64,000 bases of DNA from Halobacterium sp. R2-5. GTDB lineage: Archaea > Halobacteriota > Halobacteria > Halobacteriales > Halobacteriaceae. The notes beneath the pieces are model-generated. The model was given only the letters and a program-made list of their open reading frames with translations, had not been told where the DNA came from and ran no database searches. The stretch spans positions 1-64,000 of the forward strand of contig NZ_JAANTH010000003.1 in the NCBI RefSeq assembly GCF_011734195.1, in the 5' to 3' direction. Numbering within the stretch: the stretch's first letter is position 1; every line of letters begins with the position of its first letter. The position numbers were made by a program, and so were the translations under genes. Positions 1-64,000 of this stretch are shown here, in pieces.

Positions 1-680
1 ACGACGTCCGCGCAGGTGTAGACCATGTCGCCGGTGTTCTCGTACTGCTTGCGGTCGCCGTTCAGTTCGAGTTCCATCTGGAGGTCCTGGGGGTCGTCAA
101 TCTCGTCGGCGGTGACGACAGCGGGGCCGATGACGGTGAAGGTGTCGTAGGATTTGCGGTTCGAGCGGTCCTGGTCGCCGCGCACGGAGATGTCAAGGAG
201 AATCGTGTACCCGAAGATGTGCTCCCAGGCGTCCTCGGCGTCGACGTCTTTGACGTCGTCTTCCATGACGAATGCGAGTTCGATTTCGTGGTCGACGCGG
301 CGGTCCGAGAACGGCAACTCGACGCCGTGGTCGGGGCCGACGACGCTCGACGGCGCTTTGAGGAAGTAGCCTTTGTCCTCGATGCTGAACCACTCCTCGG
401 TGGTGATGTCGCGGTCGGCGAGGGCCTCCTCGATGTGGTTTTCGTAGTTCAGGGGTGCGGCGATAACCTTGCCGGGGCGTTCGACGGGGGAGCCGAGGTC
501 GACCTCACTGCGGTCGTAATCAGGGTCTTCGTCGGCGTACTGGCTGGCGTCGTAGTCGCCGTTGATGTACTCGACGAGCGGGTCGGCGGCATCGATGCCG
601 AGTCGGTCGGTCAGGTCGACGACGCCGTCGTCGTCGGTGAGCACGCCCAGGCGGTCCTCGTTGAAGCGAACAAATCGCAT
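1..680 (-). CDS. Fumarylacetoacetate hydrolase family protein, C-terminus beyond the window
   Basis: The minus-strand frame is open from the ATG at 680 to the left edge, giving 226 codons starting MRFVRFNEDR; the 3' end is missing. The middle carries the FAH-fold metal-binding pattern: an E-x-E pair in DHEIELAFV and, about 30 residues on, an acidic residue in LLDISVRGDQ, the position of the usual NDVSARD motif. Members hydrolyse or decarboxylate 2-oxo acids or acylpyruvates with Mg or Mn in aromatic degradation, and exact substrates cannot be read from sequence. The N-terminal ~75 residues form the small beta-rich domain common in the family. No neighbour on the left is visible. Family call firm, substrate unknown. 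Confidence 0.85.
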   Translation of the reverse strand, partial: MRFVRFNEDRLGVLTDDDGVVDLTDRLGIDAADPLVEYINGDYDASQYADEDPDYDRSEVDLGSPVERPGKVIAAPLNYENHIEEALADRDITTEEWFSIEDKGYFLKAPSSVVGPDHGVELPFSDRRVDHEIELAFVMEDDVKDVDAEDAWEHIFGYTILLDISVRGDQDRSNRKSYDTFTVIGPAVVTADEIDDPQDLQMELELNGDRKQYENTGDMVYTCADV

Positions 681-1356
681 GTGTCATGCTGGGGCGAGCA
701 TCCCCATAAATCATCGGACTCCCGGCCGAGCGTTACTACTGACGGGGTTTGGACCAGTTGGCGGTCCCATCGTCGCGAACCGATGTGAACGATACTTCGA
801 CTAGTTCGACGTCACAGGGGCCGCTGTGGATACCGGATTGTCCTGACTCTGGCGTGGCTGGTTAGGAGTGCCGGCGGTACGCTGTCGGGTTAGAAGAGTG
901 GGATTTCACATAACCGAAGCGAATGGGATTAGGAACTCGAAGCTGACTCCTTGGAAATTGGGGCGACCAGCGTCTGAGTGGCGGGACTGGCTAGTTCGTG
1001 GCGTCGTTTTACAGAATATTCGAGTGAAAACCCGCCGATTACCCCTCCGAATCCGGAACTTCCGGGGCCTGTACGCCGATGGTCGATATCGCTCCAGGGG
1101 AAGCTAGTTCGGTATTATCGAAGTAGAGTGTGTCGCTGGGGATTACATCCATACAGTTGTAAGCCAGTGTCTGGGAGAGGTAGAGTCGGACAGCCGTAGC
1201 GGGAACAACTTCGCGCGCTTCCGGACCGCTGACAGTCGGAACGCGCGCCTTCGCGACGCTCGACCAGACTCACCAACAGACCCGCCGTACGGAAACCGGA
1301 CTCAGGATCAGAGAGCGGTGCGACAGTTGCCGTCCACGCGACTGTCGTGTTGGCCC
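681..1356. other. Gene-free stretch with two inverted repeats
   Basis: I see no convincing gene here; short open frames have unnatural composition and no recognisable motif. Two inverted repeats stand out. One pairs TTCCG (1219-1223) with CGGAA (1237-1241) inside GC-alternating flanks. The other pairs CGACAGT (1321-1327) with ACTGTCG (1341-1347), just beyond the stop of the minus-strand regulator gene, where it could mark its 3' end, although no T-run follows. Confidence 0.4.
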
Positions 1357-2112
1357 CTACTTCGTGGCTATCGAAGCTTCGAGTTCATCGACGACGTCTT
1401 GGAGCAGGCCGGCGAGTTCCTCGTCCGGCGGAAGCCGATACGGTGGGCCGGAGACGTCCAGTGATCCGAATACGCCACCGTCCGGGTCGTCGACCGGGAC
1501 GGCCACTGAACGGAGCCCCTCCAGCGCCTCCTGGTCGTTGACAGCGTACCCACGCTCTCGGGTCCGTGCGAGTTCGGCGCGGAGTTCGTCTCGGTCGACG
1601 ATGGTGTTCTCCGTCTCCTGTGGCAGTCCCCACCGGTCCAGAACCGCTTCGCGACGCTCCTCGTCGAACTCGGCGAGCATGGCTTTGCCGCTGGCCGAGT
1701 TGTGCATGTAGAAGTAGCGGCCGACCTGATACCCTTCGCTCGCGGGGTTGTTGGTCTCGTCGAAGAGAATGATGCTGCGACCGTTCTCCTCGACGGCGAA
1801 GTTGACCTCCTCGTTCGTCACGTCTGCGAGCTCGAACGCCTTCTCTTTCGCTAACCGGTATCGGTCGTCGCGGTAGCGAGCGATTTCCCCAAGATGGAAA
1901 AGATTCAGTCCGAGATGATATTCGTCACCGGCCTTGGTGACGTACCCGAACTCCTCCAGGGTGTTGAGGTGGGTGTACAGCGTGCTCGATGAGAGGCTCA
2001 TGTGGTCGGCGATCTCCGAGAGCGTTGCACCGCCGAGCTCTTCGATGGCGTCGACGATGCGCAGCGACATCGCCGTGGTCTTCCGCCACTCGCCGTCGTT
2101 TTCGCGGTCCAT
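1357..2112 (-). CDS. IclR family transcriptional regulator
   Basis: The product is 251 residues, the usual IclR length. Residues ~15-75 form an N-terminal winged helix-turn-helix (SLRIVDAIEELGGATLSEIA, then SSSTLYTHLNTLEE). The rest is the IclR effector-binding domain, with HNSASGKAML near residue 140 and the RERGYAVNDQE segment near 195, both family hallmarks. IclR proteins in haloarchaea commonly control catabolic genes and bind small organic acids. A TATA-like box lies 26 nt before the ATG at 2112, so the message is probably leaderless. The gene is divergent from the threonine ammonia-lyase gene and is the natural candidate to control it and the glycine cleavage operon; that link is inference from position. 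Confidence 0.9.
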   Translation of the reverse strand: MDRENDGEWRKTTAMSLRIVDAIEELGGATLSEIADHMSLSSSTLYTHLNTLEEFGYVTKAGDEYHLGLNLFHLGEIARYRDDRYRLAKEKAFELADVTNEEVNFAVEENGRSIILFDETNNPASEGYQVGRYFYMHNSASGKAMLAEFDEERREAVLDRWGLPQETENTIVDRDELRAELARTRERGYAVNDQEALEGLRSVAVPVDDPDGGVFGSLDVSGPPYRLPPDEELAGLLQDVVDELEASIATK

Positions 2113-2133
2113 ACGTACGTCTACCCAGCGAGA

Positions 2134-2142
2134 CCCTTAAAT
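2134..2142 (-). promoter_or_regulatory. TATA-like box of the IclR gene
   Basis: On the minus strand this reads ATTTAAGGG, centred about 26 nt before the ATG at 2112, which fits a leaderless haloarchaeal promoter. Confidence 0.5.
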
Positions 2143-2192
2143 CTCCGTCCGGCCGACGTAATTTCCAGTATGGGGAAAACAATCACCGATAG

Positions 2193-2208
2193 AACATGAA
2201 TAAATGTT
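2193..2208. promoter_or_regulatory. Candidate operator in the divergent intergenic region
   Basis: The sequence AACAT-GAATAA-ATGTT is a perfect 5-bp palindrome with a 6-nt spacer in the AT-rich gap between the IclR gene and the threonine ammonia-lyase gene. Palindromes of this size are typical of dimeric winged-helix regulators. Assignment to this IclR protein is inference. Confidence 0.3.
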
Positions 2209-2394
2209 TATTTCTTGGCTGATATCGTCGAGAACACCCCTCGGATACAAACATTCAGTCAGATACGCTCGTCTGTCATTCGACCGGAAGGCCCGAACGG
2301 GTCACCCTGCGTGGCCGAACAGAGCGTTCTTCCCCACATTTCGAATTATGCTGTGTACAGCGCTCTCGAGGGCGCTGTCCCGGCCACCAGTATC

Positions 2395-2400
2395 TATAAA
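2395..2400 (+). promoter_or_regulatory. TATA box upstream of the threonine ammonia-lyase gene
   Basis: A clear TATAAA. Transcription would begin near 2420-2425, leaving a leader of about 70 nt before the preferred ATG at 2491. An in-frame ATG at 2419 lies close to the expected transcription start and is the alternative. Confidence 0.5.
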
Positions 2401-2490
2401 TCACAGCGAGCGAATAGAATGAACATCGGTACTTCCGGATCGGTATCCCGCCCAACCCGGTTGGAAGGTACCCGTCCGCTCAGGAGAACT

Positions 2491-3711
2491 ATGTCCATCG
2501 AATTCGAAGCCATTCAGCGAGCCCAAGACCGCATCGACGACGAATCGGTTGCTAGAGAAACACCGATCGAAACGAGTCGGACGCTAGACCACGACACTGA
2601 CGGCCGAGTGTTCCTGAAAATGGAACATCTTCAGCGAACGGGCTCGTTCAAGACCCGGGGAGCCTACAACAAACTCTCCCAAATCGAAGAAGACGACGAG
2701 CAGACTGCCGAACGGGCGATTGCCGCCAGCGCTGGCAACCACGCCCAAGGCGTCGCGCTCGCCGCGGCGAAGACGGGCCTTGACGCCACCATCGTCATGC
2801 CGACGAACGCGCCACAGTCGAAGATCGACGCGACGCGGGGCTACGGTGCCGACGTCGAACTCCACGGCCAGAACTTCCAGGCGGCGATGAACCACGCCCA
2901 ATCACTGGTCGACGAGAACGCCGTCTTCGTACACGCCTACGACGACCCCGACATCGTCGCTGGCCAAGGGACACTTGGTCTCGAGATTCTCGACCAGGTC
3001 CCAGACGCCGACACGGTCGTTGTACCGATCGGCGGCGGCGGACTCATCGGCGGCGTCTCGAAAGCCATTGCGGAACGAGCGCCATCCGTGCGCGTCGTCG
3101 GGGTTCAGGCCGAAGACGCGGCGACTGTCCCACAGAGCCTCCAGAAGGGTGCCCCTCAGACAATCGACTCGGTCCAGACGATCGCCGACGGAATCGCTAC
3201 GGGCGGCATCTCGGAACTCACGTACGACCTCATCGACCAGCACGTCGACGAGGTAGTGACGGTCTCAGACACGGAGATCGCACATAGCATCCGCTACCTC
3301 CTCGAACGCACCAAACAGATGGTCGAAGGAGCGGGTGCCGCGACCGTCGCGGCACTCCTGAACGACTACGTCGACGTCACCGACGAGACGATAGTACCGG
3401 TGCTCAGCGGGGGGAACCTCAGCGCGACGATGCTCCAGCGGACGCTCACACACGAACTCACCTACCGGCAGCAACTCGTCCAGCTCCGGGTCCGGATCAT
3501 CGACGAGCCCGGCAAGATGGGGGACATCGCGAGCATCATCGCCAATGAGAACGCAAACATCCGATCAGTCAACCACGAGCGCGCCGTCGACGAACTGAAA
3601 GTCGGCGAGGCGTACCTCGACATCCGGATCGAGACTAGCGGCAATCGACACACTCGCCGCATCATCCAAGCGATCGAAGACGCAGACTACGAAGTCTCCC
3701 GCCTCAACTGA
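2491..3711 (+). CDS. ilvA: Threonine (serine) ammonia-lyase, PLP-dependent, with C-terminal ACT domain
   Basis: Fold-type II PLP enzyme converting threonine to 2-oxobutyrate and, usually, serine to pyruvate, with ammonia release. The Schiff-base lysine is in RTGSFKTRGAYNK, followed by the substrate loop SAGNHAQGVA and the phosphate-binding IGGGGLIGG. The last ~75 residues (VQLRVRIIDEPGKMGDIAS) form one ACT domain, as in the ~400-residue catabolic form rather than the long biosynthetic one. The start at 2491 gives 406 residues and is preceded by GGAG; the frame stays open upstream to 2215, but that part does not look like the family. Divergent from the IclR gene and just upstream of gcvT. The enamine it releases is the substrate of the RidA encoded at 9860-10237. 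Confidence 0.93.
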   Translation: MSIEFEAIQRAQDRIDDESVARETPIETSRTLDHDTDGRVFLKMEHLQRTGSFKTRGAYNKLSQIEEDDEQTAERAIAASAGNHAQGVALAAAKTGLDATIVMPTNAPQSKIDATRGYGADVELHGQNFQAAMNHAQSLVDENAVFVHAYDDPDIVAGQGTLGLEILDQVPDADTVVVPIGGGGLIGGVSKAIAERAPSVRVVGVQAEDAATVPQSLQKGAPQTIDSVQTIADGIATGGISELTYDLIDQHVDEVVTVSDTEIAHSIRYLLERTKQMVEGAGAATVAALLNDYVDVTDETIVPVLSGGNLSATMLQRTLTHELTYRQQLVQLRVRIIDEPGKMGDIASIIANENANIRSVNHERAVDELKVGEAYLDIRIETSGNRHTRRIIQAIEDADYEVSRLN

Positions 3712-3796
3712 CATACGGTGTGGCGTCTCACGGACGAACCACGGAGTTCGCGTCGTTACCTAGTGTGACGCAGTCGGGATTGTCCCCACGACAAGC

Positions 3797-3802
3797 TATA
3801 TA
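3797..3802 (+). promoter_or_regulatory. TATA box of the gcvT operon
   Basis: TATATA centred about 27 nt before the GTG at 3827. The expected transcription start coincides with the start codon, so the glycine cleavage message would be leaderless. This supports the GTG start. Confidence 0.6.
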
Positions 3803-3826
3803 CTGTTCCAGACGAGCATTCGAAGC

Positions 3827-4918
3827 GTGTCGACCAGAAAGCCACCTCTCCACGAGACGCATTTGCAGTCCGGTGCCGACTTCACCGACTTCGGCGGCTG
3901 GGACATGCCGGTCTCGTTCGACTCGATTCGAACCGAGCACGCGGCAGTCCGCGACTCGGCTGGCATCTTCGATGTTAGCCACATGGGCGAAGTCACGGTC
4001 GGCGGACCGGACGCCACCGAACTGACGAACCGGCTCACGACCAACGACGTGACCGAGCTCGACCCGGGCGACGCCCAGTACGCCTGTATCCTCTCCGAAG
4101 ACGGGACGATCATCGACGACACCGTCGTCTACTTCCAACCCGACGGCGAGGAGTACCTCTTCGTTCCCAACGCCGGGAACGACGAGGCGATGGCCGACCG
4201 CTGGACCGACCACGCGGCGGCACACGACCTCGAGGCGACCGTCACGAACCGCACCGGCGAACTCGGGATGTTCGCTGTCCAGGGCCCGGACGCGGTCGAA
4301 GCCGTCCAGACGGCCGCGACCGACCCCCTCGAGGACGTGTCCCGGTTTAGCGCGCGCGACACGACGATCAACGGCGCCGACTGTCTCGCCGCCCGAACCG
4401 GTTACACCGGCGAGGACGGCTTCGAGTTGATTTTCGACACCGACGACTCCAAAGCTGTCTGGGACGCGTTCGACGACGTGCAGGCCTGTGGGCTCGGTGC
4501 GCGTGACACGCTCAGGCTGGAGGCCGGGCTGTTACTCTCCGGGCAGGACTTCCACGTCGAGGACGAACCACGGACACCCTACGAGACGCGGCTGAGCTTC
4601 GTGGTCGACGATTCGAAGTCGTTCTTCGTCGGCCAGGCGGCGCTTCAGGATGCCGCCGACCCGGACGAGCTACTCGTCGGCCTGGAACTGGACGAACGCG
4701 CCGTCCCCCGTCACGGGTATCCGATTCTGCACGACGGCGAACAGGTCGGCCACGTGACCAGCGGGACGATGAGCCCGACGCTCGAGGTTCCGATCGCCCT
4801 CGGCTACGTGGACGCCGCGTACGCCGACGAAGGGACCTCGCTGGCCGTCGAGGTACGCGACCGGTCGGCGGCAGCGACGGTCGTCAGCCACCGGTTCCTC
4901 CAGGAGCACCGCGAATAA
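3827..4918 (+). CDS. gcvT: Glycine cleavage system T protein (aminomethyltransferase)
   Basis: Transfers the methylene group from the aminomethyl-lipoyl H protein to tetrahydrofolate and releases ammonia. The 363-residue product matches the family length and opens with the typical FTDFGGWDMPVSF and HAAVRDSAGIFDVSHMGE. The region around ARTGYTGEDGFEL and GLGARDTLRLEAG is the folate-binding core. The C-terminal barrel (PRHGYPI, GHVTSGTMSPTL) is complete. A GTG start is chosen because a TATA box lies 27 nt upstream. It is the first gene of a tight run gcvT-gcvH-gcvPA-gcvPB, with gcvH starting 27 nt downstream. Confidence 0.95.
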   Translation: MSTRKPPLHETHLQSGADFTDFGGWDMPVSFDSIRTEHAAVRDSAGIFDVSHMGEVTVGGPDATELTNRLTTNDVTELDPGDAQYACILSEDGTIIDDTVVYFQPDGEEYLFVPNAGNDEAMADRWTDHAAAHDLEATVTNRTGELGMFAVQGPDAVEAVQTAATDPLEDVSRFSARDTTINGADCLAARTGYTGEDGFELIFDTDDSKAVWDAFDDVQACGLGARDTLRLEAGLLLSGQDFHVEDEPRTPYETRLSFVVDDSKSFFVGQAALQDAADPDELLVGLELDERAVPRHGYPILHDGEQVGHVTSGTMSPTLEVPIALGYVDAAYADEGTSLAVEVRDRSAAATVVSHRFLQEHRE

Positions 4919-4945
4919 ACGACCAGCGACTCACAACACCAACCA

Positions 4946-5329
4946 ATGGCATTTGACGTACCTGACGGACTGTACTACACTGAATCGCACGAGTGGATCG
5001 ACCCGGACGGCGACACAGCGAGAATCGGCATCACCGACTTCGCACAGGACGAACTCGGTGACATCGTCTTCGTGGAACTGCCAGCGACCGACGCCGAACT
5101 CGACGAAGGCGACGAGCTCGCAGTCATCGAGAGTATCAAGGCCGTGTCCGACGTCTACACTCCAGTTGCTGGGGCCGTCGTGGCCGGTAACGAGGCGGTC
5201 GGGGACGAGCCCGAACTCGTCAACGACGACCCGTACGGCGACGGCTGGCTCGTCGAACTGGAGCTCGACGAGGACTTCGACACGGACTCGCTCCTGTCGG
5301 CCGCCGAGTACCGCGAACAAATCGAGTAG
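4946..5329 (+). CDS. gcvH: Glycine cleavage system H protein, lipoyl carrier
   Basis: Small swinging-arm protein of 127 residues, normal for the family. K65 in the motif [14 protein letters not shown] is the lysine that receives lipoate. The C-terminal half ([15 protein letters not shown]) is the typical H-protein end. It accepts the aminomethyl group from the P protein and passes it to the T protein; its lipoate is reoxidised by the lipoamide dehydrogenase encoded at 8279. The lipoyl synthase gene at 11622 probably serves it. Co-transcribed with gcvT and the P-protein genes. Confidence 0.95.
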
Positions 5330-5347
5330 TTGCCCGGACGACCAACA

Positions 5348-6709
5348 ATGTCACAGCAAACCCAGAACACGAGAAGCGAGCGTCAGTCCGGAGGCAGCCC
5401 GTACGCACCGCACACGGCAGCTGACGTCGAAGCGATGCTCGACGTCATCGGCGCCGAATCCGTCGACGACCTGTTCGACGTTCCGCCATCAGTTCGGTTC
5501 GACGGCTCGTTCGGGATCGAGGCGTCGTCGGAGCAGGCGGTGGTCCGTGACGTCTCGGACACGCTTGCGCAGAACGAACAGCTCACCGAGTTTCTCGGCC
5601 GGGGACGGTACAATCACTACGTTCCCTCTGTCGTCGACGACCTCTCGTCACGATCGGAGTTCCTCACGTCGTACACACAGTACCAGCCCGAGGTCGCGCA
5701 GGGGTTCCTGCAGGCCTTGTTCGAGTACCAGTCGATGCTCGCCGAACTGACTGGCCTCGAGGTGGCAAACTGTTCGATGTACGACGCGGCGACGGCGCTG
5801 GGTGAGGCAGCGCTGCTCGCCGACCGCGTCCGGGGGACGAGCGGTTCGGAGGTGCTGGTCTCGGACCTGGTTCGTGAGGAGCGGCTGTCGGTTCTCGAGA
5901 ACTACCTCACCGGGAACGACATGACGGTTGCGACGTACCCAACCGAGGACGGAATCACCGATCAGGAAGCCCTCGCCGACCACGTCACCGACGAGACGGT
6001 GATGGTGTACGCCGAGAATCCCACCGCTGTCGGCACCATCCAGGAGGACCTCGCGGCAGTCGGCGACGTCGCCGACGAGCACGACGCGCTGTTCTGTCTG
6101 GGCACCGACCCGGTCGCGCTCGCGCTGCTCGAAGAGCCGGCCGCCGTCGGCGCCGACGTCGTCGTCGGGGACGCGAGCGTCCTGGGACTGTCGTCGGCCT
6201 ACGGACTGGGACTTGGACTGTTCGCGACCCGAGAGGACTATCTCCGACAGGTCCCGGGCCGACTCGTCGGCGCCAGTGAGGACACAGACGACAGGCGCGC
6301 GTACACGTTGACCCTGCAGACCCGGGAACAGCACATCCGGAAGGAGCGCGCGACGTCGAACATCTGCACGAACCAGGCGTGGGTCGCGTTGCGGACCGCG
6401 ATTCACGTCGCCTGGCTCGGCACGACCGGGCTGGTCGACCTGGCCGAGGAGTGCGTCCAACTCCCGCGCGAACTGGCCGCCGAGGTCGACGACATTGAGG
6501 GTGTCACTGCACCGGTCCACGACCGCCACCACTTCCGCGAGTTCCTGATGGAGACGCACCGGGACGCCGAGCAGGTCGCCGCCGGCCTCGAGGCTGAAGG
6601 ATTCGCGGTACACGCCGTCGACGAACACCACGTCCAGGTCTGTGTCACTGACACAAACCGCCACGAGTGCAGCGAGTTCGTGGACGCCGTTGAGGAGGTG
6701 GTCGCCTGA
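5348..6709 (+). CDS. gcvPA: Glycine dehydrogenase (decarboxylating) subunit 1
   Basis: N-terminal half of the split P protein, the two-gene form usual in archaea and Gram-positive bacteria. The product is 453 residues. Motifs include [27 protein letters not shown] and [11 protein letters not shown], all typical of subunit 1, which shapes the active site but does not carry the PLP lysine. The ATG at 5348 is preferred to the TTG directly after the gcvH stop because MSQQTQNT begins a natural N-terminus and sits 18 nt after gcvH. The TGA overlaps the ATG of gcvPB (TGATG), so the two subunits are translationally coupled. Confidence 0.95.
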
Positions 6710-8133
6710 TGCAGCGCTACGAACAGGCCGTCTGGAGCGAGACGGACGGCCCCCGGTACGAGCCCCTGCTCGCGGAGAAGAACGAACGGACAGTCGACGT
6801 CCAAGAGCGGTCGTCGCTGCCCGATGACGTGACGCGAGACTCCGTGACGCTCCCGGAACTATCGGAGCCCGAGATCGCGCGCCACTACACGCGGCTCTCT
6901 CAGATGAACTACGGCGTCGAGAACGGGCCGTTCCCGCTCGGCTCGTGTACGATGAAGTACAACCCCAAGTTCACTGAGGAAGTCGCTGCACTTCCCGACG
7001 CGGCCGTGCATCCGGACCGGTCGGCCGAGAGCACGCAGGGCACGCTCGCGGTGTACGCGAAACTGCAGGATTATCTGGGCCGGATCGGCGGGATGGATGC
7101 GGTCACGCTGCAGCCACCGGCGGGTGCTGCCGGCGAGTTCACGGGTATCCTCGTCGCCAGGGCGTACCACGAGCACAACGGCGAGGGGGACCGTAGCGAA
7201 GTGATTGTTCCCGCGAGCGCCCACGGGACGAACTTCGCGAGCGCGGTGATGGCGGGCTACGACGTGGTCGAACTCCCGCCGGGCGACGACGGACGAGTTG
7301 ATCTCGACAGCCTGGAGGCAGCCGTCAGTGAGGACACGGCGGCGCTGATGCTCACGAACCCGAACACGCTCGGGCTCTTCGAGCGCGACATCGAGGAGAT
7401 CGCGGACGTCGTCCACGACGCCGGCGGCCTGCTGTACTACGACGGCGCGAACCTCAACGCGCTCCTGGGGCAGGCCCGGCCTGGCGATATGGGCTTCGAC
7501 ATCATGCACTTCAACCTCCACAAGACGTTCGCGACGCCCCACGGCGGCGGCGGCCCGGGCGCGGGACCGATCGGCGTCACCGAGGAGTTAGCCGACTTCC
7601 TCCCCGCACCGCAGGTGGGGGACGACGGCGACGAGTACGAGCTGTACGAGCCGGAACACTCCATCGGGAAGGTCCACGGCGCGATGGGGAACTGGCTCGT
7701 CCTGTTGAAAGCCTACGCCTACATCGAACGGCTCGGCGACGACGGGCTAGCGGACACGAGCTCGAAGGCGGTGCTGAACGCGAACTACCTCGCCGAACAG
7801 CTCGACCTAGACGTCCCGTTCGGTCCGTTTCACCACGAGTTCGTCGCCAGCGCAGGCGAGCAGGACGCCGCCGACTTTGCCAAGCGGATGCTGGATTACG
7901 GCGTCCATCCGCCCACGACGAAGTGGCCGGAGATCGTCTCCGAGGCACTCATGACCGAGCCGACAGAGCTGGAGAGCAAGGACACCCTCGACCAGCTCGC
8001 GGACGCGTTCAACGCGGTGGCCGACGAGGACGAGCAGTCACTATCGGACGCGCCATCGTCGACGGCGGCCGGTCGCATCGACCAGACGAGTGCAGCCCGG
8101 AATCCGCGGCTGTCCTGGCACGACCTCGAGTGA
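6709..8133 (+). CDS. gcvPB: Glycine dehydrogenase (decarboxylating) subunit 2
   Basis: PLP-carrying half of the P protein, 474 residues. K272 in NLHKTFATPHGGGGPG is the Schiff-base lysine, followed by the glycine-rich loop found in every P protein. Upstream motifs GSCTMKYNPK and HGTNFASAV are also diagnostic. With GcvPA it decarboxylates glycine and loads the aminomethyl group onto lipoyl-GcvH. The start overlaps the gcvPA stop by one base. The C-terminal tail after residue ~430 is rich in Ser, Asp and Ala and looks like a haloarchaeal extension. Confidence 0.95.
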   Translation: MQRYEQAVWSETDGPRYEPLLAEKNERTVDVQERSSLPDDVTRDSVTLPELSEPEIARHYTRLSQMNYGVENGPFPLGSCTMKYNPKFTEEVAALPDAAVHPDRSAESTQGTLAVYAKLQDYLGRIGGMDAVTLQPPAGAAGEFTGILVARAYHEHNGEGDRSEVIVPASAHGTNFASAVMAGYDVVELPPGDDGRVDLDSLEAAVSEDTAALMLTNPNTLGLFERDIEEIADVVHDAGGLLYYDGANLNALLGQARPGDMGFDIMHFNLHKTFATPHGGGGPGAGPIGVTEELADFLPAPQVGDDGDEYELYEPEHSIGKVHGAMGNWLVLLKAYAYIERLGDDGLADTSSKAVLNANYLAEQLDLDVPFGPFHHEFVASAGEQDAADFAKRMLDYGVHPPTTKWPEIVSEALMTEPTELESKDTLDQLADAFNAVADEDEQSLSDAPSSTAAGRIDQTSAARNPRLSWHDLE

Positions 8134-8278
8134 CGCGGCAGGCTGGGCGACCGGTAACGGTCGTGCCAGTGCTCGACGCAGCCCTCCGGTAGCACTGCGG
8201 CTATTCCGGGTAGCGAAGGCGTGACGGGGAAGAATTAACACGCGGCGGCCGAGAGTGTTTCGGGAGGGTAGCACACTC

Positions 8279-9697
8279 ATGCTAGAGACAGATGTACTCG
8301 TCATCGGTGGCGGTCCAGCGGGCTACGTCGCGGCCATCCGCGCGGGACAGCTCGACAAAACGGTCACGCTCGTCGACCGGAGCGGCGTCGGCGGAACGTG
8401 TCTGAATCACGGCTGCATTCCCTCGAAGGCGCTCATCGACGCGGCCGACGACGTTCACGCGGTTCGGAACGGAGAGGACCGCGGCATCGAGGCGGACGTC
8501 GCGGTAGACTTCGAAGGCCTCGTGGGCTGGAAGGACCGCGTCGTGCGCCGACTCACGAAGGGAGTCGAGAAGCTCTGCAAGGCAAACGGCGTGACGCTTC
8601 GCGAGGGGACAGCCCGGTTAGTCGGAGACCACCGCGCGGAAATCAGGACAGGCGGGAACGGTGACGCGGAAACGGTCGCGTTCGATCACGCGATCGTTGC
8701 CACCGGCAGCAGCCCGATCGAACTCCCGGGGTTCTCCTTCGACGACGACCCGATTCTGGACGCGAAGGCGGCACTGGACCTCGATACACTCCCCGACGAA
8801 CTGGTTGTCGTCGGCGCCGGCTACATCGGGATGGAGCTGTCGACGATGTTCGCCAAGCTCGGGACGGACGTGACCGTCGTCGAGATGCTGGACGCGCCGC
8901 TGCCCCGGTACGCGGACGACTTGACCCAGCCGGTGGCGAAGCGCGCGGAGAAGCTCGGGCTGTCGTTCCGGTTCGGTCGCGTGGCGTCTAACTGGGAGCG
9001 GGTCGACGACGGACAGATACGGATCACGACCGAACCAGCCGAAGACGGAACGGACGAGGATGCGGTCGAATCGTTCACGGCCGACAAAGTACTGGTCGCA
9101 GTCGGCCGTGAACCGGTCTCTGATACAGCCGGAATCGACGCTCTCGCCGTCGAGTGCGACGAGAACGGGTTCGTCGAGACGGACGAATTCGGGCGGACGA
9201 ACGTCGACCACGTCTTCGCCGTCGGTGACGTGGCGGGCGAACCAATGCTCGCCCACGAAGGCACCGCTGCGGGCGTCGTCGCGGCCGAGGCGATTGCAGG
9301 CGCGGAGCCCGACCCGGTCGGCACCGTTCCGAGCGTCGTGTTCACCGACCCCGAGATCGGGGCTGTCGGGCTGACCGAAGCCGAGGCACGCGAACGGGGA
9401 TACGAACCGACGACAGGTGAGTTCCCGTTCCGCGCGAGCGGCCGCGCGCTGGCGGCCGACGAACGAGCCGGGTCTGTGAAGCTCGTCGCGGATGCCGGTT
9501 CCGGGACCATTCTCGGCGGGCAAATCGTCGGTCCGGAGGCGTCCGAGTTGACCGCCGAAATCGGCCTGGCGGTCGAACAAGCGCTGACGCTCTCGGACGT
9601 CGCGACGACCGTCCACGCGCATCCCACCCTCTCTGAAGCGATTATGGAAGCGGCCGAATCCGCGCTCGGCCACCCAATCCACACCTTCGACCGATGA
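8279..9697 (+). CDS. lpdA: Dihydrolipoamide dehydrogenase (glycine cleavage L protein, E3)
   Basis: Flavoprotein of 472 residues that reoxidises dihydrolipoyl groups with NAD+. Visible are the FAD dinucleotide-binding GGGPAGY (residues 10-16), the redox pair C41 and C46 in GGTCLNHGCIPSK, the NAD-binding GAGYIGME near 180, the FAD-binding AVGDVAGEPMLAHE, and the catalytic dyad H448-E453 in HAHPTLSE near the C-terminus. The ATG at 8279 follows a GGGAGGG stretch by about 10 nt, so this gene, unlike most here, seems to use a Shine-Dalgarno site. About 145 nt separate it from gcvPB. It could also serve the acetoin-type dehydrogenase at 46-51 kb, which has no E3 of its own in the window. Confidence 0.95.
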   Translation: MLETDVLVIGGGPAGYVAAIRAGQLDKTVTLVDRSGVGGTCLNHGCIPSKALIDAADDVHAVRNGEDRGIEADVAVDFEGLVGWKDRVVRRLTKGVEKLCKANGVTLREGTARLVGDHRAEIRTGGNGDAETVAFDHAIVATGSSPIELPGFSFDDDPILDAKAALDLDTLPDELVVVGAGYIGMELSTMFAKLGTDVTVVEMLDAPLPRYADDLTQPVAKRAEKLGLSFRFGRVASNWERVDDGQIRITTEPAEDGTDEDAVESFTADKVLVAVGREPVSDTAGIDALAVECDENGFVETDEFGRTNVDHVFAVGDVAGEPMLAHEGTAAGVVAAEAIAGAEPDPVGTVPSVVFTDPEIGAVGLTEAEARERGYEPTTGEFPFRASGRALAADERAGSVKLVADAGSGTILGGQIVGPEASELTAEIGLAVEQALTLSDVATTVHAHPTLSEAIMEAAESALGHPIHTFDR

Positions 9698-9859
9698 CTG
9701 CCGCCACCTAGCCACGCTAGCGACGACGACATCGTGTGCCGGGGCTGCAATGCGACAACACGTCTGTCTGGCGGGCTACGGGACTACCACCCGTCGAAGT
9801 TACACGCTCTCGTCCAGAACGGTAGAATTGAGGTCGGGAGTCCGCCGGGAGTGGTTCCG

Positions 9860-10237
9860 TTACCGGCTGGCGACGGCCTCGATCTCGACGCCGACGCCTT
9901 TCGGGAGTTCGTCGACGCCGACGGCGCTACGGGCCGGCGGGGCCTCGTCGAAGTAGCCACTGTACACTGTATTCATCTCCTCGAAGTCGTCGATATCGTC
10001 GAGGAAGACGTTGACTTTGAGGACGTCGCTCGTCGTCAGCCCGGCTTCGGCGAGCACCGCCTCCACGTTGTCGAGCGCTTGTTCGGTCTGTTCGGAAATC
10101 GGCGCATCGTCGAGTAGTTCACCGTCGGGTGTCGCAGGGAGCTGTCCGGCGGTGAAGACGAGGTCGTCGGTTGCAGTCGCCTGGCTGTACGCACCGACGG
10201 CTGCTGGCGCTTCGGCTGTCTCTATGGTTCGCACCAT
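9860..10237 (-). CDS. ridA: RidA family 2-iminobutanoate/2-iminopropanoate deaminase
   Basis: The product has 125 residues from the ATG at 10237, the size of YjgF/YER057c/UK114 proteins. The hallmark AAVGAYSQA (residues ~11-19), FTAGQLP and the C-terminal region with the conserved Arg (APPARSAVGVDELPKGVGVEIEAVA) are present. RidA hydrolyses the reactive enamine/imine made by PLP serine/threonine dehydratases, protecting PLP enzymes such as serine hydroxymethyltransferase. Its place beside glyA and in the same neighbourhood as a threonine/serine ammonia-lyase fits that role well. A TTTTAAG box 28 nt before the ATG suggests a leaderless message, divergent from glyA. Confidence 0.92.
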   Translation of the reverse strand: MVRTIETAEAPAAVGAYSQATATDDLVFTAGQLPATPDGELLDDAPISEQTEQALDNVEAVLAEAGLTTSDVLKVNVFLDDIDDFEEMNTVYSGYFDEAPPARSAVGVDELPKGVGVEIEAVASR

Positions 10238-10261
10238 ATCCCAATCACGCTGCCACACTGA

Positions 10262-10322
10262 CTTAAAACGTGGTGCAGTCCGACCGTTCTCCCGGTGTGG
10301 CTTGCTTTCCCAAGGATTTTTA
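10262..10322. promoter_or_regulatory. Divergent TATA-like boxes between ridA and glyA
   Basis: The minus-strand TTTTAAG (10262-10268) is 28 nt before the ridA ATG, and the plus-strand TTTTTA (10317-10322) is about 28 nt before the glyA ATG at 10348. Both spacings predict leaderless mRNAs. Confidence 0.45.
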
Positions 10323-10347
10323 CGCTAACAGAAGGAAGCGGTGACGT

Positions 10348-11598
10348 ATGTTACCGGAGGGTAATCTATCGGCAACGGACCCAGAGGTTCACGCTGCGAT
10401 CGACGGAGAAGAACAACGGCAGGAACAGAATCTGGAGATGATCGCGTCGGAGAACCACGTCTCGGAGGCCGTCCTCGAGGCGCAGGGCTCGGTACTGACC
10501 AACAAGTACGCCGAGGGGTACCCGGGAGCGCGGTACTACGGTGGCTGCGAACACGTCGATACCGTCGAACAACTGGCAATCGATCGGGCGAAAGAGCTCT
10601 TCGACGCCGAACACGCGAACGTCCAGCCGCACAGCGGAACGCAGGCCAACATGGCGGTCTACTTCGCGATGCTGGACCCCGGCGACAAGATCCTCTCACT
10701 CGACCTCACGCACGGCGGACACCTCTCGCACGGACACCACGTCAACTTCTCCGGACAGTACTACGAAGTCGAACAGTACGGCGTCGACCCGGAAACCGGG
10801 TACATCGACTACGACGAGCTCACCTCCCACGCCGAGGAGTTCAACCCTGATCTCGTCGTCAGCGGGTCGTCGGCGTACCCCCGAGAGTTCGACTACGAGC
10901 GCATCGGCGAGGTCGCAGACGCTGTCGACGCGTACCACATGGCGGATATCGCTCACGTCACGGGACTCATCGCTGGTGGTGTCCACACGAATCCGGTTGG
11001 GGACGCCGACTTCGTGACGGGGAGCACGCACAAGACGATTCGTGCTGGACGCGGGGGGATGATTCTCACAACGGAGGAGCACGCCGAGGCGATCGACAAG
11101 GCGATCTTCCCCGGTGCGCAGGGTGGCCCGTTGATGCACAACATCGCCGGGAAGGCCGCTGGGTTCGGGGAAGCACTCACCGACGAGTTCGACGAGTACG
11201 CCGAACAGGTCGTCGCGAACGCGAAGGCCCTCGGCGAGGTGTTCACCGACCGAGGGATGTCGCTCGTCAGCGATGGCACCGACAAGCACCTCCTTCTCGT
11301 CGACCTGCGCGAGTCGCACCCGGACATCACCGGGAAGGACGCCGAGGAGCGACTCGAGAGCGTCGGAATTACGGTCAACAAGAACACTGTTCCGGGCGAG
11401 TCGCGGTCGCCGTTCGTTACTAGCGGCATCCGCGTCGGGACGCCTGCGCTGACCACGCGCGGGTTCACCGAGTCGGAGATGGAGACGGTCGGTCAGCACA
11501 TCGCCGACCTCCTCGATAACCCGGACGACGACGAGCTGGCGGCGGACGTCGCGGCAGACGTGGACAAACTCTGTGCCGAGTACCCGATCTATGAGTGA
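10348..11598 (+). CDS. glyA: Serine hydroxymethyltransferase
   Basis: PLP enzyme interconverting serine and glycine with a folate one-carbon unit. The 416-residue product has the expected opening ([15 protein letters not shown]), the substrate-binding [13 protein letters not shown], and K229 in [14 protein letters not shown] as the PLP lysine. The ending ([16 protein letters not shown] type) is typical. In this neighbourhood it would use methylene-folate from the glycine cleavage system to turn a second glycine into serine, which the ammonia-lyase at 2491 can deaminate to pyruvate. It overlaps the first possible start of the lipA frame, so the two genes are probably co-transcribed. Confidence 0.95.
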
Positions 11599-11621
11599 CC
11601 GTCAGCGGACCGACGAACGCC

Positions 11622-12548
11622 ATGAGTCAGGCACGTAAGCCGGACTGGCTGAAGATGCGGCCGCCGTCCGGCGAGCGCTTCACGGACATCGAGCAGTCAC
11701 TCCGGGAGCGGGATCTGCATACGGTCTGTGAGGAGGCAAACTGTCCGAACATGGGCGAGTGCTGGAGCGGTCGCGACGGCCCGGGTACCGCGACGTTCAT
11801 GCTGATGGGCGACCGGTGCTCGCGGGGCTGTAACTTCTGCGACGTCCAGACCGGTGGGATGGAGCCCTTAGATCCCGACGAGCCCGCGAACGTCGCAGAC
11901 GCCGTCGCCGACATTGGACTCGATTACGTCGTCCTGACCTCGGTCGACCGCGACGACCTCGGCGACCAGGGCGCGAGCCACTTCGCGCAGACGATTCGGG
12001 AGATCAAGGACCGCGACCCGTCGATTCGCGTCGAGTGCTTGATTCCGGACTTCCAAGGGGACCCCAACCTTGTCAGGGAGATCATCGACGCGGGGCCGGA
12101 CGTCATCGCACACAACATCGAAACCGTCGAGCGCCGGCAGTTCCCGGTGCGGGACCGCCGCGCGAGCTACGAACAGTCCCTGAGCGTACTCGACCAGGTC
12201 GACCGTGAGTCCGACATCTACACGAAGACGAGCGTCATGCTGGGCGTCGGCGAGTACGACCACGAAGTCTACCAGACGTTATCGGATCTTCGTGAAGTCG
12301 GCGTAGATATCGTGACACTGGGGCAGTACCTCCAGCCGTCGCGCTCACATCTGGACGTCGCGGACTACGTCCATCCACAGAAGTTCGAGACGTGGCGCCG
12401 CGTCGCCGAGGAGGAGTTCGACTTCCTCTACTGCGCGTCCGGCCCGATGGTCCGGTCGTCGTACAAGGCCGGCGAACTGTTCGTCGACGCCGTACTCGAC
12501 GGGGAAACTGTCGAACAGGCACGCGAGCTTGCACGGGCCGAGTCGTGA
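11622..12548 (+). CDS. lipA: Lipoyl synthase, radical SAM
   Basis: Inserts two sulfurs into protein-bound octanoyl groups. From the ATG at 11622 the product is 308 residues. The auxiliary cluster motif C36-x4-C41-x5-C47 (CEEANCPNMGEC) and the radical-SAM motif C66-x3-C70-x2-C73 (CSRGCNFC) are both intact. The C-terminal YCASGPMVRSSYKAGE is a family hallmark. A GTG 27 nt further upstream, overlapping the glyA stop, is a possible alternative start. Its position beside glyA and the glycine cleavage genes indicates that it matures the GcvH lipoyl group, and it may also serve the lipoylated E2 at 46790. Confidence 0.95.
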   Translation: MSQARKPDWLKMRPPSGERFTDIEQSLRERDLHTVCEEANCPNMGECWSGRDGPGTATFMLMGDRCSRGCNFCDVQTGGMEPLDPDEPANVADAVADIGLDYVVLTSVDRDDLGDQGASHFAQTIREIKDRDPSIRVECLIPDFQGDPNLVREIIDAGPDVIAHNIETVERRQFPVRDRRASYEQSLSVLDQVDRESDIYTKTSVMLGVGEYDHEVYQTLSDLREVGVDIVTLGQYLQPSRSHLDVADYVHPQKFETWRRVAEEEFDFLYCASGPMVRSSYKAGELFVDAVLDGETVEQARELARAES

Positions 12549-12887
12549 CCACGCCCTGACCACGTCGGCGAGTCGAACGGAAGAGTAGTTGCCCGGTACC
12601 ACGCCTGAAAGTCTGGAAACTCTGTTTTCGTGGCGTCCACGTTTCGATACCGGTGCATCGGCCTGTTTCCGGAGTTGGTGGCGCGATGTGCCAGGTAGAC
12701 CCCGGCTTGGACCGGTCTGTCGGTGCTGAAGCCAAAAGTAGCCTCGTATCTCCTCTGTTACTGGCGAGGCGAGCCTTTACCAGGTGGTGGACAGCGTCCA
12801 CGGCATAACGACGGGTCGGATCGCCACTGCGGTCGTCAACCGTCACCGATAATTATATATGTTGATTTTATATATTAGTCGAATGCT
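12549..12887 (+). promoter_or_regulatory. Intergenic stretch ending in an AT-rich promoter
   Basis: No gene is visible in most of these 339 bases. The last 40 carry two TATA-like tracts, TTATATAT (12853-12860) and TTTTATATATTA (12866-12877). The first is about 31 nt before the ATG at 12888 and fits a leaderless promoter; the pair forms an imperfect AT-rich dyad that may bind a regulator. Confidence 0.45.
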
Positions 12888-13637
12888 ATGGTATGGCACA
12901 GCCTGGTGTCGGTAGCACCAGCGTACATGGACGTTGCCAACAGTCGATGGCTGTGGCTCTCGACGGTGCCGGTCGTGATGGTCGTCCTGTTGCAGGCCGC
13001 CATCTTCCTCCGTCGCGCGTGGAAGGACGGGAAAGAGATGGGGTTGTCGGAGGAGAAACTGAAAACGGGGTTCAAAACGGGCGTGATCTCGGCGATCGGC
13101 CCGTCAATCGCGGTGTTAGCTGGAATGCTGGCGCTGATTGCGACCGTCGGCGGTCCGGTTGCCTGGATGCGTCTCACGGTGATTGGATCGATCGCGTTCG
13201 AACTCCCGGCCGCCGAATTAGGCCTCAGTCAGTTCGGATACAGCCTGGGGGACGAGAGCATCTCAGAGACAGCGTACGCGACGGCAGTCTGGGCGATGAC
13301 ACTCGGTGGGACGGGTTGGTTGCTCGTCTCGGCGTTCGGCACCCGACACATGGAGACTGTCAGGTCGAAAATCAGCAACGGCAACGAGAAACTCATCCCG
13401 ATTATCAGCGCTGCAGCGATGCTCGGAGCGTTCGCGTACTTCCTGAGCGGGGAAGTCACGGCCGGAACGCCGGAGACCGGCGCCGTCGCCGTCGGTGGTC
13501 TCGCGATGCTCGCACTGTTGCACGTCGCCGACAGCCGAGACATCCAGTGGATCAGAGAGTGGTCGCTCGGTGCGGCGATGTTCGTCGGCCTGCTAGCCGG
13601 TGTGGCGATCCAAGTAACTGTGGGGAGCTGGTGGTAA
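12888..13637 (+). CDS. DUF5058-like integral membrane protein, putative transporter subunit
   Basis: The 249-residue product has six to seven hydrophobic segments, beginning with ANSRWLWLSTVPVVMVVLLQ and ending with SLGAAMFVGLLAGVAI. The opening DVANSRWLW and the cytoplasmic RRAWKDGKEMG resemble the DUF5058 family as I remember it, membrane proteins usually encoded next to another small membrane protein and a metallohydrolase. Its stop is one base before the start of the next membrane gene, and an AbgA-like M20 hydrolase follows. The likely role is one half of a two-component carrier for the hydrolase's substrate. There is no experimental anchor that I know of. Confidence 0.7.
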   Translation: MVWHSLVSVAPAYMDVANSRWLWLSTVPVVMVVLLQAAIFLRRAWKDGKEMGLSEEKLKTGFKTGVISAIGPSIAVLAGMLALIATVGGPVAWMRLTVIGSIAFELPAAELGLSQFGYSLGDESISETAYATAVWAMTLGGTGWLLVSAFGTRHMETVRSKISNGNEKLIPIISAAAMLGAFAYFLSGEVTAGTPETGAVAVGGLAMLALLHVADSRDIQWIREWSLGAAMFVGLLAGVAIQVTVGSWW

Positions 13638-13638
13638 A

Positions 13639-14397
13639 ATGGCTAAACCACAGGGCAAACAAGTCAGCGAGTCTCAGGCAGCAGATAGTCGTGACGTGTA
13701 CCAAGACAGCTTCGTACCCTACGTCAACAAGTGGGGCCGGAGAACGAACCTGCTCGCAGTTGCACTCTCACTGGGGCCAGCAGTGGCGTTGCTGGGCGTC
13801 TTCGGTATCTTACCGCCGACTGCGGCCATCGTCGGCGCATTCGCTTCGGTCGCGGTCACGTTCGGGTGGGCCTGGTTCATCGAGCCGCTGTCGTACTACC
13901 CCGTACTAGGTATCCCCGGGACGTACATGGCGTTCCTGTCGGGGAACATCTCGAACCTGCGCTTACCCTGTGCCGCAGCGGCACAGGAGGCGTCGGACGT
14001 CGAGACCGGGACACCGCAAGCGAGTATCATCTCGACGGTGGCGATCGCTGCCTCCATCTTCGTCAACACGGTGATGCTGGGCATCGGAGCGGTCGCACTT
14101 GTGTCCGCGTTCCAGGCACTCCCCGAACTGTGGCGGAACGCGCTCGAATCGTACCTCGTCCCGGCAGTCTTCGGTGCCATCTTCGCTCAGTTCGGGCGGG
14201 ACTACCCGTCGATTGCGGCGATCGGGTTCACGATCGCCCTAGTCATGACCGTGCTACTGGAGTTCGGCTATCTAGCCTTCCTCCCGAGCTACCCCCTGTA
14301 CGCGGTGATCATCGTCTCCGTGTTCGGCACGACGCTCATCGCTCGCTGGATGTGGCACCACGATATGATCTCACCGCCAGACGAGGCCAGCGAATAA
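13639..14397 (+). CDS. Integral membrane protein, putative second transporter subunit
   Basis: The product has 252 residues with an N-terminal polar region of ~35 residues and about seven hydrophobic segments. The segment IPGTYMAFLSGNISNLRLPC, following a hydrophobic hairpin, is polar and conserved-looking and could be a re-entrant or substrate loop. It starts one base after the DUF5058-like gene stops, so the two are surely co-transcribed and probably form one complex. I cannot assign the family by name. A carrier bringing in an acylated or aryl-conjugated amino acid for the downstream M20 hydrolase is inferred from the operon. Confidence 0.65.
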   Translation: MAKPQGKQVSESQAADSRDVYQDSFVPYVNKWGRRTNLLAVALSLGPAVALLGVFGILPPTAAIVGAFASVAVTFGWAWFIEPLSYYPVLGIPGTYMAFLSGNISNLRLPCAAAAQEASDVETGTPQASIISTVAIAASIFVNTVMLGIGAVALVSAFQALPELWRNALESYLVPAVFGAIFAQFGRDYPSIAAIGFTIALVMTVLLEFGYLAFLPSYPLYAVIIVSVFGTTLIARWMWHHDMISPPDEASE

Positions 14398-14441
14398 CGC
14401 ACCTATTAGAACCACGAACGAGAACACACGACATCTAACAG

Positions 14442-15725
14442 ATGCCAACACAAACCCACCTCCCGACAAAACAAGAACTGGTCGACATCCGACGCGAATT
14501 CCACGCGTTCCCGGAACCCGGATGGCGCGAGTACTGGACCACGATCAGAATCGTCGAAGAACTCGAACGTCTGGGCGTCGACCAGATTCACGTCGGCGCC
14601 GAGGCGCTCGACCCCGACAAGCGATTGGGCGTTCCGGACGAACAGGAACTATCCGCGTGGTACGAGCGAGCGGCAGCTCGGACGGACCGAACCGACATCC
14701 TCGAACAGCTCGCAGGCGGACATACTGGGGCTGTCGCTGTCGTCGAACGCGGTGACGGCCCGACTGTCGGGCTTCGCGTCGACATCGACGCACTCCCGAT
14801 CACCGAGTCGTCCGACGGGGACCACAAGCCGGCCGCGGAGGGGTTCCGCTCCGAGAACGAGGGGTACATGCACGCGTGTGGCCACGACGCCCATATTACG
14901 CTCGGTCTGGGAGCGCTCCAGGCAGTCATCGAGAGCGACTTCAATGGAACGTTCAAGGTCTTCTTCCAGCCGTCCGAGGAGCTTCTCGGGGGCGGCAAAG
15001 CGATGGCCGGCGGCTCGCACATCGACGACGTGGACTACCTGATTGGTGCACACGTCGGGCTCGACCATCCGACCGGAACCGTCGTCGGAGGTGTCGACGA
15101 AGCGCTCGCGTTCGCTCGCTTCGACGTCGCGTTCACTGGCGAATCCGCGCACGCCGGCTTGGCACCCAACCAGGGCCGCAATGCAGTCCACGCACTCGTG
15201 GACGCGACGAGCAACATCTACGGCATCCCCCGTCACCGGGAGGGCGCCACGCGGGTGAACGTCGGCGAACTCAGATCCGACAACGCCGCCAACGTCGTTG
15301 CCAGTGAAGCGACTGCGACAATCGAGGTGCGCGGAGAGTCCAACGAGCTGATGGAGTACATGCGGGATTCCGTTCACCGACACGTCGACGCAGCGGCAGC
15401 CGCCCACGACTGCGAGGCCGACATCTCACTCATCGGGGAAGCGATCCGCGAGGACAGCGACGAAGAACTGGTCGATCTCGTCGACGAAACGGCGAGTGCC
15501 GTCGACGCGGTGTCGTCAGTGCGCCGGCGTGACCAGCTAGGGGCCAGCGAGGACGCGACCTTCCTGATGCGTGCCGTCAAGGAGAACGGTGGGAAAGCAG
15601 CGTACGTCGGCATCGGTGGCGGTAATCCCAGCGGGCACCACACACCGACATTCGATGTCGACGAAGATTGCCTGTTGATCGGTGTCACCGTGCTTTCGGA
15701 CACCGTCCTCGACCTCCTGTCGTAA
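14442..15725 (+). CDS. M20 family metallo-amidohydrolase, AbgA-like
   Basis: Zinc hydrolase of 427 residues that cleaves an amide bond between an amino acid and an acyl or aryl group. Motifs are RREFHAFPEPGW at the start, the metal-binding LRVDIDALPI and HACGHDAHI, QPSEELLGGGKAM carrying the catalytic Glu, and a C-terminal GHHTPTF. The stretch LGVPDEQEL and the long insert before the first metal motif resemble E. coli AbgA, a p-aminobenzoyl-glutamate hydrolase subunit, more than ordinary hippurate hydrolases. The usual lid/dimerisation domain (AHAGLAPNQGRNAVH) is present. It is third in a likely operon after two membrane proteins. Other N-acyl amino acids are equally possible substrates. Confidence 0.88.
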   Translation: MPTQTHLPTKQELVDIRREFHAFPEPGWREYWTTIRIVEELERLGVDQIHVGAEALDPDKRLGVPDEQELSAWYERAAARTDRTDILEQLAGGHTGAVAVVERGDGPTVGLRVDIDALPITESSDGDHKPAAEGFRSENEGYMHACGHDAHITLGLGALQAVIESDFNGTFKVFFQPSEELLGGGKAMAGGSHIDDVDYLIGAHVGLDHPTGTVVGGVDEALAFARFDVAFTGESAHAGLAPNQGRNAVHALVDATSNIYGIPRHREGATRVNVGELRSDNAANVVASEATATIEVRGESNELMEYMRDSVHRHVDAAAAAHDCEADISLIGEAIREDSDEELVDLVDETASAVDAVSSVRRRDQLGASEDATFLMRAVKENGGKAAYVGIGGGNPSGHHTPTFDVDEDCLLIGVTVLSDTVLDLLS

Positions 15726-15869
15726 CGTCATTGGCGGGAATTTCGGAACTCCCCGATTTCGTCGAAGTCGCGTCACAGCACCGTTCGAAGTCGTTCAGCG
15801 GCGCGTCAGTGGGTCGCCATTATTAGGAGCCACATCGACCAAAGCGCAGTCGCGTCGGGCGAGGCATCG

Positions 15870-16742
15870 TCACTGATTCCAGTCGTGTGGTCGGTTCCGC
15901 CACACGCCAGCGAGCGCTCCAGCGCCGACGACGCTGACGAATGAGAACGCGAGAACGACCGTGAGAACGTCTGGACTCGAGAATCCGGCCGTCGCGATGA
16001 ACAGCGCGATTGCGGCGTTTCGAGCGGTCGTCGTCGTCGCCAACACCTCCCGTCGTTCCCGGATCGGCCCGCCGAACGCGTATCCTAGCACTAGGAATAC
16101 CCCGACAGCGACCGCCGAGAGGCCGAGGATTCCGCTTCCGACGAGTGACACCATGCTGTCGCCGTAGACCACCACCAGCAGCAGGATCAGGCCGACGAAC
16201 GAGACGTCCGACAGTCGCTGAATCGGCGGGTACAGCCGGTTACCGAGTGGCGCACGCAGGTGAGATACCGCCAGTCCCGCCAGTAGTGGAACGAGTTGAA
16301 TACGTAGCACCATCCGCCCGATTGCGACGGGATCGACGACGACGTCGCCCGGAGCGAGTACCACCAGTGTGACCGGGATTGTCACGGCCGACAGGAGACA
16401 GAGGATCGCCATCAAGCCGCTCGCGAACGCGATGTCGCTGTCTGAGATCTCAGCGAACTTCGGGCCGAACGGCGCCCCGGGCGAGACGGCGAGCAACAGG
16501 AACCCGGTCGCGTACACCGGACTGATCGGAACCGTTCGGAGGAGGAGGTAGGCGACGACCGGCACTGCTACGAGGTTCACTACCAGGGATTTGGTCAGCA
16601 GTCGCCGGTCTCGAAGCGCGCCGAATAGTTGCGTGACGGAGAGTTTCAGCCCCATCGAGAACATCGTCGAGAGAACGAAGACAGTCGTGACAACCTCGAC
16701 GAACGCGTCTCCAGATATCGCCTCCATGTTGGATTTATCCAT
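15870..16742 (-). CDS. Bile acid:sodium symporter (SBF/BASS) family transporter
   Basis: The 290-residue product from the ATG at 16742 has about nine hydrophobic segments, the SBF layout. The family-like stretch FLLLAVSPGAPFGPKFAEIS lies in the position of the conserved SPGG/N region, and a late TTTARNAAIALFI matches the second conserved crossover motif. Members carry organic anions, such as bile acids, pyruvate or pantoate, with sodium. The frame stays open another 130 codons upstream, but that part is rich in His, Cys and Asn, unlike a haloarchaeal protein, and I take it as non-coding. An ATG at 16727 is a second possible start. Confidence 0.8.
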   Translation of the reverse strand: MDKSNMEAISGDAFVEVVTTVFVLSTMFSMGLKLSVTQLFGALRDRRLLTKSLVVNLVAVPVVAYLLLRTVPISPVYATGFLLLAVSPGAPFGPKFAEISDSDIAFASGLMAILCLLSAVTIPVTLVVLAPGDVVVDPVAIGRMVLRIQLVPLLAGLAVSHLRAPLGNRLYPPIQRLSDVSFVGLILLLVVVYGDSMVSLVGSGILGLSAVAVGVFLVLGYAFGGPIRERREVLATTTTARNAAIALFIATAGFSSPDVLTVVLAFSFVSVVGAGALAGVWRNRPHDWNQ

Positions 16743-17606
16743 TCGAAAGTTTGGACGGAGACCATTTGACTGCTTTCGTCTCGGCCGGCCGAATCCGAGA
16801 TCACCATCCGTGGTCGGCATTTCGTCGACACACAGGCGGAAGATACGATTTACGGCCGCCAAACTGGAATTACCGCCCTTCAGTACCCGGTTGGCCACGG
16901 TGCTAGCGTTCAGTAACTGATTCCGTGCCAAACTGAACGAGCTGAAACAACCGCTGGTGGTTTCTACGTCGCCGTCCCTGAAATGGTTTGCTGAATTATA
17001 GGTAATCTCATTTGTATATTGGAATATGTGTGCGCCAGTATTCCGAATTCCGTGTTCCTCGCAGGTGCAACCGAAGCCGTGGTACTGGTGTGTTTCTCGC
17101 AACGAATGCGGTTCGGTGACGAGAAACACGACGATAGGAACGCCGTGTTTCTCGGAGACTTCAACGAGAATTGAATGAATGCGTTCCTTCCTGTTGTCAA
17201 TTCAGAATTTGTACCGGGAAACAGCTTATCTTTGGATAGTCACTGGCATACAGCCGGTATTATCTGTTACCAAGTCAGATAGCGGTTCCGTCAACCGCGA
17301 TGTGATTCGACCAGATCCGGCTGTGGATCCACCTTTCAAACCTGGCTGTGAATGGTTGGCCGAGCACGACCAACCCCGAAATATAAAAAATACACATAGT
17401 GCTCAAAATTGAAACGATGGTGAGATGGGGGTGAATGCTGTACTTCACTAGTGATTGCGCTCATCAAGGGGGCAGTGAAGGCGAACTCGAAGCCCGACCT
17501 ACACTCTTTTTAAGAACCCGATATTATGTCTTGACGAGGGACGACCACTACTGTCTCGAAAATGACTCGCACTCCCAGAAAACCCATGGCCGAGACCTCC
17601 TGAGCG
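16743..17606. other. Long gene-free stretch, AT-richer, with a repeated 10-mer
   Basis: No recognisable gene in about 860 bases. Composition is visibly more AT-rich than the neighbours around 17000-17020 and 17180-17240. It contains the GTGTTTCTCG repeat cluster listed separately and, near 17505, a CTTTTTAAGAA element that could be a promoter for the MgtC-family gene, although it is ~100 nt from that start codon. Confidence 0.4.
17052..17154. repeat. Four-copy 10-bp repeat, three direct and one inverted
   Basis: GTGTTTCTCG occurs at 17090-17099 and 17145-17154, its exact reverse complement at 17120-17129, and a one-mismatch copy (GTGTTCCTCG) at 17052-17061. The copies at 17090 and 17120 form a perfect 10-bp stem with a 20-nt loop. 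The cluster is upstream of the SBF transporter gene, suggesting a multi-site operator, though no regulator is linked to it. Confidence 0.5.
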
Positions 17607-18860
17607 ATGGTCGACCCTCTAACGTCGTCCCTCGGTGAAGTCGTCTTACATCTTCTCCTCGCGGGTGGCCTCGGCGTGCTCATCGGCCTGGAACGAGAAC
17701 AGAGCGAATCAGGGGGGACCTTCGCCGGGAGTCGGACGTTTCCGCTGATCGCACTCTATGGGGCGCTCGTTCAGGCGTTCTTCCCAGCTGTGCTCCCCGT
17801 CGCATTCGGGATGCTCGTCGTACCACTCACCGTCGCGTACGTGGGAAAAATCTGGTACGAAGGCGATATCGGCCTGACGACGCTCGTGGCGGCTCTCGTT
17901 ACCGTTGTCCTCGGTGCGATGACGATGCATTCCGACCGCGGCGCGACCATCGCGATCATCGTTGGGGGTGCCGTCACAGTCCTGCTCTCCATGAAAGGAC
18001 CCGTACACGAATTCGCCGATCGGATCGAGGAGAGTGAACGGCGTGCGTCGGTGAAGTTTATTCTCGTCGTCCTCGTCGTGTTGCCGACACTCCCCGACCG
18101 GTCGCTTGACGCCCTCTACGGCCTCAATCCGAGATTCGTCTGGTTGATGGTTGTCTTCGTCACTGGCCTTGGATTCGTGGCATACGTCCTCGGACAAGCG
18201 CTCGGTCCCGAACGCGGAATCGCCCTCACGGGGATCGTCGGCGGGTTCGTCTCGTCCACGGCGACGACGGTCTCGATGGCCGAGAAGACGACCCAGAACG
18301 CGACGCTCTATCACGTCTGTGCCTTCGCAGTCGTCACCGCCTCCATCGTCATGTTCCCCCGAGCGCTCATCGAGATCGCAGTCGTCAACCCCGACTTGCT
18401 CCCGAACGTCGCGTTCCCGTTAGGAGCGATGACTGTTGTCGGGGTGGCTGCTGCCGGGGTGTTGTACTGGCGAACCGCGTCCGACGAGACAGTGAAACCG
18501 GAGGAACTCGAGAACCCGTTACGCCTGCAGCCCGCCCTCCTCTTCGGGGCCATATTCGCGGCCGTGTTGCTTGTCTCCGAGTACGCCAACGAATGGTTCG
18601 GTGCGTCGGGGGTGTACGCGACCGCGTTCTTCTCCGGGCTCGCTGATGTCGACGCGATGACGATCACGTTGAGTCGACTCGCAGCCGAAGGGACAGTCTC
18701 GACGCAGGTCGCCACGACGGGAATCGTCATCGCGGCCATCGCGAACACCTTTGTGAAAGCCGCGTTAGCGTGGGTTCTCGGCACCACCGAGTTGGGGAAA
18801 CTCGTATCCATCGTGCTTGGCGTCGTCGTCCTGAGTGGCCTCGTTTTTCTCTGGCTGTGA
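17607..18860 (+). CDS. MgtC/SapB family membrane protein with DUF4010 domain
   Basis: The 417-residue product is a polytopic membrane protein. Residues ~10-140 form the MgtC/SapB domain, with LAGGLGVLIGLEREQ, a Phe/Pro-rich FPLIALYGALVQ and GLTTLVAALVTVVLGAMT. Residues ~180-415 form the DUF4010 domain, including LTGIVGGFVSSTATTVSMAE and FFSGLADVDAMTITLSRL. This two-domain form is widespread in archaea and bacteria and is presumed to act in ion homeostasis; the transported species is unknown. No operon partner is apparent. Confidence 0.88.
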   Translation: MVDPLTSSLGEVVLHLLLAGGLGVLIGLEREQSESGGTFAGSRTFPLIALYGALVQAFFPAVLPVAFGMLVVPLTVAYVGKIWYEGDIGLTTLVAALVTVVLGAMTMHSDRGATIAIIVGGAVTVLLSMKGPVHEFADRIEESERRASVKFILVVLVVLPTLPDRSLDALYGLNPRFVWLMVVFVTGLGFVAYVLGQALGPERGIALTGIVGGFVSSTATTVSMAEKTTQNATLYHVCAFAVVTASIVMFPRALIEIAVVNPDLLPNVAFPLGAMTVVGVAAAGVLYWRTASDETVKPEELENPLRLQPALLFGAIFAAVLLVSEYANEWFGASGVYATAFFSGLADVDAMTITLSRLAAEGTVSTQVATTGIVIAAIANTFVKAALAWVLGTTELGKLVSIVLGVVVLSGLVFLWL

Positions 18861-19019
18861 CCCCTTGCTTCTAGCGGAGAACTGCCATCCGATATCACAT
18901 AATTTCCATCAGCTACTTCGCACCTGAGGGTGGATGACGTTCGAATCGGCGTCGGACTCGGGCTCGACCGATTCGAGGGCCCGCTCGCTCGCCCGTTCGA
19001 GATCCTCTGGAAAGCGCCG

Positions 19020-19826
19020 CTAGAGGAAGAAGACCAGTGGGAGAAAGCCGACGATTCCCACGATCGCACCTGTGGCGAGGTACATCCTTGTGTTTTCGAG
19101 GTCTTCACCGGCTTGGAGACCCTCGGGGATGATGTCTCGGACGACGAGGTACAACATCGCCCCCGCTGCGAAGCCGTATCCGAACTCCAAAAATCGTTGA
19201 GCGAGCTGTAAGAAGTAATACGCGATCACTGCGCCGATGGGTTGCGGTAACGACGAGAGGGCTGCCGCCCCGAACATTTTCGCGTTACTGACGCTCCCCT
19301 CGTCAGCGAGTGGCACGCCGATAGCCACCCCTTCGGGGATGTTATGGATGCCGATCGTGACCGTCATCACGACTGCGAGCAGCGGGACTGAGAGTCCGAC
19401 CACACTGATCGTCGTCGACGATTCGAGCTCCGCGAACGAGACACCGACGGCAATCCCTTCGGGGAACGAGTGGACAGTGAGGACGAGCAACACGGAAAGA
19501 ATGGTCTGGAGATCGCTCTTCGCGATATCAGTCGCGCCGGCGTCGAATTCAAGCCGGTCGATTACGGTGTGCGTGAGGACGACGAGAAGCGCTCCACCGA
19601 CGAGCCCCGCGATTCCGATCCACGTGTCCCCAGGATGGCTGTACATCTTGTACCCCAGCCCGAAGATAGATGCCGACGTCATCAACCCAGCAGCAAGTCC
19701 CCAGAGTCCGACGTTCCATTCGTCGCTCACGTCGCGAGCCCAGAAGAGAGGGATCGTTCCGACACCTGTGGTGAGTGCGCTCACGAGACCGGCGGTGAAG
19801 ATCAACCCGTAAATCTGCCAGCTCAT
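19020..19826 (-). CDS. ZIP family divalent metal transporter
   Basis: The 268-residue product has about eight membrane segments. The two metal-site helices are clear: HSFPEGIAVGVSF and HNIPEGVAIGVPL, the classic ZIP TM4/TM5 motifs with paired His and Glu. A further YGFAAGAMLYLVVRDIIPE near the C-terminus resembles the ZupT/GufA branch. ZIP proteins import zinc, iron or manganese into the cytoplasm. The gene stands alone and ends just before the first TnpB element on the opposite strand. Metal specificity cannot be told. Confidence 0.92.
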   Translation of the reverse strand: MSWQIYGLIFTAGLVSALTTGVGTIPLFWARDVSDEWNVGLWGLAAGLMTSASIFGLGYKMYSHPGDTWIGIAGLVGGALLVVLTHTVIDRLEFDAGATDIAKSDLQTILSVLLVLTVHSFPEGIAVGVSFAELESSTTISVVGLSVPLLAVVMTVTIGIHNIPEGVAIGVPLADEGSVSNAKMFGAAALSSLPQPIGAVIAYYFLQLAQRFLEFGYGFAAGAMLYLVVRDIIPEGLQAGEDLENTRMYLATGAIVGIVGFLPLVFFL

Positions 19827-19880
19827 ACAGTGATGCTACTAGCTTCGGGGAAGGTATTTATAGAAAGTGCAAGGCGAAAA

Positions 19881-19900
19881 CCCACCCCTTTAGGGGTGGG
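19881..19900 (+). repeat. Left-end hairpin of TnpB element 1
   Basis: CCCACCCC, loop TTTA, GGGGTGGG: a perfect 8-bp stem. The second element has a hairpin at the same place with a different but also perfect stem. Confidence 0.7.
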
Positions 19901-19986
19901 ATGAAGCCGACGACTGGGATCAAACCACGCCACGGTAGCAGGCCGACTCCCCAGCGTTTAAGAAGTACAGACTCTACATATAAGAT

Positions 19987-21243
<1,257 letters not shown>

Positions 21244-21292
21244 CTCAATAGCACCTCTGATTCCTACTCCGTGAGACCGATGCTCCGTCTGC

Positions 21293-21739
21293 TCACGACG
21301 ACTCGTCAGCGGAGTCGTCTGGCATACGAACCGTCATCACCGGAGCATCGGAGAGCCGGACGACTTTTTCGGTGACGCTGCCGAGGAGATATCGGTTCAG
21401 GCCTGTACGGCCGTGTGTCCCCATCACGACGAGATCGATGTCGTGTTCGTCGGCGTAATCGAGAATAGCTTGGTGGGGTACTCCCTGTGCCACCGAACCT
21501 TCGGTCGTGCCCACACCAGCCGCCTCTGCTTGCTGGATCACCTCCTTGATTGCGTTCTCACCAGCTTCTTTGAGGGTGTCAAGCGTCCCGGGAACCGAGG
21601 CGTCAACACCGACGTTCGTGTCGACCACATAGATCGTATGGAGGGCGGCGTCGTAGGTCGTTGCGAGATTAATTGCGTGTTCTACGGCGCCACGTGTCTC
21701 TTCACTTCCGTCCGTCGGGACCAATACCTGATCGTACAT
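21293..21739 (-). CDS. Universal stress protein A family
   Basis: The product is 148 residues from the ATG at 21739 (MYDQVLVPTDGSE). A nine-codon upstream extension exists but does not fit the family. It has the ATP-binding pattern G-x2-G-x9-G-S/T in GTHGRTGLNRYLLGSVTEKV, then the terminal APVMTVR strand. USP proteins are small cytoplasmic nucleotide-binding proteins linked to stress and metabolic control. It follows the formate dehydrogenase gene on the same strand about 150 nt downstream, so co-transcription is possible. Confidence 0.9.
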   Translation of the reverse strand: MYDQVLVPTDGSEETRGAVEHAINLATTYDAALHTIYVVDTNVGVDASVPGTLDTLKEAGENAIKEVIQQAEAAGVGTTEGSVAQGVPHQAILDYADEHDIDLVVMGTHGRTGLNRYLLGSVTEKVVRLSDAPVMTVRMPDDSADESS

Positions 21740-21888
21740 ACCGAATGTTTGTCGGCGGAGGTACAAAGATAGCCGTCGATTACGAAACGCTGGGAAAGGA
21801 GTGAGCTCCTGCGGAGGGAGCTGAGCATCGACCCCGTGGCTCCGGGAAGTTTGGTGGCCGGCCGTCCACCGGCCGCCGACACGGTAGT

Positions 21889-24800
21889 TTAGTCGTCCTC
21901 GGAGGGGTCGGACTCCGCGGCGAGGTCACCGGGTGGGGTCGGCTCCTCGGCCGGCTCTTTCCCGAGCGGTTCGACCTGGACGTTCGTCACCTTGTACTGG
22001 GGAATCTTCGCTGTCGGGTCGAACTCTTCCTTAGTCAGTATGTTGACGGCTCCGTGGACGAAGTGCATCGGGATGAATAGGACGTCCGACCCCGAAGTCT
22101 CCTCGACGTTCGCCTTCACGATGATCTCGCCCTGGCGGGACTCGACGCGGACGTACTCGCCGTCGGCGATTCCGAGCCGGGTGGCTGCCTCCGGGTGAAT
22201 CGTCACGAAGCTCTCGGGGGCTTGCTGCATAGAGGCCCGGACCCGGCGGGTCATCGAGCCCGTGTGCCAGTGATAGAGCACCCGGCCCGTGGTGAGAGTG
22301 AACGGGAACTCCTCGGTCGGGACCGGATAGTGCTCCTCGGCCAGTTCGGCCGGGACGAACCGCGCTTTACCGTCCTCGAAATTGAACTCCTCCTCGTAGA
22401 GATACGGCGTTCCCGGGTGGTCTTCGCTCCAAACTGGCCACTGGAGGCCGTGTTCCCGTTCTTCGAGGCGATCGTGGGTCACGCCGCCGTAGATCGGTGT
22501 GAGCTCGTTGATTTCGTCCATCACGTCTCTCGGGCTGTCGTAGTCCCAGTCGAATCCCAGCCGGCCGGCGAGGTCCTGGAGGATGTCGGCGTCTGTCCGG
22601 GCTACACCGGGCGAGTCAGCGGCAGGTCTGACGAGCTGAACCCGTCGTTCCGTGTTCGTGGTCGTGCCGTACTTTTCGGCCAGCGAGGCGGCGGGCAACA
22701 CCACGTCGGCGAACTTCGCGGTCTCGGTCATGAACAGCTCTTGGACGACGAGGAAGTCGAGGGCCTCTAGCGCCCTGTCGGCGTGCTGGATGTCTGGCTC
22801 CGAGATAGACGGGTTCTCGCCGATGATGTACATCCCATGCAGGTCGGTGTTACTCGGCGTATAACCCTCGTCTGCGCTCAGATCTCTGGTTCCTCGTTCC
22901 TCCTCGCCCCCGACCGTGTCGTCACCACCGTACGCGTCACTGCCCCCCTCGCTGGAGACGGTTCGCTCGACGCCCGGAACTGCACTGAACATCTCGGTGA
23001 TGCGGAGCCCGACCTGATTCGGTGGCCTGACGCCCCACTCCGCTTCGAACTTGTCCAGTACCTCTGGATCGTCGACCGGCTGGTAGCCGGGGAGGTTGTT
23101 CGGAATCGGACCCATGTCGCCCCCACCGCCCTGGACGTTGTTCTGGCCGCGGAACGGCGAGAGCCCGGACCGCGGCTTGCCGAGGTGGCCACAGAGCAGG
23201 GCCAGATTGGCGATAGCGAGCGCGTTGTGCGTGCCGTGGGCGTGCTGGGTCAGCCCCATCGCCCACCCGTAGATACAGGTGTCAGCGTTCGCGATCGTCT
23301 CGGCGGCGTTGCGGAGTTGCTCCCGCGGTATGTCGGCCACCTCTTCGACGAGATCTAACGTGTACGACTCGACGCCCGCCTTCAGATCCTCGAAGTGTTT
23401 GGTCCGCTCCTCGACGAAGGTCTCGTCGTAGAGGTCTTCCTGGATGATGTACCGTATCATCCCGTTGAGCCAAACGACGTCGGTTCCCGGCACCGTGCGG
23501 GAGTACTGGTCTGCGTGGTCTGCGATCGTCATCTTCCGCGGGTCAAAGACGAACAAGTCGGCGCCGTCGCGGACGTTCTGGACGATTCGCGTCGCCAACA
23601 CCGGGTGGCTCTCGGTCGTGTTCGATCCAGTGATGAGATAGCAGTCGGTCTCGCCGACGTCCTCGTTGATGCGGTTAGTCATCGCGCCGAAGCCGACGGT
23701 CTGTTTGAGAGCGGCGACGGTCGAAGAGTGACAGAGCCGGGTGCAGTTGTCGACGTGCGGCGTGTGAAGCACCTGTCGGGCGAACTTCTGGGCGAGGAAG
23801 TTCTCCTCGTTGGTCGCCTTCGAAGAGGCGGTCACCGCCAGCGAGTCCGAGCCGTACTCGTCGCGGATATCGGACAGTCGCTGCGCGACGTGGTTCAGTG
23901 CCTCGTCCCACGACGCCTCGCGGAACTCCCCGTCCTCCCTGATCAGCGGCGTCTCCAGTCGCTGGTCGGAGTCGACGAAGTCGTACCCGAACTTTCCTTT
24001 CACGCACGTCGAGAAGTCGTTTGCGGGTGTCTCCTCGGGTTCAGCGGGTCGGACACCGAGAATCTCCTCGCCTTTTCCGTACAGCTTGAACCGACACCCG
24101 ACGCCACAGTAGGTACAGGTCGTGTCGGTCACGGTGAGATTCCGCTTCCGAGCGCCGCTGACGCCCTCGGCGACGTCGAACAGCTGGCCGACGGTCATCG
24201 ACTTCTCCGCGACGCTCTCCGCCGACTGCTCGGCCGATTTGAGCGCGGTGTCTGTGGCTCGCTTCGAGAGACCCGATACTCGGTCCTTCGCCTTCGCCAT
24301 GAACTTCGCGACGCCTGACAGATCCTCCGGGTCGGTCGGCCGGTCAGGGTCGTCCGTTCCCGGGACGTCCCGGTTCGGTGAGACGGCCGTATCGGCAGTC
24401 TCGAAGTATTCCGCCTCGTGGACTTCCCCGATGGAGTTCTTCTGCGTGAACCCGGGTAGCGGGATCGTCGTCGCGTCCGTGAGCCCGTCTTCGACGAGCG
24501 AGCCGGTCGGACACACGGTGACACAGTGGCCACAGGAGATGCAGGTCGACTCGGCCATCGTCTCGGCCTCCTCCTTCTGGAAGTCGATGTGGATGTCGTT
24601 GCCCTGCCCGGACATCCGGAGCACGCCGGCGGCCTGGACGTCGTTACAGGCCTCGACACAGCGGTTACAGAGGATGCACTTGTTGCGGTCGATCTGAATG
24701 ACGGAGGTCGCATCGAGCGGGTCGTACTCGTCACGCTCGTCGAAGACGCCGTAGCGGGGCTGATTCACGCCGTGCTCAATCGAGACGTCCTGGAGTTCAC

Positions 24801-25302
24801 AGCGGCCGTTCTGCCCGCAGGTCGTACAGCGGAGGTTGTGGTTCGCGAGGACGAGATCGAGGTTCACGTCCCGAGCTTCCTCGGCGTCGGTCGCATCGGT
24901 CGAGACCTCGATCCCGTCTTCGGCCGGGAAACTACAGGCGGGGACGATGCCGTGGTCGTCGGTTTCGACCATGCAGGTCCGACAGGTGCTCCGCGGCCCG
25001 ATCGCGTCGGCCTGCTCGGTATCCCGGTCGTAGGAACACAGCGCCGGCACGTCGGCGTCGGTGTCGGCTGTTTCGACGGCGTCGAGGAGCGTCGAGCCCG
25101 GTGGGACAGCGATGGGCCGGTCGTCGACTATCACGGTCGTCATGTCATCGCTCCGGACCCCAACATCGGGGTCGTTGGCTGTCCCAGTCTCGAAGTCGTC
25201 AGTGAGCGGCGTGCTCGACCGCGGGTCGTCGACGTCCGGAACGCCGGGAAGGTTCTCAGACGGGCTGTGCTCGGTCGGTCCGGGTGGGTCGTCCATGCTC
25301 AT
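21889..25302 (-). CDS. Molybdopterin formate dehydrogenase alpha subunit with NuoG-like N-terminus
   Basis: The 1137-residue product is an oxidoreductase of the NAD-linked formate dehydrogenase type. In order: a [2Fe-2S] domain (C89, C107, C110, C123), a His-Cys [4Fe-4S] site (H155, C159, C162, C168), a two-cluster ferredoxin domain (C209/212/215/219 and C254/257/260/264), a polar linker of roughly 115 residues, then the molybdopterin domain with its [4Fe-4S] ligands C396, C399, C403 and C433. C524-H525 in TRLCHSSTV is the Mo ligand pair, Cys rather than selenocysteine. The gap from C89 to C107 is longer than usual for the [2Fe-2S] domain. Its ATG overlaps the stop of the NuoF-like gene by 4 bases. 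Formate is the most likely substrate, but family members also include other 2-electron oxidoreductases. Confidence 0.88.
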   Translation of the reverse strand: MSMDDPPGPTEHSPSENLPGVPDVDDPRSSTPLTDDFETGTANDPDVGVRSDDMTTVIVDDRPIAVPPGSTLLDAVETADTDADVPALCSYDRDTEQADAIGPRSTCRTCMVETDDHGIVPACSFPAEDGIEVSTDATDAEEARDVNLDLVLANHNLRCTTCGQNGRCELQDVSIEHGVNQPRYGVFDERDEYDPLDATSVIQIDRNKCILCNRCVEACNDVQAAGVLRMSGQGNDIHIDFQKEEAETMAESTCISCGHCVTVCPTGSLVEDGLTDATTIPLPGFTQKNSIGEVHEAEYFETADTAVSPNRDVPGTDDPDRPTDPEDLSGVAKFMAKAKDRVSGLSKRATDTALKSAEQSAESVAEKSMTVGQLFDVAEGVSGARKRNLTVTDTTCTYCGVGCRFKLYGKGEEILGVRPAEPEETPANDFSTCVKGKFGYDFVDSDQRLETPLIREDGEFREASWDEALNHVAQRLSDIRDEYGSDSLAVTASSKATNEENFLAQKFARQVLHTPHVDNCTRLCHSSTVAALKQTVGFGAMTNRINEDVGETDCYLITGSNTTESHPVLATRIVQNVRDGADLFVFDPRKMTIADHADQYSRTVPGTDVVWLNGMIRYIIQEDLYDETFVEERTKHFEDLKAGVESYTLDLVEEVADIPREQLRNAAETIANADTCIYGWAMGLTQHAHGTHNALAIANLALLCGHLGKPRSGLSPFRGQNNVQGGGGDMGPIPNNLPGYQPVDDPEVLDKFEAEWGVRPPNQVGLRITEMFSAVPGVERTVSSEGGSDAYGGDDTVGGEEERGTRDLSADEGYTPSNTDLHGMYIIGENPSISEPDIQHADRALEALDFLVVQELFMTETAKFADVVLPAASLAEKYGTTTNTERRVQLVRPAADSPGVARTDADILQDLAGRLGFDWDYDSPRDVMDEINELTPIYGGVTHDRLEEREHGLQWPVWSEDHPGTPYLYEEEFNFEDGKARFVPAELAEEHYPVPTEEFPFTLTTGRVLYHWHTGSMTRRVRASMQQAPESFVTIHPEAATRLGIADGEYVRVESRQGEIIVKANVEETSGSDVLFIPMHFVHGAVNILTKEEFDPTAKIPQYKVTNVQVEPLGKEPAEEPTPPGDLAAESDPSEDD

Positions 25303-26912
25303 GAGTCGATTTCCTCGCAGGCCCCGCTCGGGCAGCGGCCGTTCGCGTGGGCCCTGAACTCGGTCTCGAAACGGTCGATTGCTGTCCCGACACTCCGAGC
25401 CGCTGACTGTCCGAAATCACAGAGACTGGACGTCCCCATCGTACGCGTCAGTTCACGCATCTTGTCGTCCTCGTACTGTCCGTCGTACACGTCTCGGAGG
25501 AGATGGAGGAGCTGTTTCGTGCCCTCGCGGCCCGGGAAACACCGCCCGCAGTTCTTCTCGCTGGCGAACCGCGCTCGTTCTCCGGTGACCGCCACTGGGC
25601 AGGTCTCCTGATCGAACACCTCGATCACGCCCTCGGTGCCGAGGTTCGCGTTCTGCAGGCCGATCGAACTAACCGGTCGGTCCAACGATCGGGTGAAGCC
25701 ACCGAACCGGCCGCCGATTGACGCCATCTTGAACTGTCCCTGGATATCGACGGCGTCGCGGACGGCCGCTAGTGATCCCCCTGTCGGTAGCTCGACGGTC
25801 GCACCCGACGCCACGTCACCGGTGACGGTGAAGAGTCGCGTGCCCGGGTCGGAGTCGTCGGCATCGAAGGCGTCGGGGTCGAGCAGACCGGTCCTTATCT
25901 GCGCAAGGGTCCGCGGCGTTGCCACGACTGTTGGTCGTCCGTACAGTCCGTGTCGGGCCGGACCGGGCGGACGCAGTCGCGCTTCGAGTCGGTCGTTCCC
26001 CTCTAACGCTTCGAGGGCCATCGTGAACTCCCCGGCGATGTACTCGTTCGGGCCGGAGACGATCTGGGGCGCAGCGTTGCCGTCGTCGTCGAGGTTGGCG
26101 ACGGCGGCGTGCAGCGACCGACGGATCCGCCGTCTGGCGAGGTCGTCTGTCTCGTTCGTGTAGACGACCGTATCGTCGGGTGCGGCCCCGACGATGGCGG
26201 CGACAGCCAGTAATCCATCGACGACGGCCGCCGAATCCCCTTCCAACAGCAAACGGTCAGTCAGGTTCCGGCGGTCACTCTCGTTAGCGTTCACGACGAC
26301 GACCGGATCGCCCGACGCCTCTCGAACTTTGTCCAGTTCGGTGGCTAGATCCTCATCTTGGCTTGCGTCCCCTCGACCACGCCCGAGGAGTCCGATGTCG
26401 TCAAGTCGCCTTAGCGCTCCGCCAGGGTCATCTCGTGCGAATGCAGTAGCGCTGGCCTCGGGAGGAAACCCATCGCGTGGGTCGATCCACCCACAGCGTC
26501 CTAAGATTCGCCGTGATCCGACAGCGAGCGGTCCGTCGGCTGGTATCGGCAACGTCTCTGCATCCGGGTCGTGGGTGACGACCCAGGCGGCGTCCGGCGC
26601 ACTAATATCGCCGAGTTCGGCGTGCTCGACAAGTGTGTGTACGCTGTTGGACGACGGCGACGGATGGTAGGCTGTCTCTCCACCGTTGGTGACGAGAACG
26701 AGCGGTTCGATCGCGGGGAGGCCCGTCGAGCCGACTTCGAGCACGTCGACCGCGTCGGAAGCTCCGCGAGCCGTCTGTAAAATATCGCGTCCGCGGGCTG
26801 TCGCGCCGTCACTACCGTCATCGAGCTCCCCGCGAATCTCGTCTGGGGTGCCGTTGCCGACTGTGACACGGAGAACCGTCTGCTCACCTTGCGTATTGGT
26901 ATCTTGGCTCAT
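25299..26912 (-). CDS. NuoF-like (51 kDa) partner subunit of the formate dehydrogenase, degenerate motifs
   Basis: The 537-residue product aligns by eye with the FMN/NADH-binding 51-kDa subunit of complex I and of NAD-linked formate dehydrogenases. The segment GRPTVVATPRTLAQI and the C-terminal iron-sulfur region are clear. Key parts are altered: the glycine-rich GRGGAGFPTG motif is replaced by GRGRGDASQD, the NADEGDPG motif by NANESDRRN, and the CxxCxxC cluster motif reads CGRCFPG, so the third Cys is Gly. A later Cys (SSLCDFG) is kept, and two more occur near the end (GRCPSGAC). It overlaps the alpha-subunit gene by 4 bases, so the two are surely co-expressed. Whether it still binds FMN or NADH is doubtful. 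Confidence 0.8.
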   Translation of the reverse strand: MSQDTNTQGEQTVLRVTVGNGTPDEIRGELDDGSDGATARGRDILQTARGASDAVDVLEVGSTGLPAIEPLVLVTNGGETAYHPSPSSNSVHTLVEHAELGDISAPDAAWVVTHDPDAETLPIPADGPLAVGSRRILGRCGWIDPRDGFPPEASATAFARDDPGGALRRLDDIGLLGRGRGDASQDEDLATELDKVREASGDPVVVVNANESDRRNLTDRLLLEGDSAAVVDGLLAVAAIVGAAPDDTVVYTNETDDLARRRIRRSLHAAVANLDDDGNAAPQIVSGPNEYIAGEFTMALEALEGNDRLEARLRPPGPARHGLYGRPTVVATPRTLAQIRTGLLDPDAFDADDSDPGTRLFTVTGDVASGATVELPTGGSLAAVRDAVDIQGQFKMASIGGRFGGFTRSLDRPVSSIGLQNANLGTEGVIEVFDQETCPVAVTGERARFASEKNCGRCFPGREGTKQLLHLLRDVYDGQYEDDKMRELTRTMGTSSLCDFGQSAARSVGTAIDRFETEFRAHANGRCPSGACEEIDS

Positions 26913-26975
26913 TGTACAGTCGTTTACCGAGATCGTGCGAAACGGTGGTGTCCATCTGTCGTTCCTCTCAGTTTG

Positions 26976-27167
26976 TCAAACCGGGTCCGTACCCGGGGTA
27001 TGCTCCGAGGTCGACTTTTGCCGGCGGCGGTCGTGTCGTCGGAGGTACCGGGCGAGCGGCGCGTTCCTGCGCCACATCCAGAACCCGAGAACGCCGAGTA
27101 CCGCAAGTAGTCCTGTGGTGACGAGGAGATCCCGACCGCGGACGGACCGACGGGTCTGAGTATCCAC
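26976..27167 (-). CDS. Possible small single-span membrane protein upstream of the formate dehydrogenase genes
   Basis: A 63-residue frame from a GTG at 27167, or 71 residues from a TTG at 27191, with one strong membrane helix (LLVTTGLLAVLGVLGFWMW) followed by a basic, Arg-rich tail. It lies 63 nt upstream of the NuoF-like gene on the same strand and could be a membrane anchor or assembly peptide. No homology is recognised, the start is non-ATG, and the basic composition is unusual for a haloarchaeon, so it may not be real. Confidence 0.4.
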   Translation of the reverse strand: MDTQTRRSVRGRDLLVTTGLLAVLGVLGFWMWRRNAPLARYLRRHDRRRQKSTSEHTPGTDPV

Positions 27168-27464
27168 ACACGACCTTTCGTATCCATTCAAATGCTAGTG
27201 GTACCTGCGGCTGAAAGTCAATTAAGACCCGACCGGTGTGGGAACGCGACAAAGATGGGTGTTAGCGGCTCCGAATTAGACAGCCGGAGACTCTGTACCG
27301 GCTCGGTCCGTTCTGAGGGTTTGATTCAGTAGTACAGAGCGACGACAGCAATCAGCCCGACGACCGGCGACGCGGCGATGATGTACAGAGCATCTCGTAG
27401 CTATCGGGTCAAGGGTAGCTTTTTGCATAAGTCGTCTCTCAGTCAGAGACGAGTTCGAACAGGA

Positions 27465-27866
27465 ATGAGCGATGATCATCCACTTCAGACGATCGAAACC
27501 CTGTTGCTCGTCGCCGTCGGGGGTGCAATTGGCGCGAATCTCAGATACGTCGTCGGAATCACTCTGCCGGGACTCTGGGGAACGTTCACCGCGAACGTCA
27601 CTGGTTGTTTCCTGCTCGGTCTGCTGCTCTACGAGGACAGGTATATCAGCATTCTCGCCGACCGGTCCCGAGTCGTATTCGGAACGGGGCTCCTCTCGTC
27701 GTATACGACCTACAGTGCCTTCGCAGTTGAGACAGTTCAGACCGCGCCCGTCTGGGCCATCGTTAACGTCGTCGCTAACTACGCCATCGGGTTGGCCGCG
27801 GTCCTCCTCGCGAGGTCGGTTACGCTACGACTCTCTGGGGAGACCAGGGAGGTGTCGAGGTCGTGA
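27465..27866 (+). CDS. crcB: Fluoride exporter CrcB/Fluc, first subunit
   Basis: The 133-residue product from the ATG at 27465 has four membrane helices, the Fluc fold. Typical motifs are GGAIGANLRY at the start, GTFTANVTGCFLLG in helix 2 and a SSYTTYSAFAVET break in helix 3, the place of the phenylalanine-lined fluoride pore. Fluc is a dual-topology dimeric fluoride channel. Here two different subunits are encoded side by side with a 4-base overlap, the heterodimeric form known from Gram-positive bacteria and haloarchaea. Regulation is not visible; I see no fluoride riboswitch. Confidence 0.93.
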   Translation: MSDDHPLQTIETLLLVAVGGAIGANLRYVVGITLPGLWGTFTANVTGCFLLGLLLYEDRYISILADRSRVVFGTGLLSSYTTYSAFAVETVQTAPVWAIVNVVANYAIGLAAVLLARSVTLRLSGETREVSRS

Positions 27867-28210
27867 TCGGCCCACCGTATCTAGTCGCTATCGGCGGCAT
27901 GATCGGTGCCGTCCTCCGCCACTTGGTGAGTGAGACGGTCACGATGGACGACTTCCCGGCCGGTACGCTCACGGTGAACGTTCTGGGGAGCCTCGTGTTA
28001 GCCGTCGTCACCTTCGGTGGTGCCGGAAATACGACGATGCTCGCAGTCGGCACGGGAGCTTGTGGCGCCTTCACGACGTTCTCGTCGTTTTCGTACGACG
28101 TGGTCTCGCTCTGGGAACGCGACCGCCGGATCGTCGCCGCCGGGTACGCCGCAGCCAACCTCGTCGGTGCCGTCACAGTCGTCGTGCTCGTCGGCTTCCT
28201 CCTCAGTTAG
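27863..28210 (+). CDS. crcB: Fluoride exporter CrcB/Fluc, second subunit
   Basis: The 115-residue partner begins at a GTG (27863) that overlaps the TGA of the first crcB gene. Motifs are GGMIGAVLRH, GTLTVNVLGSLVLAV and ACGAFTTFSSFSYDV, the last holding the helix break and conserved Phe residues. It is slightly shorter than the first subunit. The pair is expected to assemble in opposite orientations as one channel. Confidence 0.93.
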   Translation: MIGPPYLVAIGGMIGAVLRHLVSETVTMDDFPAGTLTVNVLGSLVLAVVTFGGAGNTTMLAVGTGACGAFTTFSSFSYDVVSLWERDRRIVAAGYAAANLVGAVTVVVLVGFLLS

Positions 28211-28293
28211 TGAACCACGCGTGAGTAGTTAGAGACGCAACACCTCAACAGCAGGAAAAGAACTATGTGAACAGTACACAAGAATTACGACGT

Positions 28294-28881
28294 ATGAGTG
28301 GCCGTCCAGACATCGTTCGTCCCGGAGAAGCCGACGACGAAGCGGTCAACGACCTGCTCGAAGAAGCGCAGAGCGACTGGTATGGCGACGCGGCGTTTTT
28401 CGGCGCGATGGCGCACGTCCCGCCGGTGTTCAAGCGTATCGTCGACACGTTTGAAGCGTTCGGTCAGGGAGAGCACGTCGATCCGGCGCTCTTCGAATTG
28501 ATGCGACTGAAGGTTGCGGAGTGCCACCAGTGTGCGTACTGTGCGACAGTCCGGACGCTCGAAGTCCGCGACGAGGTCGCTGACAAGGAAACCCACGTTT
28601 TCGGTACGATCGACGAAGACGGACTGACGAGAAGAGAGTACCTTGCGGTCCGTCTCGCGGAACAGCTTTCGGAAAACCCCCACAGAATCACGGAGGAAGA
28701 CTTCGAGGAACTCCGGGACGTGTACACTGACTCCGAAATCATCGAGTTACTGTTGTTCGGGAGCCTCGAGGTGGGGCTCGACCGCTTCTGTATCGCACTC
28801 GAACTCCAAACCACCGGCGACGGCCCGTATCCGGACGATATCGACTACCCACTGGAGGAAGCCCGCCCGGAGCGTGAGTGA
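28294..28881 (+). CDS. Carboxymuconolactone decarboxylase / AhpD-like protein
   Basis: An alpha-helical protein of 195 residues from the ATG at 28294. It carries KVAECHQCAYCAT, the position of the AhpD redox motif E-x-CxxC-xxx-H; the two Cys of CAYC are kept, but the following His is Arg. A second conserved-looking half (REYLAVRLAEQLSENP, DSEIIELLLFGS) completes the family fold. AhpD-type proteins act as lipoyl- or thiol-dependent disulfide reductants in peroxide defence, whereas others in the family are decarboxylases. The Cys pair points to redox, the missing His against a fully standard AhpD. It lies just upstream of the thermosome paralogue. Confidence 0.82.
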   Translation: MSGRPDIVRPGEADDEAVNDLLEEAQSDWYGDAAFFGAMAHVPPVFKRIVDTFEAFGQGEHVDPALFELMRLKVAECHQCAYCATVRTLEVRDEVADKETHVFGTIDEDGLTRREYLAVRLAEQLSENPHRITEEDFEELRDVYTDSEIIELLLFGSLEVGLDRFCIALELQTTGDGPYPDDIDYPLEEARPERE

Positions 28882-29055
28882 CTGCTACCTTCCGGAAAAC
28901 GCTGTTCGCGTACAGACGAAGGTCCCACGACCGGTTCCGAGCCGGAGCGTGAGTTCACACTGGTAGTTGCTGCCGTCGACCCCACAGAGTTCCGATTTTT
29001 CACCGGCAGTAAATTTATGACCTGCCAATCTGTTTTCATAGGTGACATTACAGCT

Positions 29056-30723
29056 ATGAGTCAAGTAGATACAATCGCAAACATCACAGACGAGGTCGAC
29101 GGTGACGAGGCGGTGCAGCAAAACATCTCCGCTGGCATCGCTCTCGCCGACGTGTTACAGACGACGCTCGGGCCGAACGGTCGTGATAAGATGTTGGTCG
29201 GCGACGGACAAGTCGTTCTGACGAACGACGGTGCGAGCATCGTCGACCGGATCGATATCGAGTCACCAGCCGCGAAACTCGTTTCCGAGGTTGCACACTC
29301 GCAAGGCGGCGACGTCGGCGACGGAGCGACCTCCGCGATCGTGTTGTCGGGGGCGCTTCTTCGCGAAGCCAGCGAACTGCTGGAAGACGGGTTCCATCCG
29401 AGGACCATCGTAAACGGCTACGCAAAGGCGGCCACGCGAGCCCAGGCCCGGTTGCCCGACCTCGCGACGTGGGAAAACCACGACAACGAGACGCGTCGGC
29501 GGCTCGTCGAGACGTCGATAACTGGACGTTGGAACGCCGAGCTCACCACGTTCTTGGCCGACCTCGCTGTCCGAGGCTATCAGGCGGCGAGAAGCAACGA
29601 CGGCCCTCGACTGGAGAACGTGACCATTCACGGAATCGCGGGGGGCGAAACAGCCGATTCGAAGCTACTGGACGGGCTCGTCATCGACACGGATCGATCT
29701 TCGACATCACTCACCGACGTTCCGGTACCACTCCCGCAACGTATCGAAGACGCCCGCGTCGCCGTCGTCGACGACGAGCTCACCCTCCAAACACCGAAAT
29801 CGGCGTCGCAGTTGTCGGTCGAGGACGTCGACGACCTTCAGCAACTCCAGGAGTTCGAGACCAGCGAGTACGAGCGATACGTCGAGACGCTCACGACGCA
29901 CGACGTCGATGTGCTGTTCTGTCAGAAATCGATCGACGATCGGCTCAAGGCCCTTCTGGCCCGAGCCGGGATACTCACATTCGAACGGACGCGACAGGAC
30001 GAGATCCACAAACTCCAGCGTGCGACGGGTGCGTCTCCGGTCATGCGACTCGGAGAACTCGACGTGAGCGCAGTCGGTCACGCGCACGTCGTCGAACGAC
30101 GGACGCTCGGGCCGTCGGAGTTCGCCCTCGTCCGCGACGCGGCGTCGACACAGGTGTCGTTGCTCCTTCGTGGCGGGACCGACCACGTCGTTGACGAAAC
30201 CGAACGGATCATCGTCGATGCTATCGACCTGCTCGCGTCGTTCGATGCCCGCCCTGGCGTAGTGCCGGGCGGCGGGGCGACCGAAGTGGAGCTCGCGGCA
30301 GATCTGCGAACGTGGAGCCGCGGAATCGATGACCGGACGCAGGTCGTCGTCGGCGCCGTCGCCGACGCTCTGGAGACTATTCCACGCACACTCGCCCGGA
30401 ACGCCGGACACGATCAAATCGATACGCTGCTGGAGCTTCGACATCGCCACCACCACGGGGACACGGCCGCGGGTATCGATGTCGAGACGGGGGAGGTGAC
30501 GGACATGAACTCCCGGGGAATCGTTGCACCAATCCGCCTCAACGAGCGGTTGCTCACGAACGCGACCGAGGCTGTGACGTCCATCCTCCGTATCGACGGC
30601 ATCATTCACGTCGACGAGCCGGTTCACGAGGAAGGAGACGGACACAACCACGACCATCAGCACGGCGCCGGCGCCGGCCTCCAGAGCGACTCCCACGGCT
30701 ATCCTTGGGCGATCGGACACTGA
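29056..30723 (+). CDS. Divergent group II chaperonin (thermosome/CCT-like) paralogue with His-rich tail
   Basis: The 555-residue product from the ATG at 29056 has the chaperonin layout: LQTTLGPNGRDKMLV and LTNDGASIVDRIDIESPAAKL in the equatorial domain, the nucleotide motif GDVGDGATSAIVL, a divergent apical domain, VVPGGGATEVELA, and a closing SILRIDGIIHVDEP. It departs from ordinary thermosomes. Usually conserved positions differ (GDGAT for GDGTT), and the glycine/methionine-rich C-terminus is replaced by ~30 residues rich in His, Asp and Gly. Haloarchaea carry several thermosome genes, and this looks like an accessory one. A TAAATTTATG element lies ~45 nt upstream of the start. Confidence 0.88.
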   Translation: MSQVDTIANITDEVDGDEAVQQNISAGIALADVLQTTLGPNGRDKMLVGDGQVVLTNDGASIVDRIDIESPAAKLVSEVAHSQGGDVGDGATSAIVLSGALLREASELLEDGFHPRTIVNGYAKAATRAQARLPDLATWENHDNETRRRLVETSITGRWNAELTTFLADLAVRGYQAARSNDGPRLENVTIHGIAGGETADSKLLDGLVIDTDRSSTSLTDVPVPLPQRIEDARVAVVDDELTLQTPKSASQLSVEDVDDLQQLQEFETSEYERYVETLTTHDVDVLFCQKSIDDRLKALLARAGILTFERTRQDEIHKLQRATGASPVMRLGELDVSAVGHAHVVERRTLGPSEFALVRDAASTQVSLLLRGGTDHVVDETERIIVDAIDLLASFDARPGVVPGGGATEVELAADLRTWSRGIDDRTQVVVGAVADALETIPRTLARNAGHDQIDTLLELRHRHHHGDTAAGIDVETGEVTDMNSRGIVAPIRLNERLLTNATEAVTSILRIDGIIHVDEPVHEEGDGHNHDHQHGAGAGLQSDSHGYPWAIGH

Positions 30724-30973
30724 GCGCCACGTCGACTACGACGGTCCCGCTCGCGTCTCTCCCCGTTCGCGCCGAAACTGGCCAGTCGTACGTCATACGA
30801 CCGTTAGTTGCAGTACGGACTGTTGAGAATCAGGCGTTACGTCCCGCAGCGTCGTTCGGAGAGCGGGAACGATTCACGGGAAACCGGCAGTGAGCGGTGC
30901 GGGTGTACGGTGTCTCGGGAGCGACCCCGAGCAGTCCAGCGCTTCGAAGATGGAAAAAATGAGGGTCCAATCG

Positions 30974-32230
30974 TTACGACGGTGACGCCGCCGTTCCACG
31001 GGATTTGCTGTCCATGTCGTCCAGCCGATCCGGATCGATGTCGAAGTTGAACGCTGCTTGTGGCACGGACACCGTAACGCAGGTGTTGGGCAGGTCGACG
31101 ATGCCGGCTAGGCGGCTCTCGACCGGGATGGTGCTCAGGGAGAGGTACGCCTGCTCACCGGTGTAGCCGAAGTTCTTCAGGTAGTCGATGGCGTCGAGAC
31201 AGGCCCGGCGCATGCCGACGTTGGCGTTCTTGTAGTGCTGGGTTCCGTCCTCGTCGACGGAGTAGCCTTCGAAGGTGATGTACTCGGAGAAATCCGGTTC
31301 GACGTTACCGGGTTTGAAGATCGGATGGTCGAGGCCGAATTTCTCCATGCCGCCTTTGATCACGTCGACGCGGAAGTCGATCCAGCCGGCCATCTCGATG
31401 GCGCCACAGAACGTGATCTCGCCGTCGCCCTGTGAGAAGTGGATGTCGCCGGTGATGAAGTTCGCCCCGTCGACGAACACTGGGAGGTACACGCGCGAGC
31501 CGCGGCTGAGGTTCTTGATGTCGCAGTTGCCCGCGTTTTCGCGGGGTGGAATAGTGCGAGCGGCTTTGTCTTTCGCTTCCTCCAGTTCCTCGTCCTCCAT
31601 CGAACCGAGCATGACGTTCTCGGGTTCTGGCGGGAGCGCGAGGGGCGGTTCCTCTTCACGGGTCTCGTGGTTGACTGCGGTTTCCGCGTCTGGACCGTCG
31701 TCGATGAGTTTCTGCTCGCGCCGGTTCCACTCCTCGAGGAGTTCGTGTGACGGGGCGGTTCCGAGGATCCCCGGGTGTGTGAGGCCGGCGAACTCGACGC
31801 CCGGAATGTGTCGGGACTTGGTGTACACGCCGTCGAGGTCCCAGATGGACTTACGGGCCTCCGGGAAGTGGTCCGTGAGGAAGCCACCACCGTTCTCCAG
31901 GTCGAAGATCCCGGTGAAACCCCACTCGTGATCCGGGAAGGCACCGATGTCGAGGATGTCGACGACGAGCATGTCACCGGGTTCGGCGCCTTCGACCTCG
32001 ATCGGGCCGCTCAGGTGGTGATTCGGGGTCAGGTCCATATCACGGATGTCGTTGGCGCTATCGTCGTTGTTGACCTGGCCCCCGGTCCAATCTAGGCACT
32101 CGACACGAAACTTCTCCCCCGGCTGGACGGTCGATGCGGGTGGCGTGTCGGGATGCCATCGGTTGACGATCGGGTCCGGTTGCTCTTCTGGCGGTGCGTC
32201 TGTGTCGACCTCGAATACGGTTTCTGGCAT
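30974..32230 (-). CDS. fmdA: Acetamidase/formamidase, copy 1
   Basis: The 418-residue product belongs to the FmdA/AmdA family, which hydrolyses formamide or short amides to the acid and ammonia. Motifs are FRVECLDWTGGQ, GAEPGDMLVVDIL, HPGILGTAPSHELL, NCDIKNLSRGSRVYLPVFV, HFSQGDGEITFCGAIEM and LSLSTIPVESRLAGIVDLPN. The start at 32230 lies about 32 nt after AAATATATAA, giving a leaderless message. A second, clearly paralogous copy lies at 33817-35088 and an amide channel between them. With formate dehydrogenases on both sides, formamide is the likely substrate. Confidence 0.93.
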   Translation of the reverse strand: MPETVFEVDTDAPPEEQPDPIVNRWHPDTPPASTVQPGEKFRVECLDWTGGQVNNDDSANDIRDMDLTPNHHLSGPIEVEGAEPGDMLVVDILDIGAFPDHEWGFTGIFDLENGGGFLTDHFPEARKSIWDLDGVYTKSRHIPGVEFAGLTHPGILGTAPSHELLEEWNRREQKLIDDGPDAETAVNHETREEEPPLALPPEPENVMLGSMEDEELEEAKDKAARTIPPRENAGNCDIKNLSRGSRVYLPVFVDGANFITGDIHFSQGDGEITFCGAIEMAGWIDFRVDVIKGGMEKFGLDHPIFKPGNVEPDFSEYITFEGYSVDEDGTQHYKNANVGMRRACLDAIDYLKNFGYTGEQAYLSLSTIPVESRLAGIVDLPNTCVTVSVPQAAFNFDIDPDRLDDMDSKSRGTAASPS

Positions 32231-32257
32231 ACTCCGATTAGATAATCATGGTAATCC

Positions 32258-32267
32258 ATTATATATT
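32258..32267 (-). promoter_or_regulatory. TATA box of the first formamidase gene
   Basis: AAATATATAA on the minus strand, about 32 nt before the ATG at 32230. Confidence 0.55.
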
Positions 32268-32341
32268 TGGCGACGGATATTTATGGTCTACTAACTGGAT
32301 GTCCCGCAATTTTACAACAGATGCTTCCGTCCGTTCGTACT

Positions 32342-32962
32342 ATGCCTGACAAACGTTCCCATATCGAAGACAGCGTCGAGATCTACGCGAACATCTGGAA
32401 GTCGTTCCGCGACCAACCATTCGGCGCCAGTGCGCTCGCGAAACGGTTGATCGAACGAGACGAGTACGAACTGGTGGCTGAGGAGGGGGAGCCGGAAGCC
32501 TCGCTCGACAAACTCGTCGATTACGGGTTGTTGGAAACGACCGGTGCCGAATACCAGGTTGCCGTCGAACCGAATGCTGCCGCCGACGAGCTGCGGAGCA
32601 CCGAATCTTTGCGAACTGCGGCAGTCGATCGGCTGATTCAATCTGCACTCGTCCGAACCGACGAAGGATCGAACTCGGACGAGCGGCTCTCGTTCGAGGG
32701 AGAGCCGTACACAGTGGTCGAACTCCCTCCCGAAACGACGGTTTCCGATGGGGTCGAACACGTTACCGAGACCGCGGCCGACAACGAGGAGCGAGGCGTA
32801 GCCATCACGACAGCCGGTACGAACGCGGATAGGGCACAACAGATCGCCGACAGGCTCACCGAACGAACGTGGGAGAAGGTAGGGACCGACGTAGTCGGAG
32901 AGGACTCGTCGGGATTAGACCTCACTTTCCGCCTGTTTCTTGATAGGCCCAGTAATAGGTAA
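32342..32962 (+). CDS. Putative winged-helix regulator beside the formamidase genes
   Basis: The 206-residue acidic product from the ATG at 32342 has a helix-rich N-terminus (SVEIYANIWKSFRDQPFGASALAKRL, in which ASALAKRL resembles the recognition part of a winged helix). A SLDKLVDYGLLETTGAEYQV segment reads like the wing. The C-terminal half has alternating strands and helices without a known motif. It is divergent from formamidase copy 1 and upstream of the amide channel gene, so it is a candidate regulator or accessory protein of amide use. I do not recognise a named family. Confidence 0.55.
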   Translation: MPDKRSHIEDSVEIYANIWKSFRDQPFGASALAKRLIERDEYELVAEEGEPEASLDKLVDYGLLETTGAEYQVAVEPNAAADELRSTESLRTAAVDRLIQSALVRTDEGSNSDERLSFEGEPYTVVELPPETTVSDGVEHVTETAADNEERGVAITTAGTNADRAQQIADRLTERTWEKVGTDVVGEDSSGLDLTFRLFLDRPSNR

Positions 32963-33215
32963 AAATCGGCACACGGCCGATTGCAGGACTGTACTACCGG
33001 TGAACAAGCAGTCTTGAATGCGGCCGCTCTGTCATCGACTCGGACGATTGGGACAGTCGGACTACCGGTCACGGCCGCTCACGCTCCCTGTCGGGTACGC
33101 CTCTCAGAACACTTCATGCCAGAAAATTATAAGTATTAGATAGACATAGTTATGCATGTGATGACACGACAAACCACGGCAGCGGCCAGTTACCGAACCG
33201 GCTGGAGGGAGGCAA

Positions 33216-33740
33216 ATGCCACTGTATGAGGTTCTGGGGATGGGGCTCCTGTTTGTCGGAGGAGTGCTCTTCGTCAATGGACTGTGGCTGCTCGGGTATG
33301 GGGCTGACCGTGACGTCGCGATATTTAATTTCCTCACAGGAATAATAACATTCTTGATTGTCATCTGGTGGGCCTTCGGAGGCGATGCATCCGACGGGAC
33401 ACCGTTCAACGCGGCGGGAACGATGTTGTTCTCGTTCACCTACCTGTGGATCGGGGCGAACGCGATTCGCGGCGTCGAGGATCAGCGTTCCTTCGGCTGG
33501 TATTGCTTTTTCGTCGCGTTGACCGCTGTCCCAACCGGGTATCTGGTCTTGCTCGGGGGCGATATCGGACTCACTGGACTGTGGTGGTTGTGGGCCGTCC
33601 TCTGGGCTTCCTTCTTCGTCCTCCTCGGACTCCAGCGTGACGGCCTCACCGTTCCGGTCGGCTGGTTCACCGCAGCAACCGGTGTCGCCACTGCTGTTGG
33701 CGGCTATCTGATGGCAGCCGGGCTCTGGCCGTGGGCATAA
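33216..33740 (+). CDS. AmiS/UreI family amide or urea channel
   Basis: The 174-residue product has six hydrophobic segments, the AmiS/UreI size and topology. The hallmark LFSFTYLWIGANAIRGVEDQRSFGWYC is in the middle, with GLWWLWAVLWASFFVLLGLQ after it. UreI is a proton-gated urea channel, and AmiS members accompany aliphatic amidases and let short amides in. Its place between two formamidase genes supports formamide or acetamide uptake. An AT-rich ATTATAAGTATTAG lies ~90 nt upstream. Confidence 0.9.
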   Translation: MPLYEVLGMGLLFVGGVLFVNGLWLLGYGADRDVAIFNFLTGIITFLIVIWWAFGGDASDGTPFNAAGTMLFSFTYLWIGANAIRGVEDQRSFGWYCFFVALTAVPTGYLVLLGGDIGLTGLWWLWAVLWASFFVLLGLQRDGLTVPVGWFTAATGVATAVGGYLMAAGLWPWA

Positions 33741-33816
33741 GATAAGTAACACGTCCAAAATTGTTAAGTAGATATAATATTAAATTAATCATGGGTGTCT
33801 ACCACCCGCGATACCA

Positions 33817-35088
33817 ATGCCCGAAGTAAAATTCGAGGTCGACGTTGACAGCCCGCCCGACGAACAACCCGGAGCCAATCCCTTCAACCGCTGGCACCCT
33901 GACATCCCCGCTGTCGTCGAAGTCGACGACGGTGAGACCGCTCGCCTCGAAGCCCTCGACTGGACCGGCGGCCAGATTACCGACAACGACGACCCGAACG
34001 AAGTACGGGACGTCGACCTCAGCCAGGTTCACTACCTGGCCGGCCCGGTTCACGTCAACGGCGCCGAACCCGGCGACCTCCTGAAAGTCGAGTTCCTCGA
34101 CATGGGGCCGCTCAACGGTCGCTCCGAGTTCGGCTTCACCGGCACCTTCTCACAGCAGAACGGTGGCGGTTTCCTCACCGACCACTTCCCGAACGCCGCC
34201 AAGTCCATCTGGGAAATCGACGGCTACACGGTTTCCTCCAGACACGTCCCCGACGTTCGCTACGAGGGGAAGATCCACCCCGGACTGGCAGGGTGTGCGC
34301 CCAGCCAGGAGCTCCTAGAGGAGTGGAACGAACGGGAACAGGAACTCATCGACAAGTTCGAAGAGGACCCCGAGTCCATTCCCAACCACCCGACCAAAAA
34401 GTCGGAACCGGGCGTCGCAAACCCGCCGACACCGGAAGGGGCCCAGATGGGCGAGATGGACCCCGAGGAAGCCGAGGCGGCGGCCGAGGAGGCCGCCCGA
34501 ACGGTCCCACCGCGCGAACACGGCGGCAACCACGACATCAAGGACCTCTCCATCGGGTCGACCGTGTACTTCCCGGTCTACGTCGAGGGCGGCAAGTTCG
34601 GCGTCGGCGACTTCCACGCTTCCCAAGGCGACGGCGAAGTCACGTTCTGTGGCGCCATCGAGATGGCCGGCTACGTCGACTGCAAGTTCGAAGTCGTCAA
34701 AAACGGGATGGAAGACCACGGCGTCACCCACCCCATCTTCGAACCGGGGCATCGCGGCCCCAACTTCGAGAACTACGTCACCTTCTGTGGCTACTCGGTT
34801 ACCGAGGACGGCGAGCAGAAGTACATCGACTCGCACACGGCCTACCGCCGGGCGTGTCTACAGGCTATCGACTACCTGAAGAAATTCGGGTACACGGGCC
34901 AGCAGGCCCTGCACATCCTGGGAACGGTCCCCGTCGAAGGCCGGCAGAGCGGCGTCGTCGACGTGCCGAACGCGTGTTCGACGCTCGCGCTCCCGACCGG
35001 GGCCTTCGAGTTCGACATCTCGCCCGGGAGTCTCGGCAACGCCGAGGATCGCGGGGACCTCGTCGTCACCGACGAGCCGCTTGAATAG
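33817..35088 (+). CDS. fmdA: Acetamidase/formamidase, copy 2
   Basis: The 423-residue paralogue of copy 1 has the same order of motifs: ARLEALDWTGGQI, GAEPGDLLKVEFL, HPGLAGCAPSQELL, NHDIKDLSIGSTVYFPVYV, HASQGDGEVTFCGAIEM and LHILGTVPVEGRQSGVVDVPN. It differs in the acidic insert after HPTKKSEPG and in the C-terminal tail. An AT-rich ATATAATATTAAATTA lies 30-50 nt before the start. Two diverged copies may have different amide preferences or expression. A T6 run follows 20 nt after the stop. Confidence 0.93.
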   Translation: MPEVKFEVDVDSPPDEQPGANPFNRWHPDIPAVVEVDDGETARLEALDWTGGQITDNDDPNEVRDVDLSQVHYLAGPVHVNGAEPGDLLKVEFLDMGPLNGRSEFGFTGTFSQQNGGGFLTDHFPNAAKSIWEIDGYTVSSRHVPDVRYEGKIHPGLAGCAPSQELLEEWNEREQELIDKFEEDPESIPNHPTKKSEPGVANPPTPEGAQMGEMDPEEAEAAAEEAARTVPPREHGGNHDIKDLSIGSTVYFPVYVEGGKFGVGDFHASQGDGEVTFCGAIEMAGYVDCKFEVVKNGMEDHGVTHPIFEPGHRGPNFENYVTFCGYSVTEDGEQKYIDSHTAYRRACLQAIDYLKKFGYTGQQALHILGTVPVEGRQSGVVDVPNACSTLALPTGAFEFDISPGSLGNAEDRGDLVVTDEPLE

Positions 35089-35109
35089 CCCCCATAGAAG
35101 GGCCCCACC

Positions 35110-35115
35110 TTTTTT
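35110..35115 (+). terminator. T-run terminator after formamidase copy 2
   Basis: Six T's about 20 nt after the stop, preceded by a GC-rich GGGGCCCCACC-like context. Archaeal RNA polymerase commonly terminates at such runs. Confidence 0.45.
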
Positions 35116-35769
35116 GGCTCGAGAATCACGGACCGGCGCGACCGGCACTTCGGAAAGGCGTTCTGTGGGTACTGACGCTCGCTCCCCACCCAGTAGTTTT
35201 GCCACCCGTAGTACGGATATCGGGAGTGCCCAAAATGTATGTGGATTTGGGGGATTTCGAGTCCGCAGATATCTCTTCTAGTGGGGGTTGCCAAGCAGCT
35301 AACGGCATGGATTCGTGTATTCACGCCGGGTTCGAGAAACGGTGGCCTCCCTGTTGCGAACGGACAGCCGAGTTCCTCGCCGAGACGCGTCTTCGAACCC
35401 ATTGGGCCTCATCGACGAACCGCCCTATTCTCGGTGGGTCGTCGAGGGGGAATTCAACGCGTCGAGAAACTGTGTCGGCCGCCACGTCCCAGCCAGACGT
35501 GGTAACGAACCAGCACTCCGGTAGGTCGACGAGAGTCGAGTGACGGCACACAATCTCACCTCGGTTCATCCCAAAGCGGTCTTCAGAGTTCCCAACGCCC
35601 CGGGACGCCATTGCGGTCGAAACACGCCATCGTATCGAGGACAGCGAGTCGCTCTGAGGAGCAACCGACACTGCCTACTCCGCTGCTCGTCGGTCAGACG
35701 ACGACAGAAACGTCCGTTTCAACGGGGAGGCCGCCCACGCCTCGATCATACCTCCCCGTCTCCAGTGTG
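35116..35769. other. Intergenic stretch holding a gene fragment
   Basis: About 650 bases without an intact gene. The only interpretable part is the acyl-CoA synthetase remnant at 35384-35524. Nothing else stands out before the MOSC gene end. Confidence 0.4.
35384..35524 (+). pseudogene. N-terminal remnant of an AMP-forming acyl-CoA synthetase
   Basis: A 46-residue reading frame contains PPYSRWVVEGEFNASRNCVG followed by RHVPARRGNEPAL. This is the N-terminal pattern of acetyl-/propionyl-CoA synthetases, which normally read ...RWFVGGELN...N.lDRHV..GRGD.pAl. The frame stops right afterwards and no adenylation domain follows, so it is a decayed fragment, presumably left by rearrangement. Confidence 0.6.
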
Positions 35770-36591
35770 CTACACCTCGAGCGTGTCACCGACCGTAACC
35801 TCGTTGCCGACGCTTATCGTACTCCCGTAGTCGTCCTCTGGCACCTTCGTGATGAGCATGACGGTAAAGAAGTGTTCGAACTCCTCCCTCGGTGCCCAGT
35901 CCGGAAGTGTCTCCTCGCGATACTCCGCGAATCGCTGCTCGAAGTCCTCGATCGGCTCTCCAGTGTCGGGATCTCTCGAGGGAACGACGCAGCGTGCACA
36001 GGCTTCAGCACCGTCGAACCAGGCCCCGTTAATTTCGAATCCGGAGGGGTCGTCGCCGAGGAAACGGTCCTCCCAGAAGGGTGGGACACCGCCGATTTCG
36101 ATATTCGGCCGGAGGCGAATCCGCGCCCCCTCCACAGTCATGTCGTCGAACCACGATGCCACTTCTTCGAGGGTCCCGGTGCTGATGACCGATGGACCCA
36201 GCTTCGGCCGGTCGATAAACGACGGCGGTTCTCGATGGCGTAGTTCGACCGGCTCTCCAACGAACTCACTGAACCATTCACTCGCGGTGTCGCGTTCGGT
36301 TCGCAGGTCGAACGTGACCTCCTCTCCGCTCTCGCGCATCGTCAAAGTGAGTTCGTGGGAGTCCGGTTCGAAGGCCGATCGCACCTCGTGAGTGTGGTCG
36401 ATCTCTTTCCCGTTGAACGTCTTGCCGACCGAATCGAAGCGGTCCTCGATCACGTTGTTTTCTTCGGGGTCTAACAGCGCGTACTCTCTGTCCCCTTGGA
36501 AAGTGCCAGCGTCGTTGATGCTGATCGTTTCGACTGTCATCCGGTCCAATCCCTTGATCGGGTAGACCCAGAGGTTCTCGACGTGAGCCAT
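35770..36591 (-). CDS. MOSC domain protein with N-terminal beta-barrel domain
   Basis: The 273-residue product starts VENLWVYPIKGLDRMTVET, the MOSC N-terminal domain, then continues into a MOSC domain with RIRLRPNIEIGG and the conserved Cys in CARCVVPSRDPDTGE. MOSC domains bind molybdenum cofactor and handle sulfur, as in mARC and the Moco sulfurase C-terminus. It lies next to a molybdopterin formate dehydrogenase gene on the same strand, so a part in cofactor sulfuration or a molybdenum reductase is plausible. A TTTATT box 29 nt before the ATG suggests a leaderless message. Confidence 0.9.
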   Translation of the reverse strand: MAHVENLWVYPIKGLDRMTVETISINDAGTFQGDREYALLDPEENNVIEDRFDSVGKTFNGKEIDHTHEVRSAFEPDSHELTLTMRESGEEVTFDLRTERDTASEWFSEFVGEPVELRHREPPSFIDRPKLGPSVISTGTLEEVASWFDDMTVEGARIRLRPNIEIGGVPPFWEDRFLGDDPSGFEINGAWFDGAEACARCVVPSRDPDTGEPIEDFEQRFAEYREETLPDWAPREEFEHFFTVMLITKVPEDDYGSTISVGNEVTVGDTLEV

Positions 36592-36617
36592 CAGTACGTA
36601 TTGTGGTTAGCAATATG

Positions 36618-36623
36618 AATAAA
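36618..36623 (-). promoter_or_regulatory. TATA-like box of the MOSC gene
   Basis: TTTATT on the minus strand, centred 29 nt before the ATG at 36591. Confidence 0.45.
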
Positions 36624-36820
36624 GATTTGTTTGAACTAGTTCGAGACGCAGTGGTTCACGGTGACCGCCTCCCTGGCGTAAACAGGGGACTTTCCACGGC
36701 ACCGCGCCGCTCAGTTGGGGTATTTACCGGTTAAAACGGCGATGTTCTTTCCTCGAAGAACGATAGCAGGCGGCGCAGACGTAGCCCGGACAGCCAGGCA
36801 AAATAGGGGAGCGGGCCGAC

Positions 36821-38959
36821 TCAGTCGTCGGCAGGCGCGTTCCCGTCGGACGGCTCGATACCGACCTCGATTTCGGCCGCGGCAGCCTTGTACTCGGGAA
36901 TCTTCGCGCGCTCGTCGAGCACGTCGTTCGTCAACCGGTTCGCGGACGCCGCGGCGAAGTGCGGCGTCGTCCAGACCGAACCCTCCGTGATGTCCTCGGT
37001 AACGTGAGCTGTGACTGTGATCTCACCGCGTCGGGACGTCACCGTCACATCGTCGCCGTCCGTGACGCCGTAGCGCTTCGCGTCGTTTGGGTGGATGTCG
37101 ATGAAGTTCTCCGGCTGCTGGCGGTTCAGCGTCGGTGATCGACGGCTCATCGTTCCCGTGTTGTAGTGCTCCTCGATCCGAGCAGTCGTGAGGATGAGGG
37201 GGTATTCTTCGTCTGGGGTTTCCTTCGGCTGCTGGTGGTTGACGCCCTCGATGTGCCCGAGACCGCTCTCGGTTTCGAAGGAGTCCGCGTAGAGGAACCG
37301 GTCGCCCTCGTCGCCGGGCTCGTAGCACGGCCACTGAATGCCCTCTTCCCCGAGGGCATCGTAAGTCATGCCGTGGTAGATGGGGCAGACCTCGCGGAGC
37401 TCCTCAAACACCTCTTCGGGCGTATCGAAGTCGAAGCCCTCGTCCTCGCCGAACAACCTGGTACCGACCTCGGTGATGATGTCGAGGTCGTGTCGGGTGT
37501 TCTCGTGGACTTTCTCGACGCCGCGCATCCGCTGGACGCGCCGATCGGTGTTCGTGACGGTACCGCCGCGCTCGGCCCACGTCGTCGCCGGCAGCACGAC
37601 GTCCGCGTACTCCGCGGTCTCGGTCATGAAGATATCCTGGACCACCATGAACTCCAGCGAGTCGAGGCGTTCGGCGACCCGGTTGCCGTCGGGTTCGCTC
37701 ATCACGGGGTTCTCGCCCATAACGTAGAGGCCGTGGACGGACGTACCGGCCTCGTGGGAGATCTCGACGTTCGTCAGCCCGGGTTCGTCTGGCACCTCGA
37801 ACCCCCAGACGTCCTCGACGGACGCCCGGGCCTCGTCGTCGTCGACGAGCTGGTACCCGGGGAGGACGTTCGGCATCGCGCCCACGTCACACGTCCCCTG
37901 GACGTTGTTCTGGCCGCGGAGCGGATTCACGCCGGTCCCCGGCTTCCCGAGGTTTCCGGTAATCAGCGCGAGATTGATCTCGTTCTGGACGTTGTCGACG
38001 CCGCAGGTGTGCTGGCTCATCCCCATCCCCGTGAAGATAGCGGCATTCTCCGCGGTGGCGTACTTCTCGGCCGCCAACTCGATGTCTTCGAGGGGGACGC
38101 CACACTCCTCGGCGGCGGCCTCCTTGTCGAATCCTTCCAGGGTCTCGCGGAGGTCCTCGAAGCCCTCCGTGCGCTCCTCGATGAACGCCTCGTCTATCCA
38201 GCCCGCGTCCGGGTCGGCCTCGTGACGCTCTAGAATCGTCTTCAGGACGACGTTCAACAGCGGGATGTCCGCGCCCGGGTCCACCTGGAGGTGCATGTGG
38301 CGGTCGGTCTCGTCGATCTTGAACGACTCCGTGGTCTTGTTCGCGTGCGGGTCGACCTGGATGACGGTCGCGCCGTCCAGCACCGCCTGCCGGAAGTACT
38401 GGCTGTTCGCGATCGGATGCTGTTCGCCGGGATTGGCGCCGTGGATCCAGAAGAGATCGGCGGCTTCCTCAAGGTCCGCCATGCTGTTCGTCATCGCACC
38501 CATCCCCAGGCTGGTGCGGAGCGCCCAGACTGTGGAGGCGTGGCACATCCGCGTGCAGTTGTCGACGTTGTTCGTGCCGAACCGGCGCGCGAGCTTCTGG
38601 AGGAGGTAGTTCTCCTCGTTCATCACCTTCGAGGAGCCGTAGAACCCCATCGCGTCGGGGTTGTACTGCTCCCGGATGCGCTGCATCTCGTCGACGATGG
38701 TACTGTAGACTTCTTCCCAAGTGGCTTCGCGGAACTCGCCACCCTCCTTTACGAGCGGGTCGGTCAGTCGGTCTTCGTGGTCGACGACTTCGGTCGCTGC
38801 GCCACCCTTGATGCAGACCCGCCCCTCGTTGACCGGAGCGTCCCCCCACGGCATAAACTGCATGTCGCCGGGGTCGTCACCGGGCTGGACGTTGATACCG
38901 CAGCCGACACCACAGTACGGACAGATCGTCTTTACCGGGTCCTGATCTTCACTGGACAT
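36821..38959 (-). CDS. Molybdopterin formate dehydrogenase, FdhF-like catalytic subunit
   Basis: The 712-residue product has the size of E. coli FdhF. Ligands of the [4Fe-4S] cluster are C13, C16, C20 and C49, with K51 following. C139-H140 in TRMCHASTV is the Mo ligand and catalytic His, at almost the same numbering as the selenocysteine of FdhF. Other motifs are GANPGEQHPI, GMGMSQHTCGVDN, LRGQNNVQGTCDVGAMP and, near the end, the cofactor-binding MSRRSPTLNRQQPENFIDIHP. Unlike the enzyme at 21889 it has no N-terminal ferredoxin domains and no visible partner, so its electron acceptor is unknown. It ends about 230 nt before the MOSC gene start on the same strand. Confidence 0.9.
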   Translation of the reverse strand: MSSEDQDPVKTICPYCGVGCGINVQPGDDPGDMQFMPWGDAPVNEGRVCIKGGAATEVVDHEDRLTDPLVKEGGEFREATWEEVYSTIVDEMQRIREQYNPDAMGFYGSSKVMNEENYLLQKLARRFGTNNVDNCTRMCHASTVWALRTSLGMGAMTNSMADLEEAADLFWIHGANPGEQHPIANSQYFRQAVLDGATVIQVDPHANKTTESFKIDETDRHMHLQVDPGADIPLLNVVLKTILERHEADPDAGWIDEAFIEERTEGFEDLRETLEGFDKEAAAEECGVPLEDIELAAEKYATAENAAIFTGMGMSQHTCGVDNVQNEINLALITGNLGKPGTGVNPLRGQNNVQGTCDVGAMPNVLPGYQLVDDDEARASVEDVWGFEVPDEPGLTNVEISHEAGTSVHGLYVMGENPVMSEPDGNRVAERLDSLEFMVVQDIFMTETAEYADVVLPATTWAERGGTVTNTDRRVQRMRGVEKVHENTRHDLDIITEVGTRLFGEDEGFDFDTPEEVFEELREVCPIYHGMTYDALGEEGIQWPCYEPGDEGDRFLYADSFETESGLGHIEGVNHQQPKETPDEEYPLILTTARIEEHYNTGTMSRRSPTLNRQQPENFIDIHPNDAKRYGVTDGDDVTVTSRRGEITVTAHVTEDITEGSVWTTPHFAAASANRLTNDVLDERAKIPEYKAAAAEIEVGIEPSDGNAPADD

Positions 38960-39179
38960 GGTCAGGTGCCTGAATCGCGATTGTCATTTGTTACTCACCA
39001 CCATAGTAATGGCGCAGCCACGAGCATGAATCTTTCTGCGTCCGGCACGGCCCTACACAAGCGTGGCGGGACGTATCACGTTCCGATGAGCGTGAATTCT
39101 TCGTTACCACACTTGCATTCGTTCTCGATTCCGACTGGGCGGAACTCACCGCCTTCCTCTACTTGCGCGGGTTGAGCTA

Positions 39180-39199
39180 CCCACGGCTGAAGCCGTGGG
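39180..39199 (-). repeat. Right-end hairpin of TnpB element 2
   Basis: CCCACGGC, loop TGAA on the plus strand, GCCGTGGG: a perfect 8-bp stem, different in sequence from the stem at the same place in element 1. Confidence 0.65.
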
Positions 39200-39201
39200 A
39201 T

Positions 39202-40434
<1,233 letters not shown>

Positions 40435-40522
40435 ATCTTATATGTAGATGAGGTGTTTCTTAAAGTCTGGGGGAGTCGGCCTGCTACTGGAGCGTGGGTT
40501 GATTCCCAGTTGTCGGCTTCAT

Positions 40523-40542
40523 CCCACGGCTAAAGCCGTGGG
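40523..40542 (-). repeat. Left-end hairpin of TnpB element 2
   Basis: CCCACGGC, TAAA on the plus strand, GCCGTGGG: a perfect 8-bp stem matching the position but not the sequence of the left hairpin of element 1. Confidence 0.7.
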
Positions 40543-40701
40543 TTTTCGCCTCGAACTTTCTATAAATCTCCCCGCAAGCAGCGCATTCGACGAGGTCCGC
40601 CCCGCCTGAGTCAGGTGCCTCAGCCATAACACGGGCTTGTTACGAATATAATCAGAACAGGAATAAATAATCTCCGGTGGGTAACTGTACATCCCCGGGT
40701 T

Positions 40702-41136
40702 ATCATCGTGGGTGATCTCGGTGTAATTCGCAAGGACAACGACAAGGGGCGGTACATCAACGACGAGACCCACAAGATGCCGTTCGCCCGCCTGCTCAAC
40801 TACATCGAGTACAAGGCCCACGACGCAGGTATCGACGTGCGGTTGGTCGACGAATACGATACGTCGAAAACGTGCAACCGCCGTGCCTGCGAGGGCGTCC
40901 GTGACACGCGGGGACGCTTTGAGTGTCCCGAGTGTGGGCTGGACGACAATGCAGGCAAGAACGGTGCGTTGCACATCGGCAAACGAGCCTTGGGCAAGTT
41001 CGAGAGGCCGCTGTCCGAGGCTGGGGCCGTACTGGCACAGCCCGAAACGCAGGTCATCGTCGGCCGCGACGACGAACCTGCGAACCTCTCCGTGTCCGTG
41101 GGTTCAATCCCCAGTAGGGGAACCCCACGGCTTTAG
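40702..41136 (+). pseudogene. C-terminal TnpB remnant from a different TnpB subfamily
   Basis: The frame starts abruptly at VIIVGDLGVIRKDNDKGR, the RuvC-II region, and continues through NYIEYKAHDAGIDVRLVDE and a zinc ribbon (CNRRAC...CPECG). The third catalytic Asp position reads DDNAGKNGA instead of NADxNA, so the motif is lost. The N-terminal two thirds are missing. Just after comes a CCACGGC-TTTA-GCCGTGG hairpin (about 41125-41142), the element's right end. It is not derived from the two intact copies and so is an independent, older insertion. Confidence 0.75.
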
Positions 41137-41149
41137 CCGTGAGAGGATA

Positions 41150-41479
41150 TCAGGTCTGCGTTGCTACTGTCACGGCTTGCTCTTCCACGCTCACCGTGCA
41201 GCCGGCGTAGGTGAACGTCACCAGGCAGTTCCCTTGACCGTCTTGGGGGGCAGCCAGTGCATCGAGCGCGTCGGGGTTGATCGTCTCGAACAGCGGCGGC
41301 AGCGGGTCCGAGCCGGGCCCGGAGTCGTCGGTTTCGAGCGGGGTGGCGGGTCGGCCTGTGGCCTCGGCCACGGCGGTTATCACCGCCTCGCTGGGAGACT
41401 CGTCCGGCGCTACCTCGTAGCGATATTCGCTGGTGTCGACTGACTGGTGGCTCTCGACGGCTGCGTTGGTGGAAGTCAT
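41150..41479 (-). CDS. HalOD1 output-domain protein
   Basis: The 109-residue acidic product has the haloarchaeal HalOD1 pattern: SPSEAVITAVAEATGRPATPL, DPLPPLFETINPDALDALAA, then a beta-rich VTFTYAGCTVSVEEQ end. HalOD1 is a small sensory-output domain found alone or in signalling proteins in Halobacteria; its biochemical role is unknown. ATGs at 41488 and 41506 are alternative starts. It is divergent from a Bat-type HTH regulator with ~100 nt between them, suggesting a common regulatory unit. Confidence 0.85.
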   Translation of the reverse strand: MTSTNAAVESHQSVDTSEYRYEVAPDESPSEAVITAVAEATGRPATPLETDDSGPGSDPLPPLFETINPDALDALAAPQDGQGNCLVTFTYAGCTVSVEEQAVTVATQT

Positions 41480-41583
41480 TACCTGCATTTGGGCCTGTCC
41501 CCGCAAATCCGCGACGGTTGACTACGTAAGGGTTTAAGTCCAGTTCCCGGGTTCCTTTTGAGGTAGCCGACCCAATCGATAGT

Positions 41584-42234
41584 GTGAGCTTCATTGCCGA
41601 GTTCCGCATCGAAATCCCGCCACTGGCCGAAGCCTCGAAGGCCGTACCGGAGATGCGGTTCTCCGGCAAGGACGTCGTCTTGGAGGACGACCAAGCGCGC
41701 AAATTCAGGTTCGCGGCTCACGGCAGTCAGTTCGACAAGTTTGAGGCGGCACTCGACGCCGATCCCACAGTCGCCGATTACACCGTCCTCACGACCACGG
41801 AGGACAGCGCCCACTACGTCGTTACCTACGCCGCGACGGCGGACACGCGGGGCACCTACCCCATTGCGATCGAACACGACATCGCGTATCTCGACATCGA
41901 GTTACAGGACGGCGAGTACACGGTCCGGGCCCGTGTCCCCGACCGGGACGCGCTGACGGCCCTGCGAGAGTACTGTCGGGCCAATGACTTTCCCTTCACC
42001 CTCGATCGAATTTATCAGGAGACCGCAATAGGCGCCGTCGGCAATCCGCTCACCGACGCCCAGGCGGAGGCGATGCGAGTCGCCTACGAACAGGGCTACT
42101 TCGACTCGCCGCGACAGACGACGCTCGATGCAATTGCCGACGAGATCGGCGTCTCCCGCCAGGCCGTCGCGGCGCGACTGCGCCGCGGACACAAGCGGCT
42201 GATCGAAACCACTGACATCCCCAATCAGTCGTAA
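41584..42234 (+). CDS. Bacterio-opsin-activator-type (HTH-10) transcriptional regulator
   Basis: The 216-residue product has an N-terminal ~150-residue sensor-like region and a C-terminal HTH domain (PLTDAQAEAMRVAYEQGYFD, then LDAIADEIGVSRQAVAARLRRG), the Bat/HTH-10 signature of Halobacteria. A GTG start is used. Members regulate energy and membrane functions in response to oxygen, light or other cues; the target here is unknown. It is divergent from the HalOD1 gene. Confidence 0.9.
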   Translation: MSFIAEFRIEIPPLAEASKAVPEMRFSGKDVVLEDDQARKFRFAAHGSQFDKFEAALDADPTVADYTVLTTTEDSAHYVVTYAATADTRGTYPIAIEHDIAYLDIELQDGEYTVRARVPDRDALTALREYCRANDFPFTLDRIYQETAIGAVGNPLTDAQAEAMRVAYEQGYFDSPRQTTLDAIADEIGVSRQAVAARLRRGHKRLIETTDIPNQS

Positions 42235-42584
42235 CCGACAGACTGTGGGCGTCGAACGCAAACTATCAGTTTTCATTTGATTTTCTACGTCCGGGTGTGG
42301 GTTTCGGATAATCGCAGTATCGTGGTCCGTCTCGTATGCCACTCGTCCACCGATACTTTCGTGTCCGATGATACTGTGGCCTGCGTTCTTGCTCCCGACG
42401 AAAATCGCCGACGTGCCGTGTTCACGGACAAAGCGGCGAATCTGATTTGAGATTGTTCCGGACAGTGTATATCTATCCGCGGGAATGTGTTCGAAGTTGG
42501 TCTCGGGAACGAGGAACGGTCAAGACCGAAATGCGAGTTTGAGCGTCCCTGTCTACTTTATAACTCAGTGTCCTCCGTTTCAAC
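42235..42584. other. Gene-free stretch with a possible USP-like remnant
   Basis: No intact gene. On the minus strand around 42300-42465 an open stretch reads IRRFVREHGTSAIFVGSKNA and then ETDHDTAIIRNP. It loosely resembles the C-terminal third of a universal stress protein, but it has no start and runs into the antisense of the Bat gene. It may be a decayed fragment. Confidence 0.3.
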
Positions 42585-43172
42585 ATGAACCGGCGGACGT
42601 ACCTTGCGGCAGTCGGGACTGCCGGCATCGCGGCATCAGCAGGCTGCAGTGCCGTCACAGGGACTCAAACGCTCTCTGATCCGACGGTGCACGAGGATTC
42701 ACCGGGGAGGAAGGCGCTCGTCTTCAATTCGAATGACGGTGAAGTGGGCCACGTTGGAGTCGATGGGCACGTGAAATCCGACAGGATCGAGCTCACAACC
42801 GAGATCTGGCATCAGGATGGCACCCGTGTGGATTCGATCGAATTGCGGGTCTGGATGCCGGAGATAGCAACGGAATCCCCTGCGGAGGTCGCTGTCGCCG
42901 CTCCAGTCGAGGGCGATAGTTCTCCGCCTCCATCACTGTCGCTCTCTACGCCGAAGCGGGATCTCGGCACGGCCATCGAGATCACCGATTTAGATGACCT
43001 CGCTGATGAAACGATTAGTACCCTGAACCTGATTGTCATCCCGGGATCGAGAACAGCGACAGACCTCAATATCCACGCGACCATCGAACTCTCGGGTGGT
43101 GGCATCCTCAGCACTGATTACACGCTCGATGGCGAACTCCAGTTAGCGTATCCGGGACTCACCGACCAGTAG
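42585..43172 (+). CDS. Haloarchaeal lipoprotein of unknown function
   Basis: The 195-residue product has a Tat-type signal (NRRTYLAAVGTAGIAASAGC), with the Ala-Gly-Cys lipobox placing the lipidated Cys at about residue 21. After processing, a mostly beta-strand acidic domain remains (KALVFNSNDGEVG, SIELRVWMP, LSGGGILSTDYTL). It should be exported folded and anchored on the outer face of the membrane. No family is recognised. A stem-loop follows 16 nt after the stop. Confidence 0.75.
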   Translation: MNRRTYLAAVGTAGIAASAGCSAVTGTQTLSDPTVHEDSPGRKALVFNSNDGEVGHVGVDGHVKSDRIELTTEIWHQDGTRVDSIELRVWMPEIATESPAEVAVAAPVEGDSSPPPSLSLSTPKRDLGTAIEITDLDDLADETISTLNLIVIPGSRTATDLNIHATIELSGGGILSTDYTLDGELQLAYPGLTDQ

Positions 43173-43187
43173 GACAACGCGCCCAAC

Positions 43188-43218
43188 GCTGATGAAGCAT
43201 CCACTAGTATTCATCAGC
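43188..43218 (+). terminator. Stem-loop after the lipoprotein gene
   Basis: GCTGATGAA (43188-43196) pairs perfectly with TTCATCAGC (43210-43218) across a 13-nt loop, starting 16 nt after the stop. No long T-run follows, so processing or attenuation is as likely as termination. Confidence 0.4.
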
Positions 43219-43604
43219 CAAACAACTTCAGAGGGATACTGTGTCACGGGGCCTCGAAAGCCTGAGAATCAACCGATGCAAGTTCGTAGCTCGATACCTC
43301 AGCCACGGTCCGAACCATACACCGCTGAGGACGTGCGCCGTTAACGAAACACCAGTGTGGACATCCTTGGGGAACGAATGAGGTCGGATACTCTACGTTG
43401 AGGGTGTCATAGACCATTGCTAACGACGGCTTTCGGCGATCTAGTGTACGTAACTCGCCGCTCCGAGTCGTACACGTTCGGCGTCGTCAGCGAGCTCGGC
43501 CGTCAGGGTCGAACACTCCGGGTTCATCTCAAAATCGCTGCTGCAATCAGAGAGGCCGCTAACTGCGTGAATTCGGTCAGGCGGAAAATTGGGGAGTCTA
43601 TTGC
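43219..43604. other. Gene-free stretch
   Basis: I see no gene, repeat or clear promoter in this gap between the lipoprotein gene and the 3' end of the carboxypeptidase gene. Confidence 0.4.
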
Positions 43605-46427
43605 TTACCTGACGTCGCCCCAGGTTCCGACAAGTTCGTCCTCGACAAACCGGCGCTGTTGGAAGCCGAGCGCATTACACAACAGCGTGTGCCCCATGAA
43701 AGAGACGGCGTAGTCGGCCATCCCGAACGGGTGAAGTTCGCGCTGGCTGGCCGGTGGAAGCACCGACCCGAGGACGTTGATCTCGCTGTCCCCGGCAGAT
43801 AGTGCGCCAACGGCGACGCCATCTGCCCCGGAGCCGTCCGCTGTCTGTCCTTCCATTCGGCCGGCCACGTCACCGCCAGCGTCCGTGAACGCGTCGTCGT
43901 CGACGACCGTCGCCGGCTGGTCCGGTTCGTTTGGCACGTAGCCGACCTGCGGGCTTTTCCACATCTCGAACTGTAGCGGCCGAATGTCCGACAGGAGGTA
44001 GTGCTCGAAGTCCCGGTCGATCAGGTTCGCGATACCGACGCGGATCGACTGAAGGTCGCCGTCCTCGATGGCCGCGGCCTCGCCGACGTCGAGCTCCGCA
44101 AGCAGGTTCAGGCCGGTATCGGTCAACACCAAGTCACCGCCCGCTTCCACGAACGCTTCGAGCTCGTCGACGTACCGCGAGTCGTCGCGGCCGACGTCGT
44201 GAGAGACGACAACTTTGTCGTAGCGCCGCTTCCCGGAGTTTCCTCGCAGCAGCTTTCCGACGCGGACGTCGTGGACGCGGACGCCCTCCATCGCACCGGC
44301 TTCGAGGTTCGGCTCGAGGTCCGCGAAGAACTGCATCGGGTTGACGACGTACTCTGCCTGTGAGTAGCCGAACGCCTCCTCGGGGTCAGGGTGTTCCTCG
44401 TCGGCCTCGACGGTGACGAACTCGACGTCGACGTCGTCCACGCCCTCGAGTTCGATCGACCAGTCACCCGACGCCGGGTTCGGGACGTAGAAGCTACGTT
44501 CGTCGGTTTCGTTGAGGTCGATCGTACGGACGACCTGTCCGCCGGGGTTGACGAGCTTTACGACGCCCTCGTTCGCGCCGCCGTCAGCGACGCGTGCGGC
44601 CAGCGAGTGCGTGCGTTCCTCGGCGGACGCTTCGGCGCGACCACTCGGACCGGGCTGGACCGTCTCGTGCCGCCGCTGGACCTCGGTCGCGCGGTCCTGG
44701 CCGGGGCCCTCGCCTTTCCCCGGGCTTTCGTCGGTGTGCGAGAGGTCCGCCGACCGGCGCGTCAGCTCGTCGGTCGTCACGTACGCCGTGTCCTGGCCGC
44801 CGGTTGCAACCGTCGCGTCCGTGGACGCCGCCGTCATCTCCGCGAACTCCTGCATCGAGAGCCGGTACGCCGTCTCCAAGTGCCGCTCGATGTACGGCCG
44901 CCAGTCCGAGAAGTCCCGCATCGCCAGCTCGGGTGCAACCGTGACAGCACCGAGACCGCCGAATTCCTCGGGCTGGCCCGCCCAGCCGAGCAGACCGCCC
45001 GTGATATTGTACCCTAGCGAGTCGTAGATCGACCCGTAGTCCAGCAGCTCGTCAGGCACGTAGTCGTTCGGATCGCCGAACGTGCTGTCCTTCCCTGCTC
45101 GAATCGTGTCGCTGGCGATTTCCTGCGGGCTCTCCCACTGGTCGGTCATCGCGGCGTCGATGCGGCGGTTGACCTCGTCGAGATTGTGGGTGCCGTCGTG
45201 CTCGTAGGCGGCGTTGGATTCGAGGTTCAGCACCATCGTGTCCGCGAACCCCATCATGTGGTAGTCACAGAGGTACTCGACGTTGTCGTACCCGCGGAGA
45301 TGTTCAATCGTAGCCAGCGCGTCCGGAACGACGTCCTCGTATCCGACGTCGTAGCCCGGCCGGACGTCGGGCGCACGCTCGGGGTCGGCGGGCCAGAACG
45401 CGGGATTCGCCCACCCAATCGTCGGGTACTGGCGGTTCGTGTCTACCCCGGAGCTGTTCCCGCGGTAGTGCCCGTAGAACGGCGACCCGAAGAAGCCGGC
45501 GTACGGATTCTGGGAAGCGTACTGCGGCTTCCGGACGGTCCAGCCGTCCGGGTTGATGTAGACGAAGACGATGACGATGTCGTCGAGGAGTTCGCTGAAG
45601 CTGTCCGCGTCGCCAGTAGTGACGTCCTCGATGATGCGGCTGCCGGCCTCACAGCCGGCGCGCTCGTTGCCGTGGATGGCGAGCGTGAACACGGCCTTGT
45701 CCTTCTCCTGGAACGACGCTTCGTCCCGGACATTGTTGGTCACCTCGGCGACGTAGATGTCGTTCGGGTCGGGGTCTTCACCGGTGAAGGAGTTCTTCCA
45801 GCCCGGTCCCTGCCCGATGCGGCGGACGCGCACCGTGTCGGGGTGTTCGGCTTCGAGGTGGTTGAGGGCTGCCCCGGTCTCCGTGTGGGAGATGAAGTCG
45901 CGGGCGTCTTCGGCCGGCGGGAAGACGCTGTCGTCGTAGCCGCCGTCTAGCTTCCAGAACGGGTTCGCTCCCGGCGAGAAATCAGCGTACTCGACGCCGC
46001 CGATGTCGTTGAGCACGTGCTCGACCTCGGAAGCAGTAAGGTGGCCGTGTGCGGCCGGCGTCGGGGACTCGCGTGTGACCGCCTTCGGTGCGCGTAGCTC
46101 CTCGTCGACGTCCCAGTCCGGTTCGCCGTACTCGTCGTAGAACGCGGAGAGTGCGTCCGTATCCTCGAATTCCAGGACGAGCGCGGCTTCGTAATCGTCG
46201 GGTGTTGCGTTGACGACGAACTCCGCGAGGTCCGTCATCGCGTCGTCGGTTACCTCCGCGGAAACCGTCCCTGGGAGCGCGAGTGCGGCCCCTGTCGCTG
46301 CTGCGAGTCCGAGGAACGTCCGGCGGCCGATGTCGGCGTTCTCGAACGGTTCCTCGTCGAGTTCAGTTGCTTCTTCGTGGTTGTACCGGTTCGGATCGCT
46401 GCGCGTTCGTGGCTGTTTTCCCACCAT
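43605..46427 (-). CDS. Secreted M14 zinc carboxypeptidase, large
   Basis: The 940-residue product carries a Tat signal after a 34-residue polar leader (RRTFLGLAAATGAALALPG at ~35-53, then VSA). The M14 domain covers ~175-540: the zinc motif HGNE (H252, E255), the third ligand H390 in CDYHMMGF and a likely catalytic Glu at E500 in VTVAPEL. Residues ~540-940 are an acidic region with a beta-rich domain and a domain around VGKLLRGNSGKRRYDKVVVS that may be Rossmann-like. It probably trims C-terminal residues from extracellular peptides. The gene is single. A TATA-poor but AT-rich region lies upstream. Confidence 0.88.
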   Translation of the reverse strand: MVGKQPRTRSDPNRYNHEEATELDEEPFENADIGRRTFLGLAAATGAALALPGTVSAEVTDDAMTDLAEFVVNATPDDYEAALVLEFEDTDALSAFYDEYGEPDWDVDEELRAPKAVTRESPTPAAHGHLTASEVEHVLNDIGGVEYADFSPGANPFWKLDGGYDDSVFPPAEDARDFISHTETGAALNHLEAEHPDTVRVRRIGQGPGWKNSFTGEDPDPNDIYVAEVTNNVRDEASFQEKDKAVFTLAIHGNERAGCEAGSRIIEDVTTGDADSFSELLDDIVIVFVYINPDGWTVRKPQYASQNPYAGFFGSPFYGHYRGNSSGVDTNRQYPTIGWANPAFWPADPERAPDVRPGYDVGYEDVVPDALATIEHLRGYDNVEYLCDYHMMGFADTMVLNLESNAAYEHDGTHNLDEVNRRIDAAMTDQWESPQEIASDTIRAGKDSTFGDPNDYVPDELLDYGSIYDSLGYNITGGLLGWAGQPEEFGGLGAVTVAPELAMRDFSDWRPYIERHLETAYRLSMQEFAEMTAASTDATVATGGQDTAYVTTDELTRRSADLSHTDESPGKGEGPGQDRATEVQRRHETVQPGPSGRAEASAEERTHSLAARVADGGANEGVVKLVNPGGQVVRTIDLNETDERSFYVPNPASGDWSIELEGVDDVDVEFVTVEADEEHPDPEEAFGYSQAEYVVNPMQFFADLEPNLEAGAMEGVRVHDVRVGKLLRGNSGKRRYDKVVVSHDVGRDDSRYVDELEAFVEAGGDLVLTDTGLNLLAELDVGEAAAIEDGDLQSIRVGIANLIDRDFEHYLLSDIRPLQFEMWKSPQVGYVPNEPDQPATVVDDDAFTDAGGDVAGRMEGQTADGSGADGVAVGALSAGDSEINVLGSVLPPASQRELHPFGMADYAVSFMGHTLLCNALGFQQRRFVEDELVGTWGDVR

Positions 46428-46559
46428 TTGTTACCGTGTGGTTGTCAAACACACACAGGATACAATCCTCTAATTGATATTAAGATTGATTGTGTTTATT
46501 TTATATGAATGAGTAAAGAGACGATAGCACGGTGCCCGCTGAAATCGAGGCGCAACGAC

Positions 46560-46731
46560 GCCGAAATTCACGTGCGAAAGCGAACGAAGAACGCCGGGAA
46601 GCCATCATCTGACGGAGTGTCTAAGCAGGAGAAACGGTAGCCCACGACCAACTCCACAAGGTCTCACGGCAGATTGTGGAGTGAGTGGGCCCGACTAACC
46701 CCAGGAAGCCACGGGCGCGGTGGCCCGTGGC
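46560..46731 (+). pseudogene. Short TnpB remnant with right-end hairpin
   Basis: In two frames the sequence reads SKQEKR, then VAHDQLHKVSRQIVE, the helical stretch before RuvC-II of haloarchaeal TnpB proteins, broken by a frameshift. It is followed by a 9-bp perfect stem, GCCACGGGC (46708-46716) and GCCCGTGGC (46723-46731), like the hairpin that closes other TnpB elements here. No catalytic part remains. It ends 59 nt before the E2 gene start. Confidence 0.45.
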
Positions 46732-46755
46732 AGTTCACGTGTATTGCATCGGACA

Positions 46756-46764
46756 AATAATTAT
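46756..46764 (+). promoter_or_regulatory. TATA-like box of the E2-OsmC gene
   Basis: AATAATTAT centred 30 nt before the ATG at 46790; supports that start over longer upstream frames and predicts a leaderless message. Confidence 0.55.
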
Positions 46765-46789
46765 GTGGTTTGGTGTGATTGCTCTCACC

Positions 46790-48562
46790 ATGGGATATAT
46801 CGTCCGGATGCCAAAGCTCGGCCTGGAGATGGACGAAGGGACGCTGCTGGACTGGTACGTCAGCGAGGACGGCACCATCGAAGCCGAGGAGACTGTCGCG
46901 GAGATCGAATCCGAGAAAACGACCGCAGAAGTGGATGCCAGGGAAGGCGGCGTGCTTCGGCGAGTGTTTCTCGACGAGGGCGAGACGGTCGACCCCGGAA
47001 CGCCAATAGGGATTATCGCTGGCGCCGACGAAGATATCTCGGCGTTGATCGACGAAGCCGAAACCGAGCTCGAGGACGGGGCAGCAACAGCAAGCGAGGA
47101 GGACGAGACTTCCGCTGAGCCTGCGGCTCAAACGTCGGCGGAGAGCGAGACGACAAAAAACGGTAGTTCCGGAACCAGAGATGCAAGTCCGCGTGCACGA
47201 AAGCGTGCGGAGGAACTTGACGTAGATCTCGGTGCCGTCTCCGGAAGCGGCCCTAATGGCGCGATTACGGCAGAGGATGTCGAGGCGGCTGCCGAAAGCA
47301 GTACGGATGACGTGAAAGCCAGTCCCCGTGCGAAGAAACGAGCCGACGAGTTGGATGTCGACCTTACTGCGGTCTCCGGGAGCGGACCCGGCGGTGCCAT
47401 CACTGCCGAGGATGTCGAGGCTGCCGCAGACTCGACCGGGAGCCCGGGAGGTGGTGCGGCACGGACACTCTCGGAGGAGCGCACATTCGGTGGAATGCGC
47501 CAGTCGATCGCCGATCGTCTCGGACAGAGTTACCGGGAGGCCGTCCACGTTACTGAACACCGCGAAATCGATGTAGAGGAACTGCTTGCGGCCGTGGACG
47601 CCGCCGAGGACGCACTCGATGTGGATGTCTCCATGTCGGACGTGTTGCTGGTCGCACTCTCAGCGGCCCTCGAGGATCACCCCGAGTTCAACGCGACGTT
47701 CGAGGACGGCACGCATCGCCTCTACGAGGAACACAACATCTGCGTGGCCGTCGACGTCGACGAAGGACTCGTCACACCGGTCGTTCCGGCCGTCGACTCG
47801 AAGTCGCTGGGGGAGGTCGCGGAGGCTCGCCGCGAGATTACGCAACGCACGCTCGACGGCGAGTACACGATGAGTGACCTCCGCGGCGGGACGTTCACGG
47901 TCACGAATCTCGGTGTGCTCGGCGTGGAATCGTTCAACCCGATCATCAATCCGCCCCAGATCGCCATTCTCGGTGTGAACGCGGTCGACGAACGCGTCGT
48001 ACCCCAGGATGATGGCACGCCTGAAACGCGTCGCGTGCTACCGCTCGATCTTTCGTTCGACCACCGTGTAGTCGACGGCGCCGACGCTGCGCGCTTCCTG
48101 CAGTCACTGGTCGCCCACCTGGAAGATCCGTGGCCGCTGCTCCCAGATGAAGTCAGTCCAGTGGCCGCTGAAGATTACCCCGAGCGTCACGCGACCGCCA
48201 CCTCACAAGACGGAATGTCGGGTACGGTACGAACTACCGGCGTCGAACAGCAGTACAGCGCCGACGAGGGCACGCCGTCGCCGGTTGACCTGTTCCTGTC
48301 GTCGCTGTCGGCGTGTCTGTCGCTGTCGATCCGCTATCAGGCCGACGTCCGCGACCTCGACGTTGCTCGCATCGACGTGACCGCGGATGCGGAGCCGGAC
48401 TCGGGATCGGTAGAGGCCATCGAGGTCGCCGTCAATATTGACGCGCCCGACGTGGACGAGGAGACGCTCGACCGCATCGTCGAGAACGGCGAACGGAGTT
48501 GCCACGTGGCGGAACTCCTCGACGCGGATCTCCCGATGTCGCTGTCCTGGGAGCGCGCCTAG
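46790..48562 (+). CDS. acoC: Dihydrolipoamide acyltransferase (E2) with tandem subunit-binding domains and fused OsmC domain
   Basis: The product is 590 residues. Residues 1-80 are a lipoyl domain with K43 (ESEKTTAE) as attachment site. Two peripheral subunit-binding domains follow at 132-168 and 177-213 (ASPRARKRAEELDVD and ASPRAKKRADELDVD), almost duplicates. Residues ~225-452 are the catalytic acyltransferase, with H425 in the FDHRVVDGADAARFL motif. The last ~115 residues are an OsmC-type thiol peroxidase domain, with C509 in SSLSACLSLSI and C571 in GERSCHVAELL as the paired reactive cysteines. E2 passes acyl groups from the E1 encoded convergently at 49.5-51.6 kb to CoA. The E2-OsmC fusion is unusual, and the paired Cys suggest the domain is active. 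Confidence 0.9.
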   Translation: MGYIVRMPKLGLEMDEGTLLDWYVSEDGTIEAEETVAEIESEKTTAEVDAREGGVLRRVFLDEGETVDPGTPIGIIAGADEDISALIDEAETELEDGAATASEEDETSAEPAAQTSAESETTKNGSSGTRDASPRARKRAEELDVDLGAVSGSGPNGAITAEDVEAAAESSTDDVKASPRAKKRADELDVDLTAVSGSGPGGAITAEDVEAAADSTGSPGGGAARTLSEERTFGGMRQSIADRLGQSYREAVHVTEHREIDVEELLAAVDAAEDALDVDVSMSDVLLVALSAALEDHPEFNATFEDGTHRLYEEHNICVAVDVDEGLVTPVVPAVDSKSLGEVAEARREITQRTLDGEYTMSDLRGGTFTVTNLGVLGVESFNPIINPPQIAILGVNAVDERVVPQDDGTPETRRVLPLDLSFDHRVVDGADAARFLQSLVAHLEDPWPLLPDEVSPVAAEDYPERHATATSQDGMSGTVRTTGVEQQYSADEGTPSPVDLFLSSLSACLSLSIRYQADVRDLDVARIDVTADAEPDSGSVEAIEVAVNIDAPDVDEETLDRIVENGERSCHVAELLDADLPMSLSWERA

Positions 48563-49527
48563 TGCGTCGGCGCCTGCTCGAAGACCGCCTCGAAATCCAC
48601 GAGTTGCGGACCACTGGCGACCGGTCGAATCGACACGTCCTCGTTGCTCACCTCAAGTTCCCGCTCGCCATCCACACTGACGACGGCATCGTCGATGTCA
48701 AACGTCCGTGGTTCGTCAAAATCGAGCCGCGACCACGACGCGACGCCCACATGCTTGACGTCGCCGGGGGTCGTAATCGCCGGGACCGTCCGATCCGTAT
48801 CCGGGTCGAGTTCTAGTCCCACCCCGCCAGGGTCCGTCGGCGCAAGCTGCGTGCATGCGCCTGCGATCCCAGACAGCCCGATTTCGCCGCGGCTAGCCCG
48901 GGAAACGACGCCACCGAGGAACTCATCGGGATCGAGGATTGCGCGCGTCCCGATGAACGAGCGATCGACGATGCTGACAGTGGCCAGCCCGCGGACAGAG
49001 CGGCCGTCGGAGACGTCCGCCGCGACCATCGCGTGACGGTCGGTGACTGCGTCGGCGTCAACCACGCCTGTCGCGACGAATGCGGCCGCGGCGCCCGCGA
49101 CTGTGCCGTCGATCATCGTCGGAACGACGTTGTTTGTGCCCGTCGAGACGGCCAGCACCGGTACATCACCGATCTCGATCGCCAGGTCCCGGGTGGTGCC
49201 ATCGCCGCCAAAGACGACCACGGCGTCAGCCAGCTCACGGAAGGCGCTACCAGCGCGGCGCGTGTCCGCGCCAGACCCCTCGACGTCAACGTCGAGCACG
49301 GTGACGTTCGACCGGTCGGTTTCGTCGGCCGTCTGCTGGCCGATGCGCCCCGAGTCCGGTGCGAGAACGACGTCTACGGGATCGTCGACGATATCGAGTC
49401 CGGCGAGCACGCTCTCGGCCGCACGGCGTTTCCCGTAGTTGTCGCTGACGCTCGCGCTCCCGATTAGCCGGCGGACGTCCCTGCCGGCCGCCGGGTTAAC
49501 AACGACGCCGACGGTCGGCGTCGCCAC
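48559..49527 (-). CDS. acoX: AcoX-like protein, NAD-kinase/diacylglycerol-kinase fold
   Basis: The 322-residue product has VVVNPAAGRD at the start, GGDGT at 107-111 and STGTNNVVPTM, the nucleotide-binding signature of the ATP-NAD kinase superfamily. The length and C-terminal domain match AcoX, which accompanies acetoin dehydrogenase genes in bacteria and has no proven enzymatic role. It starts 3 nt after the E1-beta stop, so it is third in the operon E1-alpha, E1-beta, acoX. Its stop shares CTAG with the stop of the convergent E2 gene. Its presence is the main reason to call this cluster acetoin-type. Confidence 0.82.
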   Translation of the reverse strand: MATPTVGVVVNPAAGRDVRRLIGSASVSDNYGKRRAAESVLAGLDIVDDPVDVVLAPDSGRIGQQTADETDRSNVTVLDVDVEGSGADTRRAGSAFRELADAVVVFGGDGTTRDLAIEIGDVPVLAVSTGTNNVVPTMIDGTVAGAAAAFVATGVVDADAVTDRHAMVAADVSDGRSVRGLATVSIVDRSFIGTRAILDPDEFLGGVVSRASRGEIGLSGIAGACTQLAPTDPGGVGLELDPDTDRTVPAITTPGDVKHVGVASWSRLDFDEPRTFDIDDAVVSVDGERELEVSNEDVSIRPVASGPQLVDFEAVFEQAPTH

Positions 49528-49530
49528 CGA

Positions 49531-50538
49531 TCAGACCACCTGATTGATGGCGTCGCGGACGTCCGCCCCGTCCGGCACAATTTCGTCTTCGAGCGGCGTG
49601 CTGAACGGCACGTGTGTGTCGGGCACCCCGACGCGCTGGAGGGGAGCATCGAGGCTAAAGAACTCGTCTTCGACCATGCGGGTGACGACCTCCGCGTGGA
49701 CGCCGTACGAGAGCGGGCTCTCGTCGGCGACGACCATCCGCCCGGTCTTCTGAATGCTGTCCGCCAGCGTCTCCGTGTCCAGCGGATACAGCGACCGCAG
49801 GTCGATCACCTCGACGCTTGTATCGCCCGCAAGCTCGTCAGCGACGGTGAGTGACTCGCCGACGAGACGCTGTGTCGCAACAACAGTCACGTCACTGCCC
49901 TCGCGTTCGACCGACGCCTCACCGATCGGGGCCGTATAGTTCGGGTCTGTTGGGACATCGCCGTCCTGCTCGTACATCATCTTATTCTCGAAGAAGAACA
50001 CAGGGTCGTCAGAACGGATGGCGGACTTCAACAGCCCCTTGGCCGCTTCCGGCGTCCCGGGCGTGACAGCCTTCAGGCCGGGGAAATGCGCGAACCAAGT
50101 GTGTGGCGTGCCGGAGTGCTGGCTTGCCGCGCCCATGCCGCCGCCTTCTGTCGTCCGAACGGTGATCGGCATCTCGATCTTCCCGCCGAACATATACCGC
50201 ATCTTCGCCATCTGATTCATCACTTGTTCGCCTGAGACGCCGAGGAAATCGGAGAACATCACTTCGACAACGGGGCGGGTTCCGCTGGCTGCGGCGCCGA
50301 CGCCAGCGCCAACGAATCCGGCCTCGCTAATCGGCGTATCACGGACGCGCTCGTCGCCGAACTGCTCGTGGAGCCCATCGGTAACCTCGAAGACGCCGCC
50401 GTAGTTACCGACATCCTCGCCCATGATGAAGACGTCCTCGTCGTGGTCCATCTCCTCACGGAGCGCGGCGCGGATCGCCTCGCGAACGGTCATCGACTCC
50501 GTACTCTCGCTTGATGCGGAATCGGGCTGTGTGCTCAT
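49531..50538 (-). CDS. acoB: 2-oxoacid/acetoin dehydrogenase E1 component, beta subunit
   Basis: The 335-residue product is a transketolase-like E1 beta subunit. It has MTVREAIRAALREEM and FIMGEDVGNYGGVF, ISEAGFVGAGVGAAASG and the characteristic HSGTPHTWFAHFPGLKAV, followed by the C-terminal transketolase domain (VIDLRSLYPLDTETL, VADESPLSYG). With E1 alpha it decarboxylates or cleaves the substrate with thiamine diphosphate. Its start overlaps the E1-alpha stop by 4 bases (ATGA type). Confidence 0.92.
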   Translation of the reverse strand: MSTQPDSASSESTESMTVREAIRAALREEMDHDEDVFIMGEDVGNYGGVFEVTDGLHEQFGDERVRDTPISEAGFVGAGVGAAASGTRPVVEVMFSDFLGVSGEQVMNQMAKMRYMFGGKIEMPITVRTTEGGGMGAASQHSGTPHTWFAHFPGLKAVTPGTPEAAKGLLKSAIRSDDPVFFFENKMMYEQDGDVPTDPNYTAPIGEASVEREGSDVTVVATQRLVGESLTVADELAGDTSVEVIDLRSLYPLDTETLADSIQKTGRMVVADESPLSYGVHAEVVTRMVEDEFFSLDAPLQRVGVPDTHVPFSTPLEDEIVPDGADVRDAINQVV

Positions 50539-51575
50539 TGCTGGTCACCTCCGCGGCCGTCGGTACGAAGTGCACTCGCGAATCGCTCGATCTCTGGGAC
50601 CGGCTGGGAGAACATATCGTCGTACGCCTCCTCGGCTGTCGGCAGATCGGCGTCGCGGGCGAACTCAACGGCTTCCTCGATTTCGGCTTCAACTTCCGCG
50701 CGAAGCTCCTCCAGCTCATCTTCGGAGAGTTCACCGCGCTCGATCAGCCGATCGGCGAACGTCTCAATCGAGTCCCGTTGCCGCCAGCGCTCGACGTCGT
50801 CTTCGTCGCGGTACGGCTCAGGGTCGCCTTCGAAGTGGCCGCGGTAGCGGTACGTCTCCGCCTCGATGAACGTCGGCCCGTTGCCGTTCGCTGCGCGCTC
50901 GCGCGCCTCTTCGACGGCTTCGTTGACCGCGGTGACATCCATGCCGTCGACGGTGAAGCCGGGGATGTCGTACGACTCCGCCGTCTCGCTGAGGTTTTCG
51001 ACGTTGTGTTGCTGTTCGACCGGTGTTCCCTCGCCGAAGTGGTTGTTCTCCACGAGGAACACGGCCGGGAGATCCCAGGTTGCTGCGAGGTTGATGGCTT
51101 CGTGAACTTGGCCCTGTGCGACCGCTCCGTCGCCGAGGAACGCGAGCGCGACGCGCTCGTCGTCGTGGTACTGGCAGGTCAACGCAGCGCCCGTTGCGAG
51201 TGGCGGGCCGGCGCCCACGATCCCGTTCGCGCCGAGCATGTTCGCGTCGACGTCCGCGATATGCATCGAGCCACCCTTCCCGTTGCAGTATCCCTCGCGT
51301 TTCCCGAGGAGTTCGGCCATCATCTTTCGCGGATCGAGGCCTTTGGCGATGCAGTGGCCGTGTCCACGGTGCGTGCTCGTGATGAAGTCCTCGTCTTCGA
51401 GGGCTGCACACGCGCCTACGGCGACGGCTTCCTCGCCGATGTAGAGGTGTACGAACCCGGGAATGTCGCCGTCGGCGAACAGGTCGCCGGCTGTACTGTC
51501 GAACTCGCGGATCGTTAGCATTCGACGGAGCGCCTCCTCTCTCCCCGCCGGATCATTCATTGATATTGATGTCAT
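50535..51575 (-). CDS. acoA: 2-oxoacid/acetoin dehydrogenase E1 component, alpha subunit
   Basis: The 346-residue product carries the thiamine-diphosphate motif, GDGAVAQGQVHEAINLA to VENN, and the substrate loop STHRGHGHCIAKGLDP with KGGSMHIAD. The last is shared by acetoin and branched-chain/pyruvate E1 alpha subunits, so the substrate rests on context. The start at 51575 lies 30 nt after a TTTATT box; a second ATG at 51560 is possible. It is the first gene of the minus-strand operon. No E3 gene is near, so the lipoamide dehydrogenase at 8279 or one elsewhere must serve it. Confidence 0.92.
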   Translation of the reverse strand: MTSISMNDPAGREEALRRMLTIREFDSTAGDLFADGDIPGFVHLYIGEEAVAVGACAALEDEDFITSTHRGHGHCIAKGLDPRKMMAELLGKREGYCNGKGGSMHIADVDANMLGANGIVGAGPPLATGAALTCQYHDDERVALAFLGDGAVAQGQVHEAINLAATWDLPAVFLVENNHFGEGTPVEQQHNVENLSETAESYDIPGFTVDGMDVTAVNEAVEEARERAANGNGPTFIEAETYRYRGHFEGDPEPYRDEDDVERWRQRDSIETFADRLIERGELSEDELEELRAEVEAEIEEAVEFARDADLPTAEEAYDDMFSQPVPEIERFASALRTDGRGGDQQ

Positions 51576-51602
51576 TCCATTCGGTTCTTGTCACCAATAC
51601 CC

Positions 51603-51608
51603 AATAAA
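51603..51608 (-). promoter_or_regulatory. TATA-like box of the acoA operon
   Basis: TTTATT (in AATTTATTGG) on the minus strand, 30 nt before the ATG at 51575. Confidence 0.55.
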
Positions 51609-51736
51609 TTTTCCCTGCACTCACCAGACCCCGTCGCTTGTCGTGGACTCCCGCTCTACCCACGCAAGGCGGAAGGCGTGTAATCGCCGTTCGCGTTCAG
51701 CGGCCCTGACTCGAGGGGCAGTTGACTGGTGGCCCG

Positions 51737-52218
51737 TCAAGAACCAGACGTGAGCCAGTGCTGGAGAAGTCGCCACCCGTTGTTCCGGGCTGCATTGTAG
51801 TCGGGGTGCAGTTCCTTCCCGCACTTCAGACACTCGAACTCGTCACCATCACGGCTGTCCTCGTGCGTGAACCCGCAGTCGCCGTGACTGCACCGCTGGC
51901 CCGTATAAGCAGGTGCAACCGTTTCCACGTCAATACCGTATTCTTCGGCTCTGTATTCGACATGACGTTGGAGTTCGCGGAACACCCACTGTTGGAACTT
52001 TGAGAGGTTCGAGATACGCTCGCGGATGTGCGTCAGGTTCTCGAACGCAATTGCCGTGCAGTCGTTCTCCACAGCTTCACGGACGACGGCCTTCGACACG
52101 CGGTGGAGATAGTCCGCGCTCCACCGTGCGAACCGTGAGCCGATGCTTTTGATGGTGAGGTGGGCGAAACGAGTGCCTGTCTGTTGGAGGTTGCCGCGCC
52201 GCCGTTCGTACTCATAAG
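51737..52218 (-). pseudogene. 5'-truncated TnpB remnant
   Basis: TnpB similarity begins at YEYERRRGNLQQTGTRFAHL, about 230 residues into a normal protein, and runs through AFENLTHIRERI (RuvC-II Glu kept), YRAEEYGIDVETVAP, the zinc ribbon (CSHGDCG...CLKCG) and DYNAARN. The N-terminal domain and RuvC-I Asp are absent. It is related to, but distinct from, the intact copies. Its upstream edge abuts a truncated membrane gene, and downstream, at about 51650-51690, a degenerate CACGC...GCGTG hairpin may be the old right end. Confidence 0.75.
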
Positions 52219-52485
52219 CTCTTGAGGGAGGACGAGCTGGTTTACCGAGACAACGATAGTGATGAGCGTGACGTTCCAGGTTACCACGGCCTGGAACATG
52301 TATGTGATGCGTGTGGAACCGATCGCCGTGATGATGCCAGCCGAGGACATGACTGCGACGCCCATCGCGAAGGCGAGTGTTACGAGACCTGCGACGAGGA
52401 GGCGGTTGCCGCCGAACACGAACCACTCTCGCGGTCCGGTGCGGATATCGCGGAGACCTTGCTCGAGTCTGGTGACCGGAGCCAA
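52219..52485 (-). pseudogene. Membrane protein gene truncated by the TnpB remnant
   Basis: The ATG at 52485 opens MAPVTRLEQGLRDIRTGPRE, with two hydrophobic segments (LLVAGLVTLAFAMGVAVMSS and AVVTWNVTLITIVVSVNQLVL). The natural protein seems to stop at VLPQEL, where TnpB sequence begins in another frame. The rest of the gene, presumably a larger soluble domain, is missing. It is 22 nt downstream of the formate/nitrite channel gene on the same strand and may have been its operon partner. Confidence 0.6.
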
Positions 52486-52507
52486 TCCAACGCTATCAAC
52501 ACTCCAT

Positions 52508-53284
52508 TTATTCCTCTGCGCCTACCGCTTGGGCGACGTGGGTGAGCGTGACTAACCCCAGTCCGCCCACGAGATTCCCCGCGGTAGTGACGACGAGAAC
52601 CTCAGCCACGAGCCCGTAGCCGACATCGGCCCCAGAGAGAATCCCGAACACGACGTGGAGTGTGGTAACAATCACGTGGTCGAAGGGTCCGAGAGCCAGC
52701 AGGACCCCGACGATGTAGGCCATCGTAATGCGGCTCCCGACACTGTTGACGCCCTCGAGAAGAAACGAGAGCAAGGTCACGAGGGCACCGCCAACAATCG
52801 CGCTTGCGAACCCGGCCACCACTCCTCGGCGCGCAAGGCCTTCGGCGACCGTACTCAACGCGGCCCCAGTACCGGTCGGAAGTACTCCATCAACGGCGAA
52901 CACCAACACGAAGAGAACGCCACCAACGAGGTTAACGACGAAGGTGACGACCCACAGACGGAAGAGCGGGAATACCATCCACGAGTCGGCGTCGACTGCC
53001 TTTGCCACCGGGTCGAAGAAGTTCTCGTTGAACAATTCCGCGCGGCCGATAACCAGGAAGACAACGCCTACGCCGAAGGCGAGCGCGCCAGCAACCGTGG
53101 CAACATCCCCGAACTCCGGTTTGACCAGTGCGTGAACGATGCCGAGTGCCGCGATCCCGAAGACGATGGTGAATCCAGCGATGAAACTCGTCGCGACGAG
53201 TTCGAGCATCGACTGGTCGAGGCGCCGTTCGCCCTCCTCAACTGCCCTGTCGAATATTTCACTGGGAGATGGAGCTACGGGCAT
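52508..53284 (-). CDS. Formate/nitrite transporter (FNT) family channel
   Basis: The 258-residue product from the ATG at 53284 (MPVAPSPSEIFDRAV) has six membrane helices plus the helix-break segments of FNT proteins: GRAELFNENFFDPVA in the first half and TAGNLVGGLGLVTL in the second. FNT channels pass formate, nitrite or hydrosulfide. The N-terminal GERRLDQS layout recalls the YfdC branch, whose substrate is not established. The family offers a link to the formate dehydrogenases at 22-39 kb, but distance and branch leave the substrate open. Confidence 0.85.
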   Translation of the reverse strand: MPVAPSPSEIFDRAVEEGERRLDQSMLELVATSFIAGFTIVFGIAALGIVHALVKPEFGDVATVAGALAFGVGVVFLVIGRAELFNENFFDPVAKAVDADSWMVFPLFRLWVVTFVVNLVGGVLFVLVFAVDGVLPTGTGAALSTVAEGLARRGVVAGFASAIVGGALVTLLSFLLEGVNSVGSRITMAYIVGVLLALGPFDHVIVTTLHVVFGILSGADVGYGLVAEVLVVTTAGNLVGGLGLVTLTHVAQAVGAEE

Positions 53285-53321
53285 AATAGAGACAGAAGTG
53301 GTGAGGGTACGAGGTCGGTCC

Positions 53322-53681
53322 TCAGCTGTTGGCCATATTCCGACAGGACTCAGCGCATTCCCGGAGGACATCGGCGCAGACTTGGCAGTGATCGGCGTCG
53401 TGGCGGTCGCACTCCTCGGCGCACGCCTCACAGGCATCCGCACAGACGCTCGCGAGGTCGCCGCTGTACTGGGAGCTACGAGCCATGAAGCGGGCGTGCA
53501 GGGACGTGAGGTCGGCGACGTCCCGGCAGAGCCGCGCGCACTCTTCCATGTCCGATTCGCCGAGGCACTCGTCGGCGCACCACTCGCAGACTTCCGCGGC
53601 CTCGTTGCAGTTCTCGATGCACTCGCGTTGCTCGTCGCTCAGGCTGTCGATCTTCGAAACAGTTTCTGAAAGGGACATCAC
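53322..53681 (-). CDS. Cysteine-rich four-helix-bundle copper-binding protein (DUF326/Csp-like)
   Basis: The 119-residue product (or 118 from the second ATG) contains fifteen Cys spaced in helical patterns, such as RECIENCNEAAEVCEWCADEC and CADACEACAEECDRHDADHC. This is the DUF326 signature, related to copper storage proteins that hold Cu(I) with Cys inside a four-helix bundle. There is no signal peptide, so it would act in the cytoplasm. It lies 37 nt upstream of the FNT channel gene on the same strand, probably in one transcript. Confidence 0.9.
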   Translation of the reverse strand: MMSLSETVSKIDSLSDEQRECIENCNEAAEVCEWCADECLGESDMEECARLCRDVADLTSLHARFMARSSQYSGDLASVCADACEACAEECDRHDADHCQVCADVLRECAESCRNMANS

Positions 53682-53884
53682 ATTCTAGACTAACACCTAG
53701 CAGGCGAGTAAACAGCGTGCCTGCCACTGAAAGGGACTAAACCCGTCATCGAGTTGCTTACGCCTCCATCCTAGAGACTCGGACCCTCGTATTTCTCAAT
53801 AGCAGCAATAGAGGAACTTGCTAACCCCAGAGGGGAGAATTCGAAACCCAGACACCCGCTAGGGGTCAAGAGCTACCAGCCGAG

Positions 53885-55198
53885 CTAGGGGCGCTCCTCG
53901 AACAGCTCCTCCATCAGGACGTCCGCGATTCGCTCGTTGGTTTCCGCGCTGTAGTGGCCGCCCTCCCCCCGCTGGACGTACAGCGACTCCACGGCCTCAA
54001 TGTCGTCGGTCTCGTCGAACTGCTCGGACATGTCGATCGTCACCAAGTCGGGGTGACGCTCCTCGATCCGGTCGAGGAGGTCGCCGTAGATGGGGCCGTG
54101 CTCGACTTCATAGCGGGCGTACCGGAGCTGCTGAACCATCGCGAACACGGGCGTGAACCCCTGCTCGTCGGCGTAGGAGACGAACTCGCCGATGATAGCG
54201 GAGAACAGGTCCTCCTTCTCGTCGAACAGCCGCTCGTGGTACTTCACGCGGGGCTGTTCCAGACGGAGGTTCGTCCGTGCCTGTCGTTTTCCGAGATCGA
54301 CGCCCGGGACCTCGACGCCGTACTCGCTTTCGAGCTCGCCGAGCGCCTCGTAGAGCACGTACTTGACCTGATCGGGATTGCCCAGCAGGTCGGGTGCGTA
54401 GGGGAACGTCGCGAGGTGTGGCCTGAACCAGTGTTCGTAGTGGTAGTCGTTCGATCGCAGGAAGTCGGCATGTGCCGCTAAGTCGAGGAGGTCGTCCTTC
54501 TCGTCGACGGGGGTCTCGATGAGCTCCAAGTCCCCGTTCGAGAGTTCGTATCGCGGTTTCACGGCGAGTACGTTCCCGAACTCCTGGTAGTGTTTCCACA
54601 CGCTCAGGATACGGGCGATCGACGCCGCGGTGACGACCATGACGACGTAGTCCGTCGGATCGTCGGGGTAGTTGCGCTTCAGTCGCATGAGCGCCTGGTC
54701 GAGGCCGTAGTTGCCGCCGCCGTAGTTGCCAACGTGCGTGCCGAGCTCCTCCGCGAGGTAGCTCTGGAAGGTCTCGTCGTCGTCAACCTCCCGGCAAAAG
54801 CAGTAGGAGTCGCCGTAGGTCGACACCGTGACGTCGGCGTCAGGGTCGCGGTCGTTGACGCAGACCCTGCTCCCGTATTCGTCGGTCGAGTACGTCACCA
54901 CGCTCCGGACCTCCTCGCCGGGGAGGTGGTCACCGGTGTCTTTCTGCTTTGTCTGGTTGGGCTGGGGCACCCAGCCCAGCTCCGGGTCGAAGCTCGTGTA
55001 CTTTTCGAGCAGTGACCGGTCGATCTCGGGGAACTCTTCCATCACTACGGTCGGCATGCTGTTCAGCCCTCGGCCGTATCGGTCGAGGGAGAGGTATGAG
55101 GTGGCCTCCAGTCCGCCGGCGAGCCCCGCGCCCAGGGCGGCAGCTTTCAGAAGAGAGCGCCGGTCGGAGCCTGCGGGCTGAGTCATCTCCTTTGTCAT
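53885..55198 (-). CDS. SGNH/GDSL-type hydrolase with Tat signal
   Basis: The 437-residue product starts with a twin-arginine signal (DRRSLLKAAALGAGLAGGL). The nucleophile motif is YGDS, with S131 in STYGDSYCFC. The block NYGGGNYGLDQALMRLK supplies the oxyanion Gly/Asn positions, and H415 in GGHYSAETNERIADVL is the catalytic His. This layout resembles the AlgX/AlgJ-like SGNH enzymes that add or remove acetyl groups on surface polysaccharides, although many esterases share it. It likely acts outside the membrane, and its substrate is unknown. It stands apart from glycan genes. Confidence 0.78.
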   Translation of the reverse strand: MTKEMTQPAGSDRRSLLKAAALGAGLAGGLEATSYLSLDRYGRGLNSMPTVVMEEFPEIDRSLLEKYTSFDPELGWVPQPNQTKQKDTGDHLPGEEVRSVVTYSTDEYGSRVCVNDRDPDADVTVSTYGDSYCFCREVDDDETFQSYLAEELGTHVGNYGGGNYGLDQALMRLKRNYPDDPTDYVVMVVTAASIARILSVWKHYQEFGNVLAVKPRYELSNGDLELIETPVDEKDDLLDLAAHADFLRSNDYHYEHWFRPHLATFPYAPDLLGNPDQVKYVLYEALGELESEYGVEVPGVDLGKRQARTNLRLEQPRVKYHERLFDEKEDLFSAIIGEFVSYADEQGFTPVFAMVQQLRYARYEVEHGPIYGDLLDRIEERHPDLVTIDMSEQFDETDDIEAVESLYVQRGEGGHYSAETNERIADVLMEELFEERP

Positions 55199-55324
55199 TA
55201 CGCGACCTGCGGGAATATAGCTTATTGCGACAACAGAGTGGAACTGGGTCCGGAAACGGCTGTCGTCAGTGACGGCCGGGTGGCGCCATCAGCACTCCGG
55301 ACCCGGAAACCACGTAGAGTGGCG

Positions 55325-56518
55325 TCAGGTCAACCCTCGGCTGGCGAGAAGGGAGACGAGTCCGTATGTACCGATGAAGGCACCGACCAGCGAGGTGACC
55401 CACGCGACGACCGTGAGAGCGAGCTTGCGTGCCCTCACCTCGTCCCTTCCGCCCTCGGCCAGACCGCTGCCGACGATGGCGCTGATGATGATCTCGTTGA
55501 ACGAGACCGGGACGCCGTACAGGATGCCGACCTGTGCCACGAGGAACGACGGCACCAGCGCGGCAACTGACCGCGAGAGCGACAACGTCGCGTACTCCCG
55601 TCCGACCGCCTCGATGAGCCGCGGCGCTCCCGACCACGCGCCGACGACGAGGACGAACGACGCGACCACCAGTACGGGCGACGCCGAGACTGACATCGAG
55701 TCGAGCAGCGGCAACAGCGGCCCGATCGCCAGCCCGATCTGGTTACCGGCCCCCGAGAACGCGACGAGCATCCCGAGCCAGATCAGCAATCGTCGGTTGG
55801 TCTCGCGCTCGCCGTGGCGCAGGACCGTTCGGTAGGCCAGCGCGGCTCCGCCGACGGTGAACGCGACCGGCACCCCAACCCAGAGCACCCCAGACAGGGA
55901 TGGTGTCCACACGGCAACGGCTGTAGCCAACGAGTGGCTCTCATCTACCGGGCCGAGGAATGGAAACTCCAGTAGGGGGAAAACTAGGAACACAGCTGCG
56001 ACGATTATCGTGACGCTGTACCGTGGCAACAGGCGATTCCAGGCGAGGAGCCGCGCGATGGCGTACGAGAGTGCACCGACGAGCACGGGTGCGACGACCC
56101 AGAGAGCCGCGAACTGTCCGTACAGTCTCCAAGCGGGCGACCCCCCGAGCGCGAGTCCAGCACCGACCATCGCGCCGGTGACGGTGAACGCCGCCGGAAT
56201 CGGGTACCGGCCGAACGCGCCGAGCGCCATCAGGAGCGCCGAGAGGAGGATGGCGATGCTCGCGGCCAGCGGCGTCGTCGACGTGCCGAGGACGAGTCCG
56301 CGACCGACCGTCTCGGTCACGCTCGCCCCTTGGACGAGTGCCCCCGCGAACCCGACGATGCCGAGCAGGTACGCGGCGCGCTGGACCGGGATGACGTTCG
56401 CTCCGACGGCCGGGGCGAACGCGCCGCCACCGATGGCGACGGCGCCGATCGCCCACGCCATGAACAGCCCTGCGGCGAACGCCATCACGATGGTGATCAC
56501 GAACACTGTTTCGCTCAT
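55325..56518 (-). CDS. PiT family (inorganic phosphate transporter-like) membrane protein
   Basis: The 397-residue product has ten to twelve hydrophobic segments and the two-fold PiT layout. The GANDVANA signatures are only partly kept: GGGAFAPAVGANVIPVQRAAYL in the first half and AFSGAGNQIGLAIGPLLPL in the second. The motif YPIPAAFTVTGAMVGAGLALGG is typical. PiT proteins co-transport phosphate, or sulfate in the CysP branch, with sodium or protons. The second signature lacks its usual Asp, so substrate could differ from phosphate. No phoU-like gene is adjacent. Confidence 0.82.
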   Translation of the reverse strand: MSETVFVITIVMAFAAGLFMAWAIGAVAIGGGAFAPAVGANVIPVQRAAYLLGIVGFAGALVQGASVTETVGRGLVLGTSTTPLAASIAILLSALLMALGAFGRYPIPAAFTVTGAMVGAGLALGGSPAWRLYGQFAALWVVAPVLVGALSYAIARLLAWNRLLPRYSVTIIVAAVFLVFPLLEFPFLGPVDESHSLATAVAVWTPSLSGVLWVGVPVAFTVGGAALAYRTVLRHGERETNRRLLIWLGMLVAFSGAGNQIGLAIGPLLPLLDSMSVSASPVLVVASFVLVVGAWSGAPRLIEAVGREYATLSLSRSVAALVPSFLVAQVGILYGVPVSFNEIIISAIVGSGLAEGGRDEVRARKLALTVVAWVTSLVGAFIGTYGLVSLLASRGLT

Positions 56519-56607
56519 GCGCTCGGTGGAGCTCCCTGGTCACCGCTCGACCCCTGTAGTTCACGATGTCCGACGTGCGGGTTCATCTCTGGAGACGGCG
56601 GGAAACG

Positions 56608-57843
56608 TCAGACAAGCGTTGTGATCAACTCGGTCAACGACTTGCCCGTCAGGAGTGCTAAGAGGAACGTGAGAATCACGATGCCGCCGAATATAACATT
56701 TTCTGTAAGTGTGGGATTGTAGTACCGGTGCATTGCGCCGTAGAGTGCCAGCACCGTCACCGGCAGTCCGATAACGCCGTTCACAGCGGGTACCACGAGT
56801 GCCAGTTGCACCGCCGAGAAGTCGGTGAACGCGAGTATCGGTACGGTGAGGAGCAACGACAGGACAATCAGACCATTGACGACGATGCGGAACAGACGGT
56901 CGCCGAATACGGTGTCGTGGCCGAACGCCTGGGGGACCATGAACCCGGCCCCGAACAGAGTGCCGGTCGCGCTGGAAAAGGAGGCTGCCCCGGCCCCGAC
57001 GATGAACACGGTTAGTGCCCAGGGGCCGAGCTCCTCCACGAGTGGCCGAGCCGGATCGACGAGCGAGACCACGCCGGACGGAACCGTGATCGCGGCGACG
57101 AGCAGCACGGCGATACTCATCAGGACGGCCGCAATCAGGCCGACGGTGTGGTCCCGTCGGTACTGGCTGAGGGTGTCGAAATCCTTTGCCTGGTTCATGC
57201 TCGTCTGGATGAAGAAGTTCGGGTAGTAGATTGTCGTGCCGACCAGCGCCATGATCATCGCGAGATATTCCATATCGGTCCGAATCGTCGGGACCAACCC
57301 CCGGGCGACGTCGGCGGCCGGGACGTCGATGCCGAGGAAGATCGCGAGATACGACCCGAAGACCGCGAGGACGAGAACTGCGATGACCGTCTCGATCCGC
57401 TGATAGACGCGGAGTTCGATGAGTGCGATTCCGGCGGCACCACTGAGGATGGTGGCGATTAGAACGTTGTCGAGCGGGGTGAGATACGCAAGAGCGGCCC
57501 CTGTCAGCGCGTAGTTCGCCACGCTCCAGAGGTGCATGATAACCGCGATGAACACTGCGAACGCCTTCGCGGCAGGCGCCCCGATCACGTCACGGATGTA
57601 CCCCATGAGTGGCTGATCGAGCACGGCCAGCCGTGCGGACATCTCGTGGACTACGAGACCGACTCCAAGGGAGAGTGGGAGGACCCACAGGAGTGTGAAC
57701 CGGAACGATACGCCGACGTTAGAGAGAATGTAGATCGACCCAGCGCCGAAGATGTTCGCTGCAAATATCAGTCCCATGCCGTAACTCCGAAGCAGATTCC
57801 GTACATATCGGAACGAGTTGTCGGTCAACTGGACGTTACTCAT
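56608..57843 (-). CDS. NRAMP-superfamily transporter lacking the DPGN metal motif
   Basis: The 411-residue product with about eleven membrane helices starts YGMGLIFAANIFGAGSIYIL, matching the TM1 position where NRAMP metal transporters have DPGN; here the Asp and the motif are gone (NIFGAG). In TM6 the usual MPHN-type break reads TTIYYPNFFIQTSMNQ. The C-terminal half (SATGTLFGAG, VPAVNGVIGLPVTVLALYGAM) still fits the LeuT-type NRAMP fold. Transition-metal transport is therefore unlikely, and the protein may move another substrate. It lies 90 nt upstream of the PiT-like gene on the same strand. Confidence 0.8.
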   Translation of the reverse strand: MSNVQLTDNSFRYVRNLLRSYGMGLIFAANIFGAGSIYILSNVGVSFRFTLLWVLPLSLGVGLVVHEMSARLAVLDQPLMGYIRDVIGAPAAKAFAVFIAVIMHLWSVANYALTGAALAYLTPLDNVLIATILSGAAGIALIELRVYQRIETVIAVLVLAVFGSYLAIFLGIDVPAADVARGLVPTIRTDMEYLAMIMALVGTTIYYPNFFIQTSMNQAKDFDTLSQYRRDHTVGLIAAVLMSIAVLLVAAITVPSGVVSLVDPARPLVEELGPWALTVFIVGAGAASFSSATGTLFGAGFMVPQAFGHDTVFGDRLFRIVVNGLIVLSLLLTVPILAFTDFSAVQLALVVPAVNGVIGLPVTVLALYGAMHRYYNPTLTENVIFGGIVILTFLLALLTGKSLTELITTLV

Positions 57844-58217
57844 CGGCGGTCAACCCCGCTGGCTCGGCGGCACATAGTCCAATGTGTGTGGCGAGTTCCA
57901 CCCGTCACCCCGGCGCGGCACAGCGGAGAGGCTCCGCATACGAATACGGAGGGTAGACAATGGAATGAGGGTGCCCCCTGTCAGTGAAAGTAACCTATCC
58001 AAGCGATAGTCCGACATCGAAACGCGGGACCCCTCCAGAACGGACGGCAGTCGCGTCTGAGGGCACGACCAGTCGGGTACGACCTCGGAGCGTCTGAATC
58101 GGACGTCCGAAGAGAGAACGCTGGCCACTGGCCACCTAATCCCGGCCGCGACACACTTCTCGCTGTTTGCGCTCTTGAGCATCGCCGCATACACCTATCA
58201 AATCGAGTCCGGAGGTG
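57844..58217 (+). other. Intergenic stretch with a fragment of a membrane protein C-terminus
   Basis: No intact gene. A plus-strand frame from about 58062 to the TGA at 58222-58224 has no start codon but ends in a hydrophobic stretch (LIPAATHFSLFALLSIAAY) followed by a short polar end. This looks like the tail of a transporter whose front is missing. A GGAGGTGATG at 58211-58220 overlaps the start of the next frame. Confidence 0.35.
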
Positions 58218-58508
58218 ATGCCTGATGAGTTCACGATTCGGCAGCCGATGAACTCTGCCGCGTTGTCATCGTTGCTCGGGTACGCGTTCGTTGCCCTCGG
58301 AGTATTGAATTTGGGGCGTTTCGAATACGACTCGACGGCCCGCGGCTTGGTCGCACACCTGAGTGGGGTTACTTCCTTCCTTGCGGTGTACGGTTTGACG
58401 GGGTTGTGGGGGATCAATACCTTCCTTGCTCTCGTTGTTGTTGGCGCTCTGTGTACGTACCTCCCGGCAGTCGGCGTTTGGTCAGTTTACGGAACACCTC
58501 GTTCCTAA
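58218..58508 (+). CDS. Small hypothetical membrane protein
   Basis: A 96-residue frame from the ATG at 58218, or a GTG three bases earlier, with three hydrophobic segments (LSSLLGYAFVALGVLNLG, LVAHLSGVTSFLAVYGL, TFLALVVVGALCTYLPAVGV). A GGAGG lies directly against the start, closer than normal. An in-frame ATG at 58248 would give the same membrane segments. Its TAA is immediately followed by the GTG of the next frame. No family is recognised. Confidence 0.45.
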   Translation: MPDEFTIRQPMNSAALSSLLGYAFVALGVLNLGRFEYDSTARGLVAHLSGVTSFLAVYGLTGLWGINTFLALVVVGALCTYLPAVGVWSVYGTPRS

Positions 58509-58799
58509 GTGCAGACGATTGAATTATTATCTAAATACCTGCACTTTTGCAAACGCTTTTTTAGACGAAAATTCAAATTTACAATAGTGGATTTCCGCAG
58601 AGTCACCGTAGCACTGGCGTTCGTCATCTTCGTAGATAGAGCGATTCGCTTACTCATTGGGGAAATCACGCTGGGAACGCTATTTACGCCACTGTGGCCT
58701 GGATTTGCAACCTCTCATCCGAATATATTTGTGTGGATAGGAATTGTCTCTGCGCTCTTACTAATAGAAGCATTTAGACGACCGTCCTTCGAATCGTAG
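58509..58799 (+). CDS. Small AT-rich hypothetical membrane protein
   Basis: A 96-residue frame from a GTG placed directly after the previous stop. It has a basic N-terminus (KRFFRRKFKFT) and two hydrophobic segments (VTVALAFVIFVDRAIRLLIG and FVWIGIVSALLLIEAF). Its AT content is far above the window average, which suggests foreign origin. The protein is basic, unusual for a haloarchaeon. No homology is recognised; it may be a cargo gene of a virus or plasmid. Confidence 0.4.
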   Translation: MQTIELLSKYLHFCKRFFRRKFKFTIVDFRRVTVALAFVIFVDRAIRLLIGEITLGTLFTPLWPGFATSHPNIFVWIGIVSALLLIEAFRRPSFES

Positions 58800-59018
58800 A
58801 CCTTTTGACGCAAATTATTATAGAAAAATTTCAATTTCAGTACTCAAACTCACTTAGCGGTGGTTTCAGCTACGAAATCGTTGAATAATACTATCAGACA
58901 CGGAGATTCCTGATGGGTTGACAATAGTTCCCGCGTGATTTCTTTATTCAGGTGGGAGTTGAAATAGCCGGTCAGTATAGGTGGGTTTTGGAGCAGTGAG
59001 GCTCCTCTCAGAACGGTG

Positions 59019-59300
59019 CTATTGGCCGACGACGAACATCGGTGCGTGGGTTTCTTGCCTGAGCTTGTTGGGAACCGACCCGCTGAAAAACCGCTTGAAC
59101 AGTGACCGCTCGGACGCGCCAATGACGAGGAGTTCGTGTGCCTCGCTTTCCGCTGCTATCGTCGAGACGACATCGTCGCTGCGCACGAGGCTCATCTCGA
59201 CCGAACCGTCAGCAACACTGTCGGTGTACGCATCCAGCCGGTCGCCAGCGCTCCGTCTCTGGTCGTCTGTTTCGTCCTCCGAGACGACTGTCAGTAGTCT
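59019..59300 (-). pseudogene. 5'-truncated universal stress protein domain
   Basis: A 93-codon frame without a start reads RLLTVVSEDETDD, then HELLVIGASERSLFKRFFSG and VPNKLRQETHAPMFVVGQ before the stop. This is the C-terminal two thirds of a USP domain with a degenerate ATP loop. Such domains also form the tails of amino-acid permeases, so the parent gene is uncertain. Its upstream end runs into a HalOD1 fragment in another frame. Confidence 0.6.
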
Positions 59301-59428
59301 AACATCCCTGGGTCGGTCGTATCGTAGAGTGGCGGTAACTCCATCGGGTCACGCCCGGTTTTCTCCGCAACCATACTGATAACCTGCTCCGAAGGCTCAC
59401 GGCTCACGGGACACAGATCCCTGCTCAC
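59291..59428 (-). pseudogene. HalOD1 domain fragment
   Basis: A 45-residue frame from a GTG contains PSEQVISMVAEKTGRDPMEL and PPLYDTTDPGMLDY, the first half of a HalOD1 domain (compare DPLPPLFETINPDALDALAA in the intact protein at 41150). It stops there, without the beta-rich second half, overlapping the USP fragment. A fusion scar between two decayed genes is likely. Confidence 0.5.
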
Positions 59429-59520
59429 TTAACGTTGGGATATTATTCACCCGATTAATCAAAATCACCCAGTCCCGTAAAGTGTGAAGGGACTAACCGT
59501 GGTGGGGGCCTAAAGGAGGT

Positions 59521-59835
59521 GTGAACACTTCTAGTCCACAACTGTCCATAGACGATGTCCTTGCGGCCCTGAGTAACGTCCAGCGACGCCAACTCCTCGA
59601 ATCACTGATTGCTGATTCCCCACCAGATAACGCAGCAAAATCCGGCGTTGTGGTTGATGACGATATCGCGATGCACCACGGTCACCTGCCAAAACTGGCC
59701 GACTACGGACTCGTCACCTGGGACAAAGACACAAATCGAGTCACAAAAGGTCCAAATTTCGAGGACGCGAAACCGGCTCTCGAATCTCTCGCCGAACACG
59801 GCAAAGAAACCCCTGTGACTGAGGTGAATCGATGA
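59521..59835 (+). CDS. DUF7344-like winged-helix protein
   Basis: The 104-residue product reads SIDDVLAALSNVQRRQLLESL, a typical first helix pair of small haloarchaeal winged-helix proteins, then HHGHLPKLADYGLVTWDKDTN as recognition helix and wing. Such proteins are probably DNA-binding regulators. The GTG start is preceded by AAAGGAGGT with no spacing, odd for initiation. Its stop overlaps the ATG of the next small gene (ATGA). Confidence 0.7.
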   Translation: MNTSSPQLSIDDVLAALSNVQRRQLLESLIADSPPDNAAKSGVVVDDDIAMHHGHLPKLADYGLVTWDKDTNRVTKGPNFEDAKPALESLAEHGKETPVTEVNR

Positions 59836-59975
59836 CCGAAGCCAACGACAACGACGATGCTCAGACCGACGAGTTCGGAATTACGAGCCAAGACATTGAT
59901 CAGATTGTAGAGTTTCTGGAGAAACCGCGATACATGCGTACTGTCGACGACTTACGCCGGTCTTCGAAGAGATAG
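59832..59975 (+). CDS. Small acidic protein coupled to the winged-helix gene
   Basis: A 47-residue protein, MTEANDNDDAQTDEFG followed by one amphipathic helix (SQDIDQIVEFLEKPRYMRTV) and a basic end (DDLRRSSKR). It overlaps the DUF7344-like stop by four bases, so it is translationally coupled and may bind that protein. Similar small partners are common behind such regulators in haloarchaea. No specific function is known. Confidence 0.6.
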   Translation: MTEANDNDDAQTDEFGITSQDIDQIVEFLEKPRYMRTVDDLRRSSKR

Positions 59976-60819
59976 CCTCCACGAGAGGTACTTACGACTG
60001 GTCGGGATCGTGCTCGCGCTCAAATGCGTGACGACTGCTTCAGTCGCCGTCTCACCTAAATCAAGGCGGAGGCCCCACCCTCAAGGAGCGAGCGGGGCCA
60101 TTGCCCCCGAGCGAAGTAGGGTAGGGTAGTTTACTTGTTGCCTTGATCTCGGCCCCACATTTGCTGCAGTTCATATCTGGCTTGCAGGAGCGGACGGAAA
60201 TAAACCGTCTGAAGGCGGGTAGAGCACATGCTGTGCTACTCAATTTCCGTGCCTCAGATAGCGTCGAGTGAAGCGAGAGCACGAGAGAGGAAATGGGGAG
60301 TTGTACCCTCGCCTGACACACAACGTGTGTCTCTGGTACGTCCGCCGAACGAGAACCGCGTTCGGCACGGCGAATCACCCTAGCCGCATGCTCAACGGGG
60401 ATTCGCGTCTCTCACTCGATAATCAGAGCAGTAAACCTTGCCGCACTAGCAAGACGTTCGCCTCCTCGAATCCTGGGTCGGAGAACACGGATTGTCCGGC
60501 GGTCCGATTCTCAGAAACGCTCGGTAAGCGGGTAGGGGGGCCGACAACCGACTTCGGTCAGTTACGACTTGATCTGAGGGTGGGGTAAATCGCTTTCATT
60601 AATCCGGAGAGCACGAGGAACCACCCTGCAGACGACAGAGCGACGATTCGAACTACATCTGGTCCAAAACCCTGAGTCGCACATAGACCAGAGTATAGAA
60701 AACCGTCTGTTAGCACCTCAAACCCGGTTTTATTCCCAGACCTAATACTGTAGGGCACAGAATTATACAAAAGCCTTGGTATAGAATTGCATCAATCTTG
60801 TAATGATTGGGCAGCCTGT
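59976..60819. other. Long stretch without a convincing gene
   Basis: About 840 bases. A minus-strand stretch around 60120-60200 encodes MNCSKCGAEIKATSKL, a single CxxC knuckle without partner, and is followed by a GGGGCC-ATT-GCCCC stem. A minus-strand frame at 60558-60770 has one hydrophobic segment (VVRIVALSSAGWFLVLSGLM). Neither is enough to call a gene. AT-rich sequence from 60700 to 60790 may hold the promoter of the next gene. Confidence 0.35.
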
Positions 60820-61602
60820 ATGAACAACCTCGACCAAGCCCTCCAAAACAAAACCGTACTGTTCCTTACACCCTTTGAGGAATACGAGCCCAGAATATCT
60901 CGGCTTCTCTCCGAGCTCACGGTCGAGTTCGCCAACACGACGAGTGAAGCCTACCGAGCCATTGACGAAACGGTAGCTGTCATCTGCGTCTCAGATAACG
61001 TTCTCACTGAAGAATTTGAAGACCTCCGAACAGACGTGCTGCTGAGACATCCCTTCTGCCAATTCGTCGCCATCGAATCAGAGCCCCTCTCAAATCCCCT
61101 CATCGACGACTACGACGTCATTCTAAATGGACCCGTGTCCAGCTCAGAACTCCACGACACCATCAAAGAACGCGTCATCTACGCAGCCTACAGCTCGACG
61201 CTCCAAGAGTACTACCACCTCAACACGTACCTCTCTACCTTTCTGGAGGACGCCCAGGAACCATCGGAGAAACCACCGAAAATCACCAACCGGGTGGAGA
61301 CACTACGAACCATTCTACAGACACTCCAAGCAGAACTATCAGAAGACCACCTTCGTGAGATCAGTAAAACCGTTCAACAGCACAAACAGTACGTCACCCA
61401 ACCCGGAACCAATTCCGGCAACTCCGCCTCGTCGAAGTATCACCCTGACACGTGTCCCCAGTGCGGAGTTGCGTGGGGAGAAGACCACGGCAACGAGCTA
61501 GAGCGCGGCTACGCAAACCTCGGCGCTGGCGTCTGGAAATGCAAGCACTGTGAGTCCATCACTCACTCCCTCCACGACAATCAGCGAGTAACGAAACAAT
61601 GA
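60820..61602 (+). CDS. Pseudo-receiver/HalX-like protein with C-terminal zinc ribbon
   Basis: The 260-residue product starts with a response-regulator-like alpha/beta domain (TVLFLTPFEEYEPRISRLLS, TVAVICVSDNVLTEEFEDLR, PFCQFVAIES). It lacks a clear phospho-acceptor Asp pocket. The following VIYAAYSSTLQEYYHLNTYL resembles the HalX helical output region. The last 50 residues hold a zinc ribbon (CPQCG...CKHC). It would be a cytoplasmic regulator, perhaps protein- or nucleic-acid-binding. The ATG at 60820 is chosen over a TTG 33 nt upstream. The gene is less GC-rich than the flanks. Confidence 0.65.
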   Translation: MNNLDQALQNKTVLFLTPFEEYEPRISRLLSELTVEFANTTSEAYRAIDETVAVICVSDNVLTEEFEDLRTDVLLRHPFCQFVAIESEPLSNPLIDDYDVILNGPVSSSELHDTIKERVIYAAYSSTLQEYYHLNTYLSTFLEDAQEPSEKPPKITNRVETLRTILQTLQAELSEDHLREISKTVQQHKQYVTQPGTNSGNSASSKYHPDTCPQCGVAWGEDHGNELERGYANLGAGVWKCKHCESITHSLHDNQRVTKQ

Positions 61603-61633
61603 CCGGACTCCCTAAACAGTCCCGACAATCGAA

Positions 61634-61689
61634 GCACCTTGTACAAGCCCACCGTTGAACCCGTCCATTTTCTCGCGTACCTCGTCGAA
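61634..61689 (-). pseudogene. TnpB micro-fragment
   Basis: On the minus strand the sequence encodes [19 protein letters not shown], matching [19 protein letters not shown] around residues 57-75 of the intact TnpB proteins. No other TnpB sequence is next to it. It covers the 5' end of the plus-strand gene that follows. Confidence 0.6.
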
Positions 61690-61935
61690 CGACTTGACAC
61701 AGTCGCCGACCTCTTCGATACAGATCGGACCGACTTGCTCGTCGAAGCAATTCGCGAGTACCTCGAAGAGACGGCTGACAGCGAGACATTCCAAGAGCTA
61801 GTCGCGACGAAGTACTACGACGACCAGCTCGAATTCGAGAACGTCAAGCAGTTGGTTGGCACCGAAACTACCCCGCGCCTTCGCCTTCTCAAAGCTGATC
61901 TTGAGGACGAGCCACTGGACCTTGACTCTCCGTAG
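61639..61935 (+). CDS. Ribbon-helix-helix-like protein with altered N-terminus
   Basis: From the TTG at 61639 the frame gives 98 residues. Residues 16-45 (VERLDTVADLFDTDRTDLLV, EAIREYLEE) are a typical CopG/RHH helix pair. The C-terminal half (FQELVATKYYDDQLEFENVKQLVG) recalls the tail of haloarchaeal antitoxin-like RHH proteins. The first ~15 residues, where the DNA-contacting beta-strand should be, are encoded by the antisense of a TnpB fragment. The gene is therefore 5'-replaced and may be inactive or use the new N-terminus. No toxin gene is adjacent. Confidence 0.55.
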   Translation: MYKPTVEPVHFLAYLVERLDTVADLFDTDRTDLLVEAIREYLEETADSETFQELVATKYYDDQLEFENVKQLVGTETTPRLRLLKADLEDEPLDLDSP

Positions 61936-62027
61936 CCAATCGCTGTTTGGTGCCCAAATGAGGGTGCCGCGGGTGGCCGAGCCCTCACCGGCAAAACGTT
62001 GACTCCCCTTCAGACGGGACTAGTCGT

Positions 62028-63002
62028 ATGGAAATCGTCGTTCTCAGTACGGGCGGCACAATCGCGAGCACGTCCGGCGAAGACGGGGCGACACCAGCGA
62101 AATCGGGGGAGCAACTCGTTTCAGCCGTTCCCGAAGTCACGGGGTACGCGAACGTCACCGTCAAACAGGTCGAACGAACGCTGAGCTTCGAGATGGACGT
62201 CACGACGCTCGAATCTATCGCCGAACGAGTGGCAGATCTCGACGACGACCCGGAAGTGGACGCAGTGGTGCTCACGCACGGTACAGACACGCTCGAAGAG
62301 ACCGCCTTCTATCTCGACGCCGCTGTCGCGCCGGGGACGCCGGTGTTCCTGACCGGAGCGCAGCGCCGACCGGACGAGCTGAGTCCCGACGGTCCCGCGA
62401 ACCTCCGCACGGCGTTTCGGGCTGCACGCGAGTTCGCTGACCGGGACTGCGGCGGCGTGTTCGTCGCCTTCAACGAGGAAATCCACGCAGCCCGCTACGT
62501 GACGAAAGCGCACACGTCGAAGCTCGAGGCGTTCGGATCGCCCGGTGCGGGCCCCGTTGGGACCGTCGAACGCGACACCGTCCGCGTCATCAGGGAGCCG
62601 ACGAGCGAAACGCCAACGGTCCCCGCGAGGTCCCTCGCAGCAGATGTCTACGTGGTGCAGAGCGGCACCGCGGTCAGCGCCGACCTGCTGGACGCCGCAC
62701 TGCAGCGAGACGCCGACGGCGTAGTCATCGAGGGAACTGGATTGGGGAACGTCACGGCGAGCCTCGGCGACACTATCGCGGACGCCACCGAGCACGTACC
62801 CGTGGTTGTCACCTCACGCTGTTTCGACGGGTCTGTTGCACCAGTATACGGCGGCGACGGCGGCGGCGAGACGCTCCGCCGGCACGGCGCTATCTTCGCG
62901 TCGAATCTGCCCGCACACAAGGCACGACTCGCTCTACAGCTGGCGCTATCGGCGTACGACGACCACGGGGAAATCCGGGAGTTATTCGCGGCGTTCGGCT
63001 AG
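62028..63002 (+). CDS. L-asparaginase
   Basis: The 324-residue product hydrolyses asparagine to aspartate and ammonia. The N-terminal VLSTGGTIAST supplies the first catalytic Thr (T11), and VVLTHGTDTLEETAF supplies the second Thr-Asp pair with the supporting Lys expected later in the sequence (FNEEIHAARYVTKAH region). There is no signal peptide, so it should be cytoplasmic. A lone gene; its stop shares CTAG with the stop of the convergent deacetylase gene. Confidence 0.93.
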   Translation: MEIVVLSTGGTIASTSGEDGATPAKSGEQLVSAVPEVTGYANVTVKQVERTLSFEMDVTTLESIAERVADLDDDPEVDAVVLTHGTDTLEETAFYLDAAVAPGTPVFLTGAQRRPDELSPDGPANLRTAFRAAREFADRDCGGVFVAFNEEIHAARYVTKAHTSKLEAFGSPGAGPVGTVERDTVRVIREPTSETPTVPARSLAADVYVVQSGTAVSADLLDAALQRDADGVVIEGTGLGNVTASLGDTIADATEHVPVVVTSRCFDGSVAPVYGGDGGGETLRRHGAIFASNLPAHKARLALQLALSAYDDHGEIRELFAAFG

Positions 63003-63898
63003 ACGTAGTCGGTTTCGCTCTCGTAGACCGAGGGGTCGTCGTTGTACTTCCGTGCGATAGTTTCGAGGGTCTGGAACTCCGCGCCGTCCTTGCTCTTGAC
63101 GTACTGGATGAACTCCTCGAAGAGGGGAATCATGTGCGGGAGGCCGTGGAGGTCCGGGTGGATGGTGAACGTGTAGACGCCCGCGCCGCGGCGGTCGTAG
63201 AGGAAGTCGAACTGGCGCTTGTAGTACTGCTCGTACATCATTTCGGGGTCCTTGTACCCGGCGTGGTAGTTCGGCTGCTTGATGAACAGCATCGGCGGGA
63301 TATCGTCGCGGTACCAGCTGATGGGGATCTCCACGATGTCCGTCTCTTCGCCCTCCCGATACGGTTCCATCCACGTCTCGGCGGCCTCCTCGTATTGGAT
63401 TTTCTCCCACTCGTCGCCTGTCCGCATCCAGTGTGGCTCGAACTCGCTCTCCATCAGGCTGCTGTCGTAGAGGAAGCCGTACTCCTCGACCAAGTCCGGC
63501 GTGTTCTCGCTGAACTCCCACCAGCTAGCCCGGTGGCCGACGGGCTCGGAGCCGGTGACGTCCTCCACGAGGTCGATGGACGCCTCCATGATGGTCTTCT
63601 CCTGTTCGCGGGAGAGGTCCGTCGGGTTCTCGTGGGAGTAGCCGTGGATGCCGATTTCGTGGCCAGCGGCCGCGACGGCCTCGATCTCGTCGCGGAACGT
63701 CTCGATGGTGTGGCCGGGAACGTACCACGAGCTCGTGACGTCCTGGTCTTCGAGTAACTGGAGGAGCCGCGGGATTCCCTCCTTGCCCGCCGACAGCCCA
63801 CGGGAGAGGTCCGCGGGCGAGTCCTCGCCGCCGTACGACCCGAGCCATCCCGCGACGCAGTCCGCGTCGATACCGATCGCTACGTCGATGTCGCCCAT
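62999..63898 (-). CDS. Polysaccharide deacetylase (NodB-fold) family protein, PuuE/allantoinase-like
   Basis: The 299-residue product from the ATG at 63898 starts with AIGIDADCVAGWLGSYGGED, carrying the metal-binding Asp. It continues with TSSWYVPGHTIETF and the metal-binding HEIGIHGYSHENP, then GHRASWWEFSENT and a C-terminal TFTIHPDLHGLPHM. The NodB fold hydrolyses acetyl or amide groups with a divalent metal. The absence of a signal peptide and the GWLGSYGGEDS opening fit the cytoplasmic, PuuE-like subfamily acting on ureides or similar small amides rather than chitin. The substrate is not certain. Confidence 0.85.
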   Translation of the reverse strand: MGDIDVAIGIDADCVAGWLGSYGGEDSPADLSRGLSAGKEGIPRLLQLLEDQDVTSSWYVPGHTIETFRDEIEAVAAAGHEIGIHGYSHENPTDLSREQEKTIMEASIDLVEDVTGSEPVGHRASWWEFSENTPDLVEEYGFLYDSSLMESEFEPHWMRTGDEWEKIQYEEAAETWMEPYREGEETDIVEIPISWYRDDIPPMLFIKQPNYHAGYKDPEMMYEQYYKRQFDFLYDRRGAGVYTFTIHPDLHGLPHMIPLFEEFIQYVKSKDGAEFQTLETIARKYNDDPSVYESETDYV

Positions 63899-64000
63899 TG
63901 ATAACACCTGACACAGCGAACAGCTTCCGGGCGGAAGATTCTGCTGCTGGCGGGTGCAGACACGTCTTTGACGGCTCGGCGCCGGCGCGTGGAAGATAGC
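63899..64000. other. Upstream region of the deacetylase gene, to the window edge
   Basis: No gene is visible in this last 100 bases and I could not identify a clear TATA box for the minus-strand gene. Confidence 0.3.

Follow-up and report, generated by a model that had tools for sequence, protein, structure and literature searches.

The E2-OsmC gene and its surroundings

The window, i.e. the whole stretch of 64,000 nucleotides analysed here, contains an uninterrupted open reading frame on the forward strand (46790-48562, ATG to TAG) encoding a protein of 590 amino acids. According to the Pfam search, in which all matches of the protein exceeded the gathering cut-offs, a lipoyl domain, two subunit-binding domains (PSBD), the acyltransferase core of an E2 and an OsmC domain follow each other in this single frame, confirming the E2-OsmC fusion that an earlier note had read from the sequence. 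The lipoyl lysine (K43), the catalytic histidine (H425) and both cysteines of the OsmC domain (C509 and C571) are located where that note had placed them. The gene and its domains are as follows:

46790-48562, + strand: E2-OsmC fusion gene, 590 amino acids (open frame; Pfam; 41 fused relatives)
46802-47017, + strand: lipoyl domain, residues 5-76, lipoyl lysine K43 (Pfam Biotin_lipoyl, E 1.1e-13)
47183-47293, + strand: first PSBD, approximate, residues 132-168 (Pfam E3_binding; predicted helices 134-143 and 161-170)
47312-47419, + strand: second PSBD, residues 175-210 (best stretch of Pfam E3_binding; predicted helices 179-188 and 206-215)
47477-48139, + strand: E2 acyltransferase core, residues 230-450, catalytic H425 (Pfam 2-oxoacid_dh, E 1.1e-65)
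48185-48559, + strand: OsmC domain, YhfA type by its diagnostic residues, residues about 466-590 (Pfam OsmC; AlphaFold2; Foldseek; residue counts)

K43, the lysine of an ESEK motif, is invariant across the 20 rows of alignment A5, and H425 lies in the motif DHRVVDG and is invariant in 26 of 26 full-length relatives. The E3_binding profile was matched twice (E 2.6e-28). Possessing a lipoyl domain with its lysine, a PSBD and a core with the DHR-x-x-DG histidine, the protein belongs to the E2 family. The OsmC profile (PF02566) matched residues 493-584 with E 1.3e-16 and 61.3 bits against a gathering cut-off of 27.5. Within the OsmC domain C509 occupies the Cp site and C571 the Cr site, the latter in the motif E568-R569-x-C571-H572, and the only additional cysteine of the protein is C318 in the E2 core. 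The full-length AlphaFold2 model (pTM 0.43) presents the domains as flexibly linked, without fixed or reliable packing between them.

Adjoining the fusion gene are genes for further components of a 2-oxoacid dehydrogenase-like complex, and an E3 is encoded elsewhere in the window:

48559-49527, - strand: acoX-like gene, ATP-NAD kinase fold (Pfam NAD_kinase, E 5.1e-9; stop codon overlap in the sequence)
49531-50538, - strand: acoB-like E1 beta (Pfam Transket_pyr and Transketolase_C; NCBIfam PRK09212 above cut-off)
50535-51575, - strand: acoA-like E1 alpha (Pfam E1_dh, E 8.1e-95)
8255-9697, + strand: dihydrolipoamide dehydrogenase (E3) in a glycine-cleavage cluster (Pfam; 58% identity to the other E3)

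The acoX-like gene is convergent with the E2-OsmC gene and the two stop codons overlap. The E1 alpha protein scored 381.6 bits against NCBIfam TIGR03182, slightly below the cut-off of 393.85. The company of acoA-, acoB- and acoX-like genes marks the set as one of the acetoin-dehydrogenase type. Acetoin is only a putative substrate of the complex encoded in the window, since no substrate has been identified for oadhAB3 from Haloferax volcanii, which is the nearest counterpart to have been studied (PMC8305020).

The E3 gene lies 37 kb from the fusion gene, and its product is a possible candidate partner of the E2-OsmC protein; it shares 58% identity with the E3 from the other 2-oxoacid dehydrogenase operon of the genome. 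The glycine-cleavage cluster around it (3827-12548) comprises gcvT, gcvPA, gcvPB, the E3 gene, glyA and a LipA-like gene. Two more E2s with lipoyl domain, PSBD and core are encoded in the genome (loci L049 and L050), each in an operon with its own E3, and the genome also has two other OsmC genes. Upstream of acoA, positions 51737-52426 code for the C-terminal piece of an RNA-guided nuclease of the TnpB type, with a Cas12f1-like TNB domain; this looks like the remainder of a truncated transposon.

Spread, selection and natural variants

The protein from the window served as query against 293 sampled Halobacteriales genomes; the loci were extracted and their domains were assigned by purpose-built HMMs. 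This survey detected the E2-OsmC fusion in at least 27 of the 293 genomes, which belong to several families and include, with the E2 core in the same frame, Natronococcus, Natronorubrum, Halobiforma haloterrestris, Halogranum, Halegenticoccus, Halorubrum and Natribaculum. In 22 of the 27 the order acoA-acoB-acoX is convergent with the fusion gene. A glyoxalase-family gene (VOC, Glyoxalase_4) is kept between E2 and acoX in L042 (10207-10929) and in many fused loci.

The survey also settles whether a frameshift or an assembly error might have joined two genes: the fusion was recovered as 41 distinct proteins, and 26 full-length relatives can be aligned end to end, all 26 matching both the Pfam OsmC and 2-oxoacid_dh profiles. 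Both C509 and C571 are invariant in the 41 fused proteins; the loss of a cysteine in orthologues, which the earlier note had named as a refutation, was thus not observed. The residues near the second cysteine are kept almost as strictly (E568 in 40/41, R569 in 39/41, H572 in 37/41). In eight close pairs the pN/pS of the OsmC domain was 0.11-0.27, compared with 0.09-0.20 for the E2 core; judging from these substitution patterns the fused OsmC domain is under purifying selection. Furthermore, the pairwise distances of the OsmC domain and the E2 core were correlated (r = 0.895; none of 2000 permutations as high), a correlation that speaks for joint inheritance rather than for contact, since host relatedness contributes to it.

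Many related loci lack an OsmC domain, as might be expected if the fusion were accidental and functionally meaningless. However, with both cysteines invariant in 41 distinct fused proteins, a low pN/pS and OsmC distances that follow those of the core, such an accident is exceedingly improbable; an annotation artefact is already refuted, and neutrality would require a relaxed selection that was not seen.

In many acoABX loci the E2 is unfused and no OsmC gene is present nearby, and the OsmC domain is therefore dispensable for the complex. Fused copies occupy basal branches of the E2 tree (L135, L100 and L097) as well as positions near its tips, and so an old fusion followed by losses is likely, with a single origin left unproven by the quick tree: the E2 and OsmC trees contain many weak forks and do not separate a single gain with losses from a few gains. 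Beyond the order, a phylum-level search with an OsmC profile yielded, among the matches listed, only frames of 178-553 amino acids. In 72,556 plasmid records the sole place covering 80% of the query stops at residue 478, short of the OsmC domain. A description of an E2-OsmC fusion was not found in the literature searched, in which subscription journals are thinly covered; the architecture may already be listed in automatic domain databases.

Several genomes carry altered forms of the arrangement. For the contig scan a profile from a closer subset of OsmC sequences was used, a single-protein query having given no match. In locus L223 and in Haloterrigena salina (L151/L164) a stand-alone OsmC gene starts about 225 bp from acoA in divergent orientation. 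Its product shares 76-78% identity with the nearest fused OsmC domain and, to judge by this sequence likeness, is derived from the fusion, while the E2 of the aco locus in both genomes has no catalytic histidine. That the split OsmC still adjoins acoA in two genomes indicates that the linkage to the aco locus outlasts the un-fusing. Two other candidates were given little or no weight: the stand-alone OsmC adjoining acoA in L113/L114 is a different OsmC of the L051 type, found in one genus only and with one copy seemingly truncated, and was taken as weak evidence, and the OsmC about 940 bp from acoA in Natrinema gelatinilyticum (L165) was left out as a canonical OsmC matched with only E 8e-5.

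In Halobiforma nitratireducens (L146:5566-6408) and Natrinema gelatinilyticum (L150:5392-6417) the E2 core has been deleted and a lipoyl-like domain without the lysine is joined directly to an intact OsmC domain. The pN/pS of these OsmC copies is still 0.26-0.33. The best acoA counterpart in the former genome reaches 34% and is not a close one; the latter has a close acoA elsewhere. The OsmC domain is thus worth keeping on its own, which weakens models that require a lipoyl group in cis. In genome G083 (L102) the lipoyl domain has been lost and acoAB do not adjoin the gene.

Further variants were observed around these loci. A genome of the window's genus has a fusion-type OsmC as a gene of its own (L046:9469-9971), which a frameshift seems to have split. 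The E2s of the acoABX loci L042, L043, L118, L120, L124, L151, L206, L213, L215, L218, L221, L223 and L225 have retained the lipoyl domain and two PSBDs with a core devoid of the DHR-x-x-DG histidine. In Halegenticoccus soli (L157) a further degenerate E2-like gene, in which a recognisable lipoyl lysine motif is missing as well, adjoins an E2-OsmC fusion. These proteins may have a role comparable to that of the mitochondrial E3-binding protein. Most of the loci L122-L137 combine acoA/acoB-like genes (about 40-48% identity) with an E2 core of 240-390 amino acids that has neither lipoyl domain nor PSBD, and their lipoyl domain may be encoded by a separate gene.

The duplicated PSBD had been proposed to recruit additional E3 for the OsmC domain. 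This proposal did not hold, since the unfused acoX-type E2s possess two or three PSBDs and the fused E2s one or two (several with one). The duplication is a trait of this E2 group and no E3 supply line for the OsmC domain. Three tandem, nearly identical PSBDs are present in the unfused acoX-type E2s of L101, L104, L108, L109 and L111-L116.

Class and possible role of the OsmC domain

In the Ohr of X. fastidiosa the peroxidatic cysteine is activated by an arginine and a glutamate (R19 and E51). The corresponding sites of the fusion protein are M476 and V499 according to a HMMER alignment with V. cholerae Ohr and an alignment with E. coli OsmC and YhfA. Among the 41 fused proteins the R19 site is occupied by M, L, F, T, S or a gap and the E51 site by V (39/41) or P (2/41), so that not one of them has the activating pair of the Ohr/OsmC peroxidases. 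Two cysteines without that arginine and glutamate are the mark of the YhfA class, the properties of which are described as "to be investigated" (PMC8945050); YhfA structures have been available since 2003 without any known biochemical activity (PMC8945050, PMC5962072). In E. coli, yhfA adjoins crp.

The fused domain shows the YhfA residue pattern and is, by these diagnostic residues, of the YhfA type. Its AlphaFold2 model predicts a confident OsmC fold (pLDDT 91.3), and the first PDB match of the model in Foldseek was E. coli YhfA (1ml8; E 3.8e-10, TM 0.79/0.83). Overall sequence similarity does not decide the class, because E. coli OsmC obtains a slightly higher score with the sequence profile (33.1 bits) than YhfA does (25.7 bits); in a search of the OsmC profile against the PDB, Thermoplasma Ta0195 and Ohr ranked first and OsmC structures were also matched.

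Our main reading, to which we assign a probability of about one half, is that of a YhfA-type dithiol domain attached to a lipoylated E2 and taking part in lipoyl-linked dithiol chemistry. The protein would be the E2 of a haloarchaeal complex of the acetoin-dehydrogenase type, to which the OsmC domain was presumably added C-terminally early in this E2 group. In such complexes the lipoyl arm moves between E1, E2 and E3; it passes through disulfide, acyl-thioester and dithiol forms and is regenerated by E3 with NAD. As a dithiol/disulfide redox domain, OsmC would trade electrons with this arm, either in cis or in trans. A lipoyl donor in cis is plausible because lipoylated proteins and their E3 are known to re-reduce Ohr/OsmC enzymes (PMC5962072, PMC8945050). 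As reactions of the domain, slow peroxide reduction, the reduction of low-molecular-weight disulfides or persulfides, or the repair of a modified lipoyl group are possible.

The earlier note had proposed a built-in, E3-fed peroxidase. In such a scheme C509 would reduce an organic hydroperoxide, C571 would resolve the oxidised cysteine, the lipoyl arm would re-reduce the pair in cis and E3 with NADH would feed the chain. The structural premises of the note stood, namely the conserved fusion with intact K43, H425 and cysteine pair in a lipoyl-dependent locus, and the OsmC fold as well as the use of lipoylated proteins as reductant by Ohr and OsmC agree with it. However, the equivalents of Arg19 and Glu51 are missing in 41 of 41 proteins, whichever of E. 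coli OsmC, YhfA or V. cholerae Ohr is used for the alignment, and the OsmC-like protein FTN_1133 was devoid of thiol-peroxidase activity (PMC4069020). R569, two residues from the second cysteine, could in principle replace the missing arginine. Fast reduction of organic hydroperoxides without the arginine and the glutamate is, on these residues, unlikely, and we regard the complete peroxidase scheme as doubtful.

The OsmC domain might also provide the complex with a second exit for electrons or with a means of self-repair: its disulfide would re-oxidise the dihydrolipoyl arm in cis and hand the electrons on to some acceptor that is not NAD, so that E3 would be partly by-passed. We hold this version to be unlikely. 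If such a second exit existed, the YhfA-type OsmC proteins in general would be lipoyl-linked dithiol oxidoreductases.

OsmC proteins are obligate homodimers (PMC5962072), and the fused domain might serve to link E2 trimers or dock a partner, with the cysteine pair forming a structural disulfide or persisting as a remnant. The flexible linkage of the domains in the full-length model and the retention of OsmC on chains without the lipoyl lysine are consistent with such a structural or targeting role. It fails, however, to predict the near-universal retention of both active-site cysteines and of the ER-x-C-H motif, and we rate it as rather improbable. In yet another scenario the OsmC dithiol would capture or release an aldehyde or acyl adduct of the complex's own substrate or product without any electron transfer. 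Acetoin-type E1s release aldehydes, and the glyoxalase-family gene between E2 and acoX in many loci would fit such a task. Against it, we know of no OsmC protein that binds aldehydes. The haloarchaeal acetoin-type complexes, including oadhAB3, furthermore have no established substrate (PMC8305020), and we consider adduct handling very unlikely.

Comparison with known systems

While the peroxidase claim of the earlier note is weakened, the fusion opens an orphan OsmC class to testing as a lipoyl-linked system. The conserved fusion and the split form beside acoA constitute Rosetta-stone evidence and provide the YhfA class with a testable partner, the lipoyl arm. The fusion also bears on the haloarchaeal acetoin-type complexes, whose Haloferax volcanii counterpart is still without an identified substrate (PMC8305020).

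The component domains and the principle of a thiol redox protein fed by an E2 are already known. With the members of the YhfA subfamily (E. coli YhfA, 1ml8; Aquifex Aq_1549, 2egt) the fused domain shares the two cysteines and the missing arginine and glutamate of Ohr/OsmC; a -P-x-(D/E)- turn ahead of the first cysteine is common to the fused domain and YhfA, its best structural match. Unlike YhfA it is the C-terminal part of a lipoylated E2 and has its own ER-x-C-H motif. The Ohr/OsmC peroxidases (X. fastidiosa Ohr; E. coli OsmC, 1nye; Ta0195, 2onf) have the fold and the Cp and Cr cysteines in common with it, but each is a small dimeric protein of its own that encounters lipoyl domains in trans, and their activating arginine and glutamate are missing from all fused copies.

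In the mycobacterial AhpC-AhpD-DlaT-Lpd peroxidase chain, for which PMC4069020 cites Bryk 2002, a lipoylated E2 and an E3 likewise supply a thiol redox protein with electrons. That chain consists of separate proteins with unrelated folds and its peroxidase activity has been demonstrated, whereas the E2-OsmC protein is known from its sequence. In an alpha/beta-hydrolase-OsmC fusion (PDB 9wo1, 400 amino acids; OsmC profile match 4.7e-10) the OsmC domain also stands behind an enzyme and there is no glutamate at the -10 site, but the partner enzyme differs from an E2. The locus as a whole is most comparable to the bacterial AcoABC(X)(L) systems and to oadhAB3 of Haloferax volcanii, with which it shares the acoA-, acoB- and acoX-like genes and an E2 composed of lipoyl domain, PSBD and core. 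In contrast to the acetoin complexes, the haloarchaeal E2 gene is convergent to acoABX instead of being part of one operon, and its product carries one or two PSBDs and the OsmC tail.
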